A stretch of 32,374 nucleotides of DNA from Acidimicrobiia bacterium (GTDB lineage: Bacteria; Actinomycetota; Acidimicrobiia; IMCC26256; DASPTH01), in contig JBBDHW010000013.1 in NCBI GenBank assembly GCA_040880805.1, positions 8,538 through 40,911 of the forward strand, read 5' to 3'. Below the pieces are notes generated by a model. The model saw only the letters and a program-made list of their open reading frames with translations, was not told the DNA's origin and ran no database searches. Positions within the stretch are counted from its first letter, which is position 1, and each line of letters begins with the position of its first letter. Below, piece after piece: positions 1-32,374 of this stretch. The position numbers were made by a program, and so were the translations under genes.

Positions 1-147
1 GGATGCGTGGGCGCCCTCGGCGGCGTCGCGCGCCTCGGGCGACTCGATGGCGAGCGTCACCACCATCTGGGGCAGCACGACCCCGGAGGTCAACGGCAGC
101 AACGGCAGGGTGAGGGTCCCAGTTTCGGGCAGGTCGGTGTCGGGCAT
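1..147 (-). CDS. lon: Lon protease, N-terminal fragment (cut by window edge)
   Basis: The first 49 residues of an ATP-dependent Lon protease, which degrades misfolded and regulatory proteins in the cytoplasm. The visible stretch contains LPLLPLTSGVVLPQMVV and then LAIESPEA. This is the opening strand and 'P-G-VV-P-M' region of the LON substrate-binding domain; the AAA+ and Ser/Lys protease domains lie outside the window. The ATG at 147 is preceded by AAGGA at a normal distance, so the start is well supported. It is divergent from the SDR gene at 329. I saw no HAIR or CIRCE operator in the 180-bp divergent gap, only a repeat next to the SDR start. The family assignment rests on the N-terminal motif alone. 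Confidence 0.85.
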   Translation of the reverse strand, partial: MPDTDLPETGTLTLPLLPLTSGVVLPQMVVTLAIESPEARDAAEGAHAS

Positions 148-272
148 CGTCGGTCCTTCGCGCGGATGTGCTCGTGATTACACGATTACCCGATGCACAA
201 CCCGCCGGTGGGTCGCTCCATTCCCGACCGGGATGCCCGGATTTCATGGGCGGGATAAGTTCCCGGCCGGGC

Positions 273-314
273 CGCGACCGCGAGCCGGGTATCCCGGCGA
301 GCAGCGAGCGACGC
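273..314 (-). repeat. Dispersed palindromic repeat, copy A
   Basis: On the minus strand this shows TCGCTCGCT, a short gap, and then a 21-bp block containing CGGGATACCCGGCTCGC. The same block and the same 9-bp flank recur at 1649-1701 on the opposite strand. Here the hairpin arms are imperfect. It lies immediately upstream of the ribosome binding site of the SDR gene at 329, so it would be in that gene's 5' leader. Confidence 0.6.
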
Positions 315-328
315 ATGAGGAGGGTCCG

Positions 329-1159
329 ATGGACGACGTGTTGGGATACGAGGGCAAGCGGGTGGTGGTCACCGGCGCCGCCAGCGGCATGGCCGAGCAG
401 GCCGCCACGATACTCACCGATCTGGGGGCCGAGGTGATCGCGCTCGACATCAAGCCCGTGTCGGCGAACGTGAAGACGGCTATCGAGATCGACCTCGGCG
501 ATCGAGCCTCGATCGATGCGGCGCTCGCGGCCATCGACGGCACCGTCGACGCGGTCTTCAGTTGCGCCGGGCTTCCCGGTCCGCCGTTCACCGACGTCCA
601 GGTGGTGACGGTGAACTTCATCGGCGCACGGCACCTCATCGAAGGCCTCGTCGACCAGATGTCGCGCGGTTCGGCAGTGGCGTGCATCGCGTCGGCGGCG
701 GGGATCGGGTGGCAGCAACAGATCGAGACCTTCGCGCCGCTGCTCGCCACCGACACCTTCGAGGACGCGGTCGCATGGATCGAAGCCCATCCCGAGGTCA
801 TGCCGTGGGGCGGCTACGTGTGTTCGAAGGTCGTGCTCAACCAGTGGGTCGCGTCGCGCAGCTTCGACTACATGACCGAGCGGGGCATCCGGCTCAACTG
901 CATCAACCCCGGCCCCACCGACTCCGCGATGATGCCGCAGTTCCAGGCGTTCGCGGGGAAGGAAGCGATCGACGCGGCAATCGGCCCCATCGGTCGCTAC
1001 TCGGAGCCGGTCGAGCAGGCGTGGCCGATCGTGTGCCTCAACAGTCCGCGCCTGAGCTACGTGAGTGGCGAGGCGTTCTTCACCGACGGCGGCTTTCTCG
1101 GCGCGATGACGATGGGCCGCCAGAAGGGCTTCGACCTGCTCGAAGGCGGCGCGCTCTAA
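329..1159 (+). CDS. Short-chain dehydrogenase/reductase (coniferyl-alcohol / 3-alpha-hydroxysteroid dehydrogenase-like)
   Basis: A 276-residue classical SDR with a Rossmann fold and NAD(P) binding, probably acting on an alcohol or ketone; the substrate is unknown. The cofactor loop is VTGAASGMAEQ near residues 14-24. The last glycine of the usual TGxxxGxG is Ala, which is uncommon. The catalytic Tyr/Lys pair is in YVCSK, and an INPGPTDSAMM segment follows, as in the subfamily often annotated coniferyl-alcohol or 3-alpha-hydroxysteroid dehydrogenase. ATG at 329 is chosen because GAGGAGGG lies just upstream and the fold begins ten residues later; longer readings would run through the repeat at 273-314. 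The stop overlaps the convergent glutathione peroxidase stop by 4 bp. Confidence 0.8.
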   Translation: MDDVLGYEGKRVVVTGAASGMAEQAATILTDLGAEVIALDIKPVSANVKTAIEIDLGDRASIDAALAAIDGTVDAVFSCAGLPGPPFTDVQVVTVNFIGARHLIEGLVDQMSRGSAVACIASAAGIGWQQQIETFAPLLATDTFEDAVAWIEAHPEVMPWGGYVCSKVVLNQWVASRSFDYMTERGIRLNCINPGPTDSAMMPQFQAFAGKEAIDAAIGPIGRYSEPVEQAWPIVCLNSPRLSYVSGEAFFTDGGFLGAMTMGRQKGFDLLEGGAL

Positions 1160-1644
1160 CTGGGCAGCTGCGCTTCGATCGCCGACACCATCCCGGCGTC
1201 TTCGGGTGTGACCTGCGGACGGAAGCGCGCGACGACGTTACCGTCGGGAGCCACGAGGAACTTCTCGAAGTTCCACTTCACGTCGCCGGCTTCACCGTCG
1301 GCGTCGGCGGTCGCGGTGAGCTCGTCGTAGACGTCGTGACGGTTGGCGCCGTTCACGTCGACCTTCTCGAAGAGCGGGAACGTGACGCCATACGTGGTGT
1401 CGCAGAACTCCCGGATCTCCTCGGCCGAGCCCGGCTCCTGGCCCATGAATTGGTTGCACGGGAACCCGAGCACCTCGAAGCCGCGCGCCTCGTACTTCTC
1501 GTGCAACTCCTGCAGACCTGTGTACTGCGGCGTGAGCCCGCACTTCGAGGCCACGTTCACCACGAGCAGCGCCTTGCCCTTGTACTCCGACAAGTCGGCC
1601 GGCTCACCCTCGAGGGTGTTGATCTTCGCGTCATAGATGGACAT
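1156..1644 (-). CDS. Glutathione peroxidase family (Cys-type thiol peroxidase)
   Basis: A 162-residue cytosolic peroxidase that reduces H2O2 or organic peroxides. The NVASKCGLTPQY motif has a cysteine at residue 35 where animal enzymes have selenocysteine. The rest of the tetrad is visible: Gln69 in FMGQEPG and Trp124-Asn125 in KWNFEKF. Cys-type bacterial members generally use thioredoxin rather than glutathione, and actinobacteria usually lack glutathione, so a thioredoxin- or mycothiol-linked peroxidase is the likely role (inference). ATG at 1644 gives the normal family length; extending upstream would translate the palindromic repeat. It is convergent with the SDR gene and downstream of fumC on the same strand, separated by the repeat. 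Confidence 0.92.
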   Translation of the reverse strand: MSIYDAKINTLEGEPADLSEYKGKALLVVNVASKCGLTPQYTGLQELHEKYEARGFEVLGFPCNQFMGQEPGSAEEIREFCDTTYGVTFPLFEKVDVNGANRHDVYDELTATADADGEAGDVKWNFEKFLVAPDGNVVARFRPQVTPEDAGMVSAIEAQLPS

Positions 1645-1648
1645 GACT

Positions 1649-1701
1649 ATTCGCTCGCTCTCTGCGAGCCGGGATACCCGGCTCGCGGTCATTCGCTCGC
1701 T
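1649..1701 (+). repeat. Dispersed palindromic repeat, copy B
   Basis: A perfect inverted repeat, GCGAGCCGGG / CCCGGCTCGC, with a 3-nt loop lies at 1664-1686. It is flanked by direct repeats ATTCGCTCGCT at 1649-1659 and 1691-1701. Copy A is at 273-314. The hairpin sits in the leader of the glutathione peroxidase gene, downstream of fumC. No T-run follows on either strand, so it is not a standard intrinsic terminator. Confidence 0.65.
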
Positions 1702-1768
1702 GACGAGCGCCCTTCGCACCCGCTTCGGGCGCCGCAGCGCGCTGGGCCTCGACTGATAGGGCCAGAGT

Positions 1769-3156
<1,388 letters not shown>

Positions 3157-3160
<4 letters not shown>

Positions 3161-3987
3161 GTTTCGAACGTACCCCTTTGCCTGCGCACCTTGCGCACCG
3201 TGCGGTCCATCGTGCGGCGCACATAGGGCCCGAGCAGCCCGGCGGCGCGTGCAAGCGCCGCGGTCTGGAGATCGGCGGTGATCACGAGCCGGTCGCGCTC
3301 GATGCCGCGCACGATCGCCTGCGCCACCCTGGTGGCGTCCCGCGGCTTGATCGACGCCGAAATGCGCTCCGTCTCGGGTGGCTTCATCGCGTTCTCGCGA
3401 TCGAGACCCGGCGTCTTCGTATCTGGTGGGTACACGCACGACACGACGATCCCGTGCGGCGCGAGCTCGACGCGGAGCGTCTCGGCCAGCCCGCGTACCG
3501 CGTACTTCGCGGGCGCGTACGCGGAATAGCCGAACACCCCGATCAGCGCGGCGGTCGAGCCGACCAGCACGAGATGGCCGCGTTTCCGCTCGATCATCGA
3601 GGGCACGACCGCACGAACCGCATGCAGCGTGCCGAAGTAGTCGACTTCCATCTGGTCGCGGAATACCGACTCGTCGAGCTGCTCGAAGTATCCAGGGTGC
3701 GCGGTACCGGCCGCGGTCACGAGGATGTCGCACGGCCCGAGCCCCTCCGTGAGGCGCGCGACCGCGGCACGCAGCGCGGCGCCATCGCGCACGTCCGCGC
3801 TGGCGACGCCGACCATGTCCGACGCGACCCCGAACGATACGTCGCGAGCCGCGTCGGCGAGACGCACCTCGTCACGGGCCAGCAGCGACACTCGTGCCCC
3901 GCCTGCGGCGAGCAGCCGCGCGGTGGCACGGCCGATCCCGCTCGACCCACCGGTGACGACGGCATGGCTGCCTGCGAGCGCGGTCAT
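3157..3987 (-). CDS. SDR resembling 3-ketodihydrosphingosine reductase (KDSR)
   Basis: A 276-residue classical SDR. It has TGGSSGIG at residues 12-19, Ser144, and the Tyr157-x-x-x-Lys161 catalytic pair in YAPAK. Residues 186-210 ([10 protein letters not shown], then [13 protein letters not shown]) closely follow the segment I remember as diagnostic of eukaryotic KDSR/Tsc10. KDSR reduces 3-ketosphinganine with NADPH in sphingolipid synthesis. The C-terminus, with RTMDRTVRK, also fits that family. No serine palmitoyltransferase or ceramide gene is visible nearby, so the true substrate could be another 3-keto lipid. It overlaps fumC by ATGA and is divergent from the hydrolase at 4031, leaving 43 bp for both promoters. 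ATG 3987 begins six codons before the first beta strand. Confidence 0.8.
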
Positions 3988-4030
3988 GGCCTGATCGTGC
4001 CACGGCCGGACCGCGCGGTACCGTCCCAAC

Positions 4031-6232
4031 GTGACGCGACGACCGATCCTGGCAGTCGTCGTCTCGGCCGTGTCGACCTGTCTTTCTCTCACTGGACTTT
4101 CGCTCACTGGCTTCGCGCTCGCCGGAGTCGCCCCGAGCGCCCGAGCAGCCGAGGTCGCGACCTTCTCTGTGCAGGGAAGCGTCGAGCAGGTGGCGGTCAC
4201 CCGAGGGGCACCGGGCGCCCCTGTTCGGCTCCTGAACTCGGAAGGCCACGCGGTCGCGACGAAGGCCGTTGACCGCCAGGGCGCCACGCTGTTCCGCCAC
4301 GTCGAACCGGGCACGGGCTATGTCGTGAAGGTCGGCGGTGTGCGGAGCAAGCCGGTCGAGGTCACGAACCCTGACGACGCGCCCGACCGGTCGCTGTACT
4401 CGTCGCAACATCTCGAACCGGGGTTCGGCTACATCAGGACGCGCGACGGCACCCTGCTGTCGGCAAACGTCACGCTCCCGGGACCGGTCAAAAGCGGCCC
4501 CTACCCGACCGTGGTCGAGTACTCCGGGTACGACCCCTCGAACCCCGGTGGTCGCCAGCCGGCCTCGGGGATCGCGTCCTTTCTCGGGTACGCGACCGTC
4601 GGCGTGAACGTGCGCGGTACCGGCTGTTCGGGGGGCGCCTTCGACTACTTCGAGACGCTCCAGTCGCTCGACGGTTACGACGCGGTGGAAGCCGTGGCCG
4701 CGCAGCCGTGGGTCGCGAACGGCAAGGTCGGGATGGTGGGTATCTCGTACGCGGGGATCACGCAGGTCTTCGTCGCCAAGACCCGTCCACCGCATCTCGC
4801 CGCGATCACGCCGCTGTCCGTGATCGATGACACGTATTGGACGCTGTACCCGGGAGGGATCCTCAACAACGGGTTCGCGGTGCAATGGGGAGAGGATCGT
4901 CAACACGACGCCCGGCCGGCCGCGTCCGACTGGGTCCGCGCGCGGATCGCGGACGGCGACACCACCTGCAAGGCGAACCAGACATTGCGGCTCCAGAGCC
5001 CCGACGTCGAACGCGAGATCGCGCAACTGGGCCCCGACCGCGTGCCGGCCGACCGCGCACTCGCGCCGTCCACGTTCGTTGACAAGATCGACGTTCCGGT
5101 GTTCATCGCGGGGGCATGGCAGGACGAAGAGACCGGGAGCCACTTCGCCGAGATGCTCGACAAGTTCGCGCCGGGCATCGTGGTGAAGGCGACGGTGATG
5201 AACGGGCAGCACGCCGACTCGCTCAATCCGGACGTGATCACCCGGTGGGCGGAGTTCCTCGACTTCTACGTGGCACGCCGGATCCCGAGCATCTCGCCGA
5301 CCGTCCGTGCGATCGCGGCGATCGTGCTCGCGCGGGTGTTCGGTAGCGATTTCACACTGCCGCCCGATCGGTTCGCCGGCCAGAAGAACTTCCACACCGC
5401 CCTCGCGTCGTACCAAGCGGAACCGCCCGTGCGCGTGCTGTTCGACAGCGGAACCGGTGGTTCAGCCGGCGCAACACTCGCGGGCTTCGCGACCACCCAG
5501 CGGTCGTGGCCCCCGCCCACGACGAAGGCGAGCACCTGGTACTTCGAGCCCGGTGGCAGCCTGGGCGACTCGCCTCCCACCGCCGCTACGAGCGACCGAT
5601 TCACCTACGACCCCGCCGCGTTCCCCCGGACCAGCGAGAACGCGTGGTTGCCGCTCCCCGACGGCAAGGCCACCGCGTACGTCAGCGAACCGCTCTCCGC
5701 CGACACCGTGATGCTCGGCTCGGGAAGCGTCGACCTGTGGCTGCGTTCCACCGCACCCGACGTCGACGTCGAGGTGACCGTGAGCGAGGTGCGTCCTGAC
5801 GGCCAGGAGACCTACGTGCAGAGCGGTTGGCTGCGGGCAAGCCGCCGCGCGCTCGACCGGGCCGCGTCCACAGCGCTGCACCCCGTTCCGACGTTCCGTG
5901 AACGGGACGCCACTGCGCTGCCGAAGGGTAAGTTCTCGCTCGTCCGGGTCCCGCTGTTCCCGTTCGGCCATGTGTTCCGCGCTGGGTCGCGCGTGCGCAT
6001 CGCGGTGCAACCGCCCGGAGGCAACCGGCCGTCGTGGGCATTCGATTCGCTCACCTATCCGGAGACGGTCACCAACGACATCGCGGTTGCCCCCGACCAT
6101 GCGTCACGCGCGGTCCTCCCCGTGGTCTCGGGGATCGACGTCCCGACACCGCTCCCCGCCTGTGGCAGCCTTCGGGGCCAACCGTGCCGCGAGTACGTAC
6201 CCACCGCGAACGCGAGCCAAGGACCCCCATGA
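4031..6232 (+). CDS. Secreted CocE/NonD (X-Pro dipeptidyl-peptidase S15) family hydrolase
   Basis: A 733-residue serine hydrolase exported by a signal peptide (MTRR start, hydrophobic core, ARA-A type cleavage near residue 40). The alpha/beta-hydrolase nucleophile is Ser239 in GISYAG, with Asp365 in AGAWQDEE and His394 in NGQHADS. NVRGTGCSGG before it is typical of CocE/S15 enzymes. The C-terminal ~200 residues look like the beta-rich X-Pro dipeptidyl-peptidase C-terminal domain. Family members cleave esters, beta-lactam acyl groups or X-Pro peptides; the substrate cannot be told here. The start is GTG 4031. The signal-peptide core is built from a 15-bp tandem repeat. The stop TGA overlaps the first ATG of the repeat chain leading to the DUF885 gene, so the two genes probably form an operon. 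Confidence 0.88.
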   Translation: MTRRPILAVVVSAVSTCLSLTGLSLTGFALAGVAPSARAAEVATFSVQGSVEQVAVTRGAPGAPVRLLNSEGHAVATKAVDRQGATLFRHVEPGTGYVVKVGGVRSKPVEVTNPDDAPDRSLYSSQHLEPGFGYIRTRDGTLLSANVTLPGPVKSGPYPTVVEYSGYDPSNPGGRQPASGIASFLGYATVGVNVRGTGCSGGAFDYFETLQSLDGYDAVEAVAAQPWVANGKVGMVGISYAGITQVFVAKTRPPHLAAITPLSVIDDTYWTLYPGGILNNGFAVQWGEDRQHDARPAASDWVRARIADGDTTCKANQTLRLQSPDVEREIAQLGPDRVPADRALAPSTFVDKIDVPVFIAGAWQDEETGSHFAEMLDKFAPGIVVKATVMNGQHADSLNPDVITRWAEFLDFYVARRIPSISPTVRAIAAIVLARVFGSDFTLPPDRFAGQKNFHTALASYQAEPPVRVLFDSGTGGSAGATLAGFATTQRSWPPPTTKASTWYFEPGGSLGDSPPTAATSDRFTYDPAAFPRTSENAWLPLPDGKATAYVSEPLSADTVMLGSGSVDLWLRSTAPDVDVEVTVSEVRPDGQETYVQSGWLRASRRALDRAASTALHPVPTFRERDATALPKGKFSLVRVPLFPFGHVFRAGSRVRIAVQPPGGNRPSWAFDSLTYPETVTNDIAVAPDHASRAVLPVVSGIDVPTPLPACGSLRGQPCREYVPTANASQGPP
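4082..4126 (+). repeat. 15-bp tandem repeat x3 in signal-peptide core
   Basis: Three 15-bp units (4082-4096, 4097-4111, 4112-4126) encode the successive pentapeptides LSLTG, LSLTG and FALAG in the hydrophobic core of the hydrolase signal peptide. The first two units differ at only two bases, so the duplication looks recent; the third is more diverged. Confidence 0.6.
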
Positions 6233-6296
6233 CCACCCATCCGGCATGACCACCCATCCGGCATGACCACCCATCCGGCATGACCACCCGATCCGA
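6229..6296 (+). repeat. 17-bp tandem repeat forming a chain of ATGA start/stop overlaps
   Basis: Three exact copies of ATGACCACCCATCCGGC (6229-6245, 6246-6262, 6263-6279) are followed by a diverged copy at 6280 that is the start of the DUF885 gene. Read from its own ATG, each copy encodes Met-Thr-Thr-His-Pro-Ala and then TGA, and that TGA overlaps the ATG of the next copy. The first ATG overlaps the hydrolase stop in the same way. The only Shine-Dalgarno-like sequence, AAGGA at 6219-6223, sits five bases before the first ATG, not before the DUF885 ATG 57 bases downstream. Confidence 0.9.
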
Positions 6297-7968
6297 CGTA
6301 TACGAGCTTGCGGATGCGTACGTCGAACGGTTCGCCGCCCTCGATCCGCTCTCGGCAACCAGTGAGGGGATCACGGGCCACGACCACGAGATGACCGACT
6401 TCTCGCCCGACGGCGTCGACGAGCGCGCCGAGCACGATCGTGCCACGTTGCGCGCGCTTGTGGCCGCGACCGCGGAAACCGATGCCGACCGCGTCGCTGC
6501 CGGCGCGCTGCGCGAGCGGCTCGAGCTCGCGCTCGAAGAGCACGACGCCGGCGAGCGCCTCCGCGATCTCCGGGTCCTCGGCAGCCCGGTGCAAGAAGTT
6601 CGCATGGTCTTCGACCTGATGCCGCGCGAATCCGAGGAGCACTGGCAGACGATCGCGGAGCGCCTCGCGCTCGTCCCGCAAGGGCTGGCCGGAGTCGTTG
6701 CCGGGTTCAACGAGGGGGTGCAACAGGGCATCGTGGCCGCGCGCCGTCAGGCGGTGGCGTGCGCGCGGCAGGCCGATGTGTGGGGCGGTGTCGACGGATC
6801 GACGCGACCGTTCTTCCTCACCCTCGTCGACGACTACGACGCGCGTGGGTTCTCCGATTCGGCGTTCCGTCACCGGCTCGAAGAGCTGGCGAGTCGCGCC
6901 ACTGCTGCCTACGCCGCGCTCGGTCGCTACCTCGTCGACGAGTACGCGCCGCACGCGGCCGAGCACGACCCGGTCGGGCGCGACCGCTACTCCCTCTACG
7001 CGCGGCGCTTCAACGGCATCGCGCTCGACCTCGACGAGACCTACGCGTGGGGCTGGGAGGAGCTCCACCGCATCGAGCACGCGATGCGCTCCGTCGCCGA
7101 GCGCATCGTCCCCGGGATCGACGTCGACGCGGTGATCGAGCACCTCGAGACCGACCCGAATCGCGCCATCGAGGGCGTCGACGAATTCCAGCGGTGGAAC
7201 CAGAACCTGCTCGACACCACGGTCGCCGAGCTCGACGGCACCCACTTCGACATCCCCGATCCGGTGAAGCGGGTGGAGGCGATGATCGCCCCACCCGGCG
7301 GCGCCGCAGCGATGTACTACACCGGCCCGTCGGAAGACTTCAGCCGGCCCGGGCGCACGTGGTACCCCACGCTCGGCAAGACGCGCTTTCCCCTCTGGGG
7401 TGAGGTGTCGATCTGCTATCACGAGGGCGTCCCCGGTCATCATCTGCAGATCGCGCAGGTTCGGTACCTCGCCGACACGTTGAGCCGCTACCAGCGCACG
7501 CTCGCCGGCACGTCCGGCCACGCGGAGGGCTGGGCGCTGTACGCCGAGCGGCTCATGGGCGAGCTCGGTTACCTCGACGACCCCGCGTACGAGCTCGGCA
7601 TGCTGCGCGCGCAGGCGATGCGCGCGGTACGCGTCGTCGTCGACATCGGCATGCACCTCGAGCTCGCGATCCCAGGGGACGAGCGCTACTGCCCGGGCGA
7701 CACGTGGACTCCCGACCTCGCGCTCCCGTTCGTGATCGAGCGCAGCAAGTTCCCGCCCGACTTCATGGCGAGCGAGGTCGACCGGTACCTCGGCCTCCCC
7801 GGGCAGGCCATCAGCTACAAGATCGGCGAGCGGGTGTGGCTCCGCGCGCGTGACGACGCCCGCCGGCGCACCGGCGACACATTCGACCTCAAGGAGTTCC
7901 ACCGCCGCGCGCTCGATCTCGGCCCGATGGGCCTCGCCCAGCTCGAGAGCGAGCTCGCTCGTCTGTGA
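6280..7968 (+). CDS. DUF885 family protein, putative zinc metallopeptidase
   Basis: A 562-residue DUF885 protein with no signal peptide visible. DUF885 proteins are poorly characterised and are grouped with zincin-type metallopeptidases. The HEGVPGHH motif at residues 381-388 offers two histidines and a glutamate as in HExxH-like sites, and SGHAEGWALYAERL downstream would supply a further Glu ligand. The remainder is predicted mostly helical. The ATG at 6280 is the last of four tandem ATGs and has no Shine-Dalgarno sequence of its own, so initiation probably depends on translation arriving from upstream. The neighbouring secreted hydrolase suggests a joint role in peptide or ester breakdown (inference). 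It ends 12 bp before the convergent CYTH gene. Confidence 0.88.
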   Translation: MTTRSDVYELADAYVERFAALDPLSATSEGITGHDHEMTDFSPDGVDERAEHDRATLRALVAATAETDADRVAAGALRERLELALEEHDAGERLRDLRVLGSPVQEVRMVFDLMPRESEEHWQTIAERLALVPQGLAGVVAGFNEGVQQGIVAARRQAVACARQADVWGGVDGSTRPFFLTLVDDYDARGFSDSAFRHRLEELASRATAAYAALGRYLVDEYAPHAAEHDPVGRDRYSLYARRFNGIALDLDETYAWGWEELHRIEHAMRSVAERIVPGIDVDAVIEHLETDPNRAIEGVDEFQRWNQNLLDTTVAELDGTHFDIPDPVKRVEAMIAPPGGAAAMYYTGPSEDFSRPGRTWYPTLGKTRFPLWGEVSICYHEGVPGHHLQIAQVRYLADTLSRYQRTLAGTSGHAEGWALYAERLMGELGYLDDPAYELGMLRAQAMRAVRVVVDIGMHLELAIPGDERYCPGDTWTPDLALPFVIERSKFPPDFMASEVDRYLGLPGQAISYKIGERVWLRARDDARRRTGDTFDLKEFHRRALDLGPMGLAQLESELARL

Positions 7969-7980
7969 GCGCGGTGGCGG

Positions 7981-8769
7981 TCAGTTGCCGCCCGAGGAAG
8001 CGGCCTGGAGCTCCGCGGAGAAGAACTCGAGCGCAGTCTTGGTCTTGGTGTGTTGCTCACCGCCGATGTCGACGCCGCGCTTTGCGAGAAACGCCTTCGT
8101 CTCCGCTGCGATCTGGAACGCCTCTCCTGGTTGGCACTTCGTCGACAGCTCGAGGATCCGGGAGCCGTCGGGGTACAACCACATCTCGCCCACCATCTTG
8201 CGCCCGTACTCCTTCGGGGTGAAATTCAGCTTGAGCACGAAGATCGGCCCGAGCACCGGGAGGTCGTCGAGCGCGATCCCTTCGGGCGCGTGCGCGGCGA
8301 AGAACTCACGCTGTTCCTTCGAGAACAGCTTGCGCACTGCGCGCGTCCCGAGCACCGCGTCGCGCACGTGCGCGTTGGTGAGCGCCGACTTGAGCGACGC
8401 CGAGCACACGAACCCGCCGGGCATCGCGTCGACTTCGACCACGAGATTGGGCGACTTCCGAAGGCGGCTCGGCAGCTCCGACGGCTCCACCGGCCGGAGC
8501 TTGACCGCGGAGTCGCCGTCGCGACCCTGCACGCGCCGGGCGCGTACCACCAACCCGGCCCGGTTGAGCGCCAGCTGCGGGGTGTCGAAGAAGAACACCT
8601 GCCGGATCTGCGCGTCGAGCGGATCGATTGCGAGCCCGGCAACCGTCGAGCGTTGGGCCGCGTTGGGAACGGTCAGCTTCAGCTCCACGCTGTCGGCGCC
8701 CTTCATGAGCCCGAGGACACGCTCGAGATCGCTGGCCGAGAGCGACGGGGCGACTTCGGTGGATGTCAT
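7981..8769 (-). CDS. CYTH-like (triphosphate tunnel metalloenzyme) domain protein
   Basis: A 262-residue protein. The start VELKLTV (residues 28-34) carries the Glu-x-Lys hallmark of the CYTH fold. QVFFFDTPQLALNRAGLVVRAR and SAVKLRPV follow as the expected next tunnel strands. CYTH proteins bind a triphosphate and divalent metal and include thiamine triphosphatases, inorganic triphosphatases and class IV adenylyl cyclases; the activity here is unknown. ATG 8769 has a GGAGG ribosome binding site eight bases upstream; further upstream starts lack one. It lies 91 bp downstream of cydB on the same strand, behind a hairpin at 8851-8876 that may separate it from the cyd transcript. Confidence 0.75.
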   Translation of the reverse strand: MTSTEVAPSLSASDLERVLGLMKGADSVELKLTVPNAAQRSTVAGLAIDPLDAQIRQVFFFDTPQLALNRAGLVVRARRVQGRDGDSAVKLRPVEPSELPSRLRKSPNLVVEVDAMPGGFVCSASLKSALTNAHVRDAVLGTRAVRKLFSKEQREFFAAHAPEGIALDDLPVLGPIFVLKLNFTPKEYGRKMVGEMWLYPDGSRILELSTKCQPGEAFQIAAETKAFLAKRGVDIGGEQHTKTKTALEFFSAELQAASSGGN

Positions 8770-8850
8770 CGCGAGGCCTCCAGTTGTCGACATCATCCCG
8801 AGCGGGTGATGCCGGCACAGCTTGCGCATGATTTGACGCCCGGGACAAAC

Positions 8851-8876
8851 CGAGCCCGTGCTACTGGTCGGGCTCG
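8851..8876 (-). terminator. Possible intrinsic terminator or attenuator after cydB
   Basis: Perfect 8-bp arms CGAGCCCG / CGGGCTCG with a 10-nt loop straddle the cydB stop codon. On the transcribed (minus) strand the stem is followed by GTTTGTCC, a weak U-tract. It could reduce read-through into the CYTH gene. The tract is short, so confidence is limited. Confidence 0.4.
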
Positions 8877-9862
8877 AGCATGCTCTTCTGGTCGAGCACG
8901 TACAGCAGTCCCAGTGACGGCAGGATCACGATCGCAGCGATCACGAAGACCACGAGGATCGTCGTGAGCGTGCCATCGGGTGCCGCCGCCTGCGACACCG
9001 TGAGCGTCTCGGGGAGGATGTAGTCCCACTGCGCGACGCCCCAGCCGAGAACCACGGTGGCCACCGCGCCGATCGCCAGGATCCGCGCGCCCCGCGCGAC
9101 ATCGCGCAGGAGCAAGACGAGCGAACCGACACCGCACAACGCAGAGATGATTACGAACGGGAGCGCTCTCGACGTGAGACCATCGAAGACGTAGGGCGAA
9201 TCGTCGCGCAAGAGGAAGATGCCGATCAGCGCGACCACGCCGGTAACGACGGCGACTGCAACCGCACGACGCCGGAAGTATTCGACCATCGCGGGGTCGC
9301 CGAAGCGCCGGGCGTCGAAGAACAGGTAGACCGCCGCGAGGTACGCGCACACCGTGACCGCGAGGACGCCACCGAGGATCGACGTTGCGTTGAGCCAACT
9401 CGACCAGAGGTCACCGGCCTTGCCGCCCGCCGGCACCCGACCGGAGGCGATCGCCCCCGCGACTGCGCCCATGCAGAACGGCACGAGCACCGACGAACCC
9501 GCGAACGCAGCACCGAAGTTCCGCCGACTCGACGTGCGCGACACCTCCTTGCGGAACGCAAAGCTCGATCCGCGCAACACGATGCCGAGAGCAGCAAGCG
9601 ACAGTGGCACGAACAGCGTGAGCGTGATCGACGCGAACGCCTCCGGAAACCCGGTCCACAGCACCACGAGGCAGAAGATCAGCCAGACGTGGTTCGCCTC
9701 CCACACCGGTCCGATGGAGTGCGCGACCACCGCACGAGGGCGCTCACCACGTTCGGGGCCACCGGCGACAAGGTCCCAGAAGCCCGCGCCGAAGTCGGCT
9801 CCGCCGAAGATCGCGTAGGCGGTGACGCCGAAGAACAGCACGACCGCGACGGCGTCGTCCAT
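8861..9862 (-). CDS. cydB: Cytochrome bd ubiquinol/menaquinol oxidase subunit II
   Basis: A 333-residue polytopic membrane protein, partner of CydA in the cytochrome bd terminal oxidase, which reduces O2 to water with quinol electrons. The family start is clear: FGVTAYAIFGGADFGAGFWDL and, further on, GPVWEANHVWLIF. About eight hydrophobic helices are visible along the chain. The ATG at 9862 overlaps the cydA stop by one base (TGATG), implying coupled translation and matched stoichiometry. No cydCD-type ABC assembly genes are in the window; they are either elsewhere or absent. Confidence 0.96.
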   Translation of the reverse strand: MDDAVAVVLFFGVTAYAIFGGADFGAGFWDLVAGGPERGERPRAVVAHSIGPVWEANHVWLIFCLVVLWTGFPEAFASITLTLFVPLSLAALGIVLRGSSFAFRKEVSRTSSRRNFGAAFAGSSVLVPFCMGAVAGAIASGRVPAGGKAGDLWSSWLNATSILGGVLAVTVCAYLAAVYLFFDARRFGDPAMVEYFRRRAVAVAVVTGVVALIGIFLLRDDSPYVFDGLTSRALPFVIISALCGVGSLVLLLRDVARGARILAIGAVATVVLGWGVAQWDYILPETLTVSQAAAPDGTLTTILVVFVIAAIVILPSLGLLYVLDQKSMLEPDQ

Positions 9863-11280
9863 CAGACCCCCACCCGCTCGGCCGCCGCGTCGGGAAGCGG
9901 CTCACGCGGCCCGTACGGCCCGCCGTGCTCGTCGGTGCCCTCGGCGCGGAAGCGCCGACTCATCGCGCGCAGGATGAGCACGAGGGTCACCGCCACTCCG
10001 AGGTACAGGCCGAGGATGACGAGGAACGTGGCCCACACGCCCGTATTCGTCGTCGCCGCCTGTTCGACCTTCATGTAGCCGGTGACGATCCACGGTTGAC
10101 GGCCGACTTCGGTGACGACCCAGCCGGCTTCCATCGCGAGTACCGCCGCGACCCCCGCGCCCGACGCGAGCCAGAGGAAGAGCCGCATCTTCGGGATGTC
10201 GCGCCGGAAGAGCCATGACAGCCCGTACCAGACCGACAACAGGAACAGGAGCGTCGCGAGGCCCACCATGACGTCCCACGCAAGGTGCACGACATTCACT
10301 TCTTCGGTGGTCGGTCGCTCGTTCGCCGGGAAGCTGTCGAGTCCCTTGATCTGGGTACTGGTGCCGGTGCTCGGATCTGAAAGGAACGACGCCAGGCCCG
10401 GGATGGCGATGCCGCCGCTGACGGTTCCGTCGGAGTTCAAGTGCCCGAACAGCGTCTCCGGTACGTCGGTCGCCGTCTTGGGGACGAGCTCGATCGCGGC
10501 GAACTTCGTGGGCTCGTTGTTGTAGACCCAGCGCGCGACCTGGTCGCCCACGAACATCTGGACCGGCGCGGCGATGGCAGCCACCGTGAACGGGATGATG
10601 AACCCGAGCCGGTGATACCGGTCGCGTCTCCCCCGCAACATTCCCATGGCGTACACGGAAGCGATCATGAAGCCGCCGACGAGGTACGCCGCGACGAGCA
10701 TGTGCGCGGTCTCGTACGGGAACGCGTTGTTGAAGATCACGTCGACCGGGTTCACGTCGACGACCTTGCCCGCCGAGTTCAGCGTGAACCCGGCGGGTTC
10801 GTTCATCCACGCGTTGGCCGCGACCACCGACGCGGTACCGCCGATGCCGGCGATCACGATGGGCACGCCCGTCCAGAAATGCGGCCATGGCTTCAGGCGC
10901 CTCCAGCCGTAGATGTAGATCGCGAGGAAGATCGCCTCGGTGAAGAAGAACAAGCCTTCGATCATGAAGGGGATGCCGAACGCGTCGCCGAAGCGACCCA
11001 TGAAGTTGGGCCACAACAGCCCGAACTCGAACGTGAGCACGGTCCCGGTGACGGCGCCGACGGCGAACGTGACCGCCATGTACTTCGACCATCGTTGCGC
11101 GAGGAGCAACGCGTCGGCATCGCCCTTCTTGATCGCGCGGTAGTTCGCGACGAGCACCATGAAGGCCCACGACACGCCCAGCGGCACCAGGATGATGTGC
11201 GTGCCGAGCGTGAAGGCCATCTGGGTGCGAGCCCACGGCACCGGATCGACCGCGAGCACCAACGACTGGATGTTCAGCAC
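9862..11280 (-). CDS. cydA: Cytochrome bd ubiquinol/menaquinol oxidase subunit I
   Basis: A 472-residue, nine-helix membrane subunit carrying the three haems and the quinol site. The ligand region is visible as AFTLGTHIILVPLG (His28, equivalent to E. coli His19), as NNAFPYETAHMLVAAY, and as the GRQPW motif in VVTEVGRQPWIV. At 472 residues, with a modest hydrophilic stretch around residues 255-325, it looks like a short-Q-loop (CIO-like) type. The start is GTG 11280, supported by GGGGGAGG about seven bases upstream. The 167-bp gap to the divergent SHOCT gene must contain both promoters; I could not pick out a convincing Rex or ResD operator. Confidence 0.96.
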   Translation of the reverse strand: MLNIQSLVLAVDPVPWARTQMAFTLGTHIILVPLGVSWAFMVLVANYRAIKKGDADALLLAQRWSKYMAVTFAVGAVTGTVLTFEFGLLWPNFMGRFGDAFGIPFMIEGLFFFTEAIFLAIYIYGWRRLKPWPHFWTGVPIVIAGIGGTASVVAANAWMNEPAGFTLNSAGKVVDVNPVDVIFNNAFPYETAHMLVAAYLVGGFMIASVYAMGMLRGRRDRYHRLGFIIPFTVAAIAAPVQMFVGDQVARWVYNNEPTKFAAIELVPKTATDVPETLFGHLNSDGTVSGGIAIPGLASFLSDPSTGTSTQIKGLDSFPANERPTTEEVNVVHLAWDVMVGLATLLFLLSVWYGLSWLFRRDIPKMRLFLWLASGAGVAAVLAMEAGWVVTEVGRQPWIVTGYMKVEQAATTNTGVWATFLVILGLYLGVAVTLVLILRAMSRRFRAEGTDEHGGPYGPREPLPDAAAERVGV

Positions 11281-11447
11281 GCAGAGCCTCCCCCAGCCCT
11301 AGGTCCCGGAGAGAATCTCACGGATGAAAGCCGGGGCCCAATCACCTGAAGGGGATGAGGACGCGAGCACGCCGGAGGATCTAGATTCCCGGCCTGCGGC
11401 GTACCCGACTCTGAGCGGGACAAGGCCGCGCGACGAGGAGGAATTTC

Positions 11448-11852
11448 ATGGTGGTGGCGTCCGACTTCGGCACCGGTGAGGTGTTCCTGTCGATGCTCTG
11501 GTTCTTCATGTTCTTCATCTGGATCTGGTTGCTGATCATGGTGTTCGGCGACCTCTTCCGGAGTCACGACCTGTCCGGCTGGGCCAAGGCGGCGTGGGTG
11601 ATCGGCATCATCATCGTCCCGTACTTCGGCGTGTTCATCTACCTGATCGCGCGGGGCGGCAAGATGCACGAGCACGCGGTGCAGGCGGCGCAAGCACAGG
11701 ACGCGGCGTTCAAGCAGTACGTGCAGCAGGCCGCGGGCGGCGGCGGCAGCGTCGCCGACGAGCTGGCGCGGCTCGCCGACCTCAAGGCGAAGGGCACGAT
11801 CACCGACGCCGAGTTCGAGCAGCTCAAGGCGAAGGCCCTCGCCTCGGCCTGA
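11448..11852 (+). CDS. Small membrane protein with PLDc_N-like and SHOCT domains
   Basis: A 134-residue protein. Two hydrophobic segments (about residues 10-30 and 45-65) form the short membrane module often called PLDc_N, with the typical WAKAAWVIGIIIVPYFGVFIY pattern broken by GW. A helical, Gln/Ala-rich linker with GGGGS follows. The C-terminal SHOCT motif is seen in VADELARLADLKAKGTITD and EFEQLKAKAL. SHOCT domains are thought to mediate oligomerisation or protein contacts; the function of this protein class is unknown. GAGGAGGAATTTC precedes ATG 11448. It is divergent from cydA. Confidence 0.85.
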   Translation: MVVASDFGTGEVFLSMLWFFMFFIWIWLLIMVFGDLFRSHDLSGWAKAAWVIGIIIVPYFGVFIYLIARGGKMHEHAVQAAQAQDAAFKQYVQQAAGGGGSVADELARLADLKAKGTITDAEFEQLKAKALASA

Positions 11853-11919
11853 CCGACTCAATCGTCGAGCCAACTCGTCATCGAGCAGGCCGGGTTCCTG
11901 CGCGGCGGCCAGCTTCCCT

Positions 11920-12178
11920 TCAGTCGTCCTGCGGGACAAGACCGATGCCCCGCAGCTCGCGTTGCGACTTGCCCGCGAGCTTGCGGCCGAGCAGCGGCCA
12001 TCAACAGGATCCCCGCCACCGTGTAGTTGCGGTAGTGGTCGGGACGGCGCGCGAGCAACGCACCGTTGAGTGCATTCGTCGATGCAGCGATCAAGTCGAC
12101 GGTGGTGAAGTTGCCGCTGAAGCTCCAGTCTCCGAACGACGTGGCGAACAGCGGAACGTGAGTTCCCAACAAGTGCAC
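11920..12178 (-). pseudogene. TRIC-type cation channel remnant, internally deleted
   Basis: GTG 12178 has a strong GGAGGT ribosome binding site. It reads HLLGTHVPLF, then GDWSFSGNFTTVDLIAAST and NALNGALLARRPDHY, ending at GILLMA. As I remember the family, this is the start of actinobacterial trimeric intracellular cation (TRIC) channel proteins. Members then continue with LLGGIGGG and several more helices, about 250 residues in all. Here the match stops after ~61 residues. A shifted frame then encodes PLLGRKLAGKSQRELRGIGL and stops at 11920, which looks like a genuine protein C-terminus. The simplest reading is a large internal out-of-frame deletion. Whether the C-terminal piece belongs to the same gene is a guess. 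Confidence 0.6.
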
Positions 12179-12278
12179 GATGAGCACCTCCGTGGTTGCG
12201 ACTCGAGTGCCGGCGACGGCCGACATCATCACTCAGGCGGGATGCACCTGATCGTCTCATGTCGTAAGTTTCCCGCCG

Positions 12279-13964
12279 ATGACCGAGGGACAGGGGCCGG
12301 GCGTGGGCGTGGCGCGTGCCGCCGAAGCGTCGACCGCTCCCGACCGGTCCGGCCTCGTCCTGATCTCGCTCATCCTCGTGGCGGCGGTCGCGAACCTGAA
12401 CCTGGCCGTTGCCAACGTCGCGCTGCCCGACATCGGGAAGGCGTTCGACTCCTCCCAGACCACGCTCGACCTCATCGCGGTCGGTTACTCACTCGGCCTC
12501 GCGGCCTCGGTCCTCTACCTCGGCGCGGTGGGCGACCGATACGGGCGCAAGGCGATGCTCGTCCTCGGAACCCTGCTCTCGGTTCCGGCTTGTCTCCTCG
12601 CCGCGTACGCGCCCTCCGACGAAGTGCTCGTCGTCGCCCGTCTGCTCGGCGGGGTCGCGGCGGGAATGGCGTACCCGACCACGCTCGCGCTGATCACCGC
12701 CCTGTGGGCCGGGCAAGCGCGCACGCGGTCGATCGCACTGTGGTCCGCGCTCGGCGGCGCGATCTCGGCGCTCGGCCCGCTCTCGGCCGGTTGGCTGCTC
12801 GGGCACTTCTGGTGGGGCTCGGTGTTCCTGCTCACGTTGCCGCTCGCGGTCGTGGCGCTCGTGATGGCGGTCCTGTTCGTTCCGAGCCACGTGAACGAGG
12901 CCACGGACCCGGTCGACAACCTCGGCGGCATCCTGTCGATCGTGTTGGTGGCGGCGATCGTGCTCGCCATCAACTTCGCTCCCGTTCCCGACGAGGGAAC
13001 CGTGGCGCTCGGCCTCGCAGGAATCGCGGTTGCGGCGCTGATCGCGTTCTACATCCGCCAGCGGCGTGCGAAGTACCCGCTCTACGACCTCGACGTCGCG
13101 CGGCGGCGCACGTTCTGGGTCGCGGCCTGCGCCGGGCTCATCGTGTTCGGTTCGCTGATGGGCGCGATGTTCGTCGGCCAGCAGTTCCTGCAGAACGTGC
13201 TCGCCTATTCGCCGCTCGACGCCGGCGCCGCGATCCTGCCGGCGGCGGTGATGATGGTGTTGATCGCGCCGCGTTCGGCGAAGCTGGTGGAGTCGCGGGG
13301 CTCGCGGTTCACCTTGCTCATTGGCTACTTCTTCTGCCTGCTCGGCTTCCTCACGATGTTGCTCTTGTGGCAAGAGGGCAGCGCGTACTGGGAGATCGGG
13401 TTGGGCTACGCGTTCATCGGCATCGGCGTCGGGTTCGCGGGCACTCCTGCGTCGCACTCGCTCACCGGATCGGTACCTGTCGAACGCGCGGGCATGGCCT
13501 CGGGCACCGCCGACCTCCAACGCGACCTCGGCGGCGCGATCATGCAGTCGATTCTCGGCGCGCTGCTCGCCGCGGGCTTCGCCACCGCGATGGTCAACGC
13601 GATCGACGCCGCCGACAAGCCACCACTCACTTCCAGCCAGGAGAACCAGCTCACCAACCAGCTCACGAAGTCGTTCTCGAGCGCGGCCAACGCCGCCGAG
13701 CAGTATCCGCAGTACGCCAAGCAGATCACCGCCGCCGCGAAGTCGTCGTTCGTCGACGGCGCCGACTTGGCGTACACCGCGGGCATCATCGCCATCCTGC
13801 TCGGCGCCGTCCTCGTGTTCTTCTTGTTCCCCAAGAAGGACGGAGAGGAGGAGCTGCTCGCCGAGTACCACGAGGAAGACACCGCGGCCCACGCCGCCGA
13901 GGTGGGCGCCTCTCCCCCGGCGCAGGCCGGCTCGGCCGCGGACACGACGGCCGCGCCGCCCTAA
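12279..13964 (+). CDS. MFS transporter, DHA2 (EmrB/QacA-type) drug exporter
   Basis: A 561-residue integral membrane protein, probably 14 helices, predicted to export hydrophobic or cationic compounds by proton antiport. LNLAVANVALPDIGKAF and DLIAVGYSLGLAASVLYLG mark the first helices. The motif A loop appears as GAVGDRYGRKAML, and motif C-like sequence follows as ALGGAISALGPLSAGWLLG. A long extracellular loop near residues 440-490 and an acidic cytoplasmic tail (EEELLAEYHEED) are visible. ATG 12279 has no strong ribosome binding site. It is flanked by a decayed TRIC gene upstream and an IS-like remnant downstream, suggesting the locus has been rearranged. No regulator is adjacent. Confidence 0.9.
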   Translation: MTEGQGPGVGVARAAEASTAPDRSGLVLISLILVAAVANLNLAVANVALPDIGKAFDSSQTTLDLIAVGYSLGLAASVLYLGAVGDRYGRKAMLVLGTLLSVPACLLAAYAPSDEVLVVARLLGGVAAGMAYPTTLALITALWAGQARTRSIALWSALGGAISALGPLSAGWLLGHFWWGSVFLLTLPLAVVALVMAVLFVPSHVNEATDPVDNLGGILSIVLVAAIVLAINFAPVPDEGTVALGLAGIAVAALIAFYIRQRRAKYPLYDLDVARRRTFWVAACAGLIVFGSLMGAMFVGQQFLQNVLAYSPLDAGAAILPAAVMMVLIAPRSAKLVESRGSRFTLLIGYFFCLLGFLTMLLLWQEGSAYWEIGLGYAFIGIGVGFAGTPASHSLTGSVPVERAGMASGTADLQRDLGGAIMQSILGALLAAGFATAMVNAIDAADKPPLTSSQENQLTNQLTKSFSSAANAAEQYPQYAKQITAAAKSSFVDGADLAYTAGIIAILLGAVLVFFLFPKKDGEEELLAEYHEEDTAAHAAEVGASPPAQAGSAADTTAAPP

Positions 13965-14019
13965 CAAGCGAGATGATCGATCCCAAGGGGTCAGTGGTTT
14001 GTAGGCAATGAGGGATGCG

Positions 14020-14108
14020 CCAGCACGCGGCGGTGAGCGCGAGGAGACGTTGCAGGAGGCCAGTGGTCACGCCGACTGCGCGTGGTCTCCGTGTCGTTCA
14101 AGGGTCGG
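14020..14108 (-). pseudogene. IS982-like transposase C-terminal remnant
   Basis: On the minus strand one frame reads PTLERHGDH (from 14108). A second frame, from the GTG at 14070, reads VTTGLLQRLLALTAACW. Together they resemble the 'LEQHGGRT...GVxxRVxQRxLAxxAAxWHN' end of actinobacterial IS982-type transposases. A frameshift lies between the halves and nothing recognisable as the catalytic DDE core remains. This rests on two short matches recalled from memory, so it is tentative. Confidence 0.45.
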
Positions 14109-14134
14109 GTAGGCCCGTGAGCCTGGCGGGTGAC

Positions 14135-14183
14135 ATTCACTGTGCCGTGACTTGCGCCTAGCGGTCGTTATCGCACAGTGAAT
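14135..14183. repeat. Inverted repeat in non-coding scar
   Basis: Perfect 11-bp arms ATTCACTGTGC (14135-14145) and GCACAGTGAAT (14173-14183) are separated by 27 bp. A second hairpin, GGAGCCG/CGGCTCC with a 7-nt loop, is at 14228-14248. The stretch 13965-14315 has no intact gene: it holds the transposase remnant, these repeats and the leader of the gene at 14316. Role unknown; it could be an IS end, an attachment scar or a regulatory site. Confidence 0.5.
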
Positions 14184-14315
14184 CTCGAACCCTTGGAATC
14201 GCTCGTCGAGTCCTGTCCATAGTTCCGGGAGCCGGTTCGGTCGGCTCCGATGAAGAACTGATGCGCGTCGCCACGACAATCCAGTAGGCGACGGCAAATC
14301 GACCGAGGGAGAGTC

Positions 14316-14675
14316 ATGGAATCAGCCAAGGAGCTCCTCACCGCCGGGGCTCTGGTGTGGACCGACCTGATCATCGTGTTCGGGTTCCTCTACTGGGAGC
14401 TCGACGGCGGCGGACCCGGCGAGCGTGCACACGAGAGCTCGCGCCTTCCTGATCTGGCGTTTCCCCAGCAACTCAACCCCGCGATCGCGCCACCCGGATG
14501 GCGGCCGGTCTTCGTCGACTATCTCTACCTGGGCCTCACCAACGCGCTGGCCTTCAGCCCCACCGACGCGATGCCGCTCGCCCACTGGGCCAAGCTCGCG
14601 ATGGGCCTCGAGTCGGTCACGTCGCTCGTCATCCTCGGCCTGGTGATCGTGCGGGCCGTCAATGTGCTCGGATAG
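14316..14675 (+). CDS. Small membrane protein of unknown function, possibly N-terminally truncated
   Basis: A 119-residue protein. The first helix is LIIVFGFLYWELDGGGPG. FPQQLNPAIAPPGWRPVFVDY and LYLGLTNALAFSPTDAMPLAHW follow, then a last helix ending in VIVRAVNVLG. I recall this pattern from the C-terminal half of ~220-residue four-helix actinobacterial membrane proteins of unknown function, whose 'NATAFSPTDTMPL' loop resembles an ion-channel pore region. Here the N-terminal half is missing and the upstream 350 bp is scarred, so it may be a truncated copy. A reasonable ribosome binding site (GAGGGAGA) precedes the ATG, so it is probably still translated. Its TAG overlaps the GTG of the epimerase by one base. 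Confidence 0.65.
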   Translation: MESAKELLTAGALVWTDLIIVFGFLYWELDGGGPGERAHESSRLPDLAFPQQLNPAIAPPGWRPVFVDYLYLGLTNALAFSPTDAMPLAHWAKLAMGLESVTSLVILGLVIVRAVNVLG

Positions 14676-15604
14676 TGGCCGCCGGCATCGAGCAACACAC
14701 GTTTCGCGGCGAGCCCGCGATCACCCTCCGAGCCGGCGACCTCGCGGCAACGTTCGTGCCCGATGTCGGGATGACCGGCGTGTCGCTCCGGTACCGCGGG
14801 CGCGAACACCTCGCGCTTCCCGGCGGTCTCGACGCGCTGCGGGCCGGACACACAGCAGGGCTGCCGTTACTCGCGCCGTGGGCGAACCGGCTCGCCTCGC
14901 GTCGATACCGCGCGGCCGGCGTCGCCGTAAACCTCAGCGGTCTGCGGCTCGGCACCGACAACAACGGTCTCCCCATCCACGGCTTGCTCGTCGGCAAGGC
15001 GGGCTGGCGCGTCGATGGGCAGGCGGTACGCGGCGCCACCGCGCAACTACGCGCGTCGATCGACGTCGACGCGCGCGCGTTTCCGTTCCCTCACCGCATC
15101 GAACTGTCGATCGCCGCGCGCGACGGGTTACTCAGGGTGGACACAACATTGATTCCTACCGGGCGGCGCCGCGTGCCCGTGGCGTTTGGGTGGCACCCGT
15201 ACTTGAAACTGCCCGGTACGGCTCGGGGTCGCTGGCGGTTGCGTCTCCCGAGGCGTGAACGTCTGTTGCTCGACGAGCGCGGGATACCCACGGTCGCAAC
15301 GGAGGCCGCGCAGCGCGAAGCCGCTCCGATTGCGACACGAACGTACGACGACCTCTACGCGCTCGGGCGCGGCCACGATCTCGCCTTCGAGGGTGACGAC
15401 GGCGCGGCGATCGAGCTGCGCTGCGGGATCGGCTACCCCTACGCACAGGTATGGGTACCGAAGGGTCGACCCTTCGGCGCGCTCGAGCCGATGACCGCGC
15501 CGACGAACTCGCTCGAGCACAACGACACGCCCCTCATTGCGCCGGGCGACGCGTTCACGGCGCGCTTCGAACTCGCGATTACAGCCCCGGGCTCGAATGC
15601 ATGA
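14675..15604 (+). CDS. Aldose 1-epimerase (galactose mutarotase-like)
   Basis: A 309-residue beta-sandwich protein of the aldose-1-epimerase family, which interconverts alpha and beta anomers of hexoses. Conserved features are GLPLLAPWANRL (the usual P-W-x-NR motif), NGLPIHGLL with the catalytic-type histidine, VAFGWHPYLKLPG with the second histidine, and FGALEPMTAPTN with the catalytic glutamate. The start is GTG 14675, overlapping the upstream TAG by one base, so translation is probably coupled to the small membrane gene. The 3' end overlaps the convergent SDR gene by 26 bp. The sugar-related neighbours (glucose-dehydrogenase-like SDR, trehalase-like GH15) fit a role in hexose handling. Confidence 0.88.
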   Translation: MAAGIEQHTFRGEPAITLRAGDLAATFVPDVGMTGVSLRYRGREHLALPGGLDALRAGHTAGLPLLAPWANRLASRRYRAAGVAVNLSGLRLGTDNNGLPIHGLLVGKAGWRVDGQAVRGATAQLRASIDVDARAFPFPHRIELSIAARDGLLRVDTTLIPTGRRRVPVAFGWHPYLKLPGTARGRWRLRLPRRERLLLDERGIPTVATEAAQREAAPIATRTYDDLYALGRGHDLAFEGDDGAAIELRCGIGYPYAQVWVPKGRPFGALEPMTAPTNSLEHNDTPLIAPGDAFTARFELAITAPGSNA

Positions 15605-16346
15605 TGCCGCCGTCGGCAAACACCGTGGTGGCCGTCATATAGCTCGCACCGTCGCCGGCAAGGAACACGACGACACTCGCGATCTCCTCGGGCTTCGCCA
15701 TGCGCGCGAGCGGGATGGCGGTTTCGAGGGTCTTCATCTTCGCCGGGTCCTGCATGGTGGAGAGATTGATCGGCGTCTCCACCGCGCCCGGCCCGACGCC
15801 GACGACGGTCACCCCGTGAGGACCGAGCTCAACGCCCGCGGTACGGGTGAGCATTCGCATCCCACCCTTCGACAGGCAGTACGCGGTATTGCCGGGCATC
15901 GGCCAGTCTTCGTGGACCGACGTGATGTTGATGATCCGGCCGCCGTCGCCCTGGGCGATCATCTGCTTCGCGGCGAGCTGGGTGCCGAAGAACGCGCTCT
16001 TCAAGTTGATCTCCATGACCTTCTCGTACTGCTCCTCGGTGGTGTCGAGGACCGACGTGCGCGTCTCGACACCGGCGTTGTTCACCATGATGTCGAGCCG
16101 GCCCATCCTGCTCACTGCACCATCGACGAGCTTCTGCAGGTCGGCGACCTTGCTCACGTCGGCCTCCACACCGAGCGCCCTGTCGCCGAGCGCCGCGATC
16201 TGGCGTTCTACGTCGATGGTCGACTTCGGGTCGGCGACGTAGTCGATGACGATGTTGGCGCCATCAGCAGCGAGCGCGAGCGCGATCGCCTTGCCGATGC
16301 CGCTGTTCCCCCCGGTCACGATCGCGACTTTGCCTTCGAGGCTCAT
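15579..16346 (-). CDS. SDR oxidoreductase, glucose 1-dehydrogenase-like
   Basis: A 255-residue classical SDR. It has TGGNSGIG near residue 11, NNAG in DIMVNNAGVE, and the catalytic Y-x-x-x-K in AYCLSKGGMRML. VGVGPGAVETPIN, IPLARMAKPEEIASVVVFLA and TVFADGGIMHSSPGL match the glucose 1-dehydrogenase pattern known from Bacillus Gdh. That enzyme oxidises beta-D-glucose to gluconolactone with NAD(P). The specificity is inferred; many SDRs with this annotation act on other alcohols. ATG 16346 gives the expected length. It is divergent from the GH15 gene (89-bp gap) and overlaps the aldose-1-epimerase end. An epimerase would produce the beta anomer that such a dehydrogenase uses. Confidence 0.85.
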   Translation of the reverse strand: MSLEGKVAIVTGGNSGIGKAIALALAADGANIVIDYVADPKSTIDVERQIAALGDRALGVEADVSKVADLQKLVDGAVSRMGRLDIMVNNAGVETRTSVLDTTEEQYEKVMEINLKSAFFGTQLAAKQMIAQGDGGRIINITSVHEDWPMPGNTAYCLSKGGMRMLTRTAGVELGPHGVTVVGVGPGAVETPINLSTMQDPAKMKTLETAIPLARMAKPEEIASVVVFLAGDGASYMTATTVFADGGIMHSSPGL

Positions 16347-16435
16347 GGTGTCTGGCTCCTTGGTGGTACAGCATTCAATACGGATACGTTGGAAGCATCG
16401 CCCAGCGAGCGCACGCGTTGGGGGCAAGGAGTCAG

Positions 16436-18292
16436 ATGACCACGTTTCCGCCGATCGCCGAGTACGCATTCCTGTCCGACTGTGAGGTGAGCGCGCTCGT
16501 GGCGCCCGACGGCTCGGTCGAGTGGTTGTGCCTCCCCCGTCCCGACTCGCCGAGCCTCTTCGGTTCTCTGCTCGACCGCTCCGCAGGGTTCTTTCGCTTC
16601 GGTCCGGCAAACGCGGCCGTTCCCGACCAACGCCGCTATCGCCCCGGCACGATGGTGCTCGAGACGACGTGGCACACCCCCACGGGCTGGATGACGGTGG
16701 AAGATCTCCTGGTGGTCGGGCCGTCGGAGAGCGACGAACGCCGGGATCGCTACCGCCGCGTGCCGGGCGACTCGTCGGCCCAGGGAATACTGCTCCGCAC
16801 CGCAACCTGTTACAGCGGACGCGTCGAGGTCCAGATCGACTGCCTCCCACTCTTCGAGTACGGGACGACGCCCGGCACGTGGAGCTACGAGGGCAGCGGC
16901 TACGACCGTCTCCTGCTCGAGGGCGGCGGTCTGTCGATGTCGATGGAGAGCAGCCTCCGGCTCGGGACCGTGGGTGCGCGTGCGTACGGACGAACGATGT
17001 TGCACGAAGGTGAGTCGGCGTTCGTCGCGCTCTCGTGGGGCGGGACCCCACCCACCACGCTGGACGAGGCGCTCAGCCAGTCGCACCAGACCCAGCGCTT
17101 CTGGCGCGACTGGCTGAGCGTGGCCACCTTCCCGGACCATCGGTGGCGCCCGTACATCGAGCGCAGCGCGCTTGCGCTCAAGAGCCTGAGCTACGCGCCC
17201 ACCGGAGCGATCATGGCCGCGGGCACAACGTCACTACCGGAGTCACCCGGCGGCGAACGAAACTGGGACTACCGCTACACCTGGATCCGCGACACCGCGT
17301 TCATGTTGCGCGCGCTCCACGGTCTCGGCTTCGACTGGGAAGCCTTCGAGTACTTCGCCTTCATCCTCGACGCGTTGCGCGGTGACGGCACCAGCAGTAG
17401 CGCCGACGGTTTCAACTTGCAGATCATGTACGGGATCGGCGGCGAAACCGATCTCACCGAACACACCCTCGACCATCTCTCCGGATATCTCGAATCACGC
17501 CCGGTCCGCACGGGCAACGGTGCCTACAACCAACGCCAGCACGACGTGTGGGGAATGCTCCTCGACGCGGTGGCGGCGCACATTCACCACGGCGGTCAGA
17601 TCGCGCCGTTGGTATGGGAGGGGATTGCCGGCCTCGTCGACACCGCGATCGCCCGCGCCCACGAGCCCGACCAGGGCATCTGGGAGATGCGCGGCAAGCC
17701 GCAGCACTTCGTCGCGTCGAAGGTGATGTGTTGGGTAGCGGCGCAGCGCGGCGTGCAACTCGCCGAGTCGCGCGACGACAACGAGCGCGCCGAGGTGTGG
17801 CAGAAGGCAGCCGACAAGATCCACGCCGAGGTCTGCAAGAAGGGATTGGACAGTCGCGGCGTCTTCACGCAGTACTACGGCACCGACGCGCTCGACGCGT
17901 CGCTGCTCTTGATCCCGATCATGGGGTTCCTCCCACCCGACGACGAACGTGTGCGCGCAACGGTCCTCGCCATCGCCGACGAGCTCACCAAAGACGGCCT
18001 CGTGCTGCGCTACAAGGTGGACACGACCGACGACGGGCTCTCCGGCGAAGAAGGCACGTTCACGATCTGCTCCTTCTGGCTGGTGTCGGCGCTGGCGATC
18101 GTCGGCGAGACCGAACGCGCGAGAGCGTTGTTCGAGAAACTGCTCTCGTTTGCCGGTCCGCTGCTCCTCTACGCGGAAGAGATCGACACCTCGACGGGCC
18201 AGCACCTCGGCAACTATCCCCAGGCGTTCACGCACCTCGCGCTGATCGACGCCGCGAATCGTCTTATCGCCGCGGAGCCCGCCGAGGCATGA
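16436..18292 (+). CDS. Glycoside hydrolase family 15 protein, trehalase-type
   Basis: A 618-residue, probably cytoplasmic enzyme with an N-terminal beta-sandwich and a C-terminal (alpha/alpha)6 barrel. Family landmarks are FPPIAEYAFLSDCEVSALVA at the start, the substrate-site NWDYRYTWIRDTAF, the catalytic acid in EEGTFTICSFW, and GNYPQAFTHLALID near the end with the second catalytic acid position. This arrangement is that of actinobacterial GH15 trehalases (mycobacterial Rv2402-like), which split trehalose into two glucoses; glucoamylase-type activity is the alternative. ATG 16436 is chosen because AAGGAG lies just before it; an upstream in-frame TTG would include that site. The glucose produced could feed the divergent glucose-dehydrogenase-like SDR (inference). 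Confidence 0.92.
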   Translation: MTTFPPIAEYAFLSDCEVSALVAPDGSVEWLCLPRPDSPSLFGSLLDRSAGFFRFGPANAAVPDQRRYRPGTMVLETTWHTPTGWMTVEDLLVVGPSESDERRDRYRRVPGDSSAQGILLRTATCYSGRVEVQIDCLPLFEYGTTPGTWSYEGSGYDRLLLEGGGLSMSMESSLRLGTVGARAYGRTMLHEGESAFVALSWGGTPPTTLDEALSQSHQTQRFWRDWLSVATFPDHRWRPYIERSALALKSLSYAPTGAIMAAGTTSLPESPGGERNWDYRYTWIRDTAFMLRALHGLGFDWEAFEYFAFILDALRGDGTSSSADGFNLQIMYGIGGETDLTEHTLDHLSGYLESRPVRTGNGAYNQRQHDVWGMLLDAVAAHIHHGGQIAPLVWEGIAGLVDTAIARAHEPDQGIWEMRGKPQHFVASKVMCWVAAQRGVQLAESRDDNERAEVWQKAADKIHAEVCKKGLDSRGVFTQYYGTDALDASLLLIPIMGFLPPDDERVRATVLAIADELTKDGLVLRYKVDTTDDGLSGEEGTFTICSFWLVSALAIVGETERARALFEKLLSFAGPLLLYAEEIDTSTGQHLGNYPQAFTHLALIDAANRLIAAEPAEA

Positions 18293-18295
18293 CCA

Positions 18296-19048
18296 TCACC
18301 TCTCGGCGCCAGGCGGGGACGACTCCTCGCTTGCCGGTGCCAGCGTCTGATCGCGCGCACCCCGAGTGCGGGTCATACCGGCGACGATGGTTGCGACGAC
18401 GGTGACGAGGTACACCTGGCCGAGCAGCGCCTCCAGCGACGCGAGCGCGCGGCCGAGCCCGCCGGCCGCGGTGAAGTCGCCGTAGCCAACGGTCGTGAGG
18501 GTCACGAAGCTGAAGTAGAGATAGTCGGCGGTGCTCGCATCGTTCGTCTGCACGAAGAACTGCTCGGAGCCCAGGAGGCCAATGGCGGAATACACGAACG
18601 CGTACAGCATCCCGACGAGCACATAGATGCAGATGGCGCCCAGCACGGTATGCGTGTCGACAACCGGGCGGAGCCACAGCGCGCGCGCGATCGCGATCGG
18701 GGCCACGCCCACCATGAGCAACGCCACCACATCGAACGCGCCCGTCGATTCCGACGACGTCGTGATCGCCAGTGACCCGAGCGACGACACGAACGCGATG
18801 CCCACGACGAGTGCTGCAACGCGGACCAGCCGGCGGCTCACCTGTGACGCCCGGAGCGCCGCGAGCAGCGTGAGCCCCTGGAGCGCGACCGTGACCACAC
18901 GTACCCACGCGCCGGTCGGAGCGCTCGCCATGAACACGAACGTGGTCAGCAAGAGGGCGAGCACTACCCCGAAGCGGTACCCGGGCAGGTTCCCTTCGAT
19001 CCACCGCTCGATCGCGCGCGGTTGCGTCGTCTCATCGTTGTCGGTCAT
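18296..19048 (-). CDS. Two-pore-helix type potassium channel
   Basis: A 250-residue membrane protein with about six hydrophobic segments. The last two frame the canonical K+ selectivity filter TTVGYGD (residues 185-191) in FSFVTLTTVGYGDFTA. It should form a tetrameric potassium channel in the cytoplasmic membrane. There is no RCK/TrkA domain after the final helix, so gating by ligand through that route is not expected. The C-terminal tail is short and polar. ATG 19048 has GGAG five bases upstream. It is convergent with the GH15 gene (3-bp gap) and divergent from the large LPG-synthase-like gene. Confidence 0.92.
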   Translation of the reverse strand: MTDNDETTQPRAIERWIEGNLPGYRFGVVLALLLTTFVFMASAPTGAWVRVVTVALQGLTLLAALRASQVSRRLVRVAALVVGIAFVSSLGSLAITTSSESTGAFDVVALLMVGVAPIAIARALWLRPVVDTHTVLGAICIYVLVGMLYAFVYSAIGLLGSEQFFVQTNDASTADYLYFSFVTLTTVGYGDFTAAGGLGRALASLEALLGQVYLVTVVATIVAGMTRTRGARDQTLAPASEESSPPGAER

Positions 19049-19132
19049 CACGTCTCCGCTCCCTCGCCGAACCTGCACAAGTTAGAGTCCTGCCGGCAGG
19101 CATCGGCCCAAGGACCAGATGGGGCAGCCGTA

Positions 19133-21481
19133 GTGGCTTGGATCCGCAACACCACTGAGCGCCCCGAGCGGCGCCCGACCGACATCGGGTGGCTCGTCAT
19201 CGCGGCGATCGGTGTGGCGGTGGTCGGCGTGTGGGCCCAGAGCCAGTCGACGATCGACGCCAACTTCTTCGTGCCGCTCAACTCGCTCAGCAGCCTCGAC
19301 GGCCTCGTCAAAGCCTTCTACGCACTCGGTTCGATCTGGGCGCTCGGGGCCATCGCGCTCGTGCTCCTCGTGTTCCGCCAGATCAATGTCGCGTGGCGCG
19401 TCGCGCTGGCGGGCGCCGTCGCCTGGGGAATCTCCGAGCTCCTCCACGAGATCCTTCCCGCGCACTCGATCGCGCACACGCAGGTCAACGTGCGCGTCGG
19501 CGATGGCCCCATGTACCCCACGACGAACGTCGCGGTGATCACCGCGCTCGCAGTGGTCTTCGCGCCATATGCGGTCCGGCCGTTGCGCCGAATGTTCTTC
19601 GTCCTCATCCTGTTCGTCGCACTCGCCGCGATGTACGTCGGTGCGGGTTATCCCTCCGACACGTTCGGCGGACTGCTGCTCGGGATCACCGCCGGGGCCG
19701 CGGTCCTGGTGGCATTCGGATCTCCGGCCGGTCGCCCCACAATCGACGAAGTACGCGCCGCGCTGACCGATCTCGGGTACGACGTCGCCGACATGCAGCC
19801 CGCGAAGAACTTCGTCGCGCGCGCGTCGGCGATGGACGTGGTGCTCACCTCCGGCGAGATGCTACGCGTCGACGCCTTCGGCCGCGACCAGCGCGACGCG
19901 CAATTCATCGCCAAAGCCTGGCACCGCGCGATGTACCACGAGCCCGGCCTACCCGTGTTCGGCAGCCGGCTCCAGCAGGTCGAACACGTCGCCTACACGC
20001 TGATGCTCGCCGATCGGGCCGGTGTGCACGCGGCACGGGTCGAGAAGACGGGTGTTGGTGGGGCCGGCGCGGCCATGCTCGTGACCACTCCGCCCGCGGG
20101 GACATCCCTCGGAGAGATCGCGCCCGACGCGATCACCGACGAGACGCTCGCCGCGGTCTGGGCCGAGATCGAGCAGCTCCACGCGGCCGGGATCAGCCAC
20201 GGCAACCTCGACGCGTCGCACATCCTCGTCGACGGCAATGGGGTCGACGGCAATGCGAACGTCGCCCTCGACGACTTCACCTCCTCCGACGCCACTGGCC
20301 AGGAGTACTGGCTCAACCGCGACGTCGCCGCTGTCCTCGTCGACACCACGCAGCTCGTGGGCAACGACCGGGCGATCGCCGCCGCGGTCAAGGCTCTCGG
20401 CAAGGACCGGGTGGGCGAGGTGACTCCCTTCGTGCAACCGGCCGCGCTGCCCGCGGGGACCGCGGAGGGGACCAAGCACCTCGGCAAGGTCCTCAAGGAA
20501 CTGCGGGCCGACCTCGTGACCGCGACCGGCGTCGAGGATGCGCCGCCGCTGAAGATCAAGCGGCTCACCTTGGTGAACGTCGGGATGCTCGCTGGGATCC
20601 TGCTCGCGCTGGTGATCGCCTTCAACAGCATGGAGGGCATCGACTGGGCCTCGGTGAAGGGCGAGTTCGAGAACGCGACCTGGGGATGGGTCGTGCTCGC
20701 CGCCGCGATGTACCCGCTCATCCCGATGGCATGGGCCACCGCGCTGATGGGGTGCGTGGTCATCGACCTTCCGTTCGTCCCCACGATACTCACCCAACTC
20801 GCGTGCAGCTTCTTGAATCTGATCACGCCGAACGGCATCGGCGGCACCGCGCTCCAACTCGACTACCTCACCAAGGAGGGCGTTCCCCTCGCCTCCGGCG
20901 GGAGCGCGATGGTGCTGAGCACCGGGGTCGCTGGCGCGATCCAGATGGGTCTCTTTCTACTGGCCGCGGCGATCACCGCGACCGCGGTCGACACGAGCAG
21001 CAGCTCCTCGGACAACGCCAGTCTCTGGGCAATCGCGCTGGTCGCCGCCGGGATCGGAATCATCCTCTTCATCCCGAAGATCCGCGGCAAGGTAGTGCCC
21101 GCGGTCACGCGCGCGGCAAGCGACATCTGGACCGTGATTCGCAACCCGAAGAAGGCCATGCAGCTCGTCGGTGGCGACCTCGCCGGCAACCTGATCTATC
21201 CCGCGATCCTCGGCATCTGCCTCCTCGCGTTCCATCAACGACTCGACTACGCCGAGTTGGTCGTGGTTCAGGTGGGCGCCGGGATGCTCGGCAACGTGGC
21301 GCCGGTGCCCGGAGGGATCGGCGTGCAGGAAGCCGCGCTCACCGCCGGGCTCACCAGCTTCGGGGTCCCGGCGGCGCCGGCGCTCGCCTCCGTGCTCGTG
21401 TTCCGGGCGGTCACGTTCGCGATCCCGCCGTTCTTCGGCTTCTTCACGCTGCGCTGGCTCCGCGCGAAGGGCTACGCGTGA
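19133..21481 (+). CDS. PAP2-like / kinase-like / LPG-synthase-TM fusion membrane protein
   Basis: A 782-residue three-part membrane protein. Residues 18-200 have PAP2-phosphatase-like helices, but the catalytic blocks are altered: MYPTTN replaces the usual YPSGH, and GAGYPSDTFGG has Tyr where the third-block His is expected. Residues 205-440 resemble a kinase of the RIO/ABC1 sort. The loop reads HGNLDASHILV (356-366) instead of HGDLxxxNxLV, although DDF (380-382) is kept. Residues ~475-782 form the eight-helix LPG_synthase_TM (UPF0104/YbhN-like) region with NLITPNGIGGTALQLDYL and APVPGGIGVQEAAL. Such proteins may flip or channel lipids. GTG 19133 is chosen because upstream in-frame codons would overlap the divergent channel gene; it is not certain. 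Confidence 0.82.
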   Translation: MAWIRNTTERPERRPTDIGWLVIAAIGVAVVGVWAQSQSTIDANFFVPLNSLSSLDGLVKAFYALGSIWALGAIALVLLVFRQINVAWRVALAGAVAWGISELLHEILPAHSIAHTQVNVRVGDGPMYPTTNVAVITALAVVFAPYAVRPLRRMFFVLILFVALAAMYVGAGYPSDTFGGLLLGITAGAAVLVAFGSPAGRPTIDEVRAALTDLGYDVADMQPAKNFVARASAMDVVLTSGEMLRVDAFGRDQRDAQFIAKAWHRAMYHEPGLPVFGSRLQQVEHVAYTLMLADRAGVHAARVEKTGVGGAGAAMLVTTPPAGTSLGEIAPDAITDETLAAVWAEIEQLHAAGISHGNLDASHILVDGNGVDGNANVALDDFTSSDATGQEYWLNRDVAAVLVDTTQLVGNDRAIAAAVKALGKDRVGEVTPFVQPAALPAGTAEGTKHLGKVLKELRADLVTATGVEDAPPLKIKRLTLVNVGMLAGILLALVIAFNSMEGIDWASVKGEFENATWGWVVLAAAMYPLIPMAWATALMGCVVIDLPFVPTILTQLACSFLNLITPNGIGGTALQLDYLTKEGVPLASGGSAMVLSTGVAGAIQMGLFLLAAAITATAVDTSSSSSDNASLWAIALVAAGIGIILFIPKIRGKVVPAVTRAASDIWTVIRNPKKAMQLVGGDLAGNLIYPAILGICLLAFHQRLDYAELVVVQVGAGMLGNVAPVPGGIGVQEAALTAGLTSFGVPAAPALASVLVFRAVTFAIPPFFGFFTLRWLRAKGYA

Positions 21482-21526
21482 CCGTACGAACGTGGGTCAT
21501 CTCCGCTCTTGGAGAGCAGACCTGGC

Positions 21527-23323
21527 TTACAGCCGGCCCGCTTCGGCGGCCGCGGCTTCGGCTGCGGCGAGCTGTTCGGCGACGATCTCGAGCCCGCCGT
21601 CCCAGAACGCAGGGTCGGCGAGATCGAGGCCCACGATCGCACCGAGCTCCTCGGGCGAGCGCGATCCTCCGGCCGCGAGCATCTCGAGATACCTCGGCAC
21701 GAAGTCGGCGCCCTGCTGCTCGTACGCGCGGTACACCGACAGCGCGAGGAGCTGACCGTACGAGTACGCGTACACGTAGCCGGGCGTGCCCATGAAATGC
21801 GGGATGTACGACCACCAGGTTCGGTAACCCTGGGTGATCTCCACGGAATCGCCGAGCATCGCATGCTGGGTGTCGGCCCACGCCTCGTTGAACGCCTCGA
21901 TCGACAGCTCACCCTCGTCGCGCCGCTGGTTGTGCACTCGGTCTTCGAAACGGTTCATCGCGACCTGGCGGAACACGGTGGCGATCTGCCCCTCGAGACT
22001 CTCGGCCAGCAGCGCGAGCCGCGCCTCGGGGTCGGCGGTCTCGTCGAGGAGCCGCCCGAACGTGACTGTCTCGCCGAACACCGACGCAGTCTCGGCGAGC
22101 GTGAGCGGCGTTGTCTGGTGGAAGATCCCCTGGTCGCGGGCCAGGTACGCGTGCAGCCCGTGCCCCATCTCGTGGGCGAGCGTGAGCACGTCGCGGCGGC
22201 GCGATGTCCAGTTGAGCAGCAGGTACGGGTGCCGGCTCGGGACGGTGTACGCGCAGAACGCGCCCGGCCGCTTCCCCGGGCGGACCGGCGCGTCGATCCA
22301 CGACTCGTCGAAGAACCGATTGGCGATGGCGGCGAGATCGGGCGAGAACGACGCATACGCGTCGAGCACGAGCTCGCGGGCTTCGTTCCAACCGAACTCC
22401 TGGTCGACCGACGCCACCGATGCCATGCGGTCGTAATCGGCGATCTTGTCGAGGCCGAGCAGCTTCGCTTTCAACGAGTACCACCGTTGCGGGATGTCGG
22501 AACGCTCCTGCACGGCAGTGACGAGCGCGTCGACCGACTCGTCGCTCGCTTCGTTGCTCAGGTTCCGGCTCGCGATCCAGCTCTTGTAGTGGCGGAGCCG
22601 GTCGTCGACCGACTTGTCGACGAGGAGCGTGTTGAACACGAACCCGCGGGTGCGCAATCCCGGCTCGAGGGCGACGGTCACCGCCTCCGCCGCCGCGCGT
22701 CGCACGTCGCGGTCGGGTGACATCAGGCGCGACAATCCCTCTTCGAGGCTCACCGAGTTGCCGTCGAGATCGACGGTGATCACGGCGGTGAGCTCGGAGA
22801 AGAGTCGCACCCACGCGCTGTTCGCAGTCAGCGATTTGTCGGAGAGGATCACCTCCTCCGGCTCGCTCAACAGGTGCGGACGGTACCGGCGGGCGGACTC
22901 GAGGTGATGACGGCAGAACGCGAGCTGGTCGTCGGCGAGCAGCGACTCGGCGCGGTCGTCGTCGACGGCCGCCCACTCGAGCTCGACGAAGATGAGCTCG
23001 TTGTTGATCGCGGTGGACTTCTCCTCGGCGCGCGCGATGAGCGCGCCGTTCGCCGGATCCTGCGTGTCGACGGAGAAGCGCAGGCCCGCGTACGAGTCGG
23101 CGCGCCCGACGAGATCGCCGATCGTTGCGAGCTCCTGCATGAGGTCGGCAAGACCGGCGGCGTCGAGCTCACCGACCCGGCCGCGATACTTCGCCAGCTC
23201 GCGCGCCCGGGTCTCGGCTTCGTCGAGCAGGGTGTCGACGCCCGACTCGGCCGCGCCGTCGACGAGCGGCTCGATGTCCCACGCGACGTCGGCCGCGGTC
23301 CGGTCAGCTTCGGTAGTCGTCAT
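21527..23323 (-). CDS. pepF: Oligoendopeptidase F, M3 family zinc peptidase
   Basis: A 598-residue cytosolic metallopeptidase that cleaves short peptides. The zinc site is HEMGH in LTLAHEMGHGLHAYLARDQ, and the third ligand comes from the LAETASVFGE segment about 25 residues on. The length, the VAWDIEPLV opening and YVYAYSYGQLLALSVY near the C-terminus are those of the PepF/M3B group. The start ATG 23323 has only a poor ribosome binding site. It follows helD by 15 bp on the same strand and is likely cotranscribed with it. A short hairpin (TCTCC/GGAGA at 21500-21515) lies in the convergent gap with the membrane fusion gene. Confidence 0.93.
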   Translation of the reverse strand: MTTTEADRTAADVAWDIEPLVDGAAESGVDTLLDEAETRARELAKYRGRVGELDAAGLADLMQELATIGDLVGRADSYAGLRFSVDTQDPANGALIARAEEKSTAINNELIFVELEWAAVDDDRAESLLADDQLAFCRHHLESARRYRPHLLSEPEEVILSDKSLTANSAWVRLFSELTAVITVDLDGNSVSLEEGLSRLMSPDRDVRRAAAEAVTVALEPGLRTRGFVFNTLLVDKSVDDRLRHYKSWIASRNLSNEASDESVDALVTAVQERSDIPQRWYSLKAKLLGLDKIADYDRMASVASVDQEFGWNEARELVLDAYASFSPDLAAIANRFFDESWIDAPVRPGKRPGAFCAYTVPSRHPYLLLNWTSRRRDVLTLAHEMGHGLHAYLARDQGIFHQTTPLTLAETASVFGETVTFGRLLDETADPEARLALLAESLEGQIATVFRQVAMNRFEDRVHNQRRDEGELSIEAFNEAWADTQHAMLGDSVEITQGYRTWWSYIPHFMGTPGYVYAYSYGQLLALSVYRAYEQQGADFVPRYLEMLAAGGSRSPEELGAIVGLDLADPAFWDGGLEIVAEQLAAAEAAAAEAGRL

Positions 23324-23338
23324 GCTGGGGGAGGCTAG

Positions 23339-25654
23339 TCAGCCGCGTGACGGAGAGAGACCGAGTGCTTCGGGCAGTGGCTCGGCGTGCACGACCACCA
23401 ACTCCCGAGTCGCGCGCGTGAGCACGACGTAGAGCAACCGGAGACCGGCGGCGTCGGGTGTGACCAAGCGCGCGGGCTCGACCACCACGACATGATCGAA
23501 CTCGAGACCCTTGGCGTCGAGTGGTGACAACACCGCGATCGGTGCGTCGATCGCCTCGTCCGAATCTGCGACTGCGCCAAGGTCGCGCAGCGCATCGGCC
23601 AGTGCCCAGTGCAGTTCGCTCGGTGCGATCACTGCGACCGTGCCGCCACCGGCCAGTCCGGCGCGCGCTGCGGCGGCCGCCGCGTCGACGAGGCCAACGG
23701 CTGGAACCGTCCCCACCACGGGGACCGCGCCGGTGCTGCGGACGGGTCGCGCCGCCTCGACACCGGGCGCCGCGGCCGGGAGGAGCCGGTTGGCAACCTC
23801 CATGATCTCTGCGGGCGTGCGGTAGTTCACCGTGAGCGTGACCCGTCGCGGCGGCACCCGGACGTGGACGTTCGCGAGCACGTCGTCCCAGTTCGAGAGT
23901 GCCCCCGCCCGGCTCGCCTGCCCGAAGTCGCCGACCAACGTCATCGAGCCGGACGGACACCGACGGGCGAGCATGCGCCACTGCATCGCGGTGAGATCCT
24001 GCGCCTCGTCGACGAGCACGTGACCATACGTGCGCGGCTCGCCGTCGTCGTCGTCGTCGGCCGCCCCAGTGTCGTAGCCGTACCGTTCGAGCACCTGCTC
24101 GGCGCTCACCGACCCGCCGACCCCGAGCTCGTTGACAGTGCGACGCGCTAACTCCATCGCGTCGTCGCGCCGCGCGCGTCGCCGACGACGCGGACGCGCC
24201 GCGCTGGGCGGCCCGAGGATCGAGTCGGCCTCGTCGATCAGCGCCAGGTCGGCGTCGGTCCACTCGACGTCGCGGACGGGCACGCGCTCGCGGAACAACA
24301 GGCGCTGTTCGTCCGCGCTGAGCACGCCGTTAGACGCGGACCGGATCAGCGCTTCGAAGCCGAGCAGGTCGTTCACCAACTCGGCGCCACTCAGGACCGG
24401 CCACATGCGCTCGAGTGCCGCGCGGAGCTCCGGGGCTCGGCGCAGCCGGTCGGTGAGGTCTTGGTCCCAGTCCTCCGGAGGCGGTTCGCCGCGCGCGAGC
24501 AGAGCCGCGACGGTCGCATCGTCGACCGTGAGGCGGTCGCGGTACGCGGCCACGAGCGCTCGCCGATACTCGCGCCGGAAATGATCGACGACCAGCCCGG
24601 CGATGTAGGGGCGACGCCCGTTGTGCGTGCCGCGCCGGGCGCGCGTGCGCTGGACCATCCGGGTGGAGTCGCGCCTGCCCAACCGGAGCCGGTAGCCGTC
24701 GATCGCGACGACGACCTCGCGCGGCATCGGTCGCTCGCGATCGGTAATGGCCGTGGCGATCACGCGCGCCATTCGCCGATCGCCCTTGATCGCGGCCACT
24801 GCGGGGGGCGCCGTCGCGCGAGCGCGCAGACTCACCTTCAACGACGCGGGGGTAGCGAGCACGACTTCGTCCTCGCCGAGCGATGGGAGCACCTCGTCGA
24901 TGTAGCGAAGGAAGATCGAACTGGGCCCCACGAGCAGCACGCCCTGCGATCCGAGCCGCTTCCGGTAGGAGTAGAGGAGGTACGCGGCACGGTGGAGCGC
25001 AACCGCGGTCTTCCCCGTTCCCGGACCGCCCGCGACGACCAGGATGCCGGTGAGCGGCGCGCGGATCGCTTCGTCCTGCTCGGCCTGGATCGTGGCGACG
25101 ATGTCGCGCATGCGCCCGGTGCGCTCGAGGTCGAGCGCAGCGAGCAGCGCGCCCTCCCCCACCACGGTGAGACCCGACGTCTGCGCCGTGTCGGCGTCGA
25201 ACACCTCGTCGTCGAGACCGATCAGCCGCCGACCATGCGTCTGGAAGTGGCGACGGCGGGCGACGCCCATCGGCTCGACCGCGGTCGCGCGGTAGAACGG
25301 CTCGGCGACGGGAGCGCGCCAGTCGACGACAAGTGGCTGAAGGTCGTCGTCGGTCACGGAGATGCGGCCGATGTAGAACGGACCCGCAGACCCGGGGTCA
25401 CCGTTTCCGCGCACGTCGGAAGGCGCCAGATCGAGGCGGCCGAAGCACAGCGGCGTGTCGCCGATGTCGAGCGCGGCAAGACGCCGGCGGGTATTGGCCT
25501 GGGCGGCTTCCCGCTCGAGGCGGGCCTGCAGCGTGCCCCCCTCCTGGACCGAGTACCCCTCCGCGACGCGCTGCGCAGCCCGCCGCATGGCATCGAGCCG
25601 TGCGTAGGCGGCGTCGAGGTGCCGCTGTTCCGCCTCGAGTTCGGGCTGGGTCAA
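23339..25654 (-). CDS. helD: HelD-like UvrD/Rep-family ATPase (RNA polymerase recycling factor)
   Basis: A 771-residue SF1 helicase-like protein. A charged N-terminal helical arm (residues 1-60) precedes GPFYIGRISV and VDWRAPVAEPFYRAT, the typical HelD segment. Walker A GPGTGKT is at 210-216, and Walker B/motif II is in HVLVDEAQDLTAMQW. The SF1 C-terminal motifs are TVNYRTPAEIM, LDAKGLEFDHVVVVE and LYVVLTRATREL. Known HelD proteins bind RNA polymerase and use ATP to release stalled or inhibitor-bound enzyme; some actinobacterial members give rifampicin tolerance. The architecture fits the actinobacterial class. The start is TTG 25654 with GGAG eight bases upstream. pepF follows 15 bp later; the histidine phosphatase gene is 65 bp upstream. 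Confidence 0.88.
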   Translation of the reverse strand: MTQPELEAEQRHLDAAYARLDAMRRAAQRVAEGYSVQEGGTLQARLEREAAQANTRRRLAALDIGDTPLCFGRLDLAPSDVRGNGDPGSAGPFYIGRISVTDDDLQPLVVDWRAPVAEPFYRATAVEPMGVARRRHFQTHGRRLIGLDDEVFDADTAQTSGLTVVGEGALLAALDLERTGRMRDIVATIQAEQDEAIRAPLTGILVVAGGPGTGKTAVALHRAAYLLYSYRKRLGSQGVLLVGPSSIFLRYIDEVLPSLGEDEVVLATPASLKVSLRARATAPPAVAAIKGDRRMARVIATAITDRERPMPREVVVAIDGYRLRLGRRDSTRMVQRTRARRGTHNGRRPYIAGLVVDHFRREYRRALVAAYRDRLTVDDATVAALLARGEPPPEDWDQDLTDRLRRAPELRAALERMWPVLSGAELVNDLLGFEALIRSASNGVLSADEQRLLFRERVPVRDVEWTDADLALIDEADSILGPPSAARPRRRRRARRDDAMELARRTVNELGVGGSVSAEQVLERYGYDTGAADDDDDGEPRTYGHVLVDEAQDLTAMQWRMLARRCPSGSMTLVGDFGQASRAGALSNWDDVLANVHVRVPPRRVTLTVNYRTPAEIMEVANRLLPAAAPGVEAARPVRSTGAVPVVGTVPAVGLVDAAAAAARAGLAGGGTVAVIAPSELHWALADALRDLGAVADSDEAIDAPIAVLSPLDAKGLEFDHVVVVEPARLVTPDAAGLRLLYVVLTRATRELVVVHAEPLPEALGLSPSRG

Positions 25655-25719
25655 AGGGCGCGCTCCGGCATCGGGGAACGGGACAGTTTATTGCCCCCGG
25701 AGGGCCATGTGGCGCGAGT

Positions 25720-26367
25720 TCAGATCTGCTGGGGCCTCGTGACGGTCACGCCCTCGAGCAGCAGCACGCGATTGCCCAGCCACCACCCTGCCCCGTTTGC
25801 CTGCGACTCCAGCCAGCGACCGCCGAGGTTCGCAAGGAGCGTGTCCATCCCGTCGAGGTGCTGCTCGAGCGTGCGGACGATGCCGCCGTGCGTGACGACC
25901 AGCACCGACTGACCGTCGTGGACGGCGCGGATGCCCGCGATCGCCGCGAGCGCGCGGGCAAGGAGCGCGTCGTTACCCTCGAAGCCAGGCGGGCGCCGTC
26001 CTGACGTGAGGTAGCCGGGCCACTGCTCTTCGATCTCCGCCCTGGTGCGCCCTTGCCACTCGCCGGCATCGCGCTCGCGCAGCCGCGGCTCGATGCGCAC
26101 CTCGAGACCGAGGTGCTCCGCCATGATCTCGGCGGTTTGGCGCGCCCGCCCGAGGTCGGATGACCAGAGCGCGTCGACGCCGTTGACATGCTTGGCGGCG
26201 TCGAGCGCTTGTTGCTCACCGAGCAGCGAGAGCGGCGGGTCGGCCTGCCCTTGCCAGCGTCCGTCGGCATTCCACGTCGACTCGCCGTGACGTACGAGGA
26301 GCAGGCGGATCCCGGGTCCGCGCCCGAACGGCGAGCTCCCGGCTCCGTGCCCGAACGGCGGAGTCAT
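25720..26367 (-). CDS. Histidine phosphatase family protein (phosphoglycerate-mutase-like)
   Basis: A 215-residue phosphatase. The catalytic RHGE is at residues 26-29 in LLLVRHGESTWN, and the distal histidine is in VVTHGGIVR. RERDAGEWQGRT provides the acid segment. Members dephosphorylate small phosphoesters; the substrate here is not evident. The N-terminus before the fold is a 9-residue repeat (PFGHGAGSS / PFGRGPGIR) produced by a 27-bp tandem duplication. The ATG overlaps the TGA of the PIG-L gene by four bases (ATGA at 26364-26367), so the pair is translationally coupled. Confidence 0.9.
   Translation of the reverse strand: MTPPFGHGAGSSPFGRGPGIRLLLVRHGESTWNADGRWQGQADPPLSLLGEQQALDAAKHVNGVDALWSSDLGRARQTAEIMAEHLGLEVRIEPRLRERDAGEWQGRTRAEIEEQWPGYLTSGRRPPGFEGNDALLARALAAIAGIRAVHDGQSVLVVTHGGIVRTLEQHLDGMDTLLANLGGRWLESQANGAGWWLGNRVLLLEGVTVTRPQQI
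26307..26360 (-). repeat. 27-bp tandem duplication at histidine-phosphatase N-terminus
   Basis: Two adjacent 27-bp units (26334-26360 and 26307-26333) match at 23 of 27 positions. Both begin CGCCGTTCGGGC on the coding strand. They are in frame, so the duplication adds nine residues before the first beta strand of the enzyme. Confidence 0.65.
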
Positions 26368-27077
26368 TGCGAGCTGACGCGCAGGTAACCCTCGGCGAGG
26401 TGGCCGCCCGGAAGCCCGGCCCGCTCGGCCAGCATCGCACCCCACCCGCGCACGAGTTGCTCGATGCGGTCGGGGTCGGGCATCTGGCTCACGTGGCTGC
26501 GCAGCGCCTCGATCTTGCGGTCGGCGGTGTCGGTGATGTCGACGAAGGTGTCGGGTTCCGCCGCGGTCATCACGTAGATCTCCTCGGCCACCCAGGGCTC
26601 GTAGCCCTCGTCGAGGAGTTCCGGATGCGCGAACGGGTTCCGCGCGTCGGGGTACACCGCCGAGAGCGACGCGTCGCCGCACGCGAGATGGTCGGGATGG
26701 CTCGCGTAGATGCGCTGGTAGTTCCGCTCGGGCGACTGGCACAGCACGCGCTGCGGGCGCACGCGCCGGATCACCCGCGTGATGTCGCGCCGGAGCTCGA
26801 TCGACGTCAACAACCGGCCGTCGGGATAGCCGAGGAATGTGAGGTCGGTGACGCCGACCACCTTCGCCGCGGCCGTCTGCTCCACGCGCCGCAGATCCGC
26901 GAGCTCGGACGGCCCGATGCCGCTGTGGCGTCCACCGGCCTCGCCGTCGGTGGCGATGCAGTACGCGACCTCGATCCCGGCGTCGGTCCAGCGGGCGACA
27001 CTTCCAGCGGCGCCGAAGTCGACGTCGTCGGGGTGCGCGGTGACCACGAGGATGCGTTCGATGTCGTCGTCGTGCAT
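26364..27077 (-). CDS. PIG-L / LmbE family N-acetylglucosaminyl deacetylase
   Basis: A 237-residue zinc deacetylase. The metal-binding AHPDD motif is at residues 14-18 in VVTAHPDDVDFG, and the second histidine lies in ASHPDHLACGDA. The family removes acetyl groups from GlcNAc-type substrates and includes MshB and Mca of mycothiol metabolism in actinobacteria. This sequence lacks anything I can use to place it in either, so the substrate is open. It is the first gene of a leftward group (PIG-L, histidine phosphatase, helD, pepF) and overlaps the phosphatase by ATGA. The CopD-like gene diverges from it with about 36 bp between starts. Confidence 0.9.
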   Translation of the reverse strand: MHDDDIERILVVTAHPDDVDFGAAGSVARWTDAGIEVAYCIATDGEAGGRHSGIGPSELADLRRVEQTAAAKVVGVTDLTFLGYPDGRLLTSIELRRDITRVIRRVRPQRVLCQSPERNYQRIYASHPDHLACGDASLSAVYPDARNPFAHPELLDEGYEPWVAEEIYVMTAAEPDTFVDITDTADRKIEALRSHVSQMPDPDRIEQLVRGWGAMLAERAGLPGGHLAEGYLRVSSQ

Positions 27078-27113
27078 GTTCGTGTGACGCTAGCTCAGTG
27101 CGATCCGTGCGCG

Positions 27114-27524
27114 ATGCTGAAGGTGATGCTGCCGGTGACGACGAGCACGATCCGCCTGTTCCTCCACGTACTCGCGGCCACGGTGTGGGTCGGCGGCCAG
27201 CTCACTCTTGCCGGGCTCGTACCAGGACTCCGCGACCTGGCACCGGACGCGCCCCGTTCGGTCGCCCGGCGCTTCAACCTGATCGCGTGGCCCGCGTTCG
27301 CGGTGCTCGTCGCCACCGGGATCTGGAACATCGTTGCGATCGACCCGAACTGGAGCTCGAGCTACGGGACCACGCTGATCGTGAAGATCGTGGTGGTCGC
27401 GGGGTCCGGGATCACCGCGTTCGTGCACACGCGCTCGCGATCGCGTCGCGGGCTCGCTGTCTTCGGCGCGCTGAGCGGGATCACCGCGCTCGCCGCGTTG
27501 TTCCTCGGGATCATGCTCGGCTGA
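27114..27524 (+). CDS. Four-helix CopD-like integral membrane protein
   Basis: A 136-residue hydrophobic protein with four predicted helices. IRLFLHVLAATVWVGGQLTLAG, then ARRFNLIAWPAF, resembles the CopD/DUF2269-type membrane modules, where such histidines can bind haem or copper. Only His18 falls in a helix here, so metal binding is speculative. The start is uncertain: ATG 27114 and ATG 27126 are in frame and neither has a clear ribosome binding site. The gene is convergent with yqgE, 15 bp away. Confidence 0.65.
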   Translation: MLKVMLPVTTSTIRLFLHVLAATVWVGGQLTLAGLVPGLRDLAPDAPRSVARRFNLIAWPAFAVLVATGIWNIVAIDPNWSSSYGTTLIVKIVVVAGSGITAFVHTRSRSRRGLAVFGALSGITALAALFLGIMLG

Positions 27525-27539
27525 TCGCGGTGACGGGTA

Positions 27540-28097
27540 TCAGTTACTGGTTGGGTCGACCGGGAAGTTTGCGGCGATCGCGAGGTCACCCCCCTGGCGC
27601 CGCAGCACGCGACGCCACAAGGAGTCGGGCTCGGAGGTGAGGAGGTCGTCGACCTCCGCGTCGACGACGTACCAGCCATGCTGCGTGAGCTCGGTGTCGA
27701 GCTGCCTCGCCCCCCAGGCGGCGTAGCCCGCGAAGACCCGGACCACTTCGATATCGGGGCGCACTTCCGCAGGTGATCGTCCGAGATCCACCGTGCCGAC
27801 CGACCCGAGCAGGGGATACCAGCCGTCGGCCGGTTCTGTGGCGCTTCGACCCCGTACGAGTGCGATCACCGCCTCGTGAGGTTGAACCGGGCCACCCACG
27901 AACGCGACGCGGGGCTCCGCCGCGAGCGCACACCACTCGGGTACCGCCTCCTCGAGCGTCGCGTCGGACGGCCGGTTGATCACCACCCCGAGTGCCGCCT
28001 CGTCCGTATGCTCGATCATGAACACGACCGTGCGAAAGAAATGGGGATCGAGCAGCATCGGGGTGGCGACGAGCAGGCGGCGCGCGGTCGACGACAT
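27540..28097 (-). CDS. yqgE: YqgE/AlgH family protein (UPF0301)
   Basis: A 185-residue protein of the AlgH/YqgE family, which has a known fold but no agreed biochemical role. Diagnostic blocks are LLVATPMLLDPHFFRTVVFMIEH, LGVVINRPSDATLEEAVPEW, FVGGPVQPHEAV and RVFAGYAAWGARQLDTEL. ATG 28097 gives the standard family length; longer readings run into the end of the upstream gene. It lies 25 bp downstream of the M23 gene and is probably cotranscribed with it. Confidence 0.93.
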   Translation of the reverse strand: MSSTARRLLVATPMLLDPHFFRTVVFMIEHTDEAALGVVINRPSDATLEEAVPEWCALAAEPRVAFVGGPVQPHEAVIALVRGRSATEPADGWYPLLGSVGTVDLGRSPAEVRPDIEVVRVFAGYAAWGARQLDTELTQHGWYVVDAEVDDLLTSEPDSLWRRVLRRQGGDLAIAANFPVDPTSN

Positions 28098-28122
28098 CGT
28101 GCGCGTCAGGCGCGACCCATAG

Positions 28123-29379
28123 TCAGGTGCGTCCGACGGCGCCTGCACCACCGGGAGTGCCGAAGTCGATGATCGCAAAACCGAGCGGGAGCTCGCGCCG
28201 CACGGGAATCGGGTCCTGGACACGGTTCTCGAGGTAGTTCGCCGTCACGCCCTCGATGAAGTACTTCACCGAATCGAGCTGGCCCTCGTACGAGAAGGCG
28301 TTGAAGACGAACGGCAACCCGTCGGAACCGAACGGTGACGCGCCACTCATCAGCCGGAAGCTCAGGTGCGGGTAAGAGCTGTCGCCGCTGTTGCCAAGTG
28401 TGCCGAGCACCTCCCGGCGCTGCACGCGGTCGCCGACCTTCACAGTGAGCGAGCCCGGCTGCAGGTTTCCGTAGAACGCGAACGATCCGTTGCCGAGGGC
28501 GAGGACGACGGAGTTGCCGTCGGCGCTCTCGAAGCTCGACGATGCCGAACCGGGTGGCGCACCGGCCGCCTCGTCCGGGAGCGTGTCGAGCACTCCGACC
28601 ACCTTGCCGGGCGCGACGGCCAGCACGTCGGCGCCGTAGCCGGTGAAGTTCGGGAGCTGCGTCGGATCGTCGTGCACGAAGAGTCCCGTGTCGTCGAGCT
28701 GCATCAGATCGATTGCGAACCGGAGGGGACTCCACAAGCCGCCGTTGACCGGGAGGATCGCCGTCCGATCCGTGTTCGCGATGTCGCAGCACCCGCTCGT
28801 GACGACCCAGCCATTGCCGCGGAGCGGCGGCACGAGCACGGGTGGCGCCGGACCGTCGAGCGGCACGGGTGCCACCATGTACGTGAGGACCGTGGCTTCG
28901 GTGGCGCGCGGCGACTTCGGACCGAGTAGCTGCAATCGATGCTCCAACACGAGCGGAATGCTCGAGCTCACACCGAACGCGAGATCCACCATGAACAGTC
29001 GCTCACCACCCGGCTCGATCACGGTGCTCGACGCCGTCACCCCACCGATGGCACGCACGCGGGTCTGCAAGTCGGCACCGTCGTAGGCGTGAACGGCGAC
29101 GCCCGAGTCGGCGTCGAGCACTTCGAGCTTCTGCAGCGTCGCCGGGATGGGGCCGCGGTTCGCCAGCCGCAGCTCGTAGACCACGTGGAGCCTGCGGTCG
29201 GTGCCGAGCACCGGCGCAGGGTCGTTCTGCGAGAGGAGCACGGCCAGCACCGGCGTGTAGACGTTCTTGGCACGTGCAGCGCTCGCTGCCGGAGCTGCGG
29301 GGTGCAGCGCGCCAAATCCGAGAGCGGCGACGACCGCGCCGATTCCGAGAAGCCTGGCGCGTCGCACGGGCCCCATCAT
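28123..29379 (-). CDS. Secreted M23-type (LytM fold) protein with altered zinc ligands
   Basis: A 418-residue exported protein. MMGPVRRARLL and a hydrophobic stretch ending near PAASAARA form a signal peptide. An immunoglobulin-like region follows to about residue 175, then a LytM/M23 domain: YGADVLAVAPGKVV at 248-261, NLQPGSLTVKVGDRV at 305-319, GNSGDSSYPHLSFRLM at 329-344. In active M23 enzymes the ligands come from HxxxD and HxH. Here they read RFAID (Arg220) and HLS (Ser340), and the preceding YAH-type histidine is Asn305. The domain may therefore bind or regulate peptidoglycan rather than cut it. The start (29379) is chosen for the signal peptide; no strong ribosome binding site is seen. 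Confidence 0.78.
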   Translation of the reverse strand: MMGPVRRARLLGIGAVVAALGFGALHPAAPAASAARAKNVYTPVLAVLLSQNDPAPVLGTDRRLHVVYELRLANRGPIPATLQKLEVLDADSGVAVHAYDGADLQTRVRAIGGVTASSTVIEPGGERLFMVDLAFGVSSSIPLVLEHRLQLLGPKSPRATEATVLTYMVAPVPLDGPAPPVLVPPLRGNGWVVTSGCCDIANTDRTAILPVNGGLWSPLRFAIDLMQLDDTGLFVHDDPTQLPNFTGYGADVLAVAPGKVVGVLDTLPDEAAGAPPGSASSSFESADGNSVVLALGNGSFAFYGNLQPGSLTVKVGDRVQRREVLGTLGNSGDSSYPHLSFRLMSGASPFGSDGLPFVFNAFSYEGQLDSVKYFIEGVTANYLENRVQDPIPVRRELPLGFAIIDFGTPGGAGAVGRT

Positions 29380-29436
29380 CGCATGCAGCCCGTTACCCCA
29401 ACCCCGCAGTCTGCGTTGCAATCTCGAGCCGGCTGA

Positions 29437-29691
29437 TCACCGATCCGAGTATTGCGAGAAGGATCCTCGGCTCCGCAGCTTGGGACGCCTCCCTCGCGTG
29501 CGTTCGAGCGCGGCACGGACGTCCGGATCGCGCAGGGCAGCGACCTCCGCCGCGGCCAGCGTGACTGCAGGCGTCAGCACGAGCGTGCCATCCTCGAACT
29601 CTTCGACCAGATAGCGCCGGTCGGAGGGTCGCCCGACCTTGGCCAGGCTCGTTCGGCGCCGCTCATCGACCATGATCTCAACTCGTGCCAT
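29437..29691 (-). CDS. Antitoxin-like protein, divergent partner of a RelE-like toxin
   Basis: An 84-residue protein. The first half, with VDERRRTSLAKVG, RRYLVEEFEDG and TLVLTPAV, is beta-rich like the AbrB-related DNA-binding part of small antitoxins ('VRVDERGRVSL...ILTPA'). The second half, VAALRDPDVRAALERTRG, is the helical toxin-binding type of tail. The function is inferred from this pattern and from the RelE-like gene that starts 63 bp away on the other strand. ATG 29691 is the only start before the conserved strand. The M23 gene lies 57 bp downstream on the same strand. Confidence 0.68.
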   Translation of the reverse strand: MARVEIMVDERRRTSLAKVGRPSDRRYLVEEFEDGTLVLTPAVTLAAAEVAALRDPDVRAALERTRGRRPKLRSRGSFSQYSDR

Positions 29692-29732
29692 GACGCACAG
29701 GGTACTCCCGAGAAAACCACATTGCCAAAATA

Positions 29733-29758
29733 CCAAGCATGGCAGAATGGCGGCTTGG
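29733..29758. promoter_or_regulatory. Possible operator in the divergent toxin-antitoxin promoter
   Basis: The inverted repeat CCAAGC (29733-29738) / GCTTGG (29753-29758) has 14 bp between the arms. A second, overlapping pair, TGCCA / TGGCA, is nested around 29723-29744. Both lie in the 63-bp region between the divergent starts, where autoregulation would be expected. The match is by symmetry only. Confidence 0.35.
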
Positions 29759-30048
29759 CGACCTATCGTCGTGACGTGTTCGAGTTGCTCTTCTGGCCCG
29801 CCGCCGACACCGCGCTCGCCGGCCTGGAGAAAGGCGGCGGCGACAAGGTCCTCGCTGCGGTGCGCCGCACCCTGGGCAACCTGGAGTCGGACCCGTTCTC
29901 TCCACGGCTGGGAACCCGCCAGTTCGACGCCGAAGAGTACGGCCACATCCGCATGACGCCCTGCGGTCCCGCGAGCTGGCACGTGTACTGGCTCGTCGGC
30001 GAGGGCGCTCAGGTGCTGGAGATCGCCGCCATCGGCAACCCGCAGTAG
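29755..30048 (+). CDS. RelE/ParE-superfamily toxin-like protein
   Basis: About 97 residues. FELLFWPAADTALAGLEK opens like a RelE-fold strand-helix. LAAVRRTLGNLESDPFSPRLGTRQF and IRMTPCGPASWHVYWLVGEG follow, then VLEIAAIGNPQ, the usual final strand. The fold suggests a ribosome-dependent RNase or gyrase toxin; which one cannot be decided. The start is uncertain: TTG 29755 is in frame and GTG 29776 would give 90 residues. An ATG at 29739 reads MAEWRLGDLSS and stops, in another frame. The likely partner is the antitoxin-like gene on the opposite strand, an arrangement unlike the usual cotranscribed pair. Confidence 0.62.
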   Translation: MATYRRDVFELLFWPAADTALAGLEKGGGDKVLAAVRRTLGNLESDPFSPRLGTRQFDAEEYGHIRMTPCGPASWHVYWLVGEGAQVLEIAAIGNPQ

Positions 30049-30202
30049 CCCGTCGGGGGCAGCTCGAAGTGACCGTCGTCAAGGGCAACCGCAAGACTCC
30101 GCTGCTCCGTCCACGGCCTCGCACGGCGGTGAAGAAGTCGCGCACTCGATCCGCGTCTGTGCCGCGAGGCTGAAGAGATCGGCCTGATCCTCACTCTTCT
30201 TT

Positions 30203-30427
30203 CTACGATGACACCGATGGGTCCCCTGGCGCTGGTCTGCCGCCTCGCGTCGTCACGCCATGGTGCGCCTCGCAAATGGCGAGCTCGCCGACATCAAGCG
30301 GGCCCGCAGCGGTGAGTTCGCGCACGATTGCCACCCGGGACGGGCTCCCGAGCGCGGCGAGGAGATCGGCCACGCAGGTGGCCGCGGCCCGAGGATCGAA
30401 GGGCGGGGCTGTCGCGTTCAGAGCCAT
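30203..30427 (-). pseudogene. ArsR-family regulator, truncated within the winged helix
   Basis: A 74-residue reading from ATG 30427. VADLLAALGSPSRVAIVREL and TAAGPLDVGELA are the first two helices of an ArsR winged helix-turn-helix. The family then has a recognition helix with 'SQPxVSHHL' and a wing. Here the sequence instead becomes ICEAHHGVTTRGGRPAPGD and stops. The recognition helix is therefore missing, and I found no continuation in other frames. The start overlaps the end of the flavoprotein gene by 10 bp, so it was once the last gene of the DsrE/flavoprotein operon. The 154 bp between its stop and the toxin gene contain no clear gene. Confidence 0.65.
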
Positions 30428-31572
30428 CGGCGCATCCAGTACTGCTCGAACACGACCTTGGCGAGATGCCAACGCCGGCCCGGCCCGCGCATCGCGACGT
30501 TGGGCCCGTCGGGTGCGTAGAAGTCGCCGCCCGCGTACGCGCTGTGACCGTCGCCGATCTCGAGGAAACACGAGCCTTTGCCGTCGAAGGCATGGCGCGA
30601 CGTCCGGCCACGCCAGTCGTGCGCGATCTGATCCGCGACCACTCGAGCTTCGGCTTCGGCAAAGACCCCGGCCTTGGGTAGAAGCTTGCCTCGCGCGATG
30701 GGGATCGCGGTCACGTCGCCGATGGCGAACACGTCGGGTACGGCGGTGGCGAGCGTGTGGGGATCGACGGGGATGTAGCCGCTGTCACCCGCGAGGCCGC
30801 TGGTCGCGACCACATCGGGAGACCGATGCGGTGGCACGCCGAGCAGCACGTCGGCATGCGCGTCGCCACCATCGGCAAAGACGAGCGCGTTCGTAGCCGC
30901 GTCGATGCGGGTGGCGCTGCGGCCGGGGTGAAAGCCGATGCCGTGCTCTCCGAGCAACTCGACCACCGCATCGCCGATGGCAGGCCCCGCGGTCGGCATC
31001 GGCAATGCCTCGGGGGTGTAGACATCGACCGTCACGCGGTCGCGGGCACCACCGCGGCGCAGCAGGTCATCGACGAGGAACGCGGCTTCGTATGGCGCGG
31101 CGGGACACTTGTAGGGCGTGCCGGCCACGAGCACCGCGACCGTGCCGGCCGACAGAGAGCGAACCGCGTCACCAGCAGCCTGAGCGCCGTCGACCGTGTA
31201 GATGTTGTGGGCGGTGTCGGTGAACCCGGGAAGCGACGCCGGGTCGAGGCGTGCGCCGAGGGCAACGATGAGGGCGTCGCCGCGGATCGTCCCGGCACTG
31301 GTGGTGGCCTGGCGTTCGGCGGGATCGATGCCGGTCACCTCGGCTTCGATCACTTCGATGCCTTTGGCGCGCAGATGGCGCAGGTCGCGGGTGATCTGGT
31401 CGGGACGGCGATCGCCGTGCATGACCCACAGGTACGACGGGGCGAAGCGGAACAGCGGGTCCCGTTCGATCAGGACGACCCGATCGTCAGAGGCGAGCCG
31501 GCGGCGCAGCCGACGCGCCGCGACCACACCACCGATGCCACCACCGAGGACAACGACCGTGCGTGCGCTCAT
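30418..31572 (-). CDS. Sulfide:quinone-oxidoreductase-like FAD-dependent oxidoreductase
   Basis: A 384-residue flavoprotein of the SQR/NDH-2 superfamily. VVVLGGGIGGVVAARRL (GGGIGG at 10-15) binds the FAD ADP moiety, and VPDVFAIGDVTAIPI binds the ribityl side. TPYKCPAAPYEAAFL carries Cys156, the position of one redox cysteine in SQR-like enzymes, and a second cysteine lies in KGSCFLEIG near the end. Likely role: passing electrons from sulfide or a persulfide, or another donor, to quinone at the membrane face; true SQR activity is not proven by these residues. AGAGGGG precedes ATG 31572. It is 27 bp after dsrE and overlaps the truncated ArsR gene by 10 bp. Confidence 0.85.
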   Translation of the reverse strand: MSARTVVVLGGGIGGVVAARRLRRRLASDDRVVLIERDPLFRFAPSYLWVMHGDRRPDQITRDLRHLRAKGIEVIEAEVTGIDPAERQATTSAGTIRGDALIVALGARLDPASLPGFTDTAHNIYTVDGAQAAGDAVRSLSAGTVAVLVAGTPYKCPAAPYEAAFLVDDLLRRGGARDRVTVDVYTPEALPMPTAGPAIGDAVVELLGEHGIGFHPGRSATRIDAATNALVFADGGDAHADVLLGVPPHRSPDVVATSGLAGDSGYIPVDPHTLATAVPDVFAIGDVTAIPIARGKLLPKAGVFAEAEARVVADQIAHDWRGRTSRHAFDGKGSCFLEIGDGHSAYAGGDFYAPDGPNVAMRGPGRRWHLAKVVFEQYWMRRWL

Positions 31573-31599
31573 GGCAACGCCCCTCTCAGAAAACACGTA

Positions 31600-31950
31600 T
31601 CAGAAGGTGATGGTGCGGTCGGCCCACAGCACCCAGTCGGTGAGCTCCTCGAGGGTGGAGCGCCGCGCCCCGCCGGTGAGCATCTCGTCGGTAAGCCCCC
31701 GCGCGTCGAGGCACGTGCCACAGCAGCCGACCTCGGCGCCGTGGCGGGCCGCGGTCGCGATCATGCGGTCGAGGTGGTAGTAGCCGTCGGGGACCTTCTG
31801 GCCCGTCACGGCGCACCCCACCGCGTCGCCGATCAGAAACACCCGCACCGCAACGTCGTCGCGGTGCGCCAGGGAACCTGCGAGCCGTAGGCCGTTGAAG
31901 GAGCGCTCCGTCCCGTAGGCGGGGTCGTTGAGGATCAACAAGAGATTCAT
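31600..31950 (-). CDS. DsrE-family sulfur-relay-like protein
   Basis: A 116-residue cytosolic protein of the DsrE/DsrF/YchN fold. MNLLLILNDPAYGTERSFNG is the usual opening strand-helix, and VFLIGDAVGCAVTGQKVP is the second. The cysteine motif CCGTCLDARGL (Cys76, Cys77, Cys80) sits where the persulfide-carrying cysteine is found in sulfur-relay members. Paired with an SQR-like flavoprotein, it probably binds or transfers sulfane sulfur (inference). ATG 31950 has an ideal AAGGAGGT five bases upstream, and the Shine-Dalgarno segment is present three times in tandem. An in-frame GTG at 31968 is a weaker alternative. Confidence 0.88.
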   Translation of the reverse strand: MNLLLILNDPAYGTERSFNGLRLAGSLAHRDDVAVRVFLIGDAVGCAVTGQKVPDGYYHLDRMIATAARHGAEVGCCGTCLDARGLTDEMLTGGARRSTLEELTDWVLWADRTITF

Positions 31951-31994
31951 CTCCACCTCCTTCTCCACCCTCCTTCTCCACCCTCCTTGCTCAT
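31947..31994 (-). CDS. Possible 15-residue leader peptide of the dsrE operon
   Basis: ATG 31994 reads MSKEGGEGGWRRRWR and stops at a TGA that overlaps the dsrE ATG (ATGA at 31947-31950). The reading frame is supplied by the triplicated Shine-Dalgarno segment, so it could be an accident of that repeat. No good ribosome binding site precedes it. If translated, it would couple to dsrE. Confidence 0.3.
   Translation of the reverse strand: MSKEGGEGGWRRRWR
31951..31988 (-). repeat. Triplicated Shine-Dalgarno segment upstream of dsrE
   Basis: On the coding (minus) strand the order is AAGGAGGGTGGAG twice (31976-31988, 31963-31975), then AAGGAGGTGGAG (31951-31962), immediately before the dsrE ATG. 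Each unit contains a full anti-16S match. Only the last is at optimal spacing; the others lie 13 and 26 bp further upstream. Confidence 0.8.
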
Positions 31995-32084
31995 GGTGTG
32001 CCGCCGACCCGGCGGCGCGTCAGAGGCATTGGTCCTGTCGCGAACGGGAGGATCGGCGCGTAAGACGCCCGGGGTCCGGGCCCT

Positions 32085-32172
32085 CGGCGGCGGGGAGCCC
32101 GGCAAGGTGCCATTGGCCTCTCGGATAAAGGGCTCCGTCTGGCTGATGCCGGCATGGCCAAGGCTCCCGCAC
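32085..32172 (-). other. Structured leader region upstream of the dsrE operon
   Basis: On the minus strand, GGGAGCC (32162-32168) and GGAGCCC (32130-32136) can each pair with the same downstream GGGCTCCC (32093-32100), so the two stems exclude each other. TTGGCC and GGCCAA can pair inside the larger stem. No known riboswitch core could be matched. In GC-rich DNA such pairings arise often, so this is only a candidate. The rest of 31995-32244 shows no gene. Confidence 0.3.
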
Positions 32173-32244
32173 CTCGGCAATAACGCGTTGGCTGCGACCG
32201 AGCCAGGACGAGCGTGGCGACAGCACCTGCTTGCAGCCTGAATT

Positions 32245-32266
32245 GCGATAATGGTATTGTTATCGC
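32245..32266. promoter_or_regulatory. 22-bp palindrome, probable operator at right-edge gene
   Basis: GCGATAA and TTATCGC flank an 8-bp centre. The site is AT-rich compared with its surroundings and ends two bases before the GTG at 32269, so an mRNA would be nearly leaderless. It contains -10-like hexamers (GATAAT, TATTGT). It resembles toxin-antitoxin autoregulatory sites and, less closely, Fur/Zur boxes. Confidence 0.45.
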
Positions 32267-32268
32267 CC

Positions 32269-32374
32269 GTGGCAGGGGCTTCGTGGTCGGTCGACTTCCA
32301 CCCGGACTGCGAAGTCGAACTAAGGGCCTGCCGACGAACAAGTCGCGCGATCTTACGCGGCGTGTTGGTCGGCT
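32269..32374 (+). CDS. Possible RelE-like toxin, N-terminal fragment (cut by window edge)
   Basis: GTG 32269 reads AGASWSVDFHPDCEVELRA and stays open to the window end. The W-x-V-x-F-H-P...E-x-E-L pattern is the usual first strand and helix of RelE/HigB-like toxins. After ELRA the frame becomes Arg-rich, while the frame shifted by two bases reads GLPTNKSRDLTRRVG, which looks more like the expected helix, so a frameshift may be present. The palindrome just upstream supports an autoregulated toxin-antitoxin unit. Only 35 codons are visible. Confidence 0.35.
   Translation, partial: MAGASWSVDFHPDCEVELRACRRTSRAILRGVLVG

Follow-up and report, generated by a model that had tools for sequence, protein, structure and literature searches.

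A 17-bp tandem repeat chains three minigenes between a hydrolase gene and a DUF885 gene in an Acidimicrobiia genome

Introduction

How do ribosomes reach a gene whose start lacks a Shine-Dalgarno-like site and is separated from the preceding stop codon by copies of a short tandem repeat? This question arises in a 32,374-nucleotide stretch of DNA (hereafter the window) from an Acidimicrobiia draft genome (3.49 Mb, 69 contigs). Here a gene for an S15/CocE-NonD-type hydrolase (4031–6232, plus strand; PF02129, PF08530, TIGR00976), with a signal-peptide-like N-terminus, is followed by a gene for a 562-aa DUF885 protein (6280–7968, plus strand; PF05960, E = 2.7e-146). A preliminary description of the locus had proposed that ribosomes step through minigenes formed by the repeat, and that repeat number tunes DUF885 output. 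We asked what the junction consists of, where it came from, and whether comparable junctions exist in other Actinomycetota.

Results

A chain of four stop-start overlaps

The hydrolase stop codon (TGA, 6230–6232) overlaps the first of four ATGs (6229, 6246, 6263 and 6280) that follow one another in exact 17-nt steps, all in an ATGA context. The first three open identical plus-strand minigenes, ATGACCACCCATCCGGCATGA, each of six codons and a stop (ATG ACC ACC CAT CCG GCA TGA; MTTHPA). Minigene 1 occupies 6229–6249; minigene 2 (6246–6266) starts within a 4-nt ATGA overlap with the stop of minigene 1; and the stop of minigene 3 (6263–6283) overlaps the DUF885 start in the same way (ATGA, 6280–6283). 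The underlying 17-bp array (6228–6295, plus strand), with three of three units identical, is the top-scoring TRF repeat of the window (127; runner-up, 71). The TRF count is 3.9 copies, since the opening codons of DUF885 (ATGACCACCC-GATCCGA) are similar to the unit, which makes the DUF885 start itself a diverged fourth copy. The second-strongest tandem repeat of the window, at 31950–31988, consists of 3.1 copies of a 13-bp unit, TCTCCACCCTCCT. A simple overlap occurs elsewhere in the window between the adjacent genes for cytochrome bd oxidase subunits I and II (8861–11280, minus strand; PF01654, PF02322), where position 9862 belongs both to the stop codon of subunit I and to the start codon of subunit II (a -1 type overlap).

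The sole Shine-Dalgarno-like site, AAGGA (6219–6223, plus strand), lies 5 nt upstream of the ATG at 6229 and ends 56 nt before the ATG at 6280. Predicted pairing with a generic anti-Shine-Dalgarno sequence is strongest at 6229 (-4.9 kcal/mol, vs -1.7 kcal/mol at 6246, 6263 and 6280). Measured directly, the DUF885 start lies 47 nt beyond the hydrolase stop, and stop and start overlap only by way of the three minigenes. The preliminary description had read the junction as four ATGA overlaps linking the hydrolase stop, three six-codon frames and DUF885, with a single Shine-Dalgarno match serving the first ATG, and on both counts the sequence agrees. Neither a promoter nor a terminator was found at the hydrolase–DUF885 junction. 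An RNA element at the array was considered and rejected, as the window has no Rfam match and the folding z-score is -0.77.

Repeat length preserves coupling at any copy number

The chain can form because the unit length, 17, is 2 mod 3, which places the stop of each six-codon frame over the next start. Computed for 0–5 units, the chain leads to the native DUF885 start by -4 overlaps alone, which upholds the earlier claim that coupling survives at every copy number. Units of 18 bp would instead put the first ATG in frame with DUF885 and lengthen its N-terminus, and units of 16 bp would give a working chain for even copy numbers only. More generally, any duplication that spans an ATGA, has a length of 2 mod 3 and contains no further in-frame stop links to itself, and this is why coupling is kept at any copy number. 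Such tolerance comes automatically; it needs no adaptive design and is not by itself proof of design.

The array probably arose by local duplication of a coupled junction

Order-level relatives of this genome correspond to metagenome bins of Acidimicrobiia and other Actinomycetota. In three order-level relatives (G037, G035 and G011) the hydrolase and DUF885 genes are adjacent and overlap directly, through ATGA, GTGA and ATGGCTGA (a -8 type overlap), respectively. No repeat is present at this junction in any of the three; these related genomes, a kind of comparison to which the preliminary description had pointed as a check on repeat number, carry a direct overlap and nothing more between the two genes. 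Coupling of the pair by overlap most likely predates the repeat. As the relatives overlap directly without a repeat, the array would have arisen when a stop-start junction already coupled in the ancestor was duplicated locally in tandem.

The distribution of the unit points the same way. Copies with 0–1 mismatches occur at this locus only, and the rest of the genome holds just one single match with 2 mismatches (shuffled window sequence gives a mean of 0.4 matches at up to 3 mismatches). A unit that resembles the DUF885 start and is almost absent elsewhere has the look of local duplication rather than of an inserted element. A genome-dispersed repeat family is ruled out, the unit being confined to one locus bar that single match. 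When the collected loci were scanned for at least two chained minigenes, identical units appeared at this locus only, and the other chains look like chance. We consider it probable, though well short of certain, that the array is a local duplication of a coupled junction and that ribosomes are relayed through its minigenes to DUF885.

Similar chains precede genes in other Actinomycetota

We searched for four ATGAs at fixed spacing with a period of 17 (396 Actinomycetota genomes) or 14 (346), and with control periods of 16 (396 Actinomycetota genomes) and 13 (346), inspecting all distinct arrays and scanning the downstream ORFs. Of 18 arrays of period 14 or 17, 11 end on an ATG that starts a recognisable protein (the window's DUF885, a ModB-type permease, PBP2, RecG, Prok-JAB, an epimerase, RuvX, a MalG-type permease, a HAD hydrolase, UvrA and a PALP enzyme), vs 0 of 7 of period 13 or 16 (Fisher one-sided p = 0.007, in a small, post hoc test). 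With the window locus and the AT-rich UvrA match removed, p = 0.014; the latter (L212) has an in-frame stop within its units. Two of the period-14 matches (L206, L215) have a true period of 7, and one period-16 match (L219) a true period of 8. In three of these arrays besides the window's, a real upstream gene stops on the first ATGA: SelD and JAB are joined by five 17-bp units encoding MKVVRE (L193, genome G213), MalF and MalG by six 14-bp units encoding MRSQR (L209, genome G389), and AlaS and RuvX by three imperfect 14-bp units (L207). Before PBP2, L190 (G007; about 1500–1551 of the reverse complement) has non-identical minigenes at 17-nt spacing, MNQIRI, MNQLLP and MKTICP; they represent an old array in decay or else a chance match.

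Could the array be a neutral or mildly harmful by-product of slippage, its minigenes unused and DUF885 either binding 30S subunits on its own or poorly expressed? This genome is not poor in tandem repeats (18 TRF rows reach a score of 100 or more in a sample of 0.78 Mb, overlapping rows counted separately), and reversed-pattern controls, with matches in 4 and 5 genomes vs 8 and 8 for the true pattern, are not far below it. ATGA arrays also exist without a recognisable downstream gene (L192, L194 and L199, all of period 17), and these count against a universal role. Against a by-product stand the absence of a Shine-Dalgarno sequence at 6280, where no promoter-like site was found, and the tendency of 2 mod 3 arrays, but not 1 mod 3 arrays, to sit at gene starts. 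On balance, we regard a by-product as rather unlikely. A trivial origin in a repeat-rich genome was rejected, since most strong TRF periods in the 0.78-Mb sample are multiples of 3 and the sole listed period of 17 is the array itself.

Two of the arrays just mentioned, L192 and L199, come from the same genome (G343) and have related 17-bp units (ATGACGATCGAGCCTCC and ATGATGATCGAGCCCAC), one of them right after a BenE-family gene; this is perhaps a dispersed repeat. Viral contigs gave no mod-3 contrast among the matches listed, in which ORFs of at least 80 codons were opened by 5 of 58 repetitive arrays of period 17 vs 4 of 59 of period 16. Two viral contigs (L323, L328) carry arrays of ATGACCCA (8 bp, likewise 2 mod 3), with the minigene MTQ, immediately upstream of a gene whose own start reads ATGACCTC.

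Unit number differs between species at an analogous junction

The MalF–MalG junction offered a view of copy number across species. Of 30 loci inspected in the genus of G389, a plain ATGA overlap is present in 23 and one 14-bp unit in 5; the remaining two are G389, with six units, and L424, with a different insertion. The latter (in G451) consists of 12-bp units (ATGAGCGGAACG and variants), whose length of 0 mod 3 keeps the frame and would lengthen MalG at its N-terminus. Pattern matching across 255 genomes of the genus added one further one-unit species (G588) and found no intermediate unit numbers. G561, the best-matching relative of G389 (DNA identity of 89% over the query), carries one unit vs six. 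Across this 0/1/6 series (L209/L422 in G389; L423, L437, L438, L441, L445 and L472 in the same genus), unit number differs between species and the chain is intact every time. The SelD–JAB array of G213 is likewise missing from the same-genus G191, which has a plain ATGA, and other relatives in the family of G213 mostly have ATGA, GTGA or TTGA overlaps. Three unrelated junctions thus show an overlap in relatives that is expanded in one lineage. Unlike the window's 17-bp unit, the MalF–MalG unit brings a Shine-Dalgarno-like GAGGAG with it, and efficiency may therefore not be the same in the two arrays.

These data bear on the proposal that slippage changes copy number within populations and that each unit cuts DUF885 output by a set factor, as a selected rheostat. 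Identical units suggest recent amplification, the analogous MalF–MalG junction varies between species (0, 1 or 6 units), and the chain persists at every copy number. Yet the comparison genus is mostly unit-free, with no intermediate number in either the 30 loci or the 255 genomes, and tolerance of copy number is automatic for any length of 2 mod 3. A selected, slippage-tuned rheostat at DUF885 is a hypothesis, unproven and to our minds distinctly unlikely.

An assembly artefact, with a true genome of zero or one unit, is very improbable: although the assembly is a 69-contig draft and the units are identical, the 68-bp array fits within an ordinary read, short-read assembly is prone to collapse copies rather than add them, and comparable arrays are found in assemblies of one or few contigs (G343, G389).

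Discussion

We suggest the following course of events for the relay. In the ancestor, the hydrolase stop would have directly overlapped the DUF885 start, as it does in the three relatives, and a short duplication of this junction would have been amplified to three 17-bp units. Amplification would have pushed the DUF885 start 47 nt past the stop and left the ribosome-binding site behind, the arrangement now visible in the sequence. Ribosomes would then hop from the hydrolase through three successive MTTHPA minigenes to DUF885 by termination-reinitiation. We infer that such duplications can be tolerated whatever their copy number, since the relay holds the gene within reach and does not alter its N-terminus; recurrence of such arrays in other actinobacteria and the 0, 1 or 6 units at a single junction lend support by analogy.

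Published work on reinitiation makes this scheme plausible. Efficient termination-reinitiation is confined to a few nucleotides, and in E. coli gene pairs a 38-nt gap lowered reinitiation by 80–90% in two pairs and left none in a third (PMC10666635); coupling across longer gaps is reported by other studies as cited there. In mycobacteria, PPE2 expression needs an AUGA overlap with a short ORF and proceeds mainly by termination-reinitiation (PMC11260477). Given this dependence on distance, a 47-nt gap with neither a Shine-Dalgarno sequence nor minigenes would probably break or strongly weaken the coupling of DUF885. Some loss of DUF885 output with each hop is likely. Counting against the relay, minigenes 2 and 3 and the DUF885 start lack Shine-Dalgarno sequences, the mod-3 contrast is small, post hoc and absent from the viral contigs, and some period-17 arrays lead to no recognisable gene. 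For the relay envisaged in the preliminary description, the chain, the ancestral overlap, the arithmetic for 0–5 units and the variation at an analogous junction all speak in favour, and translation of the minigenes is the step we infer. Passage through the minigenes appears the most likely mechanism, a plausible one that is strengthened by the relatives and analogues.

One simple rule, a unit of 2 mod 3 across an ATGA, would let repeats within operons grow while frames and coupling stay intact. Whether such duplications form a general, selected class of expression-tuning elements in actinobacteria, in which copy number would determine how many reinitiation hops are made, and thereby the ratio of two operon proteins, with reading frames always intact, is another matter, and we are doubtful that they do. 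The natural 0/1/6-unit series could be used to measure the efficiency of a single termination-reinitiation hop, a quantity that in diverse bacteria is still to be quantified according to the authors of PMC6728339. Minigene chains of this kind go unreported by ordinary gene callers. In the open-licence literature we came across neither an account of ATGA chains that are short and locally made nor a statement of the mod-3 rule, which is not proof of novelty.

Several known systems share features with the window array. Like phase-variable and VNTR contingency loci, it places a tandem repeat of potentially changeable copy number at a translation start. Whereas frameshifts are what switch genes on and off at classical coding repeats, copy number here cannot frameshift DUF885. 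Overlapping termination-reinitiation pairs (PMC6728339, PMC10666635) have the same -4 ATGA or GTGA stop-start overlap as the relatives of the window pair; in the window, a series of four such overlaps stands in place of one, and three minigenes separate the two genes. In uPPE2–PPE2 (PMC11260477) and the axe-txe minigenes (PMC8708949), a short ORF delivers ribosomes to the next start, as proposed here for the relay, and mutations in the starts and stops of the axe-txe minigenes lower txe translation (PMC8708949). Neither is described as a tandem repeat, unlike the window array; uPPE2 is part of a riboswitch leader, and the stop of axe-txe mg2 lies 15 nt before the txe start.

The closest parallel is the MIRU family, elements that insert at gene starts and couple a short ORF at -4 spacing (PMC12548453). 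The senX3-regX3 MIRU, described by Supply et al. 1997 as cited in that review, comprises three 77-bp units in H37Rv and two 77-bp units plus one of 53 bp in CDC1551 (PMC4213456), so that the units there vary between strains. Both systems have tandem repeats at a gene start and a short ORF coupled with -4 spacing, and MIRU units of 77 and 53 bp are 2 mod 3, as are 17 and 14. Yet MIRUs are longer (77 or 53 vs 17 bp), share related sequence across many loci and have been described as apparently mobile, whereas the window array occupies a single locus and its unit is similar to the beginning of the gene that follows it. By its sequence, the array would work like a miniature MIRU and yet is no MIRU, being 17 bp long, confined to one locus and made of local sequence; it suggests that MIRU-like arrays could begin as local duplications.
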